Translations under genes and position numbers: made by a program
Part shown: positions 1 through 50,196 of the stretch, piece by piece
Numbering within the stretch: the first letter of the stretch is position 1
Layout of the letters: every line of letters begins with the position of its first letter
IMG/VR virus record: IMGVR_UViG_3300036832_000479
Location: 1-50,196 of that record
DNA: 50,196 bases
From: a virus
Direction: 5' to 3' (one strand)
Notes under the pieces: generated by a model
Told to the model about the DNA's origin: nothing
What the model saw: only the letters and a program-made list of their open reading frames with translations
The model's database searches: none

Positions 1-287
1 CGTTTCCGAAGGCATGACGCCACCCACGCCGGGCGGATTCGTCGCCGCCAGTGGACGGCCGGCTTATGTCGGCGCGGTCATGGGTGCAGCCGCAATCGGC
101 ATGATCGCCGCCGCAGCCGAACGCCAGCACGAGAAAATCGACACCTACACCGACTGCATGGTGGCGCACGGGTTCCGGGTGGCCGCCAAATGATCAAGTT
201 TATTCTCGGCGTGATCCTATTCCCGCTGCTGTTCTGCATCGGCGTCTATGGCTGCACCATGGCCCACGTCGCCGTCCTGACCCACTG
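1..287. repeat. Left copy of diverged terminal direct repeat
   Basis: Matches 49908-50196. The first roughly 126 bases are identical; the rest carries about six scattered substitutions and a 2-base length difference near 204. It covers the 3' part of a lipoprotein gene and a 32-codon gene. The simplest reading is that the genome is circular or terminally redundant and the two ends come from slightly different strains. A true tandem duplication is the alternative. Confidence 0.85.
2..193 (+). CDS. 3' fragment of small lipoprotein gene (complete copy at 49771-50100)
   Basis: The gene runs off the left edge. The 63 visible residues are the C-terminal part of the 109-residue lipoprotein encoded at the right end and differ from it at Gln-His-Glu versus Gln-Lys-Glu. 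The segment contains a Gly/Ala-rich hydrophobic stretch, probably a membrane or glycine-zipper helix, and a Cys-Met near the C-terminus. Its stop overlaps the ATG of the next small gene. If the genome is circular this is the same gene as the one at 49771. Function unknown. Confidence 0.8.
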   Translation, partial: VSEGMTPPTPGGFVAASGRPAYVGAVMGAAAIGMIAAAAERQHEKIDTYTDCMVAHGFRVAAK

Positions 288-288
288 A
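190..288 (+). CDS. Small membrane protein, 32 aa
   Basis: The ATG overlaps the stop of the lipoprotein gene (AAATGA), indicating translational coupling. The peptide is mostly hydrophobic, with one predicted membrane helix (residues 3-20) followed by a Gly-Cys and a short polar tail. The size and the coupling to a lipoprotein suggest an envelope or lysis accessory protein, but no family is recognised. In the right-end copy a 2-base insertion after codon 4 truncates this frame to 8 codons, so it may be dispensable or the right-end sequence may be wrong. Confidence 0.55.
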   Translation: MIKFILGVILFPLLFCIGVYGCTMAHVAVLTH

Positions 289-296
289 GGCTGACC

Positions 297-563
297 ATGG
301 TTTATCGAACACCCTCGTGGGCAGCTCCGCTCGCGATCGGCGACCAAATCCGGCAGACCCTCAAGGCCAAGCATCTGACGGTCGAACGCGCAGCGGATCA
401 GCTCGGCGTCAGCCGCGTCCTGCTGTCCCGCGTTCTCGGCGGCCAAGGCCGCTTGTCGGTCGCGCTTGCGGTCGCGCTGCAACGACAGTTCGGGCTGGAC
501 GCCTATGACCTGCTTAATTTGCAACTCAAGGCCGCGATCGAACACACGCGGCGATACGGCTAA
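297..563 (+). CDS. HigA/VapI-like XRE helix-turn-helix protein
   Basis: 88 residues with a compact XRE-type helix-turn-helix of the HigA antitoxin type: a helix around residues 14-25, a turn at Ala-Ala-Asp-Gln-Leu-Gly-Val, and a recognition helix with Ser-Arg-Val-Leu-Leu-Ser-Arg. It ends in the Leu-Asn-Leu-Gln sequence usual for HigA proteins. These are DNA-binding antitoxins or autorepressors. No HigB-like toxin gene lies next to it, so it probably works as a stand-alone phage regulator. The ATG at 297 lies 9 bases after the previous stop. It is a candidate, unproven, to bind the palindromic operators described for the accessory promoters. Confidence 0.75.
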   Translation: MVYRTPSWAAPLAIGDQIRQTLKAKHLTVERAADQLGVSRVLLSRVLGGQGRLSVALAVALQRQFGLDAYDLLNLQLKAAIEHTRRYG

Positions 564-586
564 CCACAAATAAAGGAACCCACCAC

Positions 587-1105
587 ATGATCACGAAAAC
601 CATCCTGGCGGCGCTCGCCGTCATCTCGCTCACCACCACGGCCGGAGCCGCCAAGGCAAGCAACTGGTTTATGTTCGGCTCCCAAGGAAGCGGACCGCAG
701 GAAGAACTGGACTTCTACGACGCCGCGACCGTCGTCAATAATAACGGGCATGTTCGCGTCTGGACTAAATTTCTGTCAAAACTAGAGGTTGACGAAATCA
801 ACCCTAATAGTCGGATTGGCAAGCAAGTCATGAGTTTCGCCGCAGCGAAACTCAATGAATACTCTCCTAATGTCAGGAACGCCAATTTTGATGCCATTAT
901 ATACAATGACGCCGTCGCCGATCTGTCCAATATTACTCCAAGGTTCAAAATACTCTACGACATCGACTGCACCAACAATACAATTAGCATCCTACAAACG
1001 ATGGAGCCGAATGGTGCAGCAACCGGCTGGGGCCCAGGGTTCACGTACCTTGCACCCGATACGGTCGGCGCGTCGCTCAAGCAACTCGTCTGCCCGGCAG
1101 GCTGA
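587..1105 (+). CDS. Secreted surface-adhesin E-like protein (moron)
   Basis: 172 residues. An N-terminal signal peptide (about residues 1-24: Lys then Ile-Leu-Ala-Ala-Leu-Ala-Val, ending Ala-Lys-Ala-Ser) directs export to the periplasm or outer surface. The mature part has a Phe-Tyr-Asp-Ala-Ala-Thr segment followed by Val-Arg-Val-Trp-Thr-Lys and a Cys pair, the layout of the small surface-adhesin E family found in proteobacteria and prophages. The middle of the gene is more AT-rich than its neighbours, consistent with recent acquisition. It could change host surface properties during lysogeny (inference). Start chosen at the ATG after AAAGGAACCCACCAC. Confidence 0.65.
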   Translation: MITKTILAALAVISLTTTAGAAKASNWFMFGSQGSGPQEELDFYDAATVVNNNGHVRVWTKFLSKLEVDEINPNSRIGKQVMSFAAAKLNEYSPNVRNANFDAIIYNDAVADLSNITPRFKILYDIDCTNNTISILQTMEPNGAATGWGPGFTYLAPDTVGASLKQLVCPAG

Positions 1106-1117
1106 CCAAAATAGGGC

Positions 1118-1146
1118 TTGCATGGCGTATGCCAATGGACTATATA
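1118..1146 (+). promoter_or_regulatory. Sigma-70-like promoter with TATGCCAATGG operator
   Basis: TTGCAT at 1118-1123 and TATATA at 1141-1146 are separated by 17 bases. The spacer contains TATGCCAATGG (1128-1138), the motif also found inside the promoters at 46193-46221, 47098-47126 and 48486-48514. It lies 47 bases before the ATG at 1193, so it should drive the 1193-3796 gene string. An operator placed between -35 and -10 suggests repression by a DNA-binding protein. Confidence 0.75.
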
Positions 1147-1192
1147 CTGACGGGCCGCGGCGATCCTGCCGCGTGCCCACGAGGAAATAACG

Positions 1193-1372
1193 ATGTCCAC
1201 CTATACCGGACTGCTGGAGCTCAACGATAAGATCGGCCGGCTCCTGCTCGCTCATGTCGGTTGGCAGGGTCCATCCATGCCGGACGAAGCGGCGGAACAG
1301 CTTATCGTTGCTCGCGAAGCGATCCGCGCCGCTATGCGCGTCATGGAACGGACGCCCAAGGATGCCGCGTGA
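1193..1372 (+). CDS. Small helical protein, 59 aa
   Basis: First gene after the operator-bearing promoter, preceded by a clear ribosome site (GAGGAAATAACG). The product looks mainly alpha-helical, with a Leu-rich N-terminal helix and a C-terminal helix rich in Ala, Arg and Met; no transmembrane segment or catalytic motif is visible. The stop is two bases before the next ATG, so it heads an operon of small accessory genes. No family recognised. Confidence 0.65.
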   Translation: MSTYTGLLELNDKIGRLLLAHVGWQGPSMPDEAAEQLIVAREAIRAAMRVMERTPKDAA

Positions 1373-1374
1373 CT

Positions 1375-1644
1375 ATGGAAGCCGAACGCTACAACGTCGA
1401 GTGCCCGCGCTGCCTGGGAACCGGCAAATTCGATCGCGGGACCTGCTTCAAATGCAAAGGCCGCCGTTCCGTCACCACCAAACTCAAGCCGGAATCGGAG
1501 CCGCGCAATTTCGTCGTGACCTTCGACAATGGCAAGCAGGATTTCATCCGCATGTATTTCTTCACCCGCGAATACGCGCTGAAAGCGATCCAGCATCAGA
1601 TGATCGTGCGCGGCTGGCTCGGCACTATTACAGAAGTGGAGTAA
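1375..1644 (+). CDS. DnaJ-type Cys-rich zinc mini-protein
   Basis: 89 residues from the ATG two bases after the preceding stop. The N-terminal third has Cys-Pro-Arg-Cys-Leu-Gly-Thr-Gly and Cys-Phe-Lys-Cys-Lys-Gly, the paired CxxCxGxG zinc-binding repeats of DnaJ, but no J domain. The C-terminal half is a mixed alpha/beta segment with Phe-Asp-Asn-Gly-Lys and a helix. Stand-alone DnaJ-like zinc fingers are common in phage accessory regions and usually of unknown role. A metal-dependent protein- or nucleic-acid-binding role is inferred. Confidence 0.7.
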   Translation: MEAERYNVECPRCLGTGKFDRGTCFKCKGRRSVTTKLKPESEPRNFVVTFDNGKQDFIRMYFFTREYALKAIQHQMIVRGWLGTITEVE

Positions 1645-1648
1645 AACC

Positions 1649-1774
1649 ATGCTCGTAATTGTATTCTGGATCGGCGTTATTTGCGTGTTTGGATTTCACG
1701 CCGCATTTCACTTGTTTTCTATCTTAAGCTTGCTTTGTCTCGCAGGCTTGATCTTCGCTGGGGTTATAGCATGA
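1649..1774 (+). CDS. Small hydrophobic membrane protein, 41 aa
   Basis: Starts four bases after the previous stop, with AAGTGGAG upstream. Nearly the whole product is hydrophobic (Val, Ile, Leu and Phe, with two His and two Cys), enough for one long or two short membrane helices. Its TGA overlaps the ATG of the next gene. Function unknown; single-pass phage membrane peptides of this size can be superinfection-exclusion factors or lysis modulators, but nothing here decides. Confidence 0.55.
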   Translation: MLVIVFWIGVICVFGFHAAFHLFSILSLLCLAGLIFAGVIA

Positions 1775-2037
1775 CCCGGCTTATCTCCCACCAGCGCGCC
1801 GGCCGGATCGCGCGCGCCAATATCTCCGAGCTATGCCGCGTGGTCGGCACGACGCGCTGGCACTATCGGACGTTCAACCCGTGGATTCAGATGTGGCAGG
1901 ATGGCGCCTATCGCGAATTCCGTGACGCGCAAACGGAGCGCATCACTACCATCAACGGGCTAATCGATCGGCTCGTCACGCTGGATGCCAGCCTGAGCGA
2001 CGCTGACGCCTATCGCGCCGCCGACAACGTGAAATGA
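1771..2037 (+). CDS. Conserved-type small phage protein, 88 aa
   Basis: The start is an ATGA overlap with the upstream membrane-protein gene. The product is basic at the N-terminus (several Arg, His), contains three Trp, and ends in an acidic helix. An N-terminal helix-turn-helix-like segment (Ala-Asn-Ile-Ser-Glu-Leu-Cys-Arg-Val-Val-Gly-Thr-Thr) could bind DNA, but the match is weak. Part of the 1193-3796 operon. Function not recognised. Confidence 0.6.
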   Translation: MTRLISHQRAGRIARANISELCRVVGTTRWHYRTFNPWIQMWQDGAYREFRDAQTERITTINGLIDRLVTLDASLSDADAYRAADNVK

Positions 2038-2044
2038 GCGGCCC

Positions 2045-2533
2045 ATGAATTACGAAGCTATGCGCATCGTGCTAGCCGGCGCGCTGATCGCGGAAGTGGA
2101 CCAATGGGTGGTGACGCCCGCCGCCAGAGCACGGGCGCTGGGTATAAAGGCATCCCAGGTCAACAATCTCCTAGCCGGCCGGATGGAAAAGCTGACGCTT
2201 AGCACACTAGTCCGGGTTGCGCTGCACGCCGGCATTGGCGTCCGGCTAATAGCTTATCGTCCAGGCCCGTCGCCGTCATTCCGGGAAGCCGAAACCTACT
2301 ACACTATGCGCGTGGCACTAGTCATGGAGCTATGCCAGGAGCTTGAAACTTGGCCCGGCAAACAGGCAGCAAAAGGACACCGGCTAGGCATAACAGCGGC
2401 GCAAGTCAGCAAATTGCTGAGTGACGGCGTAGACGCGTTCGCGCTCGGCTCGCTGGTGCGTATGGCAACGAACGCCGGCATTGCTATGCGCATGATCGTC
2501 ATTCAGTCGGTTCACAACGGAGCTGCATTATGA
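2045..2533 (+). CDS. Tandem-duplicated helix-turn-helix protein
   Basis: 162 residues made of two similar halves of about 80. Each half has a segment of the form Ala-x-x-Leu-Gly-Ile-[Lys/Thr]-x-x-Gln-Val-[Asn/Ser]-x-Leu-Leu, followed by Leu-x-Ser/Thr-Leu-Val-Arg-[Val/Met]-Ala and Ala-Gly-Ile-[Gly/Ala]-[Val/Met]-Arg. This is the core of the HigA2-like XRE family, so the protein resembles a covalent dimer of one DNA-binding unit. Such an architecture could bind a palindromic operator as a monomer (inference). It lies in the operon downstream of an operator-bearing promoter, so autoregulation is possible. Its stop overlaps the next ATG. Confidence 0.7.
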   Translation: MNYEAMRIVLAGALIAEVDQWVVTPAARARALGIKASQVNNLLAGRMEKLTLSTLVRVALHAGIGVRLIAYRPGPSPSFREAETYYTMRVALVMELCQELETWPGKQAAKGHRLGITAAQVSKLLSDGVDAFALGSLVRMATNAGIAMRMIVIQSVHNGAAL

Positions 2534-2793
2534 CCGAATTCCACAACGACAATCCGCTTCAGCCGGCGCCGATCACCGAAATCTTCCTCTGGATCGGCGT
2601 CGGCGAAAACGGGTCAGAAGGCTTGATCGCGTCTGATTTTCCCATCCCGCCCGGTGTCACCCGCCATATGCCGCTGATGTCGAGCGATCACGAGCTTGCC
2701 AAGGTAATGCGACCGCTGGCAGAGGAGATCGCGGCCAGCAGCGTCTGGATCACCTATGTGGAACTGCGCCGCTTCAAGGCGGTCGACTCGTGA
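2530..2793 (+). CDS. Small unknown phage protein, 87 aa
   Basis: ATGA overlap with the tandem helix-turn-helix gene, and its own stop overlaps the GTG of the next gene. A mixed alpha/beta soluble protein with no signal peptide or membrane helix. The tight coupling and good codon use support a real gene. No domain recognised. Confidence 0.6.
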   Translation: MTEFHNDNPLQPAPITEIFLWIGVGENGSEGLIASDFPIPPGVTRHMPLMSSDHELAKVMRPLAEEIAASSVWITYVELRRFKAVDS

Positions 2794-3449
2794 CCGATAT
2801 CCGTCCCGGCCTGCCGCCAGCTCCCGGCAAAATCCGCCGTCTGCCGGTCGATGCGCGCGGATATCCCGTGCCGTGGTTCGTCGGCTGGCTCAAGCATCCC
2901 GAAACCGGCGAACGCTATCCCGAATTCCGTGTCATCGGTCCCAGCCGGATCGCCCAGGCCGTGCGCGAAAAACGCTGCTGGGTGTGTGGTGAGCCGCTAA
3001 ACCGCCGCAACATGGCATTTGTGATCGGGCCGATGTGCGCCGTCAATCGCGTCTCCAGCGAACCACCGTCGCACGTCGAATGCGCCGCGTGGTCGGCGCG
3101 CGCCTGTCCGTTTCTGACCCTCCCGAAAGCCCAGCGCCGCGATGCAGGCTTGCCAGAAGACGCGCCCATGGCCGGCATCGGCATCATGCGAAATCCCGGC
3201 GTCACGCTGGTCTGGATCACCCGCAGCTTCGAGCCGTTCGCTGCGCCGGGTGGGGTGCTGTTCCAGGTCGGTCCGCCGCTCGAATGCCGCTGGTATGTCG
3301 AAGGCCGGCCAGCCACGCGGGCCGAAGTCCTGGCGTCTATCGACAGCGGTTTGCCGCTCCTGCGCGACATGGCCGAAAAGGATGGCGCCGACGCCATCGC
3401 CGCGCTGGAGCTGCTGATCCGTGATGCCATGATGGTGCTACCGGCGTGA
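2790..3449 (+). CDS. Conserved phage protein with Cys-x2-Cys zinc motif
   Basis: 219 residues from a GTG that overlaps the preceding TGA. Near residue 70 there is Arg-Cys-Trp-Val-Cys-Gly, followed by Phe-Val-Ile-Gly-Pro-Met-Cys, Glu-Pro-Pro-Ser-His and Cys-Ala-Ala-Trp, then Ala-Cys-Pro-Phe-Leu. That spread of Cys and His residues is typical of a conserved protein seen in many phages and mobile elements and is likely to bind zinc. The C-terminal half is alpha/beta and lacks Cys. Biochemical role unknown. Coupled by overlap to both neighbours. Confidence 0.65.
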   Translation: MTDIRPGLPPAPGKIRRLPVDARGYPVPWFVGWLKHPETGERYPEFRVIGPSRIAQAVREKRCWVCGEPLNRRNMAFVIGPMCAVNRVSSEPPSHVECAAWSARACPFLTLPKAQRRDAGLPEDAPMAGIGIMRNPGVTLVWITRSFEPFAAPGGVLFQVGPPLECRWYVEGRPATRAEVLASIDSGLPLLRDMAEKDGADAIAALELLIRDAMMVLPA

Positions 3450-3796
3450 TCAAGCGTCCGCTGCACTATCGGCTGATCGGCCGCCTGCCCGTTCCGTGCG
3501 AGCTGATGGAATGGGCGCGCTGGTTTGAAACCGCCGACGACGAACGCCGCGTCGCGCTCGCTCAAATTGGCCCGCTCAGCGTATCGACCGTCTTCCTGGG
3601 GACCGATTACGAATATCGCGACGGGTTTCCGGCGATCCTGTTTGAAACCATGATCTTCGGCAGCGACGATCACGCGAACTGGTATCAGACGCTATGCGAA
3701 ACCTGGGCCGATGCCGAGCTGATGCACCGAACCGCCGTCAGCCATGCCGAGCAGATCGTGGCTAGCGCTGCGAAGCTGCTGGAGCCGCATCACTAG
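3446..3796 (+). CDS. Conserved phage protein with STVFLG motif
   Basis: 116 residues, GTG start overlapping the previous stop. It carries Glu-Trp-Ala-Arg-Trp-Phe-Glu, then Val-Ser-Thr-Val-Phe-Leu-Gly-Thr-Asp, and Phe-Glu-Thr-Met-[Ile]-Phe-Gly with a Trp-Ala-Asp-Ala-Glu helix. I recall this set from a widespread uncharacterised phage and mobile-element family. Last gene of the left accessory operon. Function unknown. Confidence 0.65.
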   Translation: MIKRPLHYRLIGRLPVPCELMEWARWFETADDERRVALAQIGPLSVSTVFLGTDYEYRDGFPAILFETMIFGSDDHANWYQTLCETWADAELMHRTAVSHAEQIVASAAKLLEPHH

Positions 3797-3812
3797 CACG
3801 GGGGCACCGTGC
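3796..3812 (+). terminator. Hairpin at end of left accessory operon
   Basis: GCACGG, a GGGCA loop, then CCGTGC form a perfect 6-bp stem directly after the stop codon of the 3446-3796 gene. There is no U-run, so it may be a weak or Rho-assisted terminator or only an mRNA-stabilising end. Confidence 0.35.
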
Positions 3813-4064
3813 AGATATAACCCGGCGAGGTATATACCAACGGCCTAGATTTCGGCGCGCTGACTCGTGTCCGCATAACCCTGCCTGACAATCCGCTCGG
3901 AAAATCCGCTCACCATAACAGAGCGGAAAATCCTGCCCGGTTACGCGCTGCTATTTGACCGACCAATTAGCCTGTACGCGCAATTCCGGGTCATAAAATT
4001 ACCGAGCTATCTGGACAACTTGTTATCAAGCGATAACTAGCGCAACCACGGGTTGGCAGTTTTT

Positions 4065-4083
4065 CCTTCACCATTGATGAAGG
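4065..4083. repeat. Outlying inverted pair of iteron half-sites
   Basis: CCTTCACCA at 4065-4073 is followed by TGATGAAGG ending at 4083, making CCTTCA/TGAAGG an inverted repeat. It uses the same 9-base unit as the main clusters at 4265-4316 and 4466-4561. Confidence 0.6.
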
Positions 4084-4264
4084 TCGCCGAGGAAACCAGA
4101 TCGGACGCCGGTTTTTCTGGCTCAAGTAACGCCGGCAGCAATGATTTTTAATCTCGGCTCGACTGCGCCGCAGCCCGTGGCTAGCCATAGGTTTTACTAG
4201 CCAATACCTATCCACGAGAAACCGGCGCAGACTTTTTCCCGTGACTTAATCCTTCAGATATGAG

Positions 4265-4316
4265 TGGTGAAGGTAAATCAATTTTGGTGAAGGACTGGTG
4301 AAGGAACTGATGAAGG
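4265..4316 (+). repeat. Left iteron cluster, TGGTGAAGG orientation
   Basis: Exact TGGTGAAGG at 4265-4273, 4285-4293 and 4296-4304, plus a one-mismatch copy (TGATGAAGG) at 4308-4316. Spacings are 20, 11 and 12 bases, mostly close to one helical turn, which suits cooperative binding by one protein. The orientation is opposite to the right cluster. Confidence 0.8.
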
Positions 4317-4440
4317 TAATTATATATATATATCAATATAATAGGCGAATACCTATCAGCCCGGTCTCGTTGAAAAAACGCAAACACTTAAAACTGTAGT
4401 ATACCCGAAAAAGGGGCAACATTGCTGCCATATAATTTTA
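4317..4440. other. AT-rich core between opposed iteron clusters
   Basis: Begins with an alternating TA tract (4321-4332) and continues AT-rich to about 4440, in sharp contrast to the GC-rich genome. It includes a short inverted repeat ATAGG/CCTAT near 4340-4355. An AT-rich, easily melted segment flanked by iterons is the usual layout of a replication origin. No gene is seen in it. Confidence 0.55.
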
Positions 4441-4465
4441 GGTAGGGAGCCGCAGGGCGGAAAAT

Positions 4466-4561
4466 CCTTCACCACCTTCACCAAGCAAGCGAAATCAACG
4501 CGGTAATCCTTCACCACGTTCCTTCACCACACCTTCACCAGACGGGCTTTTACCTTCACCA
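4466..4561 (-). repeat. Right iteron cluster, CCTTCACCA orientation
   Basis: Six exact copies of CCTTCACCA (reverse complement of the left-cluster unit) at 4466, 4475, 4508, 4521, 4532 and 4553. The first two are immediately adjacent, and others are spaced 11-13 bases. Together with the left cluster this gives nine exact copies in about 300 bp. Unlike CRISPR repeats, the units are 9 bp with no regular spacers. Confidence 0.85.
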
Positions 4562-5006
4562 GTGAAAGGCTAACTCGCTCGGGCTAAAGGCTTTTTTACG
4601 CTTTTACGGCGGTCCGTCAAGGGCTTTCCGACCGGTGAGGCCGGGGCCGATCGGCGCCTTGGGGGGGGTCTTGGGTCCTTTCGACGCCGGCCGGCAGGTG
4701 CGGGACGCTCGCGGCTCCCAGTTTGGGGGCCGGCGCTCACGGTATGGCCGCGCGGCCCGCTCATGGTCAAAATCGACGCTATGGCACCCAGGAAGGCCGC
4801 TGGTGACTCGCGGGCTGTCCCCTACTTGACCCCCCATGGCAAGCAAGCCTACGCCGCTTGGAGTGGGACTGGCGTGGCCCGTAGTGGGCTCGGCTCGGTC
4901 GGTCCGGAGTGAGTCCGGTGCAGCTCCGTGGCTGGTGGAAACGGCGGGATATGCCGGCGGCGTCCGAAGATGCTAGGTTTTCTGCGGGTTTCAGGAGGGC
5001 GAGGGC

Positions 5007-5423
5007 ATGGCAGATCGGCTGATGGATCAGGCGGACGGGCGTTCGATGCCGCGGACCCGGATTCGCGGCACGGAACCGGTGCGGGCAGGCCCCGGTGGCG
5101 GGCATGGACGGCGGGCCAATTCACAGGTCTCGGTCGAGGAAGCCGATAAGTACATCCGCGCCAAGATAATGCGGGAGGTACTACAGGCGCAGGCGCTACA
5201 ATTAAAAATTCAACAGGCAAAGGGTGAGCTTATCCCGACCAGCCTTGCACAGGCGGACGGTGTGGAATTAGCGGTGGTCCTGGTGGGCGCCCTGCAATCC
5301 CTGCCCGACCGCGTGGCGCCGGAGCTGGCCGCGATGGGCGATGAGCACGACGTTCATCGCTATTTGGTGAAGGAAATCAATCTGTTGATCGAGGAAATCC
5401 GCAAGAAAACCGACTACAAGTAA
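5007..5423 (+). CDS. Phage terminase small subunit
   Basis: 138 residues encoded just before the large terminase. The N-terminal 45 residues are Gly/Arg-rich and probably disordered. From about residue 50 a long charged helix (Lys-Tyr-Ile-Arg-Ala-Lys ... Leu-Lys-Ile-Gln-Gln-Ala-Lys-Gly-Glu-Leu-Ile) is followed by Leu-Pro-Asp-Arg-Val-Ala-Pro-Glu-Leu and a C-terminal Glu-Ile helix. This matches the DUF1441-type small terminases, which recognise the packaging site and recruit the large subunit. A usual N-terminal helix-turn-helix is not evident, so recognition may use the basic N-terminus, or the true start may differ. Neighbouring iterons are possible binding sites. Confidence 0.75.
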   Translation: MADRLMDQADGRSMPRTRIRGTEPVRAGPGGGHGRRANSQVSVEEADKYIRAKIMREVLQAQALQLKIQQAKGELIPTSLAQADGVELAVVLVGALQSLPDRVAPELAAMGDEHDVHRYLVKEINLLIEEIRKKTDYK

Positions 5424-5480
5424 ATCTCAGCGTGGATAGTAATGAGCCGTGAACCGGCATTCGTAAGAGAGTAAACAATA

Positions 5481-8126
5481 ATGGCTAAACCCCGATCTGC
5501 GGCGCGCGTCCTGGAAGATGGCAAGCAACGCGAAATCATGCGACAACATAACGCCGGTTTGGAGGCCGAGAAAGCTGCCGCGGCAGGCAAAAAACCGGGT
5601 TTGAGGGGAAATTCAACCCGAGGACGCCGGAAAACAGCACAGATTTCAGAGGTTGAAATAAAGATTATACAGGAAGCTGCCTCGGCAGCGATCGGTCAGG
5701 ATGCGAATATCCCGGCAGATATCAAAGACTTAGCCCTGGCGGCGGCGTCGCCACCCGGCGCCGGCAAAATCAAGCGCGATCGGCCGATGTGGGACGGTTT
5801 TCGCAGCGTGTTCGTGCAGCTCCCGGACATGACGGTGAGCGAGTGGGCGGACCTGTATCGCATCCTGCCACGGACCGGATCGGCCGCACCGGGACCCTGG
5901 CGCACCGCGCGCACGCCGTACCTCAAGGCGATCATGGACGATCTGAGCCCACAGACCCGCGTCCGGGAGGTGGTGTTCTGCAAGGGCTCGCAGATCGGCG
6001 CACCGCTGGCGCTTGATACGCCGGTCCTGACAGTCCAGGGCTGGAAGACGATCGGCGCGGTGGAGGTTGGCGACCGGGTGTATGATGAAAATGGCAAGCC
6101 GCGCTTCGTCACCGGCCTGTCCGACGTGTTCACCGGCCGGGACTGCTTCGCGGTTTCGTTCAGCGACGGTACGGTGATCGTCTCGGACGGCGAGCATCGC
6201 TGGCCGGTGCAGCTCGGGCGTAACCGCCGGCAGGTGATCCGGCGCACGGCCGAGCTCATGCCGTATCTCGACGCCGGCCACCATGCCTCGGTGCCGCTGG
6301 TCAACCCGCCGCGCGCCTACCGGGACCGGGATGAGCTGCCGCGTCGGCGCCGCATGGTCAGCGTCCGGCCGGTGGCGTCCGTGCCCGTCCGCTGCATCCA
6401 GACCGAATCGCCGTCGCACCTGTTCCTGGTCGGCCTGACGATGATCCCGACGCATAACACCGAAGCCGGCACCAACTGGATTCTGTACGCGATGGACGTG
6501 ACGCCGGGACCGTTCCTCGCGGTGCAGCCGACCGAGGGCACCGCGACGCGGTGGAGCAAGCAGAGGGTGGGCCCGTCGCTCGAAGCCTGCGCGCAGCTCA
6601 AAGGGAAGGTGAAGCGCGCCAGCGGCAACACCGCCGGCAGCTCCATTCTGCAAAAGGACTATCCCGGCGGGACGCTGGTGATCAGCGGCGCCAACGCGCC
6701 GGCCGCGCTGGCATCGATGCCGATCGGCAACGTGTACGCCGATGAAATCGACCGTTATCCGCTCGACGTCGGCGAGGAAGGCGACCCGCTAGACCTGATC
6801 CGCCAGCGCACCGCGACCTATCCGCGGGCCAAGATTTTCTACACGTCGACGCCGACCCTCCTGATGTCGTCGAAAATCTGGGCGCTGTACCAGCAGTCGG
6901 ATCAACGGGTGCTGGAAGTGCCCTGCCCGCATTGTGGCGAGCTTCAGGAAATCCGGTTCGAGAATCTGCGCTGGCCGCGCGGGTCGCCGGAGGAAGTGGC
7001 GCTTTATTGCGTCGCCTGCACCAAGGCGATTCCGGAGCTGCACAAGACCTGGATGCTGGCGAACGCGTCGTGGATCGCCCGCAAGCCCGGGCACTGGCGG
7101 CACGGATATCACCTGTCGAGTCTATATAGCCCGCTCGGCTGGCTGTCCTGGATGGTGATCGCCCGGCGATTTGAGGAATGCGGGACGGACGTTGAAAAGA
7201 AGAAAAGCTTTACCAACACGATCCTGGGCCTGCCCTGGGAGGAAAGCGGCGAGACGATCGCGGCCGAATTCCTGGAGCGCCGCAAGGAGCAGTATGCCGG
7301 TCAGGTGCCGGACCGAGTCCTGCTGCTGACGCTAGCGGTCGACGTGCAGGCGGCGCGGCTGGAAATCGAAGTCTGCGGCTGGGGCCGTGACGAAGAATCC
7401 TGGGGCATCGAATATCGGACGATCCTCGGCGATCCTGCCGAACTGGTCGGGCCGGAGCCGGGCACGCCGTCCGTCTGGGATCAGTTGGAGGAATACCGCA
7501 AGCAGGTCTGGCGGCGCGCGGACGGCCGTGAGATGCGGGTGGCGTGCGTCACCATCGATAGCGGCGGGCACTATACGGATACGGTGTATGAGTACACGCG
7601 GCCGCGGGAACGCCAGCGGGTGTTCTCGGTCAAGGGCAGCTCGATTGCCGAGCGGGCGATCCTGACCAAGCCGACGCGCAACACGCGCAACCGGGCCGCC
7701 CTGTTCGTGGTCGGCGTCGACAAGGCGAAGGAGCTGATCTATTCGCGACTGCGGCTGGAAGGAAGCGGCCCGGGCTCGTGCCATTTCCCCAGCGATTCCT
7801 ACTCGGGATATGACGCGGCGTATTATGCCGGGCTCACCAGCGAGAAGCGGGTGATCAAGCATCTGCACGGGTATCCGGTGCTCAGGTGGGAGAAGCCGCG
7901 CGACGCCAGAAACGAGCCGCTGGATCTGCGGGTGTACGGGACGGCCGCGATCCGGATTCTAAAACCGGCCTGGGACATCCTGGAAGCCCGCATGGCCGGG
8001 GTGACGGCGCCGCCGATCAGAGTCGAGTCGACTCCGGTACCAGTGCCGCAGGCGATCGTGGCGGCCGCGCAGGCGCCGCGCCGCACGCCGCGGCCGCGCC
8101 GGCCGGACGGCATCTTCACGGACTAA
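5481..8126 (+). CDS. terL: Terminase large subunit (lambda gpA family) containing an intein
   Basis: 881 residues, or 729 after removal of the intein (residues 175-326). This is the ATPase-nuclease motor that packages DNA into the prohead. The ATPase has the deviant P-loop of gpA-type terminases: Lys168-Gly-Ser-Gln-Ile-Gly-Ala174, continuing after the intein as Thr327-Glu-Ala-Gly. Walker B is Val-Tyr-Ala-Asp-Glu-Ile-Asp (about 418-424). A zinc ribbon follows (Cys-Pro-His-Cys 482-485; Cys-Val-Ala-Cys 510-513). The C-terminal nuclease domain starts with Leu-Ala-Val-Asp-Val (Asp621) and has Thr-Ile-Asp-Ser-Gly-Gly-His downstream. The reading frame is intact throughout, so the protein needs protein splicing to rejoin its P-loop. 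Start ATG at 5481. Confidence 0.95.
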   Translation: MAKPRSAARVLEDGKQREIMRQHNAGLEAEKAAAAGKKPGLRGNSTRGRRKTAQISEVEIKIIQEAASAAIGQDANIPADIKDLALAAASPPGAGKIKRDRPMWDGFRSVFVQLPDMTVSEWADLYRILPRTGSAAPGPWRTARTPYLKAIMDDLSPQTRVREVVFCKGSQIGAPLALDTPVLTVQGWKTIGAVEVGDRVYDENGKPRFVTGLSDVFTGRDCFAVSFSDGTVIVSDGEHRWPVQLGRNRRQVIRRTAELMPYLDAGHHASVPLVNPPRAYRDRDELPRRRRMVSVRPVASVPVRCIQTESPSHLFLVGLTMIPTHNTEAGTNWILYAMDVTPGPFLAVQPTEGTATRWSKQRVGPSLEACAQLKGKVKRASGNTAGSSILQKDYPGGTLVISGANAPAALASMPIGNVYADEIDRYPLDVGEEGDPLDLIRQRTATYPRAKIFYTSTPTLLMSSKIWALYQQSDQRVLEVPCPHCGELQEIRFENLRWPRGSPEEVALYCVACTKAIPELHKTWMLANASWIARKPGHWRHGYHLSSLYSPLGWLSWMVIARRFEECGTDVEKKKSFTNTILGLPWEESGETIAAEFLERRKEQYAGQVPDRVLLLTLAVDVQAARLEIEVCGWGRDEESWGIEYRTILGDPAELVGPEPGTPSVWDQLEEYRKQVWRRADGREMRVACVTIDSGGHYTDTVYEYTRPRERQRVFSVKGSSIAERAILTKPTRNTRNRAALFVVGVDKAKELIYSRLRLEGSGPGSCHFPSDSYSGYDAAYYAGLTSEKRVIKHLHGYPVLRWEKPRDARNEPLDLRVYGTAAIRILKPAWDILEARMAGVTAPPIRVESTPVPVPQAIVAAAQAPRRTPRPRRPDGIFTD
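6003..6458 (+). other. Class 3-like mini-intein inside the terminase P-loop
   Basis: In-frame 152-residue insertion, residues Pro175 to Asn326 of the large terminase, between Ala174 and Thr327. Block A is Pro-Leu-Ala-Leu-Asp-Thr-Pro-Val, with Pro instead of the usual Cys or Ser at position 1. Block B has His239-Arg-Trp241, block F has Val-Arg-Cys305-Ile, and block G is Ile-Pro-Thr324-His325-Asn326 followed by Thr+1. Trp at B:12, Cys at F:4 and Thr at G:5 are the defining triad of class 3 inteins, where the block F Cys replaces residue 1 as the first nucleophile. The size leaves no room for a homing endonuclease, so it is a mini-intein. Class assignment rests on motif reading. Confidence 0.88.
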
Positions 8127-8569
8127 GTGAACTCGATGGCGCCGGCATCGCTCGCCATGACGCAGGCGCGGCGCCAGAGCGTATAGAGGTCGAAGAACCA
8201 CGGCCCGGCCGTGCGGGCGATATCGGCGCAGTCCGCGAAATCCTCAGCCAGCCCGACCGCGGCAATCGTGCCGATCACGCCTTCGTTGTCGGCGAAATTG
8301 ATCAGCTCGGTAAACGCGCGCCGATCGAACGACTGCGCGATTGTGGAGAGCTGCCGTCGCCATGTGCCATAGAGCGAGTAGGACCCGGCGCGAAAATCCC
8401 AGCGGGCTTTGTAGCGATAATATTGATCCGGATCGAGCGGCGCAGCGCGGCCCGGCCAGACCGTTTCAGACCACGCCATGGCCGGTCCGGGACACCAATG
8501 TTCGTCACCCGGTTCGATGTCGCCTTCTAGCGGGCTAAGCCCGCGATAAACAACGATATCCAGTGCCAT
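8123..8569 (-). CDS. Inverted moron in the late operon, conserved-type hypothetical
   Basis: 148 residues, encoded on the opposite strand between the large terminase and the gpW-like gene; its 3' end overlaps the terminase stop by four bases. Start chosen at the ATG after GGGAGGATGCAAA. It has Asp-Glu-His-Trp-Cys-Pro-Gly, and a Phe-Arg-Ala-Gly-Ser-Tyr-Ser-Leu-Tyr-Gly-Thr-Trp-Arg motif like one recurring in unannotated phage and prophage proteins, plus a Phe-Ala-Asp-Asn-Glu-Gly helix. Soluble, no signal peptide. Its orientation against the late genes and the AT-rich leader suggest a separately expressed moron gene. Function unknown. Confidence 0.7.
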   Translation of the reverse strand: MALDIVVYRGLSPLEGDIEPGDEHWCPGPAMAWSETVWPGRAAPLDPDQYYRYKARWDFRAGSYSLYGTWRRQLSTIAQSFDRRAFTELINFADNEGVIGTIAAVGLAEDFADCADIARTAGPWFFDLYTLWRRACVMASDAGAIEFT

Positions 8570-8754
8570 TTTGCATCCTCCCTGGCGGTTATTATGCGCC
8601 GATTTTACCGAATAAACAGGCGGGATTTTTCGATATAGAAAACGTGATATAAAAAACAGACACAAAAAGCATCTCTATTTATAAATACTTGACGCAATAA
8701 AATAAACGGGTTATTGCGCCATGACCGGTTGAAACAACGAATCGGTCCTGGACT
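8570..8754. promoter_or_regulatory. AT-rich divergent leader between moron and gpW-like gene
   Basis: 185 bases without a gene, markedly AT-rich from about 8600 to 8710. A rightward TTGACG lies at about 8691 with only a poor -10. On the leftward strand several TATAAA- and TATATC-like boxes occur but no clear -35. The composition suggests that the promoter of the inverted moron gene lies here; exact elements cannot be fixed by eye. Confidence 0.4.
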
Positions 8755-9105
8755 ATGACCTTCGACGTTGTCGACCCGCCGCCTGTTCTCCCGACCAGCA
8801 CCGATTTGCTGACCGAAGCGCTCGCAATGCGCGCTTTGTACGTCGCGGCTGAGCGGGCAATCCTGCTCAATCAATCGTACCGGATCGGCGGTCAGGAACT
8901 CACCCGCGCCGATCTCGCCAAGGTCCGCGACGGCCGCCTGGAGTGGGAAGCCAAGATCGTCTCGATGACCGGCGGCAGCGCGCGCAAAATCAAGCAGGTG
9001 TTTCCGGTCGATGACGAGTGCGGGTGCGGCGGTTATCCCTACGGGTACGGGTATGGCTACGGGTGGCCCGGCTTCACCCCGACGCCTTACGGTCGGCGCC
9101 GATGA
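8755..9105 (+). CDS. gpW-like head-tail joining protein
   Basis: 116 residues between large terminase and portal, the position of lambda W. Residues 20-80 form a helical domain with Arg-Ala-Leu-Tyr, an Asn-Gln-Ser-Tyr-Arg-Ile-Gly-Gly-Gln-Glu-Leu-Thr-Arg-Ala-Asp-Leu segment and a long helix ending Trp-Glu-Ala-Lys-Ile, as in gpW/DUF6148 proteins that close the connector after packaging. The C-terminal 30 residues are an unusual Gly/Tyr/Pro-rich tail with a Cys-Gly-Cys-Gly-Gly motif. The stop overlaps the portal start. Confidence 0.7.
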   Translation: MTFDVVDPPPVLPTSTDLLTEALAMRALYVAAERAILLNQSYRIGGQELTRADLAKVRDGRLEWEAKIVSMTGGSARKIKQVFPVDDECGCGGYPYGYGYGYGWPGFTPTPYGRRR

Positions 9106-10769
9106 CCAAGCGGCTGACGCCCAAGCAGAGCGGCAGGCCGGCGTCAGCGCAGCGCCGACCCGTCATGCGCGCTTGGTCGCCGCCCGGCTCGACAACCGAC
9201 GCATGGTGGCCCAACCCCGGGCGCTGGCCGGGTTGCGGGACGCAGTATGCCGGCGCCAGCTTCGGCCGGACGTTCGCCGGCTGGTGGACATCGAACGGCG
9301 ACGCCGACGCCGATCTGCACCCGAACCTGACGACGCTGCGCGATCGATCGCGCGACCTGTACCGCAACGCGCCAGCCGCCCGCGGCGCCGTCAAGACGCT
9401 GCGCACCAACGTCATCGGGTCCGGGCTGTACGTGGAACCGGCGATCGATCGCGTCTATCTCGGCCTGTCCAAGCTTCAGGCGAAGCTCTGGGAAGACGCG
9501 GCTGAACGGGAATTCCGGTTGTGGGCCGAGGCCCGTGATTGCGACTATGCCCGCGAGCTCAATCTGTACGGCCTGCAAAAGCTGGCCTACCTGTCGCAGC
9601 GCACGGGCGGCGACGTGTTCGCCTTGCTGCCGTGGTCGCCGCTGCCCGGCGTTCCGTATGACCTGCGGGTGCAGCTCATCGAGGCCGACCGGGTCACGAA
9701 CCCGAATATGGCGGCCGATACCGATCAGATCAGCGGCGGCATCGAACGCGATCCGCAAGGCCGGCCGCTCGCCGTCCATATCCAGACGCCCCACCCTGGC
9801 GCGCGGGTGATCTCGACCGAGCCGACCGTCTGGCAGCGCGTCGAATTTTTCGGCCAGCAGACCGGGCGCCGTAACGTGCTTCAGCTCAAGGACGTCGATC
9901 GGGTCGCGCAGTCCCGTGGCGAGCCGCTGCTGTCGCCGGTCATCGAAACGCTGAAGCAGTTCGCGCGCTACTCCGAGGCCGAGCTGATGGCGGCCGTCGT
10001 CAACGGCATGATGTCGGTTTTCGTCAAGCGGCCGATCAACGATCTGACGGCGCCGGGCTATTCCGGCGATCCATCAGGCGATGAACCGTGGATGCAGGTC
10101 GATAATCAGCGGCTTGGCACCGGGACCTGGATCGAGGGCGCACCCGGTGAAGAACTGGATGTGATCCAAGCGGCGCGGCCATCGTCGCAGTTCGATCCGT
10201 TCTTCCAGGCAATCATGAAGCAGATCGGGATGGCACTCGGCATCCCGTTTGAAGTCCTGATAAAGCATTTCAGCTCGTCTTACTCAGCTTCCAGAGCTGC
10301 TATGCTTGATGCCTGGAAGTTTTTTATTGTTGATCGCGACCAAATTGTCGAGGATTTCTGTGCCCCAGTCTACAGAGAATTCCTCGTGGAAGCGATCATC
10401 AAGGGCCGCCTGAATGCGCCGGGTTTCCTGAGTGATCCGGCCGTTCAGGCGGCTTACTCCGGCGCCTACTGGATCGGGCCGGCGCAAGGGCAGATTGACG
10501 AAATCAAGGAGGTTCAGGCGGCCAATCTGCGCTGCCTGTACGGCTTTAGCACGCGCTCCATCGAGTGCTCGAAGCTCAGCGGGCTCGACTATGACGACGT
10601 GGTGATCGCCCGCGCCGAGGAACAGGATTTGGAGATTGCGGCCGGCTGGTCGCCGGGTGTGCCAACGACGTTCTACCCGCTCGCCACCGACGAAGGCGGC
10701 GAGGAAGGCCAGAGCGAGGGAGATGTGGGTGGCGACGCGACAGAAAAAGCCCGTTCAACCGCCTTGTAA
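9102..10769 (+). CDS. Portal protein (lambda gpB family)
   Basis: 555 residues from the ATG that overlaps the gpW-like stop; the upstream in-frame extension is rejected because it overlaps coding sequence. The N-terminus is basic, then Trp-Trp-Pro-Asn and a long alpha/beta body. It contains Thr-Leu-Arg-Asp-Arg-Ser-Arg-Asp-Leu, Ala-Arg-Gly-Ala-Val-Lys-Thr-Leu-Arg-Thr-Asn-Val-Ile-Gly-Ser-Gly and Gly-Ile-Pro-Phe-Glu-Val-Leu with Ser-Ser-Ser-Tyr-Ser-Ala-Ser-Arg-Ala-Ala. These are the hallmarks of lambda-type portals, the dodecameric ring through which DNA enters and to which the tail attaches. An acidic C-terminus overlaps the protease gene. Confidence 0.92.
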   Translation: MTKRLTPKQSGRPASAQRRPVMRAWSPPGSTTDAWWPNPGRWPGCGTQYAGASFGRTFAGWWTSNGDADADLHPNLTTLRDRSRDLYRNAPAARGAVKTLRTNVIGSGLYVEPAIDRVYLGLSKLQAKLWEDAAEREFRLWAEARDCDYARELNLYGLQKLAYLSQRTGGDVFALLPWSPLPGVPYDLRVQLIEADRVTNPNMAADTDQISGGIERDPQGRPLAVHIQTPHPGARVISTEPTVWQRVEFFGQQTGRRNVLQLKDVDRVAQSRGEPLLSPVIETLKQFARYSEAELMAAVVNGMMSVFVKRPINDLTAPGYSGDPSGDEPWMQVDNQRLGTGTWIEGAPGEELDVIQAARPSSQFDPFFQAIMKQIGMALGIPFEVLIKHFSSSYSASRAAMLDAWKFFIVDRDQIVEDFCAPVYREFLVEAIIKGRLNAPGFLSDPAVQAAYSGAYWIGPAQGQIDEIKEVQAANLRCLYGFSTRSIECSKLSGLDYDDVVIARAEEQDLEIAAGWSPGVPTTFYPLATDEGGEEGQSEGDVGGDATEKARSTAL

Positions 10770-12150
10770 CCGCGTGCTCGCGGCGATCGCGCGGCAGCCC
10801 TGGGCGATCACCCCGGACGGGCTGGAACTCGTGCTGGCGATTGCTGCCCGCGAGACGTCCGATCCGACGCTCGCCGCAGCTCTGCGCGCTCAGTACGCGA
10901 CCGCGGACGCGTTCGATCCGGATTGCGACGGCGACGACGACGCGCCGTCCATTGCCGTCATCCCGATCCATGGCACGATCATGCCGCGCGCCGATCTGTT
11001 CGCGCAGATATCCGGCGCGACATCGGTGGAGGCGATCGGGTGCCGCGTCAACGCCGCGCTGGAGCGTCCCGGCATCAAGGGCATCGTCCTGGATATCGAT
11101 TCGCCGGGCGGGCACGTCACCGGCATCAACGAACTGGCAAACCTGATCTATGACGCGCGGGCTCAGGTGCCGATCGTCGCCTATGTCTCCGGGATGTGCT
11201 GCTCAGCCGCGTACTGGCTCGGCTCAGCGGCCTCCACCATCATCGTCGACGAAACGTCCGTGCTCGGTTCCATCGGTTGCTGCGCCGCCTGGACGGACGA
11301 CAGCGCCCAGAAGGAAATGCTGGGCCTGAAGGACTTCACGATCGTCTCATCGCAGACGCCGAACAAGATGCTTGACCCGGCGACGGCCGAGGGCGCGCGC
11401 GATCTTCAGAAGCAGGTCGACGCGATTGCGGACATCTTCATCGGATCGGTCGCGCGCAACCGCGGCAAACAGGCCCGGATCGTTCAGGAGCGCTTCGGGC
11501 AAGGCGGCACGATGCTTGGATCGGAGGCCATCGACGTCGATATGGCCGACGATTTCGGCAGCCTGCAATCCGTCGTGGACAGCCTCCTGACCACCGGAAA
11601 ACTACAGCTCACCAGCTACGGAGACGCGACTATGGCGCAAAATCGAAGCGGCCGAATTCGGGCGCAGAACCCCCACCCGAACCTGCCACCGGCTGAGGAA
11701 GTGGTTCCGACCGACCCGGATGAAGAGCTGGGCGAAGTGCTCGACGAAGACCCGGAGGAAGAAGAAACCGGGACCGATCCGCGCCAGCCGAACCCGACGC
11801 CGCCCGCCGATATGTCGAAAAAGGCCGGCGTGCTTCAGGAGCGAGCCCGGATCAAGGCGATCGAGGATCTGGGCATCGTCGGACACGACGATCTGGTTGC
11901 CGCGGCGAAATTCGCCAAGCCGGTCTCGGCCGCGACGCTCGCCCTGCAAGTGCTCACCGCGGAGAAGGAGTCGCGCGCGACGGCCGCGGATGGCTATCGC
12001 CGGGACGCCGAGAAAGTGGCCGGCGTGCCCGCCAGCGGTGCAGCAACGTCAACCGCCGCCACCGATGAGGCCGCCTTAATCGAGGCGATGGCGGCCGGGA
12101 TGGTATCAGCCGGCAGCAAGCGCCTGTCGGTCGTCAAAGGAGGGAAGTGA
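10723..12150 (+). CDS. S49 (ClpP/SppA-like) prohead protease with fused scaffold region
   Basis: 475 residues. Residues about 60-280 form an S49 serine peptidase domain: Gly-Ile-Val-Leu-Asp-Ile-Asp-Ser-Pro-Gly-Gly, Ser161 in Gly-Met-Cys-Cys-Ser-Ala-Ala-Tyr-Trp as nucleophile, and a Lys in Pro-Asn-Lys as general base. Phage S49 enzymes (lambda C) degrade the scaffold during head maturation. The C-terminal 170 residues are Pro/Glu-rich then helical and likely the scaffold, as in lambda C/Nu3. Start could be ATG 10723 or GTG 10729; the latter has better spacing from GAGGGAG. It overlaps the portal 3' end and ends in ATGA with the next gene. Confidence 0.88.
   Translation: MWVATRQKKPVQPPCNRVLAAIARQPWAITPDGLELVLAIAARETSDPTLAAALRAQYATADAFDPDCDGDDDAPSIAVIPIHGTIMPRADLFAQISGATSVEAIGCRVNAALERPGIKGIVLDIDSPGGHVTGINELANLIYDARAQVPIVAYVSGMCCSAAYWLGSAASTIIVDETSVLGSIGCCAAWTDDSAQKEMLGLKDFTIVSSQTPNKMLDPATAEGARDLQKQVDAIADIFIGSVARNRGKQARIVQERFGQGGTMLGSEAIDVDMADDFGSLQSVVDSLLTTGKLQLTSYGDATMAQNRSGRIRAQNPHPNLPPAEEVVPTDPDEELGEVLDEDPEEEETGTDPRQPNPTPPADMSKKAGVLQERARIKAIEDLGIVGHDDLVAAAKFAKPVSAATLALQVLTAEKESRATAADGYRRDAEKVAGVPASGAATSTAATDEAALIEAMAAGMVSAGSKRLSVVKGGK
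11632..12150 (+). CDS. Nested in-frame scaffold (lambda Nu3-like), candidate
   Basis: Inside the protease gene an in-frame ATG at 11632 is preceded by GGAG at a spacing of 8 bases, a good internal ribosome site. Translation from here gives 172 residues: a Pro/Glu/Asp-rich linker, then helices with Lys-Lys-Ala-Gly-Val-Leu-Gln-Glu-Arg-Ala-Arg-Ile and an Ala-rich C-terminus. Lambda Nu3 is produced the same way from within gene C. Placement just after the peptidase domain supports the call; expression is inferred. Confidence 0.6.
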   Translation: MAQNRSGRIRAQNPHPNLPPAEEVVPTDPDEELGEVLDEDPEEEETGTDPRQPNPTPPADMSKKAGVLQERARIKAIEDLGIVGHDDLVAAAKFAKPVSAATLALQVLTAEKESRATAADGYRRDAEKVAGVPASGAATSTAATDEAALIEAMAAGMVSAGSKRLSVVKGGK

Positions 12151-12518
12151 TGGATCAGCTTGGGACTTTCGCCTATTCGCCCATTCTGGGCGGTGACTTT
12201 CAACGGCTGACGGCCGGCGTGACGCTCCGGCCAGCAACCGGCGTCTATCTGGTGGGCTCGGTGCTCACCCTATCGTCTACCGATGGGTTGTGTCAGCTCG
12301 CCACCAAGACCGACACACTGTTCGGCATCCTGGCTGACGAGATGATCGACACGGGTGACGCGACCAAGACCGTATTTGCCGGCGAAGCCTGGATCACGGG
12401 CGAATTTGAGCGGGCGCGCCTGATCTTCGGCGCCGGCACGACGTGGCAGGATATGCAAGCGGCGGCTCAAGACAAAAGCATCTTCTTTAAAGACGCCGCA
12501 ATCCAGCCAAACGGTTAA
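12150..12518 (+). CDS. Head decoration protein (lambda gpD-like)
   Basis: 122 residues between protease/scaffold and major capsid, the lambda D position. Start at the ATG overlapping the protease TGA and following AGGAGGGAAG. The fold is predicted all-beta, with Val-Tyr-Leu-Val-Gly-Ser-Val-Leu, Phe-Gly-Ile-Leu-Ala-Asp and Ala-Gly-Glu-Ala-Trp segments like those in the gpD/SHP family, where trimers stabilise the expanded capsid. The C-terminus is short and polar. Confidence 0.78.
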   Translation: MDQLGTFAYSPILGGDFQRLTAGVTLRPATGVYLVGSVLTLSSTDGLCQLATKTDTLFGILADEMIDTGDATKTVFAGEAWITGEFERARLIFGAGTTWQDMQAAAQDKSIFFKDAAIQPNG

Positions 12519-12557
12519 CCCGCAAGCTTCGCGCTGCGCCAGCAAAGGACTCGAACG

Positions 12558-13946
12558 ATGGCGAACGATGTTAGCATTTACGAACCACGAACGATGCTGG
12601 CGGCGCTCAGGCAGGTCATGCCGCCGCGGCGGTTTCTTCAGCAGACCTTCTTTACGAATACTGCGCTCTATACGACGAAGAAGGTTGACTTAGACATCTA
12701 TAAGGGCAAGCGGCGGATCGCGGCCTATATCAACCCGATCGCCGAGGGCCGGGTGGTCGAGCGGCAGGGTTATGAGACGTACACTGTCGAGCCGGCCTAT
12801 GTGAAAGAGAAAATCCCGACCCGCGTGCAGGATACGATGGTCCGCGTGATGGGCGAAAACCCTTACACGCCGTCGTCACCACAGGCGCGGGCCGCGGCGC
12901 TGCTCGGCCAGGACCTCGCTTTCCTGGATGATCGCCTGATGCGGCGTGAAGAGGAAATGTGCGCCGAGGTCCTGTTCAACGGTGGCGTCCACGTGGTCGG
13001 CGAAGGCGTCGATAATATCGTCAGCTTCGGTTATGAAAGCGGCGTCCATTATATCGTCCTGACCGGCACCGATTGTTTCGACATCGACGGATCAGACCCG
13101 CAATTCCAGATTGACCAATGGCGCATGTCGATCATCCAGCGGTCGGGCATCACGCCCAACGTGCTGATCGTAGGATCGGAGGTCTATTGGGCGATCATCA
13201 ACAACAAGACATTCCTCGCCCGGTTGGACAATCGCCGCGTCGAGATGGGCATCATCAGCCCGGAAAATTTACCCAATGGCGTTCGCTATCTCGGCATGAT
13301 GGTGCCGGCGATGCTGGATATCTGGGTCTATGACGAGTGGTATACCGACCCGACAACCGGCAACGATATCCCCATGGTGCCGCCGGATGCGGTTCTGCTC
13401 GGCTCGACTCAGGCCCGCGCGGAGATGGCCTACGGCTTGATCCAGAATATGTTCTTCCTGGATGCCGCGACCCGCTTTCCGTACTCGTGGATTGAGAAGG
13501 ACGGCACGGCGCGGTGGGTGCAGCTCGAAGCCGCGCCGATGCCGAACCTCTATCAGGTGGACGCGTTCCTAACGGCCCGCGTGCTCAGCACGTCGTCGGC
13601 GACGCTGCCGCCGACCGTTCAGAACCTCGGAGGCGGTCCGGCTGGAACGCGCCGCATCGGCACTGGACCCGCGCCGATCCGGTCGCAGACTCAGCGTGAG
13701 CAGATGGTGCGGACGGACGTTGATCCGTTCCGCGGGCCACGCGACCAACGGCCGGGCGAAAGCACGATCCTGGCGGATGGCGTCGAACCGGACGAAGCGC
13801 CGGAGCTGACGGCCACTGTTATCAGCCGCATGAGTAAGGATGAACTTGTGTCGGAGCTGACGGCGCAGGGCGTCCACGTGCAGGGCGACGAAAGCAAAGC
13901 GCAGCTCCAGAGCAGGCTGCGCGAAGTGGCCGGCATCGGAAGCTGA
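12558..13946 (+). CDS. Major capsid protein (lambda gpE family) with C-terminal extension
   Basis: 462 residues. The first about 350 match the gpE-type HK97-fold shell protein: Phe-Leu-Gln-Gln-Thr-Phe-Phe, Pro-Arg-Arg-Phe, Val-Asp-Leu-Asp-Ile-Tyr-Lys-Gly-Lys-Arg, and Arg-Glu-Glu-Glu-Met-Cys-Ala-Glu-Val-Leu. A linker rich in Gly, Pro and Arg follows, and then a C-terminal 45-residue helical motif (Met-Ser-Lys-Asp-Glu-Leu-Val-Ser-Glu-Leu ... Ser-Lys-Ala-Gln-Leu-Gln) like a SAP/HeH helix-extended unit. The core is longer than lambda E (341) because of this tail. The tail could bind DNA or head-joining proteins (inference). Confidence 0.9.
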   Translation: MANDVSIYEPRTMLAALRQVMPPRRFLQQTFFTNTALYTTKKVDLDIYKGKRRIAAYINPIAEGRVVERQGYETYTVEPAYVKEKIPTRVQDTMVRVMGENPYTPSSPQARAAALLGQDLAFLDDRLMRREEEMCAEVLFNGGVHVVGEGVDNIVSFGYESGVHYIVLTGTDCFDIDGSDPQFQIDQWRMSIIQRSGITPNVLIVGSEVYWAIINNKTFLARLDNRRVEMGIISPENLPNGVRYLGMMVPAMLDIWVYDEWYTDPTTGNDIPMVPPDAVLLGSTQARAEMAYGLIQNMFFLDAATRFPYSWIEKDGTARWVQLEAAPMPNLYQVDAFLTARVLSTSSATLPPTVQNLGGGPAGTRRIGTGPAPIRSQTQREQMVRTDVDPFRGPRDQRPGESTILADGVEPDEAPELTATVISRMSKDELVSELTAQGVHVQGDESKAQLQSRLREVAGIGS

Positions 13947-13949
13947 CGG

Positions 13950-14276
13950 ATGGACCGGCCACAAACGCCGTTTCTTCAGCAGGTTCAGCAGGACTTCTAT
14001 CAAAGCCTGCTGAACCCGTTTGAATTCGGTCGCTATTGCAACTGGAACGGCGGGCCGCTGCTCATTGCCGAAGGCGCTCGGCGCGACGACAAACAGACCG
14101 TCTCGGCGAACGGCGCCAACGCCGAGGAAAAGCAGGTCTATTGCCGGCAGCTCGATATAAGCCCGTGGCCGGTGCCGCTGGAGCAGATCAGCTTTGATGG
14201 CGAGCCGTGGCTTGTACGGTCCGTCGACACGCTGTTTGCGCATCTCATCATCACTATCGAACGACGGGTGTCCTGA
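13950..14276 (+). CDS. Head-tail connector protein (gpFII-like), putative
   Basis: 108 residues immediately after the capsid gene, stop overlapping the next ATG. Predicted small beta-barrel, with Phe-Asn/Trp-Asn-Gly-Gly, then an Ala-Arg-Arg-Asp segment and a Pro-Trp-Pro-Val-Pro motif. Size and position fit the head-completion/attachment protein of lambda FII type (Phage_attach family). Sequence evidence alone is weak; the call depends on gene order. Confidence 0.55.
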   Translation: MDRPQTPFLQQVQQDFYQSLLNPFEFGRYCNWNGGPLLIAEGARRDDKQTVSANGANAEEKQVYCRQLDISPWPVPLEQISFDGEPWLVRSVDTLFAHLIITIERRVS

Positions 14277-14863
14277 TGGCCGTCGTCGCGCTCAGCGTTG
14301 CCGGGCAGAACATCAAGGAGCTGGAAGGCTATCTGACGGACGAAATGATTCCGATGTACTCGAAGGAGCTTGCGCAGGCCGCGAACCGGGCGATGGATGC
14401 CAGCGTGACGTACTCGGTGCGCGGCGTCGCATCGGCATACCGGGCTATGCGAGTCAAGGAGATTCGCGCCGGCTTCAGGGTCATCGCCCGTGCCCGTGGC
14501 GAGGACGAAAACCCGACCGCGATCGGACAGTGGCGTGGCCGGCCGATTCCGCTTTATCAGTTTCGCGCCGTCCCGCGGTCCGTGATGACCGGGCAGACTA
14601 CCGGAGGCGTGTCGGCGCTGCTCAAAAAGACCGAAAATTTCCGCCACGCGTTCATCGCGCGCATGAAATCCGGCCACACTGGAGTATTCGAGCGGACTGC
14701 AAGCAAGCGAAACCCGATTGACGAGATGTTCGGGCCGTCCGTGCCGCAGATGGTAGACGACGAAGATATATTGGAACCGGCTCAAAAGGCCGCAGAAGAA
14801 CGCTTTTCTGAGCGGTTTTTGCACGCAATTGACTATAACTTCGTCAAAAAAGGCGCGGAATGA
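14276..14863 (+). CDS. Minor tail protein Z-like / tail completion
   Basis: 195 residues from the ATG overlapping the previous stop. Features of the GPZ family: an Ala-Ala-Asn-Arg-Ala helix, Val-Arg-Gly-Val, Ile-Arg-Ala-Gly-Phe-Arg-Val-Ile-Ala-Arg-Ala-Arg-Gly, then Pro-Ile-Pro-Leu-Tyr-Gln-Phe. GPZ proteins act in tail completion or connection to the head. The 3' end of the gene is relatively AT-rich. Overlaps the next gene by four bases. Confidence 0.65.
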   Translation: MAVVALSVAGQNIKELEGYLTDEMIPMYSKELAQAANRAMDASVTYSVRGVASAYRAMRVKEIRAGFRVIARARGEDENPTAIGQWRGRPIPLYQFRAVPRSVMTGQTTGGVSALLKKTENFRHAFIARMKSGHTGVFERTASKRNPIDEMFGPSVPQMVDDEDILEPAQKAAEERFSERFLHAIDYNFVKKGAE

Positions 14864-15507
14864 ACAGTTCCTACCTTCTTTTGGACGATATTCGCGAAAA
14901 GCTGGAAACAGCCTTCGCAGAGGTCCGATTCCGTCAGCCGGTCAACAAAGGGCAGGCGTTCGACGCCGGAGGCTTCGACTATTACCGTCAGCCCGTCGTC
15001 TATATCGGGCACATGCCAACCAAGCGTTCGCTGCCGGTGCCGCTGGGATCGCTGCCGATCACGCCGGGACCGCAGCCGATCACCACCAACGGCAACGGCA
15101 CGGCGGCCCAGGCCGATGAAGATTTCCCGTTCTGTCTCGTGCGGCCGCTCGAAGGCCAGATCACGGGCGAGATGCCGCGCGCCCACAAGGTCACGGTCGG
15201 CATCATCTCCGGCATCTTCACGGCTGAACCCGTCATCGAGGCCGGATATCAGGACATCCTGAACCTGACCGATATCGTGCTCAGGGTCCTGTCTGAAACG
15301 CGATTCTGGGCCGACAATCATTGGGTCCAAACGCTGCCGATCAAGTGGGTGTCGGGCCTGCCGCGCGCGCTGTCGGTCTATGAGGCCGGGCTGTCTGAGC
15401 ATCCGTTTTATGGTGCCGTCGTGATGGGCGAATTTGAGGCCGCCGCGACGGTGCAACTGCCACCCTTGGAGGTAGACGCCCATGAGCCCGTCTCGCGACC
15501 GTACTGA
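14860..15507 (+). CDS. Putative tail terminator / neck protein
   Basis: 215 residues, ATGA overlap with the gpZ-like gene. An N-terminal helix (Leu-Leu-Asp-Asp-Ile-Arg-Glu-Lys-Leu) leads into beta strands, a Gly/Pro/Asn-rich loop at 65-85, and a C-terminal alpha/beta part. It sits where P2- and Mu-like phages encode tail completion or terminator proteins, just before the sheath. No motif confirms the role. Its 3' end overlaps the next gene by 26 bases. Confidence 0.45.
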   Translation: MNSSYLLLDDIREKLETAFAEVRFRQPVNKGQAFDAGGFDYYRQPVVYIGHMPTKRSLPVPLGSLPITPGPQPITTNGNGTAAQADEDFPFCLVRPLEGQITGEMPRAHKVTVGIISGIFTAEPVIEAGYQDILNLTDIVLRVLSETRFWADNHWVQTLPIKWVSGLPRALSVYEAGLSEHPFYGAVVMGEFEAAATVQLPPLEVDAHEPVSRPY

Positions 15508-15868
15508 CCATCCGGAGCATCCCGAGCCGCAAGGACTCGACCCGACGCCGGCACCGCAGGCCGAGCCGCAGCCGCAGCCGCCGCGGCAGACCGAGCCGCC
15601 GCCGAAGCCGGCCACGGTGATGTACCTGGGACCGTCTATCGTGCAGCGGCGTCAGGGTCAGACCGTGTTCCAGGTTCGGCACGGGACGATTTATTCAAAC
15701 GGCCTGCCGGCTGACGTGCAGGCGCGCACCATCGCCGACCGGGATTTCGCGACGCTATTCGTGACGCCGGCCAACATCGGGCGGGCGATGGTCGAGATAC
15801 GGGCCGGACGTGGCGAGCACGGCATGGCGCTGACAAAGGTTCTGCGCGCCCAGCGCGCCCAGCGCTAA
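15482..15868 (+). CDS. Unknown protein upstream of sheath, Pro-rich N-terminus
   Basis: 128 residues. Residues 10-45 are Pro/Gln/Glu-rich and surely disordered; the remaining 85 form a small alpha/beta domain with Val-Met-Tyr-Leu-Gly-Pro-Ser and a basic C-terminus (Arg-Ala-Gln-Arg-Ala-Gln-Arg). It overlaps the preceding gene and lies 15 bases before the sheath gene. It may be a neck or tail-initiation factor by position; no family recognised. Confidence 0.5.
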   Translation: MSPSRDRTDHPEHPEPQGLDPTPAPQAEPQPQPPRQTEPPPKPATVMYLGPSIVQRRQGQTVFQVRHGTIYSNGLPADVQARTIADRDFATLFVTPANIGRAMVEIRAGRGEHGMALTKVLRAQRAQR

Positions 15869-15883
15869 CGGGAGGATTCGGCG

Positions 15884-17353
15884 ATGGCGTTCTATCATGG
15901 CATCCAGATTTACCAAGTCCCCACGGCGCTCGTGCCGGCGCAGCAAGTTATGTCGTCGCTGCCCGTCGCGTGGGGAGCTGCGCCAATCCACCGGCTCTCG
16001 CCAGAGGCGCAGGCGTTGGCAATGCCGGGCTCGCTGGTGCTCGTCTACAACGAGACGGACGCGGGCGATAAGCTCGGCATCTCCTTTCAGCAAGACAATT
16101 TCGCGGTCTGGGGGCTAAGCGAGGTCGCGTTTTCTGAAATCGCGCTTTTCAACGTCGCGCCGATGGTCTTCGCAAACCTGTTCGATCCGACCAAGCATAT
16201 GACGGCGGTGACGACCGAAACAGTGACGATGACGGGCGGACAAGGCCAGATCGCGCACCCGGACGTGATCGGCGCCGAAGCCTTTACACCGAGTGGCGGC
16301 GGCGCGGCTTACGTGAACGGTACGGATTACAGCTTCGACCCGATCGCCGGGACGATCACAATCATTCAAGGCGGCGCGATGCCCGTCAGCGGTGACATTG
16401 AGGCCGCCTACACCTACGCCGACCCCAGCAAGATCACGTCGGCGGACTGCATCGGTGGCTACGATCAGGCGACCGGGATCACGACCGGCATCGCGCTCGC
16501 CGATCAGGTGTTCGCGCAATATCGGCTGGTGCCCGCCATCCTGCTCGCACCCGGCTTCAGCGAGGACCCGGAAGTGGCCGCGGTGATGGCGGCCAAGGCC
16601 GGCTCGATCAACGACGTGTTTCGCGCGGTCGCGTTCATCGATATCCCGAGCGACGGCACGGACGGCATCACCGATTACAGCAAGGTCCCGCAGTACAAGG
16701 TAGACAATAACCTTGTGTCGCCGGACCAGTACGCGTGCTGGCCCAAGGTCGGCATCGGGACGCAGGTTTTCCATATGTCGACTCAGGCCGCCGGCATTTG
16801 CGCCAACGTCGACGCGACTAACGAACAGGTGCCCTACGCGTCGCCGAGCAACAAAAACCTTCAGATGACGCAAGCCCTGGTGGGCGGCGATCCGCTCTGG
16901 CTCGACCTGGGCAAGGCGAATTACCTCAACTCCAACGGCATCGTGACGGCGCTCAACTTCGTCGGCGGCTGGAAGCTCTGGGGCAACCGCACGGCCTGCT
17001 TCCCGGACGATACCGATCCCAAGGACAATTTCCTCCCGTCGCGCCGCATGATGGCTTGGTACGGCAACCAGCTCACGCTGACATGGTGGCAGAAGCTCGA
17101 CTGGCCGATGACGCGCCGGCTCGTGCAGACGATCGTGAACAGCGAGCAGATCAACCTCAACTCGCTGACAGCTAACCAATATCTGCTCGGCGGCCGGATC
17201 GAATTTCGCGACGACGAAAACGCGACCACCGACCTGATGGACGGGATTATCACCTTCCACGTCTACCTGGGATTGGCGCCGCCGGCCGAGCAAATCGATT
17301 TCATGCTGGAATACGACCCGTCGTATCTGGCGACTCTGTTCGGGAGCACCTGA
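15884..17353 (+). CDS. Contractile tail sheath protein
   Basis: 489 residues, ribosome site CGGGAGGATTCGGCG. N-terminal His-Gly-Ile-Gln, then the Ile-Gly-style strands and an inserted beta domain, and the sheath C-terminal domain with Arg-Arg-Met-Met-Ala-Trp-Tyr, a Leu-Asp-Trp-Pro-Met-Thr-Arg-Arg helix and Gly-Gly-Arg-Ile-Glu-Phe. This matches P2 FI-type sheath proteins, which polymerise around the tube and contract to drive it into the host. It shows the virion is a myovirus. Confidence 0.92.
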   Translation: MAFYHGIQIYQVPTALVPAQQVMSSLPVAWGAAPIHRLSPEAQALAMPGSLVLVYNETDAGDKLGISFQQDNFAVWGLSEVAFSEIALFNVAPMVFANLFDPTKHMTAVTTETVTMTGGQGQIAHPDVIGAEAFTPSGGGAAYVNGTDYSFDPIAGTITIIQGGAMPVSGDIEAAYTYADPSKITSADCIGGYDQATGITTGIALADQVFAQYRLVPAILLAPGFSEDPEVAAVMAAKAGSINDVFRAVAFIDIPSDGTDGITDYSKVPQYKVDNNLVSPDQYACWPKVGIGTQVFHMSTQAAGICANVDATNEQVPYASPSNKNLQMTQALVGGDPLWLDLGKANYLNSNGIVTALNFVGGWKLWGNRTACFPDDTDPKDNFLPSRRMMAWYGNQLTLTWWQKLDWPMTRRLVQTIVNSEQINLNSLTANQYLLGGRIEFRDDENATTDLMDGIITFHVYLGLAPPAEQIDFMLEYDPSYLATLFGST

Positions 17354-17356
17354 GCC

Positions 17357-17881
17357 ATGGCACTCCAAACCCCCGAAGCCACAATCACCTATGAAGTGTA
17401 CCTGGACGGCTATCGGCTGATCGGCACGGCCGAGGCCGAGCTGCCGAACCTCCAGGCGATGACGGCCGAAGTCAAAGGCGCCGGCATTGCCGGGCAGGTG
17501 GATAGCCCGGTCATCGGGCACTTCCAGGGAATGACGTGCAAGCTGACGTTTCGCACCGTCACCCAGGACTTCATGCTGCTCATGCAACAGCAGGCCCACC
17601 ACATCGAACTGTGGGCAGCGATCCAGCGCATGTCGGTCGATACCGGCAAATACGTGGTCCAGCAGCAAAAAATCATCACCCGCTGCATCCCAAAGAACAT
17701 GCCGATGGGCAAGCTGGGCATCGGCGAGGTCCAGGGCCGCGAGATGGAGTTTGAAGTCATCTATGTCCGCGAAGTCGTCGACGGCTTCGACATTTACGAG
17801 CTTGACAAGTACAACGGCATATTCAAGGTCGCGGGCATCAGCGCAATGCAAGACGTGCTGAAGGCAATCGGCCTGATCTGA
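17357..17881 (+). CDS. Tail tube protein (P2 gpFII family)
   Basis: 174 residues directly after the sheath. Characteristic strands: Tyr-Glu-Val-Tyr-Leu-Asp-Gly-Tyr-Arg-Leu-Ile-Gly-Thr-Ala-Glu, Val-Lys-Gly-Ala-Gly-Ile-Ala-Gly, and Tyr-Glu-Leu-Asp-Lys near the end. P2 FII-like proteins form the rigid inner tube of contractile tails. Length agrees with the family (about 170). Confidence 0.92.
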   Translation: MALQTPEATITYEVYLDGYRLIGTAEAELPNLQAMTAEVKGAGIAGQVDSPVIGHFQGMTCKLTFRTVTQDFMLLMQQQAHHIELWAAIQRMSVDTGKYVVQQQKIITRCIPKNMPMGKLGIGEVQGREMEFEVIYVREVVDGFDIYELDKYNGIFKVAGISAMQDVLKAIGLI

Positions 17882-17900
17882 CAGCAAAGGACGCTCCGAC

Positions 17901-18266
17901 ATGGCAGCGACAAGCATAAATAAAGAACACGACGCGGACGGCGCAATCAAACACCTGGAGGCGGTCGGAAAAGAGGAACGGACTATTCATCAGATGTCGC
18001 ATCCCGTGACGGTAAACGGCACGACATACGATCAGGTCCGGCTCGATTTCGACTCGCTGACGGGCGAAGACATGGAGGCAATCGCAAATATCATGGTGGC
18101 GGGCGGCGATATTACGCCACAAATGCAGGAGTTTTCAAAGACTTACCTCCTGCACGTCGTCAGCCGCGCATCGAAAATCAATATAAACGACCTGCGCAAG
18201 TTTCCGATCCGGGACACAAGCAAGCTGACGTTGCTCGCGCAGGCTTTTATATTGGGCACGGATTAA
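17901..18266 (+). CDS. Tail assembly chaperone E (zero frame)
   Basis: 121 residues between tube and tape measure, the position of P2 gene E. The product is helical with Asp-Ser-Leu-Thr-Gly-Glu-Asp-Met-Glu-Ala and Leu-Leu-Ala-Gln-Ala-Phe, typical of gpE-type chaperones that coat the tape measure during tail assembly. The final codons overlap an open -1 frame that continues to 18412, so the gene probably makes two products by frameshifting, as in P2 E/E'. Confidence 0.82.
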   Translation: MAATSINKEHDADGAIKHLEAVGKEERTIHQMSHPVTVNGTTYDQVRLDFDSLTGEDMEAIANIMVAGGDITPQMQEFSKTYLLHVVSRASKININDLRKFPIRDTSKLTLLAQAFILGTD

Positions 18267-18412
18267 AGGGTCATCACGACCTGCTTGATTTGTGCCTGAC
18301 ACTATCGAAGGCGAGCGGAACCGGCGTTGGTTTCTTCTTGGCGCTGCCTATCGGACGCCTGAACGAATGGGGTGCGGCGGTGATCAGAGTTGCAAAGAGG
18401 ATGCAAACCTAA
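18242..18412 (+). CDS. Tail chaperone E' extension, -1 frameshift product of E
   Basis: In the -1 frame relative to E, an open frame runs through E's stop to TAA at 18410-18412, one base before the tape-measure ATG. It reads Gly-Phe-Tyr-Ile-Gly-His-Gly-Leu, then Leu-Leu-Asp-Leu-Cys-Leu, Leu-Ala-Leu-Pro-Ile-Gly-Arg-Leu-Asn-Glu-Trp-Gly. It has no start of its own and otherwise leaves an unexplained 147-base gap. A fusion at the CTTTTAT stretch (18244-18250) would be about 170 residues. The exact slip point is uncertain because no classical X-XXY-YYZ heptamer is present. Confidence 0.7.
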   Translation, partial: GFYIGHGLKGHHDLLDLCLTLSKASGTGVGFFLALPIGRLNEWGAAVIRVAKRMQT

Positions 18413-20380
18413 ATGGCCGGCCGCTCCTTTTCCCTGTCCGTTCTCTTTGGCGCCAAGGTCGCTCCGTCCGTCGCGCAGTCCGCCCATGCGGTGACGAACG
18501 GGCTCAAGGAGATCAACAGGGAAATCGACAAGACGAACGAAAAGGCGCGCGACCGCGCTGAGGAACGGGCCTTGCGCGACCTGGGCCGCGCATCCAAGGG
18601 CGTCGGCGAGTCCTTCACGAGAATGGGCGAGGTCATCAAGGGCACGTTTGAGGAAGTCGTGCTCCCGGTGTTGGCGGCCGCGGGCGCCATGTTTGCGTTC
18701 GCGGAGTCCGCGGGCAAGGCGGGCCAGGAAATCTATGTCGCGACGAAAAAGATCGGGATATCCGCCGAGCAGTATACGGCGCTGAACTATGCCGCCAAGG
18801 AAGCTGGCGTATCTCAGGAGGCGTTCCAGACGGGCTTGCTGCGGTTCAACCGGACGATCGGCGAAGCGCTCGGCGGCAACAAAAAGGCGCAGCTCGCGCT
18901 AAAAGAAGCCGGGATTGGTCGAAAGGACCTGTTCGACGCGCGCGGGCAGCTCCGGCCCACTATCGATCTGTTCAAGGTTTTCGCGAAAACCGTCGAAGGC
19001 GTCAAAAATCCGATCCTGCAAGGACGGCTGGCGGTCGCGCTGATGGGCCGCGGTGGCCAGCAATATCTGCCGCTGCTGATCGAGAACGCCGAAAAAATGA
19101 ACGAGCAGTTCAAGGAGGCGCGCGAGCTGCATCAGGTTTGGAGCCAGACGGATATCAACAACGCGCACGAGTTTCACCTTGCGATCGAACGGGTTGGATT
19201 GGCGCTTGACGGCGTCAAGAACGATATCGGCCGCGCCCTGCATCCGGCGCTGACCCAGATCGCGGGTGACATGAAAAACTGGATTGTCCAAAACAACCAG
19301 TTCATCAAGAACAAGGCGATCGAGTGGGCGAAAAAATTCAAGGAGGCGTGGCCGGGCATCCGAAAGGAGATCAAACAAACGACCGATGAGCTGCGGCGCA
19401 TCTGGACCGTGATTGATAGCGTCGTGCAGAGCATGGGCGGCTGGGGCCCGGTGCTCCGGACTTTGATCGCCGCGTTTATCACCATCAAGACGCTTCAGAT
19501 GGCGGCGGCGTTCGGCTCGATTGTCGGCGCCGTCATAAATCTCGGCTCAGCGCTGGCGAAAACGATCGGCATCGTCGGCGAAGGCGCATCGGCGTTCAAA
19601 ATCCTGACGTCGGAGCTTGGACCCGGAACCAAGGCGCTTGCGCTGCTCAGCAAAGGCTTCCTGGGATTCTTCGCGATCCTGCGCACCGGAGCCGTCTGGC
19701 TGGTAACCAACCCGTTCGGGCTCATCATCCTCGGCATCGCAGCGCTGATCGCGGCTGTCTATGAAATCTGGAATCATTGGAGTGGTCTCGTTTCGTTTTT
19801 CCAGACATCGTGGGACGATATTAAGGCGGCGTTTGACATTGGATTTATTCACGGCGTCGCTGTCGCAATCGATAAGGCGTTTTTGTTTATTCTCAAAGGC
19901 GCGAACGATCTTGTTCACGACCTGACCGGGATTGACTTCGGCGCTATTATTAGCGGCTGGATGGATGCCGCAGAACGGGCGGTGGAGCAGTCGAGCTTCT
20001 ATCAGACGCTCAAGCCGATCTTCGATTTTATGACGATCGGTCCGACCGCGCCCTATGGTGGCACGCCACAGGCAATCCAGAGTATGCCGACGATCGCTCC
20101 GATCGCCCCGATTGGCGTTCCAGGGCGCCGCCGGGCACGAGCTGCGGCCGGCGGTAGCGGCACGGACCTTGCGTCGCTCGCGGGCGCCGCGCAGATGATG
20201 GGCCCCAGCACAACGCAGATTTTCAATTTTAACCCGACGATCACTGTGACCGGCGTCAGCACGGCGGATCAGCCGGACGTGCGCGGCGACGTTCAGGCCG
20301 GGCTGTCGGACGCGAACGACAAATTCAAGAAGCAGTACGACCAGCACGCCTATCAGCAAGCCCGTACAGCGATGAGGTAG
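18413..20380 (+). CDS. Tail tape measure protein
   Basis: 655 residues, beginning immediately after the E' stop. N-terminal half is coiled-coil with Lys/Glu/Arg heptads and a Gly-Ile-Ser-Ala-Glu-Gln-Tyr segment common to phage tape measures. Hydrophobic segments around 345-370 and 425-445 are likely membrane-active helices used in DNA ejection. The C-terminus is Gly/Ala/Pro-rich, ending with a beta segment and a charged helix. It is short for the family, predicting a relatively short tail. Confidence 0.9.
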   Translation: MAGRSFSLSVLFGAKVAPSVAQSAHAVTNGLKEINREIDKTNEKARDRAEERALRDLGRASKGVGESFTRMGEVIKGTFEEVVLPVLAAAGAMFAFAESAGKAGQEIYVATKKIGISAEQYTALNYAAKEAGVSQEAFQTGLLRFNRTIGEALGGNKKAQLALKEAGIGRKDLFDARGQLRPTIDLFKVFAKTVEGVKNPILQGRLAVALMGRGGQQYLPLLIENAEKMNEQFKEARELHQVWSQTDINNAHEFHLAIERVGLALDGVKNDIGRALHPALTQIAGDMKNWIVQNNQFIKNKAIEWAKKFKEAWPGIRKEIKQTTDELRRIWTVIDSVVQSMGGWGPVLRTLIAAFITIKTLQMAAAFGSIVGAVINLGSALAKTIGIVGEGASAFKILTSELGPGTKALALLSKGFLGFFAILRTGAVWLVTNPFGLIILGIAALIAAVYEIWNHWSGLVSFFQTSWDDIKAAFDIGFIHGVAVAIDKAFLFILKGANDLVHDLTGIDFGAIISGWMDAAERAVEQSSFYQTLKPIFDFMTIGPTAPYGGTPQAIQSMPTIAPIAPIGVPGRRRARAAAGGSGTDLASLAGAAQMMGPSTTQIFNFNPTITVTGVSTADQPDVRGDVQAGLSDANDKFKKQYDQHAYQQARTAMR

Positions 20381-20385
20381 GCCGG

Positions 20386-20595
20386 ATGCAATGGACCTAC
20401 GTCACGCAGCAAGGCGACACCTGGGACGTCCTGGCGCTCGATATCTACGGGACGGAAATGCTCCAGGCGTTCCTGATCGCGGCAAATCCCGATCAGGCCG
20501 GCGTGCTGTTCTTTCCGGCCGGCGTCACCCTCGTCATTCCCGACACGCCGATCACCGCGACGGCGCTGCCGCAACCGCCGTGGGCCGTGCCATGA
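20386..20595 (+). CDS. Tail protein X (LysM-like)
   Basis: 69 residues, ATG after GAGGTAGGCCGG. Gln-Gly-Asp-Thr-Trp-Asp-Val-Leu-Ala, then Tyr-Gly-Thr-Glu, Ala-Ala-Asn-Pro and Phe-Pro-Ala-Gly-Val-Thr-Leu-Val-Ile-Pro: a single LysM-type fold as in P2 gpX, which helps assemble the tube or baseplate. Overlaps the gpD gene start. Confidence 0.88.
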   Translation: MQWTYVTQQGDTWDVLALDIYGTEMLQAFLIAANPDQAGVLFFPAGVTLVIPDTPITATALPQPPWAVP

Positions 20596-21830
20596 CCTTC
20601 GACGCGGGCGAAGTCACGGTGTTCGGGAGCCGCAAATCGTCGTCAACGGTGCCGGCGCCGCAATGGTCGACGAATGCCCGCCACGTGGAAATCCTGCTGA
20701 CCTACGACGGGCAGGACATGACGCAGAACATCGCGCCCTATCTCACATCGTTCCGCTATGTCGACCGGACCATCAAGGACCAGATGGACGAACTGGCGAT
20801 CACCGTCCAGGACGTCGCCGGGCTCTGGAAGGGTTCCTGGTGGCCGGCTCAGGGATCGAAATTCGCCGCCAAAATCCAGGCGTTCAACTGGTTTACGGCG
20901 GGAGACGCGCTGGTGCGCGACTGCGGCTCATTCGAAATCGACGATCTGACGAGCACCGGGCCGCCGAACATCATGACCCTGTCGGCCGTCTCGGTCGGCA
21001 TCACGGCGAGCATCCGGCGCCAGGAGAACACGAAGGCGTGGGAGAATATCACCTGCAACGCCATCGCGCAGGATATCGCGACGCGCAACGGCTTCAGGCT
21101 GTTTTTCGACAGCTCGTACAACCCGATTTATGACCGTTTCGACCAGCGCGCCGAGTCCGATCTGGCCTTCCTTCAACGCGTCTGTGAATATACCGGGCTT
21201 AGTCTCAAGGTCACATCCGACACGATCGTCATATTCCGCGGCGAGGACTATGACGCCAAGGACCCGATACTTACCGTCATGATCGGGCAGGACGGGTATA
21301 TGGGGCATTCCTTCAATGCTAATTCTTGCGACGTCTATTCAGCCTGCGAGGTCAAATACTACCATCCGGGCCACAAGGAGCTGCTGACGTACCTGTACAA
21401 GCCGGACGGCATTTCCGGCACGCGCAAGGCGAAGAAGGAAAAAGGTGCCAAGGGCGGCGGCGGCTGGTCGACGGCGATCGATCCTAACACCCGGCTCCCG
21501 CTGGGCGCGTTCGGCGCGAGCAGCACTCAGGCGCAGATTCCTGAGCCGAAAATCGGGCAGGTGCTCAAGGTCAATCAGCGCTGCGGGTCGCTCGCGCAGG
21601 CTGAGCAGGTCGCCAAGGCGGCTCTGCGGGACAAGAACCTGCGGCAGACCAAGGGCACGCTGCGCTTCATGGGTCACCCTGTTCTCTATTCCGGCGCGAA
21701 CATCGCCGTGTCAGGCTTCGGGCGCTGGGACAGCGCGATCTGGGCAGTTGAGGAGATCACCCATAGTTACGCGAAAAACTCGGGCTACACGACCGAACTC
21801 CAGCTCCGCGGCACACTCGCAGGATACTGA
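20592..21830 (+). CDS. Baseplate hub protein (P2 gpD, late control D family)
   Basis: 412 residues from the ATG overlapping the X stop. The beta-rich hub has Thr-Ser-Phe-Arg-Tyr-Val-Asp, Tyr-Asp-Arg-Phe-Asp-Gln-Arg-Ala-Glu-Ser-Asp-Leu-Ala-Phe-Leu-Gln-Arg, and Gly-Leu-Ser-Leu-Lys-Val. This is the standard signature of gp27-like hub proteins at the centre of contractile-tail baseplates. A Lys/Gly-rich loop around 275-290 may be species-specific. Fits the family length (about 390). Confidence 0.9.
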   Translation: MTFDAGEVTVFGSRKSSSTVPAPQWSTNARHVEILLTYDGQDMTQNIAPYLTSFRYVDRTIKDQMDELAITVQDVAGLWKGSWWPAQGSKFAAKIQAFNWFTAGDALVRDCGSFEIDDLTSTGPPNIMTLSAVSVGITASIRRQENTKAWENITCNAIAQDIATRNGFRLFFDSSYNPIYDRFDQRAESDLAFLQRVCEYTGLSLKVTSDTIVIFRGEDYDAKDPILTVMIGQDGYMGHSFNANSCDVYSACEVKYYHPGHKELLTYLYKPDGISGTRKAKKEKGAKGGGGWSTAIDPNTRLPLGAFGASSTQAQIPEPKIGQVLKVNQRCGSLAQAEQVAKAALRDKNLRQTKGTLRFMGHPVLYSGANIAVSGFGRWDSAIWAVEEITHSYAKNSGYTTELQLRGTLAGY

Positions 21831-21831
21831 C

Positions 21832-22362
21832 ATGGCAGTTGGTTCAAAATCCGACCTTAACGGCTTGCTCGAAACAGTCGGGCAGCTTGTCCGCGTCGGC
21901 GTCGTCGTCTCGACCAACTTCGCCGCGGCAACCGCGCGCGTGCAGTTCGGCGACGCTGACGACCTTGTGTCCTACGACATGCAGATCGTTTTCCCTAAGA
22001 CGTCGAAGGACAAATTTTACAATATGCCGGATACGGGGGATCAGGTGGTTTGCCTGTTCCTGCCGAACGGGCTTGAACAAGGGTTCATCCTCGGCTCGGT
22101 CTACTCGACGGTGGACGTTCCGCCCGTGCAGTCGCCGGACAAGGATCACATCACCTATAGCGACGGGACGGTCATCGAATACGACCGGGCCGCCCACGTG
22201 CTGACGGCAAACGTGCAGGGCACGGCCACGATCCAGTCGACCGGCCTGCTGACCATCAAGGCGCCATCGATCGCGCTGACCGGCACCGTGACGGTGAACG
22301 GCGACCTGAGCACGACCGGCAACAGCTACGCCAAGACCCGCACCGGAGGACACCCCCCGTAA
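21832..22362 (+). CDS. Baseplate spike protein (P2 gpV-like)
   Basis: 176 residues. N-terminal OB-fold: Gly-Val-Val-Val-Ser-Thr-Asn-Phe, Arg-Val-Gln-Phe-Gly, Pro-Asp/Met-Pro-Asp-Thr-Gly-Asp-Gln-Val-Val-Cys-Leu-Phe-Leu-Pro-Asn-Gly, Gly-Phe-Ile-Leu-Gly-Ser-Val-Tyr-Ser. A repeat of beta strands follows for the triangular needle (Gly-Thr-Ala-Thr-Ile, Gly-Leu-Leu-Thr-Ile). Such spikes puncture the outer membrane. The C-terminus is Gly-Gly-His-Pro-Pro, without an obvious iron-binding HxH tip. Confidence 0.9.
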   Translation: MAVGSKSDLNGLLETVGQLVRVGVVVSTNFAAATARVQFGDADDLVSYDMQIVFPKTSKDKFYNMPDTGDQVVCLFLPNGLEQGFILGSVYSTVDVPPVQSPDKDHITYSDGTVIEYDRAAHVLTANVQGTATIQSTGLLTIKAPSIALTGTVTVNGDLSTTGNSYAKTRTGGHPP

Positions 22363-23090
22363 TGGCCGCGCTGCTTGAAAACCTCGGAAGCCTGGGCCGC
22401 GAGTCGCTGAACACGCTCGCGGTTACATCCGGAATCGGCATCCTCGGCGGCTCGCCGCTGGGATCGTTCGGTCAGCTCGTCTTCGAGTGCTCTCAGGTCA
22501 AGGTGCAGAATTGGGGCGAGTTTCAGCGGCACGCCGAATATGCGTTCGCTGACCACGAAGTGCTGGGTGGCAAGCCGGTTTCGGAGTGGACGGGCCCAGG
22601 GCTCGATGAGCTGCAAATCGAGATGACGTTCAACGCATCGCTGCTGAACGGCGATCCGGTCGCGGCCGTCGAGCAGCTTCGCACGATGGCGGGCAGCGGT
22701 ACGGCTCAGGCGCTCGTGCTGGTGGGGCAATCGCTCGGCAACTATACGATCCGCTCGATTGAAGACCAGTGGCTCTACGTGCGCCGCAACGGCCCTGAGA
22801 TCGTCACCGTCAGCGTGACCCTGCGCGAGTACGTGGAATCGGTCATCACGACGGCGCAGGCCAAGCAGCGTGACGATGAGCTCCACCGGAGCGACAGCGG
22901 CGTCGGCGGTCCCGCTCGCCTGCCGGGCGCACCGAACCCGCTCCAGCCGCGCAACCTGTCGCCTGATATCGATCCGGCGACCCGGCTCCCGAAAAACGAT
23001 GACGGCTCGCCCGACCTGGATTTGAACGATAACCCGGACAATGATTTTGGCGCGGGCGACGGCTCCGGCGACTCCAGCGGAGGCGGCTGA
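22362..23090 (+). CDS. Tail protein U (P2 gpU family)
   Basis: 242 residues, the ATG overlapping the V stop. The first 170 residues match gpU: Leu-Gly-Ser-Phe-Gly-Gln-Leu-Val-Phe, Glu-Leu-Gln-Ile-Glu-Met, Leu-Arg-Thr-Met-Ala-Gly-Ser-Gly and Asp-Gln-Trp-Leu. gpU helps terminate or stabilise the tail-baseplate junction. The last 70 residues are Asp/Gly/Ser/Pro-rich and disordered, an extension not usual for the family. Confidence 0.85.
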   Translation: MAALLENLGSLGRESLNTLAVTSGIGILGGSPLGSFGQLVFECSQVKVQNWGEFQRHAEYAFADHEVLGGKPVSEWTGPGLDELQIEMTFNASLLNGDPVAAVEQLRTMAGSGTAQALVLVGQSLGNYTIRSIEDQWLYVRRNGPEIVTVSVTLREYVESVITTAQAKQRDDELHRSDSGVGGPARLPGAPNPLQPRNLSPDIDPATRLPKNDDGSPDLDLNDNPDNDFGAGDGSGDSSGGG

Positions 23091-23440
23091 TGGCAACCAA
23101 TGCCGCTTTGGTCCTGGCCGGCGCTCCGCTCACCAATATCGTAATTGGCGCGACCGGCGTGCTGGCGATCGGGCAGAACGTCCAAACGATCCTGGCGACC
23201 ATGCGCGGCACGCTGTTCCTGGATCGCACCTTCGGCGTGGACGGCAACATGATCGATCTGCCGCAGCCTGTGGCCCGCCAGCGCTGGGTGTCGGACGTGA
23301 TCGCCCAAATCGAGAAGCAGGAGCCGCGGGTGCAGGTCACGGGCGTCAGCTTCGTGCCGCCCAATCCGCTTATCGACGCCGGCAACGGGGTGGCGATTCC
23401 GCAGGTAACGATCAAAATCCGGCCTGGGGTGCTCCTATGA
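23090..23440 (+). CDS. Baseplate wedge protein W (gp25-like)
   Basis: 116 residues. Leu-Phe-Leu-Asp-Arg-Thr-Phe-Gly-Val, then Ile-Glu-Lys-Gln-Glu-Pro-Arg-Val, and Lys-Ile-Arg-Pro at the end: the gp25/P2 W fold that initiates sheath assembly on the baseplate. Overlaps U and J by one to four bases in the usual U-W-J-I order. Confidence 0.88.
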   Translation: MATNAALVLAGAPLTNIVIGATGVLAIGQNVQTILATMRGTLFLDRTFGVDGNMIDLPQPVARQRWVSDVIAQIEKQEPRVQVTGVSFVPPNPLIDAGNGVAIPQVTIKIRPGVLL

Positions 23441-24570
23441 CGTTCGATATCAACAGTCTGCCGGACGTGCAGTTTGCCGACCTGGATACGGCCACGGTGC
23501 AATCGGCGATCATCACCTATTACGAAGGCTTGACGCTGTCGGTGCTCTATCCCGGCGATCCGGTGCGGCTTTTCCTCAGCACGCTCGCGGCCGTCATCGC
23601 CCAGCGCAACGTGCTCCTGGACTTCACCGGGAAAATGAACCTGTTGCGCTACGCGACCGGCGCCTATCTGGACCAGATCGCTGCGATGTACGACGTGCAG
23701 CGGCTTCAGCCGAGCTTTGCCGGCGCCATCGAACGGTTCAGCGTCGCCGCGCCGCAGCTCGCGGACCAGCCGATTCCGCAGGGCACGCGCGTCACGGCGG
23801 ACGGGCTGATCTATTTTGCAACCAAAGCGCTCGCCACGCTGCCTGCGGGCCTGCTGTATGTCGATATTCCGATTGAGGCGACGACGGCAGGGGCCGCAGC
23901 GAACGGCCTCGTGGCGGGCCAGATTTCGCGCCTTGTCGACCCGCTCCCGTTCGTCGTGAACGTCGCCAACACGATCGCGACCAGCGGCGGCGCCGACACG
24001 GAACAGGACGATCCGTTCCGCGCGCGCATCCAGCTTTCACCCGAATCCTTCTCGGTGGCCGGGCCGGAGCTGGCCTATGTGTTCTGGGCCGAGTCCGCCA
24101 ACCCGGATATCACCGACGTCTCGGTATGGTCGCCGAGCGACGGCGTGGTCAACGTCGCGATCCTGACCAGCGCGGGCATTCCCGATCCGGCATCCGAGGA
24201 AATCCAGGACGTGACGGCGGCGCTGTCAGCCAAGAACCGGCGGCCGCTGACCGACAAAGTCACGGTCATGCCGGCCGTGGCCTTCGCGGCGGACTTTACC
24301 GTAACGTGGTTCATCACGACGGATCAGGCGCCATACGAAGCGACGATCGCCACCAACGTCGCCGCGGCCGTGGCAAGCTATATCGCGTGGCAGACGGCAA
24401 GCATCGGCCTGGACCTTATCCCTGGCAAGCTGACGCAGCTCTGCCTTGAAGCCGGCGCCAAGCGGATCACGACGACCGGGCTCGTCTATACCGTCGTGGG
24501 GCAGGACAGCGTCGTGCAGTTCGCGGTGAACAATAATCGGATCATCTTCGGCGGGATCGAGGCGCCCTGA
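23437..24570 (+). CDS. Baseplate assembly protein J
   Basis: 377 residues from the ATG overlapping the W stop; a longer in-frame upstream extension is rejected. It includes Pro-Ile-Pro-Gln-Gly-Thr-Arg-Val near 110-120, Gly-Ala-Ala-Ala-Asn-Gly-Leu-Val-Ala-Gly-Gln, and Asp-Asp-Pro-Phe-Arg-Ala-Arg-Ile. These are the hallmarks of P2 J/gp6-like wedge proteins that dimerise in the baseplate. Intact domain length. Confidence 0.9.
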   Translation: MTFDINSLPDVQFADLDTATVQSAIITYYEGLTLSVLYPGDPVRLFLSTLAAVIAQRNVLLDFTGKMNLLRYATGAYLDQIAAMYDVQRLQPSFAGAIERFSVAAPQLADQPIPQGTRVTADGLIYFATKALATLPAGLLYVDIPIEATTAGAAANGLVAGQISRLVDPLPFVVNVANTIATSGGADTEQDDPFRARIQLSPESFSVAGPELAYVFWAESANPDITDVSVWSPSDGVVNVAILTSAGIPDPASEEIQDVTAALSAKNRRPLTDKVTVMPAVAFAADFTVTWFITTDQAPYEATIATNVAAAVASYIAWQTASIGLDLIPGKLTQLCLEAGAKRITTTGLVYTVVGQDSVVQFAVNNNRIIFGGIEAP

Positions 24571-25343
24571 TGGTCGACCTAGTCGGCACGCCATTCGGGG
24601 ATTTGCTGCCATCGTCTGTTGCATCAGACCCGCAGTTCGTTGCGGCGGCCGCCACGCTTGACGCGATGTTCGCCGAAACCGACGCGCAGGTGCAGAACGT
24701 CCTGATCTGGTCGCGGCTCGACGAAATCACCGAGCCCGAGCTGTCGTCGCTTGCGTGGCAGGTTCACCTTGACGGGTTTGAAGGCTATGCGCTCGCCACC
24801 AGCGACGCGCAGAAACAAGCGCTGATCGCGGAGTCGTTTCGACTCCACATGTACAAGGGCACCCGCTGGTCGCTCGAGCGCATTTTCACTCTGCTCGGCA
24901 TGACCGGGACGATCACGGAATGGTGGGAAGCCATCCCGCCGTTCAACCCCTACGAATTCGACATTGAGGTCGACGCGGCGAGTCACACGATCGATCAGAA
25001 TTTTTACGACTCGCTCTTTCAGATGATCGACGCGTTGAAGAACGTCCGATCACATCTGCGCAATTTCAAAGTATCGATGAGCAATACCGGCTCCGTTCCG
25101 GTCGTGGCAAGCACGGCGATGCTTGGCCTAATGAATACGATTTACCCGTTTGAGCTGACTGATTTCACCGTTGCCTACCCGACGCCGGTCATCGGCGCCG
25201 GATATCAGGCGATATGGACGATCAGACTTCTTCCCTACGCCTTTACGCTCGCTGATTTCGCCATCTCTCACCCGGTGCCGTACATGGGCAGCGGGTATCA
25301 ATCGACGTGGACGATGAAAACAACTCCGGTCGGGAGCACCTAA
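24570..25343 (+). CDS. Baseplate protein I with added C-terminal repeats
   Basis: 257 residues, ATG overlapping the J stop. The first 180 residues have the gpI features: Glu-Ile-Thr-Glu-Pro-Glu-Leu-Ser-Ser-Leu-Ala-Trp-Gln, a Gly-Thr-Arg-Trp-Ser-Leu-Glu-Arg helix, and Val-Arg-Ser-His-Leu-Arg. The last 60 residues contain two similar units (Phe-Thr-[Val/Leu]-Ala then Pro-Val ... Gly-[Ala/Ser]-Gly-Tyr-Gln-[Ala/Ser]-[Ile/Thr]-Trp-Thr-[Ile/Met]), perhaps a fibre-attachment site. Directly followed by the fibre genes. Confidence 0.85.
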   Translation: MVDLVGTPFGDLLPSSVASDPQFVAAAATLDAMFAETDAQVQNVLIWSRLDEITEPELSSLAWQVHLDGFEGYALATSDAQKQALIAESFRLHMYKGTRWSLERIFTLLGMTGTITEWWEAIPPFNPYEFDIEVDAASHTIDQNFYDSLFQMIDALKNVRSHLRNFKVSMSNTGSVPVVASTAMLGLMNTIYPFELTDFTVAYPTPVIGAGYQAIWTIRLLPYAFTLADFAISHPVPYMGSGYQSTWTMKTTPVGST

Positions 25344-25344
25344 A

Positions 25345-26727
25345 ATGGCGCAGCAATATGGGACATTCCTCACCCCGGCCGGCGAAGCGGCATTTGCCCA
25401 GGCGGTCGCGACCGGGAAGGACGTGGTGATCAGCTTCGCCGGAATTGGTGACGGCAACGGCTCCGAGTACATGCCAGTGGACGGCCAGACCGACCTGAAA
25501 AATCAGGTCTATGAGTGCCCGGTCAACTCGGTTTACATCGACACCAGCAACCCAAACTGGGTTGATGTCGAAATCTATATCCCGGAGACGGTCGGCGGCT
25601 GGACCATCCGCGAAGTCAGCATCAAGGATGCCAACCATGTACCGCTAGCAGTTGGCACCTATCCGAGCAGCTACAAGCCGGTCCTGGCGGCCGGCTCGGC
25701 GGTCGGCGTCTACATCAAATTCATTTTGCAGGTGGTGAATGCCTCGGCGGTTTCAATCGTCATCGACCCGTCCATCGTGCTCGCGACCCGGCAGTATGTG
25801 GATAGCGCGATTGCCGCTCACGCCGCGCTGACCAATGTCCACGGCGCGACGGTCGCGGCGACGGCGAACCGGATTATTATTCGCGATGCGAACGGACGGG
25901 CGCAGATCGCGGCACCCGCTGCGGCGGCTGATATCGCGCGGCTGGCGGATATCACGGCGGGCACGCGGATCATTGCGACCGCCGCAGTAAATTTTTACGT
26001 GCGCACCGATGGAAATGACGCGAACAACGGGCTCGCGAACACGCCAGCCGGCGCATTCAAGACGATTATGGCGGCGACGTGGAATTTGCTAAAGTATGAC
26101 TTTCGCAATAATGGCGTAACTATTAACATTGCCGCCGGGACGTACAATGAACACGTCTTGGTTGGTCCTGTTCTTCTAAGCTCTGCATTCGGCGGACTAA
26201 CTTACGCAGGTGCCGGCGTCGGCCAAACGATTGTCAACGGCCCGACATCGCCTGGAAATTTGCAGGGTTCCGCCGCCGTCACAGGCTGGATTCAGCATCA
26301 ATGGACGGGATGCACATTTAAGGTCGTTGACGCAAATGCCGCAATCGTGAACGCGGATGATAATGTTCTGATCTTGACGAACTGCGAATTTTTGGCAACG
26401 GCTGCGGGACAAATTGGCGTCGTTACCTTGCTTACCGCAAGCTGCAACCTTTTAGGCATGAAAATAACCGGCGCATTTAATTACGTTCTAAGCGGACAGT
26501 GCAATTTAGGCGCTAGTACATGGACCGTATCTGGGTCGGTATCAACCGCGTTTTTCTACATAAACGCGCCTGTATACGGTGGATCATCCCAAGTCGTAAC
26601 ATTTACCGGCTCGATGACTGGCCCAAAATATTTAGTGACTTATAACGGCGTTTTAACGCTTGCCGGCACGGTCCTGCCGGGCTCGACGGCGGGCACGACA
26701 TCAACCGGCGGGCAGGTTATTCCTTAA
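25345..26727 (+). CDS. Tail fibre protein 1, beta-helix tip
   Basis: 460 residues. Residues 1-155 are the P2 H-type fibre N-terminus (Phe-Ala-Gly-Ile-Gly-Asp-Gly-Asn-Gly, Val-Gly-Gly-Trp-[Thr/Phe]-Ile-Arg-Glu-Val-Ser, Tyr-Pro-Ser-Ser-Tyr-Lys-Pro), which docks to the baseplate. From about residue 215 the sequence becomes a repetitive Val/Thr/Asn-rich beta-helix (Asp-Gly-Asn-Asp-Ala-Asn-Asn-Gly-Leu ... Ala-Phe-Lys-Thr-Ile), a fold typical of receptor-binding or depolymerase tips. The coding DNA from about 26040 to 26650 is visibly less GC-rich, a sign of exchange. Enzyme activity not proven. Confidence 0.82.
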   Translation: MAQQYGTFLTPAGEAAFAQAVATGKDVVISFAGIGDGNGSEYMPVDGQTDLKNQVYECPVNSVYIDTSNPNWVDVEIYIPETVGGWTIREVSIKDANHVPLAVGTYPSSYKPVLAAGSAVGVYIKFILQVVNASAVSIVIDPSIVLATRQYVDSAIAAHAALTNVHGATVAATANRIIIRDANGRAQIAAPAAAADIARLADITAGTRIIATAAVNFYVRTDGNDANNGLANTPAGAFKTIMAATWNLLKYDFRNNGVTINIAAGTYNEHVLVGPVLLSSAFGGLTYAGAGVGQTIVNGPTSPGNLQGSAAVTGWIQHQWTGCTFKVVDANAAIVNADDNVLILTNCEFLATAAGQIGVVTLLTASCNLLGMKITGAFNYVLSGQCNLGASTWTVSGSVSTAFFYINAPVYGGSSQVVTFTGSMTGPKYLVTYNGVLTLAGTVLPGSTAGTTSTGGQVIP

Positions 26728-26740
26728 GGAGTCGCGAACC

Positions 26741-28642
26741 ATGGCGCAAACCTACGGCACGATCCTGACCCCGGCTGGGGTTACGGCGTTCGCCAACGCC
26801 GCGACGAATGGCACCAAGGTTGCGATCAGCTTTGCCGGGATCGGCGATGGCAACGGCGCTGAATATCTGCCGGCGGATGGGCAAACGGCGCTCAAAAATC
26901 AGGTTTATAATTGCCCGGTTAATTCGATGTACATCGATCCGTCAAATCCGAACTGGATTGACGTCGACATATATCTAGCGGAAACCGTGGGCGGCTGGTT
27001 TATCCGGGAAGTCTCGATCGAGGACAATAATCATGTCCCGCTCGCAATTGGCACATACCCAAGCAGTTATAAGCCCGTGACCGGCGCCGGCTCGGCGGTT
27101 GGAACGTATATTAAATTCGTCATGCAGGTAACGAACGCATCGCTTGCCACTCTCACCATCGACCCATCGGTTGTCCTGGCAACCCGGCAGTATGTGGACG
27201 CACAGGACGCGAAGGATCTGCCGCTGACCGGTGGGACGCTGACCGGCTCGCTCGATATCGCTCCAGCGAGCGGGCCAGCCAATCTCGGAATCGACGCGGC
27301 GGCGGACGCGACGCAAATCACTTTCCGCAAAGGTCCCGGCAAAGGGGCCTATATCGTCAGCGCAACAGGGAGCAGCGTTCGCTGGTCAATGCAGCTTGGC
27401 GATGGTGGGGCCGAAGGCGGCAGCAATGCCGGGTCAGATTTCCGGCTTGTGCGCTTTAACGACAGCGGCGCGGTCATCGATCAGCCTTTGGTTATTAACC
27501 GCGCGACGGGAAAGGTACAGCTAACCCAAAATCTTGCAATCGGCGGATATATAGAACCGGCTGGCAATGCACCTGTGGGCGTTCTCTGGGGAAATACATT
27601 TAATGGCGTCTACTTCAACGGCAATTTATATAGCGACGGCACTAATTGGCGGGCAATGGCGACCGGCTATGCTTCATCGTTCTCGGTGCCACGCGGCGGC
27701 GTGGGAACCTATACTTGGTATGGAACGACCGCATCGATCTCGGCTGGTACGGTTGCAGCGTTAAGCTTGCTTGCCACACTGACACCGAAAGCCAACTTCA
27801 CGGTCGGCCCATATACAGAGCCAGCTAATATTGCAGCGCAGGGCGGCGATATATTCGCGAAGAGCTTTCACGGGGTAAATGTCGGCGGCAATTCCTATTA
27901 CGATGGCACGCAATCCAGGGCGATTGCTGCGGGCTATGTTTCGTCGTACTCATTCCCGCAGTCAACTAACGGGAGCTATATTTGGGCAATTAGTCCGGTG
28001 CAGCAAGCGGCGGATGCTCCTGCCGGGTTTAACAATGTCATGACGCTCGACCAGACGGCCAATTTGACGCTTAACGGCTTAAGCGCGTCGAACCCGACTA
28101 TAACGTTAAACGCGTTTCCCTCGCCACAAGCCAACTACCTGCAAGGGCGCAAGAACGGCGTTCCACGTTGGACAATCTCGCCCGGCGACGGGACCGCCGA
28201 GGGCGGCAGCAATGCAGGATCGCTCTTTCTCATAAACTCAAATAACGATGCGGGAACCTACAATTTCACGCTAATGGGCGGCAGCCGTGCCAACGGAGTC
28301 GCGACATTCCCGCAACCCATCGTTAACGGTTCCGACTCGCGTCTCAAAGATCACGTGCGACCGATCAAGCACGCGCTGGAAACCGTCGAGCGGCTTAAGG
28401 GCGTTTCCTTCCATCGGCTCGGCCAAGACAAGGATACGCGCGAGATTGGATTCCTGGCGCAGGATTTGCGTGAAATCGTGCCGGAAAGCGTGCAGGAATC
28501 GAGCCTCACGCTAGCGCAGGTGGGCGGCAAAGGCGACGATCCCATGCTTGCCGTTTCCTACGGCCCGATGGTCGCGCTGCTCGCCGAAGCCGTAAAAGAG
28601 CTGTCCGCCAAGGTCAAGGAGTTGGAGGCCAAGCTGAAATGA
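26741..28642 (+). CDS. Tail fibre protein 2 with S74 self-cleaving chaperone
   Basis: 633 residues from the ATG after AAGGAGTCG. The N-terminal 155 residues are a close paralogue of fibre 1. The shaft contains two repeated modules (Asn-Ala-Gly-Ser ... with Gly-Gly-Ser-Asn-Ala-Gly-Ser; and Tyr-x-Asp-Gly-Thr ... Ala-x-Gly-Tyr-[Ala/Val]-Ser-Ser). The C-terminus is a peptidase S74 intramolecular chaperone: Gly-Ser-Asp-Ser-Arg-Leu-Lys-Asp, then Ile-Gly-Phe-Leu-Ala-Gln-Asp-Leu and a coiled-coil end. S74 domains trimerise the fibre and cut themselves off at the Ser-Asp site. Two separate fibres suggest dual receptor use or alternative expression. Confidence 0.88.
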   Translation: MAQTYGTILTPAGVTAFANAATNGTKVAISFAGIGDGNGAEYLPADGQTALKNQVYNCPVNSMYIDPSNPNWIDVDIYLAETVGGWFIREVSIEDNNHVPLAIGTYPSSYKPVTGAGSAVGTYIKFVMQVTNASLATLTIDPSVVLATRQYVDAQDAKDLPLTGGTLTGSLDIAPASGPANLGIDAAADATQITFRKGPGKGAYIVSATGSSVRWSMQLGDGGAEGGSNAGSDFRLVRFNDSGAVIDQPLVINRATGKVQLTQNLAIGGYIEPAGNAPVGVLWGNTFNGVYFNGNLYSDGTNWRAMATGYASSFSVPRGGVGTYTWYGTTASISAGTVAALSLLATLTPKANFTVGPYTEPANIAAQGGDIFAKSFHGVNVGGNSYYDGTQSRAIAAGYVSSYSFPQSTNGSYIWAISPVQQAADAPAGFNNVMTLDQTANLTLNGLSASNPTITLNAFPSPQANYLQGRKNGVPRWTISPGDGTAEGGSNAGSLFLINSNNDAGTYNFTLMGGSRANGVATFPQPIVNGSDSRLKDHVRPIKHALETVERLKGVSFHRLGQDKDTREIGFLAQDLREIVPESVQESSLTLAQVGGKGDDPMLAVSYGPMVALLAEAVKELSAKVKELEAKLK

Positions 28643-28833
28643 TCGAGTCCGGGTTCCTCCTGCGCCGCGCGCGCGCCCTGGCCGCAGACGCCGAGCAGAG
28701 GCCGTGGACGCGTGAAAGCGTGGTCGGCTGGATTGCACTCGCGACCCGAACCGCACTCGCCACAGGCGACCAGGAGGCCGCTGACGCGCTATCCTGGATA
28801 CTGCGCGGCGTGCGCTGCCGGGAGGAAATATGA
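28639..28833 (+). CDS. Small late protein, 64 aa
   Basis: ATGA overlap with the fibre gene and GTGA/ATGA-style overlap with the next. The product is helical and Arg/Ala-rich, with Trp-Thr-Arg-Glu-Ser-Val-Val-Gly-Trp and Ala-Leu-Ser-Trp-Ile. By position it could be a fibre-assembly factor, but it resembles no tail-assembly chaperone that I know. Confidence 0.55.
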   Translation: MIESGFLLRRARALAADAEQRPWTRESVVGWIALATRTALATGDQEAADALSWILRGVRCREEI

Positions 28834-29051
28834 TCAGGCCGTCAACCGACCTCGCGACGTGGATGGCGTGGCTCGACCGATTCAAGATCGGGCACGAATG
28901 CCTGGGCGCAGACGACAACCCCTATGGGTGGCCCGGCATCGTCCTGGAACTGGCATCCGGTGAGGGCAACGTGCTCGGCCACAAGGGCCGCCGGGCGTCG
29001 CTGCGCTTCGATCAGGAGGGCAGTTTCCAAGGGCTCTACCTTTGGGGTTAG
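28830..29051 (+). CDS. Small late protein, 73 aa
   Basis: Last gene of the late operon, starting in an overlap with the preceding stop. It has Trp-Met-Ala-Trp-Leu-Asp-Arg, an Asp-Asn-Pro-Tyr-Gly-Trp-Pro-Gly turn and a beta-rich C-terminus (Leu-Arg-Phe-Asp-Gln-Glu-Gly). Soluble; no signal or membrane segment. Function not recognised. Confidence 0.55.
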   Translation: MIRPSTDLATWMAWLDRFKIGHECLGADDNPYGWPGIVLELASGEGNVLGHKGRRASLRFDQEGSFQGLYLWG

Positions 29052-29067
29052 CACGGGACTCACGAAA

Positions 29068-29090
29068 TGGTAGATAATTTGGTAGATAAT
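29068..29090 (+). repeat. Left pair of putative integrase arm-type sites
   Basis: Two perfect copies of TGGTAGATAAT at 29068-29078 and 29080-29090, spaced exactly 12 bases start to start. They are related to the pair beside the integrase start. Confidence 0.6.
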
Positions 29091-29311
29091 CGATCCAGCC
29101 GCCGAGGCAAAACGTTTTATAACAACAGGTTACGCTGCATTGTGGCGTTCTCGGCAAGAACGCGAAACGGTATCACGGGCATTCCCGGAATATCCCGGAA
29201 CGTCCCGCTGGATCATCAGGATGGCCTTATAATCGTTGGGGTTTTTCGCGTCGGCCGCTAAAAACGGGCAAATTTGGCAGATTGCCTGGGGCGCCGCGGT
29301 GAGCGTCTATC

Positions 29312-29333
29312 TGGTAGACAATTGGTAGAGAGT
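29312..29333 (+). repeat. Right pair of putative integrase arm-type sites
   Basis: TGGTAGACAAT at 29312-29322 and an adjoining TGGTAGAGAGT at 29323-29333, spaced 11 bases, 46 bases before the integrase ATG. With the left pair they bracket about 220 bases, as P and P' arms do in attP. Confidence 0.6.
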
Positions 29334-29378
29334 TGGGTTATCCCTTCGGCGAGCACATGCCAGAAAGGGACTTAACCG

Positions 29379-30692
29379 ATGCGCGCGAAACTCACGGCCA
29401 TATCCGTTGCCAATGCCAAATGTCCACCCGGTCAGGCCCGGCTCGAAATTCACGACACCGGAACCGCAGGCTTTGGGCTCCGCGTCGGAAAGAAGGGCGG
29501 GAGCTATTTCGTCCGTGGCCGCGCCAATGGCGTCCAGATCGATATGGCAATCGGCAGCGCGAGCAAGCTGACCCTCGCCGAAGCCCGTGCGACCGCTGTC
29601 GCCGCGATGGATTTGATGAGCCAGGGTATCGACCCGCGGACGAAGAAGCCGACCACTGATTCAGTGGCAAGCGAGGACGATCCGGACGCAGAAGACGCCG
29701 GCACCGTCGCCCATGCCGTCAGGCTTATCATGCAGCGCTATTTCCGGCCCGCTGGGCGGCCTGCGCGTCCGGTCGCGGACGACGTGCAGGGATACTTTAG
29801 ACGGCACGTGCTGCCCGCCTGGGGGGCGCGGCCGATCGGCTCCATCACCGAGGACGACGTGACGACGCTGCTGATCGAGGCCCGCGCGCAGATCCTGGCG
29901 ACGCACGCTGGCAGCAACCGCCCGATCCTCGCGGGCGGCGATGGAGCGATTGCCGGGCTGGCGACTTATATCCGGCGCCTGTTCTCGTGGGCGCAGATGC
30001 AACCGGAATTCAAGCGTCTGCTCCCGACCCTCCCGACTTTGAGCAAAAAGCGGCTGGGGGTGCCGGTCGGTCGCAAGCGGTCGCGCATTCTAAGCGACGC
30101 CGAGCTCACCCGCGTCTGGCAGTTCGCCGATGAGCGGCCCTATCCGTTCGGTCCCTGGATGCAACTCATGATCCTGACCGGGCAGCGGCGATCCGAAGTG
30201 GCGAACATGCGGTGGGCCGATCTGGACCTACAGGCCGGGCTCTGGATTCAGCAAGGCGACGAACTGACCGGGAGACGGGCGAACAAATCCGACCGGCGGC
30301 ACGAGCTGCCACTATCGCCGGCCGCGGTGCAAATCCTGCGCGCGGTGCAGCGGATCAATTTCAGGCGCTCGGAATTCGTTTTCACCTTCACCGGGCAGGC
30401 GGGCGTTACCGGCTTCACCGAAATCAAGCGGCTAGTCGACGAAGCGACCGGCATTCAGCCGCGGTGGACCTTCCACGATCTGCGGCGGACGCTTGCCACG
30501 CGGGTTGCGAACGACGTCCGTGACGGTGCTGATTTCGGCTTCGGTGCGCAGATCGCCGACGATATCCTGAACCACGCGTTCGATAGCAACTACAACGTGA
30601 CCCGCAATCTTAGGAAGATGCGTCGCGCGCTTGACGCCTGGGCGGACTACGTCGCGGCCGCGGTCGCGCAGGATCAGGAAGCCGCGGCCTAG
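29379..30692 (+). CDS. int: Tyrosine integrase
   Basis: 437 residues. N-terminal DUF4102-type arm-binding domain (Ala-Gly-Phe-Gly-Leu-Arg-Val, then Leu-Thr-Leu-Ala-Glu-Ala-Arg), a core-binding helical domain, and the C-terminal catalytic domain. The latter has Leu-Thr-Gly-Gln-Arg-Arg-Ser-Glu-Val (first Arg), a beta-hairpin Lys, His-Asp-Leu-Arg-Arg (His-x-x-Arg), Leu-Asn-His and a Tyr in Ser-Asn-Tyr-Asn. The loop between the last His and the Tyr is about three residues shorter than common. It integrates the phage at a host attB, so the phage is temperate. Adjacent attP-like repeats support this. Confidence 0.93.
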   Translation: MRAKLTAISVANAKCPPGQARLEIHDTGTAGFGLRVGKKGGSYFVRGRANGVQIDMAIGSASKLTLAEARATAVAAMDLMSQGIDPRTKKPTTDSVASEDDPDAEDAGTVAHAVRLIMQRYFRPAGRPARPVADDVQGYFRRHVLPAWGARPIGSITEDDVTTLLIEARAQILATHAGSNRPILAGGDGAIAGLATYIRRLFSWAQMQPEFKRLLPTLPTLSKKRLGVPVGRKRSRILSDAELTRVWQFADERPYPFGPWMQLMILTGQRRSEVANMRWADLDLQAGLWIQQGDELTGRRANKSDRRHELPLSPAAVQILRAVQRINFRRSEFVFTFTGQAGVTGFTEIKRLVDEATGIQPRWTFHDLRRTLATRVANDVRDGADFGFGAQIADDILNHAFDSNYNVTRNLRKMRRALDAWADYVAAAVAQDQEAAA

Positions 30693-30859
30693 GGCTGGCA
30701 GCTAGCAAGCAGGCGAAACACTTCCACGGCCTTGGCATGGCTGACGACCAAATCGACCACCAGCCGGCTCATGGTCGGCTCGTCGGGAAGCCAAGTCACC
30801 TGCGCGGTCCCTGTGAGATTTCCTGGGGGCGCGTCCGGACGCACGTCATCGGTTGCCAT
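30689..30859 (-). CDS. Small protein, 56 aa, convergent with integrase
   Basis: Reverse-strand gene whose stop overlaps the integrase stop by four bases. The ATG follows AAGGGAG at an ideal distance. The product has an acidic, Pro-rich N-terminus and a C-terminal amphipathic helix ending in Cys-Gln-Pro. Being transcribed towards the integrase gene, it could influence integrase expression by convergence (inference). No family recognised. Confidence 0.6.
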   Translation of the reverse strand: MATDDVRPDAPPGNLTGTAQVTWLPDEPTMSRLVVDLVVSHAKAVEVFRLLASCQP

Positions 30860-30885
30860 TGGGTTACTCCCTTTGAGGCTGAGCG

Positions 30886-31047
30886 CTAGTCGCGGACCGG
30901 CTCGCCGGCATCGGCAATCGATCGCTCAAGCTTGGCGATCTGAGCGTCAATCGTCTCGCGCTTGCGCCGTGCGACGATGAGGGCTCGCCGCATCGCGCTG
31001 ATGATGGGCCGTGGCAAGCCATTTCCTGTCGACCGGATTTTGACCAT
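30886..31047 (-). CDS. Small basic coiled-coil protein, 53 aa
   Basis: Reverse strand, 26 bases upstream of the preceding small gene, and likely its operon partner. Start ATG 31047 (GTG 31050 also possible) after GAGGGACGAAAA. Arg/Lys-rich N-terminus followed by a helix with Arg-Glu-Thr-Ile-Asp-Ala-Gln-Ile-Ala-Lys-Leu-Glu-Arg. Could be DNA-binding; unknown. Confidence 0.55.
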   Translation of the reverse strand: MVKIRSTGNGLPRPIISAMRRALIVARRKRETIDAQIAKLERSIADAGEPVRD

Positions 31048-31105
31048 CACTTTTCGTCCCTCAAAATCGCGTTGGTTTTTTAGCACCGTTTAGCTATTGA
31101 TCGCT

Positions 31106-31291
31106 ATGGCGAAGCGAAAGCTCGGCGCGACGCTTGACAAATGCGCGCGGTGTGGCAGCCGTGGGCGGGCGATCGAATGGGAGCCGAGCCGGAAGACGTG
31201 GGTTTGTCCGGCCTGCGAAGCCGGCATCTGGGAGCTGGAAGGAACGAATAATGACAAACGAAGAACTGATCGTAGCACTCGCCGACGTTAA
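31106..31291 (+). CDS. Zinc-ribbon mini-protein, 61 aa
   Basis: Begins the modification-like cassette. Cys-Ala-Arg-Cys-Gly and Cys-Pro-Ala-Cys-Glu make one zinc ribbon; both ends are basic. ATG at 31106 chosen over a TTG three codons earlier. The 3' end overlaps the next gene by 41 bases, suggesting coupled expression. Probably a nucleic-acid-binding accessory protein; unproven. Confidence 0.6.
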   Translation: MAKRKLGATLDKCARCGSRGRAIEWEPSRKTWVCPACEAGIWELEGTNNDKRRTDRSTRRR

Positions 31292-31547
31292 TTTTCGATA
31301 TGCCAAGACGATGCCGCAATGGCCGCACTGGTATATCGTCAAGGCGACAAGCGACCCGGAAATATATAAGGCGTTATTTGACGCCTGGAAAGCAGGGCGC
31401 ACGTGGGAGACGTTCAAGGGCCGCAGGCGTGGCTATCTGTACCTGGGCGACGGTTATAAATATTGGGCGATGGAAGAAAATTATGAGGACGCGACGGTGA
31501 TCAATCGCTCGGAAGCGAAGTCGAACGCCGAGCTAGGATTCGCGTGA
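31251..31547 (+). CDS. Conserved small protein ahead of IbrA-like gene
   Basis: 98 residues from the ATG after GGAAGGAACGAATA; a longer in-frame frame upstream overlaps the zinc-ribbon gene. It has Asn-Phe-Arg-Tyr-Ala-Lys-Thr-Met-Pro-Gln-Trp-Pro-His-Trp-Tyr-Ile-Val and later Gly-Asp-Gly-Tyr-Lys-Tyr-Trp, Val-Ile-Asn-Arg-Ser. I have seen this pair of motifs in phage genes next to methyltransferases, where the function is unassigned. The stop is shared with the start of the next gene (GTGA). Confidence 0.65.
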   Translation: MTNEELIVALADVNFRYAKTMPQWPHWYIVKATSDPEIYKALFDAWKAGRTWETFKGRRRGYLYLGDGYKYWAMEENYEDATVINRSEAKSNAELGFA

Positions 31548-32701
31548 CCACCTATTCGGCAGCGACGGTGTTCGACGCCGCGCTTGACCGGATACGCTGG
31601 GTCTATGACCACACCGACGATCTGATCGTGTCGATGTCGGGTGGGAAGGACTCCACCGTCATGTACGAGCTGGCGCGGATCGTCGCCGCCGAACGCGGCC
31701 GCCTGCCGCTCAAATGCTTCTGGCTCGACCAGGAAGCCGAGTGGCAATCCACGGTGGATTACATGCAGGCCGTGATGCACGAGCCTGATGTCAAGCCCTA
31801 CTGGTTCCAGGTGCCGTTCCGGCTCACCAACTCGATGTCGTTCACCAACTCCTATCTGCACGCCTGGGCGCCGGAGGACCGCGAGCGCTGGATTCACCCG
31901 CAGGACCCGGTGGCGATCACCCGCAACCCGACCAACTCCGATCGGTTCTATACGCTCGTCAAGCAGCTCCCGCTTTACTGCGGCGTGCGGTATCGCAAGC
32001 ATGTCGGAATCCTGATCGGGCTGAGGATGAGCGAAAGCGGCAACCGGCGCATGATGCTCATGACGCCGCGCGTGCCCTACGGCGGGATCAACTGGTGCAG
32101 GAAAGCCACGAACAACACGCGCGGCTTCTACCCGATTTACGACTGGAGCGACCAGGATATATGGACGGCCATCGCCAAGCACGATTGGACGTACAACCGG
32201 GTCTATGACCAGTTTTACCGTTACGGACTGGCGCCGGCCAAGATGCGGGTTTCGGCGCTGATCCACGAGACGTCGTGGCGTTCGATCGATCGCCTGCACG
32301 AAATCGAGCCGGCCACCTACGATCGATTCCTTGACCGGCTGTCCGGTGCGAACTGCTTCGCGCAGTTCGGCGAAGATATCATGGTGTACAAGCTGCCACC
32401 CACGTTCGCGGACTGGCGCGAGTATCGCGACTATCTCCTTGAACACCTGATCGCACCTGAAAAGCAGGCGATTTTCCGGCGTCGCTGGGGCCACAAGAAG
32501 GGCGGCGAAGACGAGCGCTGGCTGAAAATCCAGGTCAAGGAAGTGATGCTGAACGACGTTGATGGCACGTTCGCCAACAACGCGTTTGCCGGCTTCAGGG
32601 CCAAGGACTTCGTCGACAGCGGCGCGCGGGATGCCCGTAGAGCCGAACGCTTCCAGAAATTTCTGACGGAGGACGCTGCCCGTGGCAAGCTGGGACTATG
32701 A
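31544..32701 (+). CDS. IbrA-like PP-loop (PAPS-reductase family) protein
   Basis: 385 residues, GTG start overlapping the previous stop. Residues 28-40 hold the ATP-pyrophosphatase loop Ser-Met-Ser-Gly-Gly-Lys-Asp-Ser, followed by Phe-Trp-Leu-Asp-Gln-Glu. Downstream are Arg-Met-Ser-Glu-Ser-Gly-Asn-Arg-Arg, Pro-Ile-Tyr-Asp-Trp-Ser-Asp-Gln-Asp-Ile-Trp and a DUF3440-like C-terminus. This is the PAPS-reductase-like family of phage IbrA, not a sulfate-assimilation enzyme: no sulfur pathway gene is near, and an IbrB-like ParB gene is. IbrA/IbrB are known co-activators of prophage genes in E. coli; enzymatic substrate unknown. May activate a substrate by adenylation. Confidence 0.8.
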   Translation: MTTYSAATVFDAALDRIRWVYDHTDDLIVSMSGGKDSTVMYELARIVAAERGRLPLKCFWLDQEAEWQSTVDYMQAVMHEPDVKPYWFQVPFRLTNSMSFTNSYLHAWAPEDRERWIHPQDPVAITRNPTNSDRFYTLVKQLPLYCGVRYRKHVGILIGLRMSESGNRRMMLMTPRVPYGGINWCRKATNNTRGFYPIYDWSDQDIWTAIAKHDWTYNRVYDQFYRYGLAPAKMRVSALIHETSWRSIDRLHEIEPATYDRFLDRLSGANCFAQFGEDIMVYKLPPTFADWREYRDYLLEHLIAPEKQAIFRRRWGHKKGGEDERWLKIQVKEVMLNDVDGTFANNAFAGFRAKDFVDSGARDARRAERFQKFLTEDAARGKLGL

Positions 32702-33401
32702 CGGCTCGATCGATCGGTGGCCGGTAAAACCTGAGCAGCTCTGGGAGTGCCAGCGCGGCCGCGTCATGGCGCACGATCTCTGCGCGGGTACGCCGAATCA
32801 TATGCTCGCGGCCGACTGCATTTTTGTCGACCCGCCATACAACCTTGCAGCGCTTAACGCTTTCCGCACCAAGGCTGGAATCAAGGAAAAAAGCGAATCG
32901 TTCGAATGGTTTTTCAAGGCGCTTTTCAGGACCATCGACACGATCAAGCCGCGGACCTGCTTCATCGAAATCGGCCGGCAATATCTTCCAGCAACGGAAA
33001 TCGCGCTGCGCGAACGCTTTCCCTATGTCGAGCACTGGCGCGGGACCTACTATCACACGCCGACAAATGTCTGCTGGATCGTCCGCGGCGGCAATGAACG
33101 GGCGACGCTCGACCTGGAAGGGGTAGACGAAGCCGACGCGGTCGCGGAAATCTGTCGCCAGGAGGCATTCGAGACGATCGCCGATCCGTGCATGGGCCGC
33201 GGCCTTGTCGGCATTAACGCCTACAAGGCGCAACGGCGGTTTGTCGGAACCGAGCTGAACGCGTCGCGGCTCGCCGTGATGATCAACGCTATCCACAAAC
33301 TCGGAGGGGATTGGCATGTCGACGGCACCCGATATGAGCCACAACCCGGTGTCAAACGTCCGGTGGGTGCCGATCGAAAAAATTCACGCCAACAACTATA
33401 A
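32682..33401 (+). CDS. DNA N6-adenine/N4-cytosine methyltransferase
   Basis: 239 residues, GTG start inside the 3' end of the IbrA-like gene. Catalytic motif IV Asp50-Pro-Pro-Tyr53-Asn is N-terminal to the SAM-binding motif I, Ala-Asp-Pro-Cys-Met-Gly-Arg-Gly-Leu-Val-Gly (167-177), followed by Phe-Val-Gly-Thr-Glu-Leu-Asn. IV-before-I is the beta-class order. No target-recognition domain of usual size is visible, so specificity may come from partner proteins. It overlaps the next gene by 86 bases. The placement between IbrA- and IbrB-like genes is unusual. Confidence 0.8.
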   Translation: MASWDYDGSIDRWPVKPEQLWECQRGRVMAHDLCAGTPNHMLAADCIFVDPPYNLAALNAFRTKAGIKEKSESFEWFFKALFRTIDTIKPRTCFIEIGRQYLPATEIALRERFPYVEHWRGTYYHTPTNVCWIVRGGNERATLDLEGVDEADAVAEICRQEAFETIADPCMGRGLVGINAYKAQRRFVGTELNASRLAVMINAIHKLGGDWHVDGTRYEPQPGVKRPVGADRKNSRQQL

Positions 33402-34053
33402 TCCAAATTCCGTCGCGCTGATGGAAATGAAATTACTCTATACGTCGATCAAGCACGACGGCTATACTATGCCGATTGTGACGATATACAACAAAATCAA
33501 GGACCGTTACGAGATCGTGGACGGATTTCACCGCTACAGTATTATGCGGCGCTATCCGGACATCCGCGAGCGTAACCACGGCCTGTTGCCGGTCGTGGTT
33601 ATCGATAAGGACGTGAACGATCGCATGGCGTCGACGATCCGTCACAACCGCGCGCGTGGCCGGCACTCTATCGACGGCATGTCTAACCTTGTCGTGCAGA
33701 TGCTCAATAACGGCTGGTCTGACGATCGCGTGCGGGACGAACTCGGCCTGGAGCCGGAGGAACTGACCCGGCTCAAGCACGTGACCGGCTACGCCAAGTT
33801 TTTCCTGGATGGCGAATTCTCACGGGCGATCGAATTGCCCCAGCACACCGAAAGGACACCGACCTATGAGCGAGATCGCGCCGCTGCTGCCCATGCCGGA
33901 AACGGCGATCGTCACGAAGCTGGCGCTGGTGCCGCTGGCGAAAATCAAGCCGTACCACCGCAACGTCCGGATCAACGACGAAACCGTGAGCCGGCTGGTC
34001 GAGCTAATCCCAAAAGTCGGGTTCAACGTCCCGCTGGTGCTCGACCGAAATAA
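33316..34053 (+). CDS. IbrB-like ParB/Srx-fold protein with overprinted tail
   Basis: 245 residues. Residues 15-175 match IbrB-type ParB proteins: Val-Pro-Ile-Glu-Lys-Ile-His, Asn-Tyr-Asn-Pro-Asn, Asp-Gly-Phe-His-Arg-Tyr (69-74), Val-Val-Val-Ile-Asp-Lys-Asp and Arg-His-Asn-Arg-Ala-Arg-Gly-Arg-His (109-117). ParB-fold proteins use CTP or ATP and often bind DNA or act as nucleases. From about residue 184 the tail is low-complexity Arg/Ala/Pro and coincides with the next gene in another frame, so the normal protein probably ends near residue 180. Functional partner of the IbrA-like gene two genes upstream. Confidence 0.8.
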   Translation: MSTAPDMSHNPVSNVRWVPIEKIHANNYNPNSVALMEMKLLYTSIKHDGYTMPIVTIYNKIKDRYEIVDGFHRYSIMRRYPDIRERNHGLLPVVVIDKDVNDRMASTIRHNRARGRHSIDGMSNLVVQMLNNGWSDDRVRDELGLEPEELTRLKHVTGYAKFFLDGEFSRAIELPQHTERTPTYERDRAAAAHAGNGDRHEAGAGAAGENQAVPPQRPDQRRNREPAGRANPKSRVQRPAGARPK

Positions 34054-34489
34054 CACGATCGTCAAAGGTCATGCCCGGTGGAAGGCGGCCGTCAAGCTCG
34101 GCCTCGCCAAGATCCCGTGCGTCTACACCGACGCCGATGACGAGACGATCAAGCTCGACCGGCTGGCCGATAACCGGGTGCAGGAATTCACCCAATGGGA
34201 TGACGAGATGTTGGCGAGCGAACTGGCGTCGCTTAACCTGGACGTCGACGTGGACAGCCTGCTCGAAAGCCTGGATTTCGTGGTGGAGCAGATCGAGATT
34301 GACGAAGCCGAGCCGGAGCCGGATGAACCGGACGAAGCCGAGCCTGACGCAGACGACGAAAACCAGCCGGCGCCGCGGGCCGCAGCTCCGCAGCCGGAGG
34401 ACATCCGGAAATATACCGAGATCACCTGCTCAAAATGCGGGTACGTGATGTTCATCAAGGGCGGTGAAGCGGCCACGGACGAACGCTGA
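33866..34489 (+). CDS. Second ParB-domain protein with zinc ribbon
   Basis: 207 residues from the ATG after GAAAGGACACCGACCT. N-terminal ParB/Srx domain: Val-Pro-Leu-Ala-Lys-Ile-Lys-Pro-Tyr-His-Arg-Asn, Val-Pro-Leu-Val-Leu-Asp, Ile-Val-Lys-Gly-His-Ala-Arg-Trp, Asp-Asn-Arg. An acidic Glu/Pro/Asp linker follows, then Cys-Ser-Lys-Cys-Gly near the C-terminus. This type often accompanies phage methyltransferases or terminases. Overlaps the IbrB-like gene by 188 bases in a different frame. Confidence 0.78.
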   Translation: MSEIAPLLPMPETAIVTKLALVPLAKIKPYHRNVRINDETVSRLVELIPKVGFNVPLVLDRNNTIVKGHARWKAAVKLGLAKIPCVYTDADDETIKLDRLADNRVQEFTQWDDEMLASELASLNLDVDVDSLLESLDFVVEQIEIDEAEPEPDEPDEAEPDADDENQPAPRAAAPQPEDIRKYTEITCSKCGYVMFIKGGEAATDER

Positions 34490-34540
34490 AAAAGGGGGTA
34501 TGGTGCCGGCCGTCGCACGACGTTAACCGGAGGAAACACC

Positions 34541-34936
34541 ATGCCTCAAACGTATCTGGTCGTGGTCGAGCCGATCAATATGGGCTCGCCACCGCCCGCT
34601 ATCATGCCGCCGATCTTCTACCCGCCTCACCTGCCGACGCTGCCCAATCCTCAACCGCCGCTCTGGGGTGGCGGCGGACAACCCTATCCGCCGGGTGGCG
34701 GCGGCGGCGGCGGTCCTGGTCCCTCGCCGATGCCGCCAATCTGGATTCCGCCGGGCTATGTGATGCCGCCGATCATGGTGGACGGAAAACCGACGCCGCC
34801 GATCACGATCCCGCCCGAAGGCGGCTGGGTCATGCCGCCCATGGCACCGGGTGGACAACCGACACATCCGATGGACCCGGGCGGGCAACCGACGCACCCG
34901 ATTGCCGGGCCGCCGCAACCGTCACCGAAGGGATAA
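34541..34936 (+). CDS. Pro/Gly-rich low-complexity protein
   Basis: 131 residues, ribosome site CGGAGGAAACACC. A short Leu-Val-Val-Val-Glu strand begins the protein; the rest is Pro, Gly, Met and Ile with Pro-Pro-Ile repeats, a Gly-rich run and two copies of Pro-Gly-Gly-Gln-Pro-Thr-His-Pro. Disordered, perhaps extended and sticky; no enzymatic motif. Last gene of the cassette, ending in a tandem repeat. Confidence 0.6.
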   Translation: MPQTYLVVVEPINMGSPPPAIMPPIFYPPHLPTLPNPQPPLWGGGGQPYPPGGGGGGGPGPSPMPPIWIPPGYVMPPIMVDGKPTPPITIPPEGGWVMPPMAPGGQPTHPMDPGGQPTHPIAGPPQPSPKG

Positions 34937-34965
34937 CGAACCCGGGGAAATAACGAACCCGGGGA
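34933..34965. repeat. 17-bp-period tandem repeat between convergent operons
   Basis: Two copies of ATAACGAACCCGGGGA (34933-34948 and 34950-34965). The first includes the stop of the Pro/Gly-rich gene, and each contains the palindrome CCCGGG. Lying between convergent genes, it may serve as a bidirectional terminator or a protein site. Confidence 0.6.
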
Positions 34966-34977
34966 TGGCGAGCCGGA

Positions 34978-35097
34978 TCAGTAGGATTCGTGCTCGTCAT
35001 CCTCTGGGTCGATGCGCATGGCATAGGCGACGTATGCGCCGGCCACGAGGACCAGGGCCACCAGCACAATCAGGGTGAGGGCAAGGTAGTGCCACAT
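34978..35097 (-). CDS. Single-pass membrane protein, 39 aa
   Basis: Reverse strand. ATG at 35097 chosen because the hydrophobic helix (Leu-Ala-Leu-Thr-Leu-Ile-Val-Leu-Val-Ala-Leu, about residues 5-27) starts here; an upstream in-frame extension lacks coding character. It ends in an acidic tail (Asp-Pro-Glu-Asp-Asp-Glu-His-Glu-Ser-Tyr). Unknown; small inner-membrane phage peptides of this type can affect lysis or exclusion. Confidence 0.5.
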   Translation of the reverse strand: MWHYLALTLIVLVALVLVAGAYVAYAMRIDPEDDEHESY

Positions 35098-35167
35098 CAG
35101 CCGCGGCCCGCCGCTGGCGGCCGGAATAGACCTTGCATATTTTACCCTTGTTTTGCAGATTGCCACA

Positions 35168-35392
35168 TCAGGGAACCGCGCGGAAAAATCCGCAGCCGCA
35201 TTTGCATCGGTCGCCGCCTGCATATTCGGTGCCGCACCGGACGCATAGCATGGCGGCCGTTAGGACGTACCTGGAAGCCTGCTGACCATGATAGTTCGGG
35301 TCGCGCGTCCAAACGTCGTCCTGGCACCACAGGCGGCCTTCGGGGCCGCCGGCACCGGGCTCAAGATAAATCACCCGCGGATCGGCTTTCAT
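35168..35392 (-). CDS. Small zinc-motif protein, 74 aa
   Basis: Reverse strand, preceded by GGAGCCGCGAT. The C-terminal half has Cys-Val-Arg-Cys-Gly-Thr-Glu-Tyr and Asp-Arg-Cys-Lys-Cys-Gly-Cys-Gly-Phe, enough for one zinc site. The N-terminus has Val-Ile-Tyr-Leu-Glu-Pro-Gly and Trp-Cys-Gln-Asp-Asp-Val-Trp. A member of the leftward operon; function unknown. Confidence 0.6.
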   Translation of the reverse strand: MKADPRVIYLEPGAGGPEGRLWCQDDVWTRDPNYHGQQASRYVLTAAMLCVRCGTEYAGGDRCKCGCGFFRAVP

Positions 35393-35413
35393 ATCGCGGC
35401 TCCGTTATTTTTT

Positions 35414-35650
35414 TTAGCAGTCGACCACCCGGAATAATCCAGGGAGGGCGATGTCCGGCAAGCGCCGCCACCGATGCAGGGTGGCGGGCTCGCGGACCCA
35501 GAGAAACCGTAACCCGGTTTCGCGCTGAATGAAAAGCACCGCGCGGCCGGCTTCGACGGCTTCGATCTCGGACAGGATGAACAGGCCACCCGCCGGCCTG
35601 ATTTCTTCGACATCGACCGGCAGGCTGTCCACCCGCAGAAGGATGCTCAT
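35414..35650 (-). CDS. Small unknown protein, 78 aa
   Basis: ATG overlaps the stop of the excisionase-like gene (ATGA). Soluble alpha/beta, with Arg-Pro-Ala-Gly-Gly-Leu-Phe-Ile-Leu and Leu-Arg-Phe-Leu-Trp-Val-Arg-Glu-Pro. A competing frame of similar length lacks such coupling. No family recognised. Confidence 0.5.
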   Translation of the reverse strand: MSILLRVDSLPVDVEEIRPAGGLFILSEIEAVEAGRAVLFIQRETGLRFLWVREPATLHRWRRLPDIALPGLFRVVDC

Positions 35651-35961
35651 TTCGGGCCTCGCGGTGGCAGCGGAGGCAGCTCCATGAATTCGTTCAAATC
35701 CATCATCGGAGCGGCCACGCGCAGCTCGACAACCCGCGATGCTCCGACCCGCGCCTCAGCCGGTGCGATCGTGTTGGATTCTTCCCATCTTTCAAGCCGG
35801 TCAAGCGGGTACAAAATGCGGCCGCCGAGCTTTACGAAAGTCGGGCCGCGGCGCTGGCTTCGCCAATTGGCAAGCGTCTTAGTCGAATAGGCTCCGTCGT
35901 AGCGCGCAGAAACCTGACCCGGCGTGAGATATCTCACGCCATCCTCAAAAATCTTCAACAT
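35647..35961 (-). CDS. Excisionase/AlpA-like helix-turn-helix protein
   Basis: 104 residues. The first 60 residues form a MerR-type winged helix: Arg-Tyr-Leu-Thr-Pro-Gly-Gln-Val-Ser-Ala-Arg-Tyr, Thr-Leu-Ala-Asn-Trp-Arg-Ser-Gln-Arg-Arg-Gly-Pro-Thr-Phe-Val-Lys-Leu-Gly-Gly-Arg-Ile-Leu-Tyr-Pro. This is the standard signature of small DNA-binding excisionases or AlpA regulators (HTH_17). The C-terminus is a less conserved Pro-rich tail. Seven-base overlap with the ATPase gene. It may direct excision or regulate the leftward operon. Confidence 0.8.
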   Translation of the reverse strand: MLKIFEDGVRYLTPGQVSARYDGAYSTKTLANWRSQRRGPTFVKLGGRILYPLDRLERWEESNTIAPAEARVGASRVVELRVAAPMMDLNEFMELPPLPPRGPK

Positions 35962-37565
35962 GGCTGGACCTCTTGCGAGCAGCCATCCCTCAGGAATAGA
36001 GTAGACTCGGAGTCTTCAGCAAGACAAGGCATTTCGTTAACACTTGACACTGACATCAGGATCACGACCCGCGCTGCTATAGATTTACTGAGCCGGAATA
36101 AGGCGTTACGGCCGTTTTTGGTTAACATGTCGAAACGATCGAAAACAACCACAGCCGATCCGTCGTGTTCCGCTATCGCTGCCTGAACGGTAGTACGGGC
36201 GCGATACTGCTCTGACTCGCTCAGTAGCGAATAAGGACGGCCCGCATACGATAGTGTGAGATCGGGGTGCATTACTACGGCGCCCCACTCGGCGATCTTT
36301 GACAGCCGATCTAGTATTTCCGAGAACTTGGATAGTGCTGCATCCAGGACATTCTGTCTCAGGCCAGTCGGCGCAAGCAAACTGACAACGGTAACGTGCG
36401 CAGTAATGCCGCTTTGCAATGCTGATGCCGCTATAAAGCTCTGAGAATTTTTCGCGGTTTTTCGCCAAGCCTCAAGGTTTGCCAGCGTATCTTCGTGCGA
36501 CTGCGCGTCGCCCAGTGATTTTCCGTGATTATTAAGGTCCGCGTCAGCTTGCTCGGCAGCTTCAAGCCGGGTTCGCGCGGCGACGGCTTCGGCCTGCGCG
36601 GCTTCGATCCTGCCGGCGGCCACGGTGATCGCTTGCCGGGTCCGCGCTTCATCGTCGGCGCTGGCGCGCTGCACGCTGTCGACCTTGACGAGCTTTCCGT
36701 TCTGGAGCGCGACGTCACAGCCGCATTCCGGGCACGACAGGGCGCGGCGCGATTCCTCTACCGCGTGCAGCTTCAGCCTGAGATCGTCCAAATCGACCTG
36801 TGCGGCGCGCATCTTCTCGCCGGCATCGCGGATCGCTGCCCGCTGGGCCTGAGCAAGCCCGGCCGTGGTGCGCAGGCGTTCCACATCGCTGCTGGCGACG
36901 GCCTGTCGCTTCAATGCCTCGGTATGGGCCTTCTGGGCCTCGCTGACGGCCGCGGCGATCCGGTCCGGTGAAAGCGTCGCGTCAAACCCTTCAGGCGTCC
37001 AGTGGGCCGCCCTGCGCGATCCATAGCGCTCGCCCGTGGTTTGCTCCCACCGGCCTTTGAGTCGCGACCCTTCTTCCCGGAAATGCTCGTGCGCACCGTC
37101 CCAGCCGCGGACCTCAACTTCCCGCACGACCGACTCAACCATAAACGGCAGCTCGACAAGCTCCGCGCGAAGCTGTTCGATCGTCGGCACGGCCTCCAGA
37201 ATAGCCTGCCACGCTTCGGCGGCCTTGGCGGGTTCCAGGTTCAGCGGCGACGCGATGCCGGCGGCGTAAGCGGATGACCAGGGTGGCGTGCCTTCGGTCC
37301 AGGCTTTGCCGTCCGGGAAATGGATGATGGCGCGGCCTTCGTCGTCGCCGATCTCGGCAGATGCCACCGCGGCGCCGTCGCGGACATAGGAGCCGTACTG
37401 AGATTTCTTGACGGCGCGCACCGGGTTTTCACCCGTCAGCGCGGCGCCGATCGCCCAGGCCAGCGAGGTTTTGCCGGCGCCGTTGTCACCGCCGATCAGC
37501 GTGATTCCGTTGATGGGAATGGCGGCCTCGTGGATGCCGCGGAAATCCCGGACCTTGGCAAGCAT
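35955..37565 (-). CDS. Rad50/SbcC-like SMC-type ATPase
   Basis: 536 residues. Walker A Gly-Gly-Asp-Asn-Gly-Ala-Gly-Lys-Thr-Ser (25-34) in an AAA_23 N-lobe; coiled-coil arms around 200-375 separated by a zinc-hook-like Cys-Pro-Glu-Cys-Gly-Cys (278-283); C-terminal lobe with Ala-Val-Val-Val-Phe-Asp-Arg-Phe-Asp. It is about half of SbcC in size. In the Walker B-like motif the usual catalytic Glu after the Asp is Arg, so ATP turnover may be slow or altered. Family members work on DNA ends; here the partner may be the Cas4/RecB-like exonuclease of the same operon. Coding frame intact. A more AT-rich 3' part (36000-36440). Confidence 0.8.
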   Translation of the reverse strand: MLAKVRDFRGIHEAAIPINGITLIGGDNGAGKTSLAWAIGAALTGENPVRAVKKSQYGSYVRDGAAVASAEIGDDEGRAIIHFPDGKAWTEGTPPWSSAYAAGIASPLNLEPAKAAEAWQAILEAVPTIEQLRAELVELPFMVESVVREVEVRGWDGAHEHFREEGSRLKGRWEQTTGERYGSRRAAHWTPEGFDATLSPDRIAAAVSEAQKAHTEALKRQAVASSDVERLRTTAGLAQAQRAAIRDAGEKMRAAQVDLDDLRLKLHAVEESRRALSCPECGCDVALQNGKLVKVDSVQRASADDEARTRQAITVAAGRIEAAQAEAVAARTRLEAAEQADADLNNHGKSLGDAQSHEDTLANLEAWRKTAKNSQSFIAASALQSGITAHVTVVSLLAPTGLRQNVLDAALSKFSEILDRLSKIAEWGAVVMHPDLTLSYAGRPYSLLSESEQYRARTTVQAAIAEHDGSAVVVFDRFDMLTKNGRNALFRLSKSIAARVVILMSVSSVNEMPCLAEDSESTLFLRDGCSQEVQPC

Positions 37566-37575
37566 GGCGGGACCC

Positions 37576-38418
37576 TCAAAAGGGGGATTGCGGATCGAAC
37601 GCGCGCGGCTTGGCGACCCGCCTGGGGCCGTCCGGTTTCGGGTCAGGTGCGCGCTGCTCCGGCTCCGTGGCTGGACGTATGGGCTCGGCTGGTGCGTCTA
37701 CCGGCGCATCCGGCACCGGATCGGGTGCCGGCACGTGCGCGCCTTCTGGCGGGCTGATCGTGGCCCTAACCGGCGCGTGCTCGATAATCTCGCCGGACTC
37801 TTCCATCGTGGGCAGCCCTAGCGAAACCTCCGGCGCGTACAGGCGGGAGAAGAACGCGGCCGCCCGATATCTTAGCATCAGGTCCGGCATGGTTTTCCAC
37901 TTGGAGCCGGCGCGCGTGAACCAACCCTCGGCAACGGCCATGCCGATCGAAACGGTTGGCGATTCCAGCCGTTCGCCGGACGCGTATTCCGTCGCCCAGG
38001 CGACGCAGCTCCGATCAGTGACGTCCATCGTTGCCTCGCGGCGCTCGCGGTTGTCGCGCGGACCCGCCCAATATTCATACTGAACCTTACGTGTGCCCAA
38101 ATCCTCCAACACGAACCGCAGCGGCGAGAATTTCCCGCAGGTGTTTATGGCCGCGATCAGGAATTGAGCGGACCAGCTTGGCCGGCCTTCGATGACGTGC
38201 AAATTCTGCATCACCATCAACGGCGTGGCATTGATCCGCTTGGCGATATCCAGGGCCACGAGGCAATTCGCGACGCCGGGCTCACCGCGATATTCCTTCG
38301 GCACCAGCGAGGACGACGACAAGGCTTCTGCCATCCTGACGGCGGACGTGAAGGAATTTATGTTGCCGAAGATCGAGACTTCAACTTGTGGTGCTGTCGT
38401 TATTAGTTCGTTCATCAC
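37576..38418 (-). CDS. recT: RecT-family single-strand annealing protein
   Basis: 280 residues. Core residues 1-210 include Pro-Leu-Met-Val-Met-Gln-Asn-Leu, Ala-Gln-Phe-Leu-Ile-Ala-Ala-Ile-Asn, Arg-Tyr-Arg-Ala-Ala-Ala-Phe-Phe-Ser-Arg-Leu-Tyr-Ala-Pro-Glu-Val, as in RecT proteins that promote strand annealing. The last 70 residues are Pro/Asp/Glu-rich and disordered, possibly binding SSB-like or exonuclease partners. ATG 38418 or 38415; overlaps the stop of the inserted HNH gene. Pairs with the nuclease at 39107. Confidence 0.9.
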   Translation of the reverse strand: MMNELITTAPQVEVSIFGNINSFTSAVRMAEALSSSSLVPKEYRGEPGVANCLVALDIAKRINATPLMVMQNLHVIEGRPSWSAQFLIAAINTCGKFSPLRFVLEDLGTRKVQYEYWAGPRDNRERREATMDVTDRSCVAWATEYASGERLESPTVSIGMAVAEGWFTRAGSKWKTMPDLMLRYRAAAFFSRLYAPEVSLGLPTMEESGEIIEHAPVRATISPPEGAHVPAPDPVPDAPVDAPAEPIRPATEPEQRAPDPKPDGPRRVAKPRAFDPQSPF

Positions 38419-39101
38419 CGGTTGTTCCTTCTCATTCTGGCGTGTAGCGCGAGATGATACTTGTGAGTGCAGATTAATAAATTTTCCGGTCTATTATCGG
38501 ACCGATCCTCGTTTATGTGGTGCACGACTTCGAGTCGCCGAAACGGGCGGCCTAGCGCGCGCTCTGCAATAATGCGATGTTCTCGCTGCTTCGTATTTTT
38601 CCCAACGTTAACCGTAACATATCCCATTGGATCGATGCCTTTGTTTCCCAAGTGCTGAGAATGGAAAGTATCACCCTTTAATCTTGTTTCTACGCCTGAG
38701 CGTTTTATCGCTTTTAGAATAGCAGTATGAGTACAATTCATCGTATCGGCAATCTGTGTACTTGAGATTCCCTTTGCGTACATTTGACAAACTGCGGCAT
38801 AATCTAGCTTTCGCCTCGGGTGCATTTTAATTCCTGAATTCCTAAGGATATTAAATGCAACAGAAACACAACACCCGATAGTCTTCGAAATTAAATCAAG
38901 AGAAGCTCCAGACTCGTATAATGAGACAATCCTTTCCCTATCATATATAAGTGGACTACGTGACTCGATATTGAGATATTTCAATATTTTACTAACCGCC
39001 GGGCGCGAGCAGCCGATTTTTGACGATATATCGGCCTGAGATAGTCCAGACTTATAAAGACTTGCAATTTCGTCATAGTCTAGCTTTCGTTTATTGTTCA
39101 T
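38415..39101 (-). CDS. HNH homing endonuclease with repeated helix-turn-helix domains
   Basis: 228 residues from the ATG at 39101. Three tandem units of about 45 residues begin with Tyr-x-x-[Ile/Val]-x-x-[Leu/Met]-Tyr and end in an Ile-[Gly/Thr]-Cys-type turn (Ile-Gly-Cys-Ser-Arg, Ile-Gly-Cys-Cys, Met-Asn-Cys-Thr), each a helix-turn-helix. The C-terminus is an HNH nuclease: His-His-Ile-Asn-Glu-Asp-Arg-Ser-Asn/Asp-Asn-Arg-Pro-Glu-Asn-Leu. The gene is conspicuously AT-rich against its surroundings, so it is an invader. It sits exactly between the two recombination genes, with overlaps on both sides. Free-standing homing endonucleases of this kind spread between related phages. Confidence 0.88.
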   Translation of the reverse strand: MNNKRKLDYDEIASLYKSGLSQADISSKIGCSRPAVSKILKYLNIESRSPLIYDRERIVSLYESGASLDLISKTIGCCVSVAFNILRNSGIKMHPRRKLDYAAVCQMYAKGISSTQIADTMNCTHTAILKAIKRSGVETRLKGDTFHSQHLGNKGIDPMGYVTVNVGKNTKQREHRIIAERALGRPFRRLEVVHHINEDRSDNRPENLLICTHKYHLALHARMRRNNR

Positions 39102-39106
39102 TTCGT

Positions 39107-39931
39107 CTACTTCCATACTTTTGTAATTTTGCAAAATTCTGTGTTAAATGCCGGACAGAATTTGGCACTACATAGCAATGACATGGGATTTTCTGGAAAT
39201 GCGTCTGGATTGCCCGACGCAATGAACGACTGCACGTCGCGCCTGATGCGCAGAATCGATGTCCACGCGATCTGCTCGCAGAGATAGACCGGGAGTCGTT
39301 CCGACTCCGGTGCAGCTTGCGGCCGCCGCCGTGGCGTCCGTTCGACAAAATCGATCACTAGTTCGGTGATGTTAGTGGGCAGCCCTGGAAGCTCTGCCGA
39401 GCGGACCAGCAGCGCATAGGCGCCGAGCTGCGCGTGATAGGACCGCGCCAGCACGCCGGTCTTGATGTCGTGGACCCGGCAACCGCCTTCGACCCTGCTG
39501 ACCACGTCTATCGTTCCGGACAGCTCCCAGCCTTCTCCGAGATCGGCGACGACGCGGCATTCAACGGCGATCGGGTCAATGGCGCGGCCGATGCCGTTAA
39601 TGTAGGCGGTCGCGATCCGGGTGAGCTGCGTGGCCGCGGCGTCGATTGTCGGCGTGGTATCGTCCCAGAGCAGCCCGCCGACCGACTCCATTTTAAGCGC
39701 TTCGATCGCGGCTTCGATCGCTTTGGAAAGACTGAAATCCTCATCCGCCAACCGCGCGCGGTAATAAGATTCCGCGACCCGGTGGACGGCAATTCCCATC
39801 ATGGCGCCGATGGATCGGTCCGTCTCGCGCAGCTCAAAACCAGCCTCCGAGATCAGGCGCCGGTATTGGCGGGCCGCAGCTCGACGCGCGCAATCATTGT
39901 AAGCCGGGAGCATTGAAGCCCGGAGATTCAT
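39107..39931 (-). CDS. RecB/Cas4-like PD-(D/E)xK exonuclease
   Basis: 274 residues, first gene of the leftward operon. Gly-Thr-Ile-Asp-Val-Val (139-144) and Val-His-Asp-Ile-Lys-Thr-Gly (153-159) form the nuclease core; a Gln-Leu-Gly-Ala-Tyr motif follows. Cys14 and Cys254, Cys259, Cys267 resemble the four-Cys iron-sulfur staple of Cas4/AddB nucleases. It probably resects DNA ends to give single strands for RecT. The last bases overlap the spacer to the HNH gene. Confidence 0.85.
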   Translation of the reverse strand: MNLRASMLPAYNDCARRAAARQYRRLISEAGFELRETDRSIGAMMGIAVHRVAESYYRARLADEDFSLSKAIEAAIEALKMESVGGLLWDDTTPTIDAAATQLTRIATAYINGIGRAIDPIAVECRVVADLGEGWELSGTIDVVSRVEGGCRVHDIKTGVLARSYHAQLGAYALLVRSAELPGLPTNITELVIDFVERTPRRRPQAAPESERLPVYLCEQIAWTSILRIRRDVQSFIASGNPDAFPENPMSLLCSAKFCPAFNTEFCKITKVWK

Positions 39932-39959
39932 TTGGAGTACCTGTGACTGTTGATCCCGT

Positions 39960-39987
39960 TTTATAAGACTTGCCTCGCGTCCGTCAA
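39960..39987 (-). promoter_or_regulatory. Leftward promoter for recombination operon
   Basis: On the reverse strand TTGACG (plus coordinates 39982-39987) and TATAAA (39960-39965) are 16 bases apart, 29 bases before the exonuclease ATG. This is the best sigma-70 match in the intergenic region and explains expression of the leftward operon 39931-34978. Confidence 0.65.
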
Positions 39988-40021
39988 GTCGCTTATCTTG
40001 GCCTCAGCAAGAAAAAGTAAG

Positions 40022-40037
40022 CGTCTATTAGTAGACG
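40022..40037. promoter_or_regulatory. Palindromic operator candidate between divergent operons
   Basis: CGTCTA, TTAG, TAGACG: a perfect 6-bp inverted repeat with a 4-base centre. It lies between the leftward recombination operon and the rightward replication operon, 35 bases upstream of the leftward -35. Probably bound by a regulator such as the helix-turn-helix protein at 40197. Confidence 0.5.
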
Positions 40038-40196
40038 TCTCGAAATGTGCAAGTAATGATCTAGCGGGAACTCCAGGGAAGTGCCGGGAACTCGGCCGAG
40101 TCGTGAAATGAGTGATTACAATGGCTAACGCGAAAGCCTGCAAACCGAGCTGCGGCGCACTATCGCGAAACGCTTGATTTAATGGAGAAAAAACCA

Positions 40197-40427
40197 ATGC
40201 GGGTGAATTCGAGCGAGCGAAAGATTCTGGTGATGGAAATCAACCTATTGATGGCGCGTGCTCGTGCGGTCGGTCTGGGCCCGTCCGATCTGGCGCGAAC
40301 GGCGGGCGTTACCCTGGAGGAATTTGAGCGCTGGACCGAAGGCGCGAGCATTCCAGGGCTCATCCCGTACCGGCGCATCTGCGCGACCATCAAGGCGATG
40401 GAGACAAGCAAGTCCTACGCCGCCTGA
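40197..40427 (+). CDS. XRE-like helix-turn-helix regulator
   Basis: 76 residues. Start ATG 40197 with GGAG eight bases upstream, preferred over an in-frame ATG at 40182. Helix-turn-helix: Leu-Gly-Pro-Ser-Asp-Leu-Ala-Arg-Thr-Ala-Gly-Val-Thr-Leu-Glu-Glu-Phe-Glu-Arg-Trp. First gene of the replication operon beside a palindrome and a divergent promoter, hence a possible cro-like or lytic/lysogenic switch factor. No larger CI-type repressor with a peptidase domain is found in the window. Confidence 0.7.
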   Translation: MRVNSSERKILVMEINLLMARARAVGLGPSDLARTAGVTLEEFERWTEGASIPGLIPYRRICATIKAMETSKSYAA

Positions 40428-40433
40428 GCGGCT

Positions 40434-41831
40434 ATGATCGTCCTGCGGGAATACCAGCAGCGCGCGGCTGAAAGCATCCGCCATGCCTTCAGGCGTGGCC
40501 TGCGGCGGCCGCTCTATGTCGCGCCGTGCGGTAGCGGCAAGACGATCCTGTTTGGCTACATCGCCGCGGAAACGCGACGGCGTGGCAACTCGGTCGTGAT
40601 CGTAACCCACCGTGGCGAGCTGCTTCGGCAGACGGTCAAGGAGTTGGCGCGCTTCGGCATCCGGGCCGGGGTGATCGCGGCCGGTTATGAACAGACGCGC
40701 GGCGAGCCGGTGCAAGTGGCATCGATTCAGACGCTTACCCGGCGCGTCGGGCAAATTCCGGCGCCAAGCCTGATCATCGTCGACGAAGCTCACCACAGTC
40801 TGGCGTCCACCTATCGCGCCGTTCTGGGCGGGTGGTCGTCGGCGCAAGCGCTCGGTGTCACGGCGACACCCTGGCGGATGAACGGCCAAGGGCTCGGCGA
40901 GATTTATGACACGCTGATCCCTGGTCCGGCACCGCGCGAGCTGATCGAGGCCGGCTTCCTGGCTCAACCGCGTTATCTGGTGCCGCCGGTCGTCGCGGAC
41001 CTATCGGGCCTATCCATCCGGGCCGGCGACTATGCGAAGGATGAGATCACCGCGCGCATGGACAAGCCGGTGGTGACCGGTGACGCCGTGCAGCATTACG
41101 CGCGGCTCTGCCCGAACGCGCGCGCCGTCGCCTTCTGTACATCGATCGCGCATGGCGACCACGTCGCCGCGGACTTTCGCAAAGCCGGCATTCCAGCCGC
41201 CCAGATTGACGGCCGCATGAGCGAGGCCGAGCGCATCGGCATGGTCAAGGCGCTCGAAGCCGGGACAATCCGCGTGCTGACATCCTGCGAGCTGATCCAG
41301 GAGGGATTCGACCTGCCGGCGCTTGACGCGGTGATCGTGCTCCGGCCGACGACGTCGCTGGCGTTCCACATTCAATGCATCGGGCGAGCGATGCGGCCGG
41401 CGCCGGGCAAGACTGAGGCGCTTGTGCTCGACCATGTCGGCAACTGCCTCAACCCGAAGCTGGGCAAGGTGGAGGACGATCGCGAATGGACCCTGGAGGG
41501 CCGCACGGTCAAGAAGCGTGTCACGGTCGAATCCGTCCGTTATCGGCGCTGCCCGGAATGCTTCGCGGTCTTCACGATCTGGTCGCGGCACTGTCCTGAG
41601 TGCGGGTGCATCGTCGTCGTCACGGCGCCGTCCATGCCGGAGCAGGTGGCCGGCGAGCTGACGGACCTTGAACAGCTACGTCAAAAGGAGCGCGAACGGC
41701 GCGATATTTCCAACGCGTGGTCGCTGGAATCGCTGCTCGCGCTCGCCAAAAGGCGTGGCTATAAGCCCGGTTGGGCCTATCACATCCAACGCGTCAGAGA
41801 CGAAAGAGGGAAGCGATATGGCCGACGCTGA
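40434..41831 (+). CDS. DEAH-box SF2 helicase
   Basis: 465 residues. Motif I Cys-Gly-Ser-Gly-Lys-Thr (32-37), Asp-Glu-Ala-His (117-120), Thr-Ala-Thr-Pro-Trp-Arg, and motif VI Gln-Cys-Ile-Gly-Arg-Ala-Met-Arg. The Arg-Glu-Tyr-Gln at residues 5-8 is a Q-motif. The C-terminus has Cys-Pro-Glu-Cys repeated (zinc) and a long basic helix. Similar phage DEAD/ResIII helicases unwind DNA or repair forks. Followed by VRR-NUC and primase genes, so part of the replication operon. Overlaps the next gene by 14 bases. Confidence 0.9.
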   Translation: MIVLREYQQRAAESIRHAFRRGLRRPLYVAPCGSGKTILFGYIAAETRRRGNSVVIVTHRGELLRQTVKELARFGIRAGVIAAGYEQTRGEPVQVASIQTLTRRVGQIPAPSLIIVDEAHHSLASTYRAVLGGWSSAQALGVTATPWRMNGQGLGEIYDTLIPGPAPRELIEAGFLAQPRYLVPPVVADLSGLSIRAGDYAKDEITARMDKPVVTGDAVQHYARLCPNARAVAFCTSIAHGDHVAADFRKAGIPAAQIDGRMSEAERIGMVKALEAGTIRVLTSCELIQEGFDLPALDAVIVLRPTTSLAFHIQCIGRAMRPAPGKTEALVLDHVGNCLNPKLGKVEDDREWTLEGRTVKKRVTVESVRYRRCPECFAVFTIWSRHCPECGCIVVVTAPSMPEQVAGELTDLEQLRQKERERRDISNAWSLESLLALAKRRGYKPGWAYHIQRVRDERGKRYGRR

Positions 41832-42210
41832 AGGCGCGATTCTGGCTCGCCTGCTTCTCACGCTCGGCGGCCGCCGGGATATCCGCCTGTTCCGCAATAC
41901 GGTCGGCTCTGGATGGGTTGGAAAGCCGGTCCGGATGGTGCAGGAAGACGACGGCCTGACCGTTGTCCTACGCCATGCGCGGCGCGTGACGTTCGGGCTC
42001 GCCACCGGCAGCCCTGACCTTGTCGGATTTCGCAAGCTGACGATCACGCCTGCCCATGTCGGGCAGGATATCGCCCAATTTCTCGGCATCGAAGTGAAGG
42101 CCGGCACGACCCGGCTGACGCGCGATCAGGCGGCGTTCCTGGCGATGCTGGAGCGATTCGGCGCCTATGCCGCGGTGGCTGGTGACCTGCCCGATTTAGA
42201 CGGGCTTTGA
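41818..42210 (+). CDS. VRR-NUC domain nuclease
   Basis: 130 residues. ATG 41818 after GAAAGAGGGAAG; an upstream extension overlaps the helicase frame. Gly-Ser-Pro-Asp-Leu-Val-Gly-Phe and Gly-Ile-Glu-Val-Lys-Ala-Gly are the PD-(D/E)xK-like VRR-NUC active site, then Leu-Thr-Arg-Asp-Gln. Stand-alone VRR-NUC proteins resolve branched DNA in phages. Confidence 0.88.
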   Translation: MADAEGAILARLLLTLGGRRDIRLFRNTVGSGWVGKPVRMVQEDDGLTVVLRHARRVTFGLATGSPDLVGFRKLTITPAHVGQDIAQFLGIEVKAGTTRLTRDQAAFLAMLERFGAYAAVAGDLPDLDGL

Positions 42211-42234
42211 AAGCAAGATGGACGGGGGCGCCTG

Positions 42235-44742
42235 ATGGTTGAGTCCGTCTTCTCAATCCCTGCGAGTGGCAAGCCGGATATTGCGGCCGCGGCGCTGAGC
42301 TACGTCAAAATTGGAAAGCCGATTTTCCCGTGCAACCAGCTTACCAAGAAGCCGCTGGTCAAGCGCGGTTTCTTGGCCGCGTCGCTGGAACCCGATCAGA
42401 TCGCGCGCTGGTGGCATCAGTGGCCGGCCGCGTCAATCGGGATGCCCACCGGCATCGCGTCGGGCCTGTTCGTTATCGATATCGACGTGGGCGACGATCG
42501 GGACGGGCTCGCGTCGCTGCGGCAGTTGGAACAGGCGCATGAGCCGCTTCCCGCTACGCGCACGGTGAGGACCGGCGGCGGTGGCCTGCATCTGATCTTC
42601 CACTATCCCCGCGACCTGGGATTCGACCTGGGAAACTCGGCCGGCAAGCTTGGACCCGGCATCGATACCCGCGGCGAGGGTGGTTACGTCGTGCTCCCGC
42701 CGAGCGGCCACGCGTCGGGACGCTGGTATCAGTTCGACAATATGGAAGCCGAGATTGCCGACCTGCCTGAATGGATCATCGAGCTGCTGCACGTCGTCGA
42801 GCAGCCGCGGCCGGTTGGGTCCACGCAGCTCCCGCACATCAACGGCGAGACGACGCCGTGGGGTCACGCAGCGTTGGACGGCATCCTTGACGAGATGCGC
42901 AGCGCGCAGGTGGGCCGGCGCAATCACACGCTGAACCGGCTCGCGTTCCGGCTTGGGCAGGTCGTGGCAACCGGCGAGCTGTCCGCGAACGCGACCGACC
43001 ATCTGGCGGACGCGGCGCGAACGACCGGGCTCGATGAAAAGGAAATCCGCAAGACGCTGGACTCGGGATTCCAGCGCGGCGCGACACAGCCGGCTATCCA
43101 TGAAACGCTGCCGCCGCGCACGCTCAGGGAAGCTCCGGTCGCGGCCGAGTGGAGTGAGCAGGATCAGGACGCGGTCGGCATCGGCAGTTGGTACGCCGAG
43201 CCGGAGCCAATCGACGCAAAGCCTGAGCTGTTTCTGTACCCGGCGAACCGGCGCCGACATATGAATCAGGTGCATAAACTGCTGGTGGATAATCTGGCAG
43301 CCTACCGCATGGACGGGCGGCTCGTGACGATCCGCGGCAGCGACGGCGAGGAAAAAACGGTGGTTCCGGTTAGCGATTCCGAAATGATGTCAACGATGAT
43401 CGAGGACTACGCGACGATCTATCGAACGAAAAAGGATAAGTGGGTCCCGTCGCGATTTCCGCGCGACGACGCCCACGCGATGCGGGTTGACTTCCTGTTC
43501 TGGCGCTGGCCGGCGCTCGAAAAAATCGTCACGACGCCATTCCTGCGCGCTGACGGATCGCTCTGCGCGACGGATGGCTATGACGCTAGCACCCGGCTTT
43601 ACCTGGATCAGCGCGGCGTGGATTTCGGGCTTAATAGCATTCCGGAGCAGCCGACCGCGACCGATGCCCAGCTTGCCATAGCGACGCTGGATGAGCTGTT
43701 AGGCACGTTTCCGTTTGTCGGGCTGAGCGATGGCAAATGCGCGGCGAAGTCCGCGATCATCGCGGCGATGCTGACGGCCGCGGTCCGGCATTTGATTCCG
43801 ACAGCGCCGATCTTCTGCATCTCGGCGCCTGAAAAGGGTACAGGCAAAAGCAAGCTCGCCGACGTCGTGGCGATCATTCAAACCGGCCGAGCGGCCGTGA
43901 ACATCGGCGCCGAGGGCGACAAGGACGAGCTGCGCAAAATGATCGAAGCTCAGCTCCGGCTGTCGGACCCGGTCATCCTGCTCGATAACGTCACCGGCTC
44001 CGTGATCTCGCAAACGCTGACCCGCGTGTTGAGCCAGGGCACGATTACCGCGCGCATACTCGGCAAGAGCGAGATGGCGACGATTTCAACCGACGTGACA
44101 TGGTTGGCAACCGGCAACAATCTCCGTCTGTCGTCCGACCTCAACCGCCGTGCGGTGCTCGTCAAGATGGACGCTATGACCGAGCGGCCGAACCGCAGAC
44201 ATTTCGGCTGGGAGCCGGAGGACCGGGCCGCCGAGCGCCGGCCACGCTATGTACGGGCTCTGCTGACGATCCTGCGCGGCTTTTTTGCGGCTGGAGCTCC
44301 GACCGGCGGCCTATCGCCGTTCGGGAGCTTCGCGGCCTGGGATCGGCTAGTGCGCGCACCGCTAATCTGGGCAGGTGACCCGGACCCGCTCGACGGGTCC
44401 GACGCGCTTGACGACGACGTAACGGACGAACTGTTCCGCGCCTGGGTGATGGCGACGATTGACTATGCGCTGCCGGCGCTGACGGCGTCGCAGCTTATCG
44501 CAACGATCACGCCGCACGTGGAGGCCAATCGCGCGCTGATCGACCTAGCTGGAACGCGAACGGGCACGCTCGAATCTGCGCGGGTTGGAATCACTCTGGC
44601 ACGGCACGCAAACCGGATCGTCAGGATACCGACAGCGCTGAACGACGGGTTCCGGTTAGTGCGACTTGTTCGCGCGCACGGCCGCGCACGGCTTACCACC
44701 TATCAGCTTCAGGTTGTGCCCGACGAACTGGACTTAGATTGA
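42235..44742 (+). CDS. Primase-polymerase/helicase fusion
   Basis: 835 residues. N-terminal bifunctional primase-polymerase (about 15-190): Phe-Pro-Cys-Asn ... Lys-Lys-Pro, Trp-Trp, Phe-Val-Ile-Asp-Ile-Asp-Val (catalytic Asp82 and Asp84), and a Gly-Gly-Leu-His-Leu-Ile-Phe segment. A linker carries a PriCT-like helix. The C-terminal ATPase has Glu-Lys-Gly-Thr-Gly-Lys-Ser-Lys (about 532-539), Val-Ile-Leu-Leu-Asp-Asn and Thr-Gly-Asn-Asn-Leu (sensor). It likely initiates replication; the iteron region is a candidate origin. Intact and full length. Confidence 0.9.
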   Translation: MVESVFSIPASGKPDIAAAALSYVKIGKPIFPCNQLTKKPLVKRGFLAASLEPDQIARWWHQWPAASIGMPTGIASGLFVIDIDVGDDRDGLASLRQLEQAHEPLPATRTVRTGGGGLHLIFHYPRDLGFDLGNSAGKLGPGIDTRGEGGYVVLPPSGHASGRWYQFDNMEAEIADLPEWIIELLHVVEQPRPVGSTQLPHINGETTPWGHAALDGILDEMRSAQVGRRNHTLNRLAFRLGQVVATGELSANATDHLADAARTTGLDEKEIRKTLDSGFQRGATQPAIHETLPPRTLREAPVAAEWSEQDQDAVGIGSWYAEPEPIDAKPELFLYPANRRRHMNQVHKLLVDNLAAYRMDGRLVTIRGSDGEEKTVVPVSDSEMMSTMIEDYATIYRTKKDKWVPSRFPRDDAHAMRVDFLFWRWPALEKIVTTPFLRADGSLCATDGYDASTRLYLDQRGVDFGLNSIPEQPTATDAQLAIATLDELLGTFPFVGLSDGKCAAKSAIIAAMLTAAVRHLIPTAPIFCISAPEKGTGKSKLADVVAIIQTGRAAVNIGAEGDKDELRKMIEAQLRLSDPVILLDNVTGSVISQTLTRVLSQGTITARILGKSEMATISTDVTWLATGNNLRLSSDLNRRAVLVKMDAMTERPNRRHFGWEPEDRAAERRPRYVRALLTILRGFFAAGAPTGGLSPFGSFAAWDRLVRAPLIWAGDPDPLDGSDALDDDVTDELFRAWVMATIDYALPALTASQLIATITPHVEANRALIDLAGTRTGTLESARVGITLARHANRIVRIPTALNDGFRLVRLVRAHGRARLTTYQLQVVPDELDLD

Positions 44743-44743
44743 C

Positions 44744-45040
44744 GTGGGACAGGTGACGGTCATCCAGCCTGAAGGGCTGACGCTGCGGCGCATCGCAAAA
44801 GCGCCGATCACGCTGACGCATCTGCGCCGTCTGCTCGGCGGCCGCGAAATCATCCTAATCTGGCCGACCGAGCACGTCCGGATTGACGGTGAGCCGACAC
44901 AGTTCTGGGTCAGGGCCAGTGGCGGGCAGCCGAACCCCACGGCGTCGGCTTTGTGCCGGGTGGACGAATGGCGCCGGCCGCGGCCGATCGAAGGACCACT
45001 CGTGATCCTGACCGGCGACGCGCGCTGGGGACGGGTTTAA
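44744..45040 (+). CDS. DUF3846-like small protein
   Basis: 98 residues, GTG start (GTG 44753 possible). Contains Leu-Gly-Gly-Arg-Glu-Ile, an Asp-Gly-Glu-Pro-Thr-Gln-Phe-Trp-Val segment, Gln-Pro-Asn-Pro-Thr-Ala-Ser, and Gly-Pro-Leu-Val-Ile-Leu-Thr-Gly near the C-terminus. It shares the last motif and the layout with the leftward gene at 45327, so both are of the DUF3846 type. Function of that domain unknown. Its stop is 4 bases into the convergent neighbour. Confidence 0.6.
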   Translation: MGQVTVIQPEGLTLRRIAKAPITLTHLRRLLGGREIILIWPTEHVRIDGEPTQFWVRASGGQPNPTASALCRVDEWRRPRPIEGPLVILTGDARWGRV

Positions 45041-45303
45041 GCCGGGTCCAGCTTGTATGCCGTGGACACTGAGCTGCGATAGACCTGGACGAAGCGGAAC
45101 CCGGCGCGCTCCAACTCATGACGGGTCTTGGGGCCCAGCCCGGCGACGACGGAGGACCACGCGGCCGACGTGCAGAAACGGGTCTTGAACTGCTCGCGGC
45201 CGGTGTAGTCGTCGCGCTCCAAACGCTCGACCATGAGGCCGCCTTCGCCGAGAACTTGCAGCGCACGATGGGCGCGCGGCGACAGAATTGGAAGATTGGT
45301 CAT
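45037..45303 (-). CDS. Small helical protein, 88 aa
   Basis: Reverse strand; ATG after AACGGAATCACGAAA. It has Leu-Ser-Pro-Arg-Ala-His-Arg-Ala-Leu-Gln-Val-Leu and Leu-Gly-Pro-Lys-Thr-Arg-His-Glu-Leu-Glu-Arg-Ala-Gly, the second like a helix-hairpin-helix or winged-helix tip. Last gene of the leftward operon starting at 46147. No family fixed. Confidence 0.6.
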   Translation of the reverse strand: MTNLPILSPRAHRALQVLGEGGLMVERLERDDYTGREQFKTRFCTSAAWSSVVAGLGPKTRHELERAGFRFVQVYRSSVSTAYKLDPA

Positions 45304-45326
45304 TTTCGTGATTCCGTTATTAGTGG

Positions 45327-45638
45327 TTAGTCGAGCCGGAATTTTCCGGTGATGATAACGAGCGGCCCGAAAATTATGTCGCTCGGTGCCCACAGCTCCA
45401 TCATGACGATCTTCGTGGCGAGCGGATTGGGCTCGCAGTCCCGCTTGCCATCCTCGTTGATCCAGAATTGCGCGTCGCTATCGATCACTTTGATGTGCTC
45501 GCTGGGCCACCATAGATGCTCGATGAAGCCACCGACCCAGCCCTGAACGTCCGCCAGCGTCGGCTTCGTAGACGGCAGCACGATCTCAATCGCCAGCGGG
45601 CGGACGATGAAGCATTGCCCGGCAGGTCTAATCTTCAT
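45327..45638 (-). CDS. DUF3846-like small protein (paralogue)
   Basis: 103 residues from the ATG overlapping the stop of the upstream gene; an earlier in-frame ATG is possible. Gln-Gly-Trp-Val-Gly-Gly-Phe-Ile-Glu, Asp-Ala-Gln-Phe-Trp-Ile-Asn-Glu-Asp-Gly-Lys, Glu-Pro-Asn-Pro-Leu-Ala-Thr, and Phe-Gly-Pro-Leu-Val-Ile-Ile-Thr-Gly: this is a clear DUF3846 match. It is related to the rightward gene at 44744. Role unknown, common in phage and plasmid genomes. Confidence 0.72.
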   Translation of the reverse strand: MKIRPAGQCFIVRPLAIEIVLPSTKPTLADVQGWVGGFIEHLWWPSEHIKVIDSDAQFWINEDGKRDCEPNPLATKIVMMELWAPSDIIFGPLVIITGKFRLD

Positions 45639-45804
45639 CGATCGGCTCGTCATGCCAATAGCTGGCATCGGTAAGCACGTCCGAGCGATAGCGGCTCAGC
45701 TTTTCCTTCTGGCAGCCTTCGCAGACGTAGGTCAGGAAGATGCCGCGCGCGTCGTATTCTGCCCAGCGTGGCTTGCCACTTGGGCACGTGCAAAGTTTGG
45801 TCAT
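45628..45804 (-). CDS. Conserved small Cys protein, 58 aa
   Basis: Reverse strand, in an ATGA overlap with the upstream gene. Cys-Thr-Cys-Pro at the start and Val-Cys-Glu-Gly-Cys in the middle could bind zinc. Glu-Tyr-Asp-Ala-Arg-Gly-Ile, Glu-Lys-Leu-Ser-Arg-Tyr-Arg and Asp-Val-Leu-Thr-Asp, then Tyr-Trp ... Asp-Glu-Pro-Ile-Asp-Glu-Asp are all features of a widespread unassigned phage and proteobacterial protein. Confidence 0.68.
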   Translation of the reverse strand: MTKLCTCPSGKPRWAEYDARGIFLTYVCEGCQKEKLSRYRSDVLTDASYWHDEPIDED

Positions 45805-45983
45805 TGGTTGTCATCCTTCTTGGTAAGACGGGCCGCGATCATATCCGTCAGAATGTCGAGCGGAACCGCGTCATGGGCGCCGCCTGTATCCAGGTCGACC
45901 AGATCGCGGAGCGACTCGCGGTCGTCAGGATTGACGCCGCGCTTCGCGTAATTTTTGGCGAGCCGATCGGCTGTCATTTTCAT
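45801..45983 (-). CDS. Small acidic/basic protein, 60 aa
   Basis: Reverse strand; ATG after GGGAGGTCGCGCC. A basic N-terminal helix (Asp-Arg-Leu-Ala-Lys-Asn-Tyr-Ala-Lys-Arg-Gly) and an acidic middle, ending Leu-Thr-Lys-Lys-Asp-Asp. Coupled by overlap on both sides. Unknown. Confidence 0.58.
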   Translation of the reverse strand: MKMTADRLAKNYAKRGVNPDDRESLRDLVDLDTGGAHDAVPLDILTDMIAARLTKKDDNQ

Positions 45984-46147
45984 GGCGCGACCTCCCGGCA
46001 CGCAATGACCTGATAGCGGGTCAGGCGCGAGCCGCAGCACGTGTAGGTTTTCCCTACCTCGAAAGCGACCGGTGACCGATCTTCGATCGTCAGGCCCTTC
46101 AGGGCACCGGAAACGAACTGCTTCGTGACGACGAAAGAAACGGCCAT
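45980..46147 (-). CDS. Small protein, 55 aa, first in leftward operon
   Basis: ATG at 46147, preceded by GGGAGGCCCCC and a promoter 46 bases upstream. Val-Thr-Lys-Gln-Phe-Val-Ser-Gly, Leu-Lys-Gly-Leu and Tyr-Thr-Cys-Cys-Gly-Ser suggest a small beta-rich protein. The first gene under the operator-controlled leftward promoter. Unknown. Confidence 0.6.
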   Translation of the reverse strand: MAVSFVVTKQFVSGALKGLTIEDRSPVAFEVGKTYTCCGSRLTRYQVIACREVAP

Positions 46148-46192
46148 GGGGGCCTCCCGAAAACGCCGCGGCAGGATTGCCGTGACCCGACC

Positions 46193-46221
46193 TATGTAGG
46201 CCAATGGATTATGCCAGTCAA
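46193..46221 (-). promoter_or_regulatory. Leftward promoter with CCAATGG operator
   Basis: Reverse strand: TTGACT (46216-46221) and TACATA (46193-46198), exactly 17 bases apart. The spacer holds CCAATGG followed by ATTATGCCA (46201-46216 on the plus strand), a dyad related to the operators in the three rightward accessory promoters. Should drive the leftward small genes 46147-45037. Confidence 0.72.
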
Positions 46222-46230
46222 GCGATTTTT

Positions 46231-46280
46231 TATGCCATTGGATAAAATTTTTATTGCGCCCGCCAAGCCGGTTCTATATA
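46231..46280 (+). promoter_or_regulatory. Rightward operator and weak promoter
   Basis: TATGCCATTGG at 46231-46241 is a second copy of the operator on this strand, 15 bases from the leftward copy. TATATA at 46275-46280 could be the -10, with TTGCGC at 46254-46259 as a -35 only 15 bases away. The promoter is weaker than the others; the operator repeat is clear. Leads to the gene at 46322. Confidence 0.5.
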
Positions 46281-46321
46281 CGAGAGGAACCGGGCCGCGT
46301 GGCCCATCCCTGGAGGCAAGA

Positions 46322-46618
46322 ATGTCCGTTCACTCTGAAATCTCACCCGAAGCGCAGGAGTTGGCGCTGACCGTCATCAACGACGGCGCTGGCTATCTCG
46401 GCCGCTGCGGCATCGCCCGCAACCCCAGCCCGCACTATCGCGCGGGAGAGTGGGCAGCAATCGCCACCCACGCCGCCATGGCGTTCGATCGCGAGTTTTC
46501 GCCGGCTGGCGGCTCGCACTTCACGGCCAGCGATATCCTGCAAGCGGCCGTGGAGCTGGAGGCGTATTACGACGCGCACGTCACCGAAAATGACGCCGCG
46601 CAGAAAGCCGCGTCATGA
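46322..46618 (+). CDS. Small helical protein, 98 aa
   Basis: ATG after TGGAGGCAAGA. Helical, with Leu-Ala-Leu-Thr-Val-Ile-Asn-Asp and Ile-Ala-Thr-His-Ala-Ala-Met-Ala-Phe; Tyr-Leu-Gly-Arg-Cys-Gly-Ile. Overlaps the next gene by four bases. Unknown; accessory operon under an operator-bearing promoter. Confidence 0.62.
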   Translation: MSVHSEISPEAQELALTVINDGAGYLGRCGIARNPSPHYRAGEWAAIATHAAMAFDREFSPAGGSHFTASDILQAAVELEAYYDAHVTENDAAQKAAS

Positions 46619-46878
46619 GGACCGTTCGCGCACTGAAACCCGTGCCCGCGCCCAAGAAGCGGACGGCCAAGCCGAAGCCGGTGCCGAAACTGACGCCAGG
46701 AGACGAGCTGCGCGCGGAGCTGCGCGAGATTGGCATCACGCAGAGCGAACTGGCCCGGCTCACCAATTGCGGCACCGTCACCGTATTCCGCTGGGTCTCG
46801 GATGCCCGCGCGGTCCCGCACTGGCTGCCGTCGTGGCTTGCCATGTACCGGCGGCTGAAGGACCTGGAGCAGACATGA
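46615..46878 (+). CDS. Helix-turn-helix protein, 87 aa
   Basis: A Lys/Pro-rich N-terminal 28 residues, then an XRE-like helix-turn-helix: Gly-Ile-Thr-Gln-Ser-Glu-Leu-Ala-Arg-Leu-Thr-Asn-Cys-Gly-Thr-Val-Thr-Val-Phe-Arg-Trp. It ends Trp-Leu-Ala-Met-Tyr. Short phage regulator; one candidate for binding the TATGCCAWTGG operators flanking its operon (inference). Overlaps neighbours on both sides. Confidence 0.72.
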   Translation: MRTVRALKPVPAPKKRTAKPKPVPKLTPGDELRAELREIGITQSELARLTNCGTVTVFRWVSDARAVPHWLPSWLAMYRRLKDLEQT

Positions 46879-47087
46879 AGATCGTCGAAGTCTGGCCCAA
46901 GGGCTATGCGCACGAAAGCGGCCTGAAGCGGCTCACCGTCGACGACGACGCGAACCCGTGGACAGCCGTGCGCGCGGCGTTCGGACCCTGGGCGACCGTG
47001 GCCGGCATCCGGCCGGCGCGCGCAGCTCCAGCCGAAGTGTTCAGCCTGGAATACATCAGGGAAATGAGCAAAAACGACAATTCGTGA
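46875..47087 (+). CDS. Small unknown protein, 70 aa
   Basis: ATGA overlap with the helix-turn-helix gene. It has Lys-Ile-Val-Glu-Val-Trp-Pro and a central Val-Asp-Asp-Asp-Ala-Asn-Pro-Trp-Thr-Ala-Val; C-terminal Leu-Glu-Tyr-Ile-Arg-Glu-Met helix. No family recognised. Confidence 0.55.
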   Translation: MKIVEVWPKGYAHESGLKRLTVDDDANPWTAVRAAFGPWATVAGIRPARAAPAEVFSLEYIREMSKNDNS

Positions 47088-47097
47088 CGATCAGCAC

Positions 47098-47126
47098 TTG
47101 ACATGCTTATGCCATTGGCATATATA
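47098..47126 (+). promoter_or_regulatory. Strong promoter with perfect palindromic operator
   Basis: Consensus TTGACA (47098-47103) and TATATA (47121-47126), 17 bases apart. Between them TATGCCATTGGCATA (47108-47122) is a perfect palindrome around a central T, the best copy of the accessory operator. Only 31 bases before the next ATG. A protein bound here would block RNA polymerase. Confidence 0.82.
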
Positions 47127-47156
47127 CAGGGGGTAACGCGAACCAAGGAGCCGACC

Positions 47157-47333
47157 ATGACCAAATTTGATCCTATCGCCATTACCCCGATCGATGAATT
47201 CCCGGCATCATCGCGAGCGATTGCACGGGCGAAGGTGGCGGCGAAAGCTCTCGACCCCGAAAAAGAGGCGCTGATTGCGCGTATTCGGGCGAAATATGCT
47301 ACTGCGCAGGCGAAAGCGCGCGCTGATCGGTGA
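47157..47333 (+). CDS. Small basic helical protein, 58 aa
   Basis: ATG after AAGGAGCCGACC, the strongest ribosome site of the region. The product has a short Pro-Ile-Asp-Glu-Phe motif and a long Lys/Arg/Ala helix (Ala-Ile-Ala-Arg-Ala-Lys-Val-Ala-Ala-Lys). Might bind nucleic acid; unknown. Confidence 0.58.
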   Translation: MTKFDPIAITPIDEFPASSRAIARAKVAAKALDPEKEALIARIRAKYATAQAKARADR

Positions 47334-47379
47334 TCGGTAAATCGTAAATCGGCGCCTACGCGTGACCCCCAAAACAACC

Positions 47380-47931
47380 ATGACCCGCTATATCGTCCGG
47401 CTGGTGCCCGAGCGGGCCGCGTGGCTGCGTCCAATAAAGGCGCAGCTCCGGACGCTCGAGATTGTTCCTGACCGCTCACGGGACGCCATGGACACGTTCC
47501 TGCGCGCCTTGCGCCATGCCGGCGATGATCCGGCTGTCCATATGGAAGACGACGCGATTCTGTGCGCCGATTTTCGCGCCAAGGCCGAAGCCGTCATCGC
47601 CGCGCGACCCGGATTCGTGATCCAGTTTTTCTCCCGGCTCGCCGAGGACAGTGCCCGCGGTTCCCGGCTCATGAGTGGACAGCGCTTCGCCTACAATCTG
47701 GCGTTCTACCTGCCGGCTGGATATTCGGCGCAGCTCGCCGCCTACCATGCCAGATGGCCGCGCCGGCACGAGCTGCTAAACCACTACGATCTCATGATGG
47801 GCGACTGGTTCGCCGAGCGACACGAAGCCTTCTGGCTGCACGTGCCGTCGCTGGTCCAGCATCGCGTCGCACGGTCGGCGATCGATCCGCGGCGATCGTC
47901 CAAACGCCAATCGCTGACGTTTGTCCCATAG
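47380..47931 (+). CDS. Phage glycosyltransferase-like protein (GT-A type)
   Basis: 183 residues from ATG 47380; an in-frame GTG at 47362 is possible. Tyr-Ile-Val-Arg-Leu-Val-Pro-Glu-Arg at the start; Ala-Met-Asp-Thr-Phe-Leu-Arg-Ala-Leu; His-Met-Glu-Asp-Asp-Ala (Glu-Asp-Asp 56-58, the metal-binding acidic triplet); Val-Ile-Gln-Phe-Phe-Ser; Leu-Val-Gln-His; ending in a basic Arg-Gln-Ser-Leu-Thr-Phe. I recognise this as a conserved family in diverse phages annotated as glycosyltransferase. The acceptor could be modified DNA, a virion protein or a host glycan. Sits 15 bases before a 2OG-Fe(II) oxygenase-like gene. Confidence 0.72.
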   Translation: MTRYIVRLVPERAAWLRPIKAQLRTLEIVPDRSRDAMDTFLRALRHAGDDPAVHMEDDAILCADFRAKAEAVIAARPGFVIQFFSRLAEDSARGSRLMSGQRFAYNLAFYLPAGYSAQLAAYHARWPRRHELLNHYDLMMGDWFAERHEAFWLHVPSLVQHRVARSAIDPRRSSKRQSLTFVP

Positions 47932-47946
47932 CTGAAGGCAGCAAGC

Positions 47947-48465
47947 GTGAACTGGAAACCCGGCACGCCACTCCGACCCGGTCAGACGCGCTTCCCGATT
48001 CTCTGGACGGCGACTCTCGCAGAGCTGCGCTATCCGGAGCTGACCACGGTCTACGAGCCCGAATGGTTCACGGCGTTCTGGGGCGACGATCGTCAGTCGC
48101 GCCGCATCCGGTCATTCGGGCACCGCGACCCGGCTGATCATGCCAGCCCGCACTATCTCTGCACGCGTGGCGGCATCGAGTGGCACACCGATCCTGGCTA
48201 TACGCGCTATGCGCTGCAAATCCAGCTCTGGAACCAGGGGTTTATCGTGCATGGCCTGGGCGACGATCTGGAAACGGCGCCGCTATTCACCCCTGGCCGC
48301 GTGACGCTGCTCGACACATGGTCGCCGCATCAGGTCGCGCGGGACCCGCGTTTGCCGGAGCTTGGAATCAACAAGCTCCTGGTCGGCGCGGACTTCGCCA
48401 AGCGCCCACGCGTGCGCATCGAAGTGGCCCGCCTGATCCATCACCTGCGCACCAAACCGCCTTGA
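47947..48465 (+). CDS. 2OG-Fe(II) oxygenase-like protein
   Basis: 172 residues, GTG start. Trp-His80-Thr-Asp82 and, 46 residues on, Ser-Pro-His128-Gln-Val with Arg132 nearby: the H-x-D...H iron facial triad of non-haem oxygenases. Beta strands Tyr-Ala-Leu-Gln-Ile-Gln-Leu-Trp and Gly-Arg-Val-Thr-Leu-Leu-Asp-Thr-Trp form the double-stranded beta-helix core. Phages use related enzymes to hydroxylate bases in hypermodified DNA, and others hydroxylate proteins. The neighbouring glycosyltransferase suggests a two-step hydroxylate-then-glycosylate path, inferred only. About normal domain size for a minimal oxygenase. Confidence 0.7.
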   Translation: MNWKPGTPLRPGQTRFPILWTATLAELRYPELTTVYEPEWFTAFWGDDRQSRRIRSFGHRDPADHASPHYLCTRGGIEWHTDPGYTRYALQIQLWNQGFIVHGLGDDLETAPLFTPGRVTLLDTWSPHQVARDPRLPELGINKLLVGADFAKRPRVRIEVARLIHHLRTKPP

Positions 48466-48485
48466 TATACGGCACAGATCAGCAC

Positions 48486-48514
48486 TTGACAGGCATATGC
48501 CAATGGCCTATATG
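48486..48514 (+). promoter_or_regulatory. Promoter with TATGCCAATGG operator
   Basis: TTGACA (48486-48491) and TATATG (48509-48514) with a 17-base spacer; TATGCCAATGG at 48496-48506. The upstream bases CAGCAC before TTGACA match those of the 47098 promoter (TCAGCACTTGACA in both), so promoter and operator seem duplicated as a unit. It drives the 48565-50123 genes. Confidence 0.8.
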
Positions 48515-48564
48515 TATGGGGACGGGCGGACGTGCCCGCAGCAATCAATAACGGAGCAACGATC

Positions 48565-48948
48565 ATGACCACTCTCACTCTCGGCGCAGGCGACGCGGTC
48601 TATGTGGCCGGCTGGACCGGCATCTATGACGACGCGACCGCGACCGTTTTCACCGTGCGCGATTATGCAGCCCGCCACGGCAAGGACCCTGACGCAGCCG
48701 AAGCCGACGCCGTCGCTCGCGGTCACGAGATCGTCGCGACGATCTATACGGGTAGCACGCTGCTCGGCGACCGCGCCGCCGCTGCGCGCCAGAACGCCGA
48801 GATGAAGGCGAAGCGTGCCGCAGCGATCGAACTCAAGAACGGCCAGTGGGTCGCGATCGAAGGCCGCCTGTACACGGTGCGCGTCGTGCGCGGCAACGAA
48901 GCCGGCCCGCGCAATTCCGACCCGATCAAATTCACGCTGGAGGCATGA
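48565..48948 (+). CDS. Small soluble protein, 127 aa
   Basis: ATG after AACGGAGCAACGATC. It begins Thr-Leu-Thr-Leu-Gly-Ala-Gly-Asp-Ala-Val-Tyr-Val-Ala-Gly-Trp, a beta-rich start; a helical, charged middle (Asp-Ala-Ala-Glu-Ala-Asp-Ala-Val-Ala); and a C-terminal SH3-like strand set (Gly-Gln-Trp-Val-Ala-Ile-Glu-Gly-Arg-Leu-Tyr-Thr-Val-Arg-Val-Val). Function unknown. First gene under its own operator-bearing promoter. Confidence 0.62.
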   Translation: MTTLTLGAGDAVYVAGWTGIYDDATATVFTVRDYAARHGKDPDAAEADAVARGHEIVATIYTGSTLLGDRAAAARQNAEMKAKRAAAIELKNGQWVAIEGRLYTVRVVRGNEAGPRNSDPIKFTLEA

Positions 48949-48951
48949 GCC

Positions 48952-49212
48952 ATGACCGAACTCGACCTTCAGGAGCAAATCGCGCGCATCCAGCGCAATC
49001 AGGCCGAAATTAACAAAATCGATTGGGAACGCGGCAAGGCCGATTGGGATACCCGCAAAATCGAGTGGGATATCCACAAAGCTGAATGGGATATTCAGCG
49101 GACGAAACAGGAAATTAAGCTCGCCATCTGGCCGATCGTGCTTGGCGCGGTTGGTGCCACGGTCGCTTTGATGACGGCCGGCGCCGGCCTGTTCAAGCTG
49201 CTAGGAGGCTGA
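48952..49212 (+). CDS. Coiled-coil, C-terminal-membrane protein, 86 aa
   Basis: The first 60 residues are a highly charged helix with a repeated Ile/Trp-[Glu/Asp]-x-x-Lys-[Ala/Ile]-[Asp/Glu]-Trp-Asp unit (Lys-Ile-Asp-Trp-Glu, Lys-Ala-Asp-Trp-Asp, Lys-Ile-Glu-Trp-Asp, Lys-Ala-Glu-Trp-Asp), seven to eleven residues apart. A C-terminal membrane helix follows (Ala-Ile-Trp-Pro-Ile-Val-Leu-Gly ... Gly-Leu-Phe-Lys-Leu). Tail-anchored. Could be a holin-regulator or adhesion-exclusion protein; unproven. Confidence 0.6.
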   Translation: MTELDLQEQIARIQRNQAEINKIDWERGKADWDTRKIEWDIHKAEWDIQRTKQEIKLAIWPIVLGAVGATVALMTAGAGLFKLLGG

Positions 49213-49214
49213 GC

Positions 49215-49409
49215 ATGGATGACCGACAGCTCGTTGAAGCCCCACTGCGGCTCTATCGCACTCAGGCGCGCTGGGAGCCCTACAAAGCCGTGGCCGCGAT
49301 CGTCGGCGCCGCCGCGATCATGACGGGCGCGGTGCTCGCGCTATCCACTTGGATCGGCCACCAGCCGCAGACAATCGAGGTCCACGTGATGCCAGCCGAA
49401 ACGCGCTGA
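49215..49409 (+). CDS. Single-membrane-helix protein, 64 aa
   Basis: Starts two bases after the previous stop with GGAGGCTGAGC. Cytoplasmic basic N-terminus, a membrane helix at about 25-47 (Ala-Ala-Ile-Val-Gly-Ala-Ala-Ala-Ile-Met-Thr-Gly), and a short exported tail with Glu-Val-His-Val-Met-Pro. Holin-like in size and topology but not matched to a family. Confidence 0.55.
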   Translation: MDDRQLVEAPLRLYRTQARWEPYKAVAAIVGAAAIMTGAVLALSTWIGHQPQTIEVHVMPAETR

Positions 49410-49477
49410 GGCGCGTCGCACGGAACTGGCCCACCGTGCCCGATGATGGCAGGCCACCAAAAAGGAATAATGGAACT

Positions 49478-49729
49478 ATGAGCGATCTTCTTCACATAAC
49501 AGCCGTCGGGACTGTTTTCGGTATTCCCGGCATAGACTGGTCAGGCTTCAGCGTGATTACTTTCGTTATGCTGATCCCTATCATAATTGGCCGCATTCTT
49601 GAATGGTCAATCCATAATCTGTTCCTCATCATGGGCGGACTGATCGGCTGGAACGTCGCCTGGGTTCTCTGGATCAAGCCTTATTGCGTCCGCAAGGCCG
49701 CGGCTGAGAACGCCGCCGCACAGACCTGA
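49478..49729 (+). CDS. Two-helix membrane protein, holin candidate, 83 aa
   Basis: ATG at 49478 after AAAAAGGAATAATGGAACT. Hydrophobic helices at about 23-42 and 48-66, with Trp residues at the interface, and a Lys/Arg/Ala-rich C-terminal tail, typical of class II holins. No endolysin lies nearby. Alternative: a host-exclusion or transport-like membrane protein. Confidence 0.55.
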   Translation: MSDLLHITAVGTVFGIPGIDWSGFSVITFVMLIPIIIGRILEWSIHNLFLIMGGLIGWNVAWVLWIKPYCVRKAAAENAAAQT

Positions 49730-49770
49730 ATTACCCACCCTACCCAAAATCAATAACGGAGTTTACGACC

Positions 49771-50100
49771 ATGACGATCCTCAAAACGACATCTATCGCG
49801 CTGATCGGCGCACTCGGTCTGACCGGATGTGCCACCATGCCCAACTTCGTGCCGGCGCACGATCAGGGCGTTGAAGAAGCCGCGGCCGCGCGGCTCGACT
49901 GCAAAGCCGTTTCCGAAGGCATGACGCCACCCACGCCGGGCGGATTCGTCGCCGCCAGTGGACGGCCGGCTTATGTCGGCGCGGTCATGGGTGCAGCCGC
50001 AATCGGCATGATCGCCGCCGCAGCCGAACGCCAGAAGGAAAAAATCGACACCTACACCGACTGCATGGTCGCGCACGGTTTCCGGGTGGCCGCGAAATGA
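49771..50100 (+). CDS. Small lipoprotein, 109 aa
   Basis: Signal peptide with lipobox Leu-Gly-Leu-Thr-Gly-Cys20, so the mature protein is lipidated at Cys20. A Gly/Ala-rich hydrophobic segment (about 66-83: Tyr-Val-Gly-Ala-Val-Met-Gly-Ala-Ala-Ala-Ile-Gly-Met-Ile) and a C-terminal Tyr-Thr-Asp-Cys-Met-Val motif follow. Possible o-spanin or envelope modifier by size and position; but it is not Pro-rich as Rz1 usually is. The 3' half is repeated at 2-193. Confidence 0.68.
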   Translation: MTILKTTSIALIGALGLTGCATMPNFVPAHDQGVEEAAAARLDCKAVSEGMTPPTPGGFVAASGRPAYVGAVMGAAAIGMIAAAAERQKEKIDTYTDCMVAHGFRVAAK

Positions 50101-50196
50101 TCAAGTTTCTGCTCTCGGCGTGATCCTATTCCCGCTGCTGTTCTGCATCGGCGTCTATGGCTGCACCATGGCCCACGTCGCCGTCCTGACCCACTG
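49908..50196. repeat. Right copy of diverged terminal direct repeat
   Basis: Matches 1-287 with about six substitutions and two extra bases near 50113. The substitutions fall in the last third of the lipoprotein gene, and the indel in the following small gene. Indicates closure of the genome. Confidence 0.85.
50097..50196 (+). pseudogene. Frameshifted copy of small membrane protein gene
   Basis: The same ATG overlap as at 190, but two extra bases after codon 4 (TTTCTGCTCTCGG against TTTATTCTCGG) bring a TGA in codon 9 (50121-50123). The remainder is homologous to 215-287 out of frame and cut by the window end. Either a real variant or a sequence error. Confidence 0.6.

Follow-up and report, generated by a model that had tools for sequence, protein, structure and literature searches.

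A class 3 mini-intein in the P-loop of a GpA-family large terminase from an environmental virus

Background

The window analysed here is a whole stretch of 50,196 nucleotides, IMG/VR virus record IMGVR_UViG_3300036832_000479. It encodes a large terminase whose ATPase domain is split by residues 175-326, and the best Pfam ATPase stretch begins only at residue 324. The locus raises the question of what this segment is, and of how an intein beginning with proline could splice. Class 3 inteins are recognised by Trp at B:12, Cys at F:4 and Thr at G:5, with no nucleophile at position 1, and the order of their two branched intermediates has been described (PMC5222942, PMC7891396), as has their Cys-His-Thr triad (PMC7664689). 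Class 3 mini-inteins are known and their splicing has been demonstrated (PMC5222942). LAGLIDADG motifs were reported in 82.5% of 1701 class 3 inteins, and many therefore lack them (PMC7891396). Inteins at terminase P-loops are also already known (PMC5050341).

The terminase gene and its interruption

The 881-residue open reading frame belongs to the GpA family of large terminases, with matches to Pfam GpA_ATPase (E 4.2e-72), GpA_nuclease (E 1.7e-82) and PHROG 15, terminase large subunit (E 1.6e-233). The insert aligns to positions 80-150 of the PHROG 15 profile and the C-extein resumes at 413; judging by the positions matched, this profile seems already to span an intein at the P-loop site. 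An earlier reading of the letters alone (the sequence-only reading) had equated residues 175-326 with nucleotides 6003-6458, numbered W241, C305 and T324, and given a spliced length of 729 residues; all of these values are exact (Table 1).

Table 1. Features of the interrupted terminase gene and short inteins at the same site in other GpA terminases.
Feature	Position in window	Strand	Basis
Precursor ORF, GpA-family (lambda-type) large terminase with intein, 881 aa	5481..8126	+	Pfam, PHROG
N-extein, residues 1-174, ending VVFCKGSQIGA	5481..6002	+	translation; alignment with intein-free homologues
Deviant Walker A Lys168	5982-5984	+	Lys position swap among homologues
Class 3 mini-intein, residues 175-326, 152 aa	6003..6458	+	phmmer to 6rix and 6bs8; AlphaFold model; VIA-align
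Block B His239 (intein His65), catalytic His of class 3	6195..6197	+	equivalent to MchDnaB1 His65, PMC7664689
Trp241 (block B:12), first of WCT triplet	6201..6203	+	invariant in aligned relatives
Linker, about intein residues 87-113, where relatives hold the LAGLIDADG endonuclease	6261..6341 (approximate)	+	pairwise alignment with L119, L118, L010, L017
Cys305 (block F:4), predicted first nucleophile	6393..6395	+	invariant in aligned relatives
Thr308-Glu309 (intein 134-135), departure from block F VD of aligned relatives	6402..6407	+	
Block G Thr324-His325-Asn326: T of WCT, penultimate His, cyclising Asn	6450..6458	+	
C-extein, starting at Thr+1 (Walker A Thr), TEAGTNW	6459..8126	+	translation; alignment with intein-free homologues
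Endonuclease-free GpA forms: L113 (159 aa), L198 (156 aa), L203 (166 aa), L208 (174 aa), L148 (200 aa)			

Searched against the phage collection over a stretch of 584 residues, the spliced protein has matches in 811 records, 690 of which match over at least 80% in one place. When five of these intein-free GpA terminases were aligned with the window protein, in line with the comparison that the sequence-only reading had proposed, they showed the segment as a gap between QxG and [K/S/G/A]-[T/S]-E. Because the homologues gap precisely residues 175-326, the segment is an insertion and not a terminase domain.

The junction lies between Ala174, at the end of the motif CKGSQIGA, and the Walker A Thr, which follows Asn326 as residue +1 of the C-extein. 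The loop departs from the classic Walker A motif (GKT/S), as Ala174 and not Lys precedes the Thr, and the Lys is found in the N-extein at position 168. Among the GpA homologues typed (rows with redundancy), the P-loop Lys stands either at the position of Lys168 or directly before the Thr/Ser, never at both; the sole exception is locus L180, whose N-terminal flank was misparsed. In the GpA terminases collected, Lys at the position of Lys168 goes with Ala or Gly before the Thr. This pattern supports the deviant Walker A Lys168 and the P-loop insertion that had been proposed from the sequence. GpA terminases thus possess two alternative, mutually exclusive P-loop Lys positions six residues apart, and class 3 inteins were found in terminases of both kinds. 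It is a sound inference from the interruption of the P-loop that packaging would depend on splicing.

Class of the intein and its catalytic residues

The search of the 152 residues against inteins that the sequence-only reading had called for matched, over the whole insert, the solved class 3 DnaB inteins 6rix (phmmer E 7.3e-30) and 6bs8 (E 2.6e-28), against E 3.5e-05 or worse for gp41-1 intein structures. The AlphaFold model of the insert, built with 21 related sequences as input, reached a mean pLDDT of 92.4 and a pTM of 0.86. Class 3 DnaB inteins rank first for this model with both Foldseek and VIA-align, the latter giving Z 22.3 to 6bs8 and 21.7 to 6rix (best rmsd 1.4 A over 127 residues) versus Z 18.2 and below for all other inteins. 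The predicted fold is therefore of the HINT type and near the class 3 structures, and a chance resemblance to inteins is ruled out by the E-values together with the fold. The Pfam and NCBIfam intein models scored the window insert below their cut-offs, and the intein would be missed if those libraries were used alone.

Translation and alignment bear out the Pro at position 1 (Pro175), in place of Cys, Ser or Thr, and the Trp241/Cys305/Thr324 triad that had been read from the sequence. The triad aligns with B:12, F:4 and G:5 of class 3 relatives and structures. His239 of block B, the penultimate His325, the terminal Asn326 and Thr+1 are present, and Asp236 is also at the place expected for class 3. 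Matches, predicted fold and residues thus agree with the class 3 mini-intein named by the sequence-only reading. That reading had also assigned the first branch to the block F Cys as an ester. The role of Cys305 stands as a prediction, while a Cys-based branch is a thioester.

By analogy with studied class 3 inteins, from which the order of steps is carried over, Cys305 would attack the Ala174-Pro175 bond after translation to form a branched thioester, and the acyl group would move to Thr+1. Asn326 would then cyclise and release the intein, joining the exteins into the 729-residue terminase with the P-loop KGSQIGA/T restored.

Absence of the endonuclease

The Pfam search of the window ORF found neither LAGLIDADG nor HNH within the insert, as expected from the sequence-only reading of 152 residues without an endonuclease. 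LAGLIDADG_3, in turn, was above the Pfam cut-off in three full-length relatives tested. Residues 1-86 and 114-152 of the window intein align to the two splicing blocks of the intein of L119, and about 27 residues of linker stand in place of the L119 endonuclease. Endonuclease loss is the simplest account of this arrangement, and a full-length class 3 intein is the most likely ancestor of the window intein. Such an ancestor would have homed into the site with its LAGLIDADG endonuclease, and the window intein would have lost that domain afterwards.

Elsewhere in the window, a free-standing gene at 38415-39134 on the minus strand encodes an HNH endonuclease with several helix-turn-helix motifs, similar to homing endonucleases. 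A role of this gene as an endonuclease in trans for the intein was considered and set aside, its support being its presence alone. A cassette at positions 31544-34489 comprises two ParB-like ORFs that overlap, a gene for a PAPS-reductase-like protein and a weak DNA-methylase-like match. The search of the phage collection with bases 1-25000 of the window found no DNA relative.

Class 3 inteins in other GpA terminases

Relatives were gathered by scanning viral contigs together with bacterial and archaeal genomes, one per species. After removal of near-copies there were 145 distinct class 3 inteins, including 53 in GpA terminases and nearly all of these at the identical P-loop site; because of search bias these numbers should not be read as frequencies. 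Class 3 inteins were also found at the P-loops of other terminase and ATPase genes. Most of those in GpA terminases (L002-L023, L033, L118-L133 and others) share the site and extein family of the window intein, and their N-terminal splicing block is about 41-60% identical to it. They differ from it in their LAGLIDADG endonuclease and in their length of 364-400 residues, typically about 365. Six are of at most 200 residues (152 in the window, 156, 159, 166, 174 and 200). The five others, listed in Table 1, are of the same class as the window intein, occupy the same site and are likewise too short for an endonuclease domain.

Locus L181, from a Candidatus Gottesmanbacteria MAG, encodes one GpA terminase with two class 3 inteins of 391 and 400 aa; the P-loop holds one of them, and the other lies downstream after DGDNTVLHK. 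In each of the near-copies L257 and L259, a single ORF has a pair of short class 3-like inteins (119 and 145 aa), and one ORF of L143 has two long inteins (457 and 574 aa). The L010 ORF, of 1394 aa, comprises a GpA terminase, a class 3 intein and about 400 C-terminal residues, for which the Pfam search gave no match.

Gain and loss at the site

The closest extein relative of the window terminase, L033 (66% identical over the N-extein and 63% over the C-extein), carries a full-length class 3 intein of 385 residues at the same site. The next relatives, L034 and L037 (54-55% identical), are without an intein, and the exteins of all four form one well supported group. Over the extein tree of 52 rows, intein presence requires at least nine changes. 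The N-terminal block of the window intein is about 41% identical to that of L033 versus 55-57% to others, which hinted at arrival from another lineage. Nonetheless, a clade of the window and L033 inteins was not rejected (109-column tree, AU p 0.36), and transfer is consequently not claimed.

L113 and L148, two of the other short forms, fall among full-length inteins and not beside the window intein, and belong to different lineages as far as they are placed. This placement suggests that the endonuclease was lost separately, with the AU test of the window and L113 as one clade borderline and not formally rejecting it (p 0.063).

Alternative readings and splicing activity

Given the sequence, the predicted fold and the catalytic residues, together with the insertion site and the lack of an endonuclease established above, we read the insert as a class 3 mini-intein just before the Walker A Thr that splices to give a 729-residue terminase and has since lost its endonuclease (probability about 0.94). 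The thought that residues 175-326 are a normal domain of a terminase subfamily, which the sequence-only reading had set against its own proposal, is refuted by the intein-free homologues and is virtually impossible. The only point in its favour is that the segment is in frame, whereas the 690 phage records and the alignments speak against it, L034 and L037 are uninterrupted, and the insert is predicted to have the HINT fold. A class 2 mechanism, in which Thr+1 itself attacks the N-junction, would also fit a position 1 without a nucleophile. It is very improbable, as no member of the W, C and T triplet is missing, both sequence and fold place the insert with class 3 structures, and the +1 residue cannot substitute for Cys F:4 in studied class 3 inteins (PMC5222942).

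An intein of class 3 ancestry that is now dead or poor at splicing, with inefficient production of the terminase as the result, has somewhat more in its favour. The window intein has Thr-Glu in place of Val-Asp at two block F positions (V134T and D135E) that are invariant in 20 aligned relatives, and a degenerate class 3 intein is known from the Arthrobacter Arth_1007 pseudogene (PMC3196547). Of the 142 class 3 inteins that were parsed, 124 have Val-Asp; Asp135 is replaced in several others, in three of them by Glu, and Thr134 was seen only in the window intein. However, no nucleophile or helper residue has been lost, the reading frame runs uninterrupted through both exteins, the rest of the terminase is intact with strong GpA ATPase and nuclease matches, and a nonfunctional intein in an essential gene would kill the phage, making a dead intein quite unlikely. 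The window intein keeps 21 of the 23 positions invariant in these 20 relatives but has the majority residue at only 43 of the 111 variable ones, the pattern expected if splicing is under selection; with a single copy of the intein in one environmental virus record, conservation over time can be gauged only indirectly. Splicing in the window phage is thus inferred from its sequence.

Comparison with known inteins and significance

The window intein is similar to Msm DnaB-1 (139 aa, 6bs8) and M. chimaera DnaB1 (145 aa, 6rix) in class, fold, residues and absence of an endonuclease, and also in its P-loop insertion before a Ser/Thr (Msm flanks FGVGK/STLGL, PMC5222942). Those two reside in a replicative helicase and follow a Lys at -1, whereas the window intein resides in a GpA terminase, between Ala at -1 and Thr at +1. 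The mycobacteriophage TerL1-a inteins (PMC5050341) likewise interrupt a terminase P-loop between the invariant Lys and the Thr; their host is of the Terminase_1 family and not GpA, and the likeness drawn here is one of insertion site. A limited literature search found no paper naming inteins in GpA terminases, which does not imply that there is none. Precedents exist for class 3 mini-inteins, for terminases that hold class 3 inteins and for insertion at the P-loop, and the same site is filled in dozens of GpA terminases. We consider it unlikely that the endonuclease-free class 3 inteins of the GpA P-loop are not remnants but are kept as regulators, whose slow or conditional splicing would time the packaging motor.

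The window intein adds a natural short form with an unusual block F to a class that is used in protein engineering and of which few members have been studied experimentally. Class 3 inteins recur in the ATP-binding loop of GpA terminases, and several lineages hold versions without an endonuclease. The intein-bearing and intein-free relatives given above make gain, loss and possible regulation testable at one essential site.
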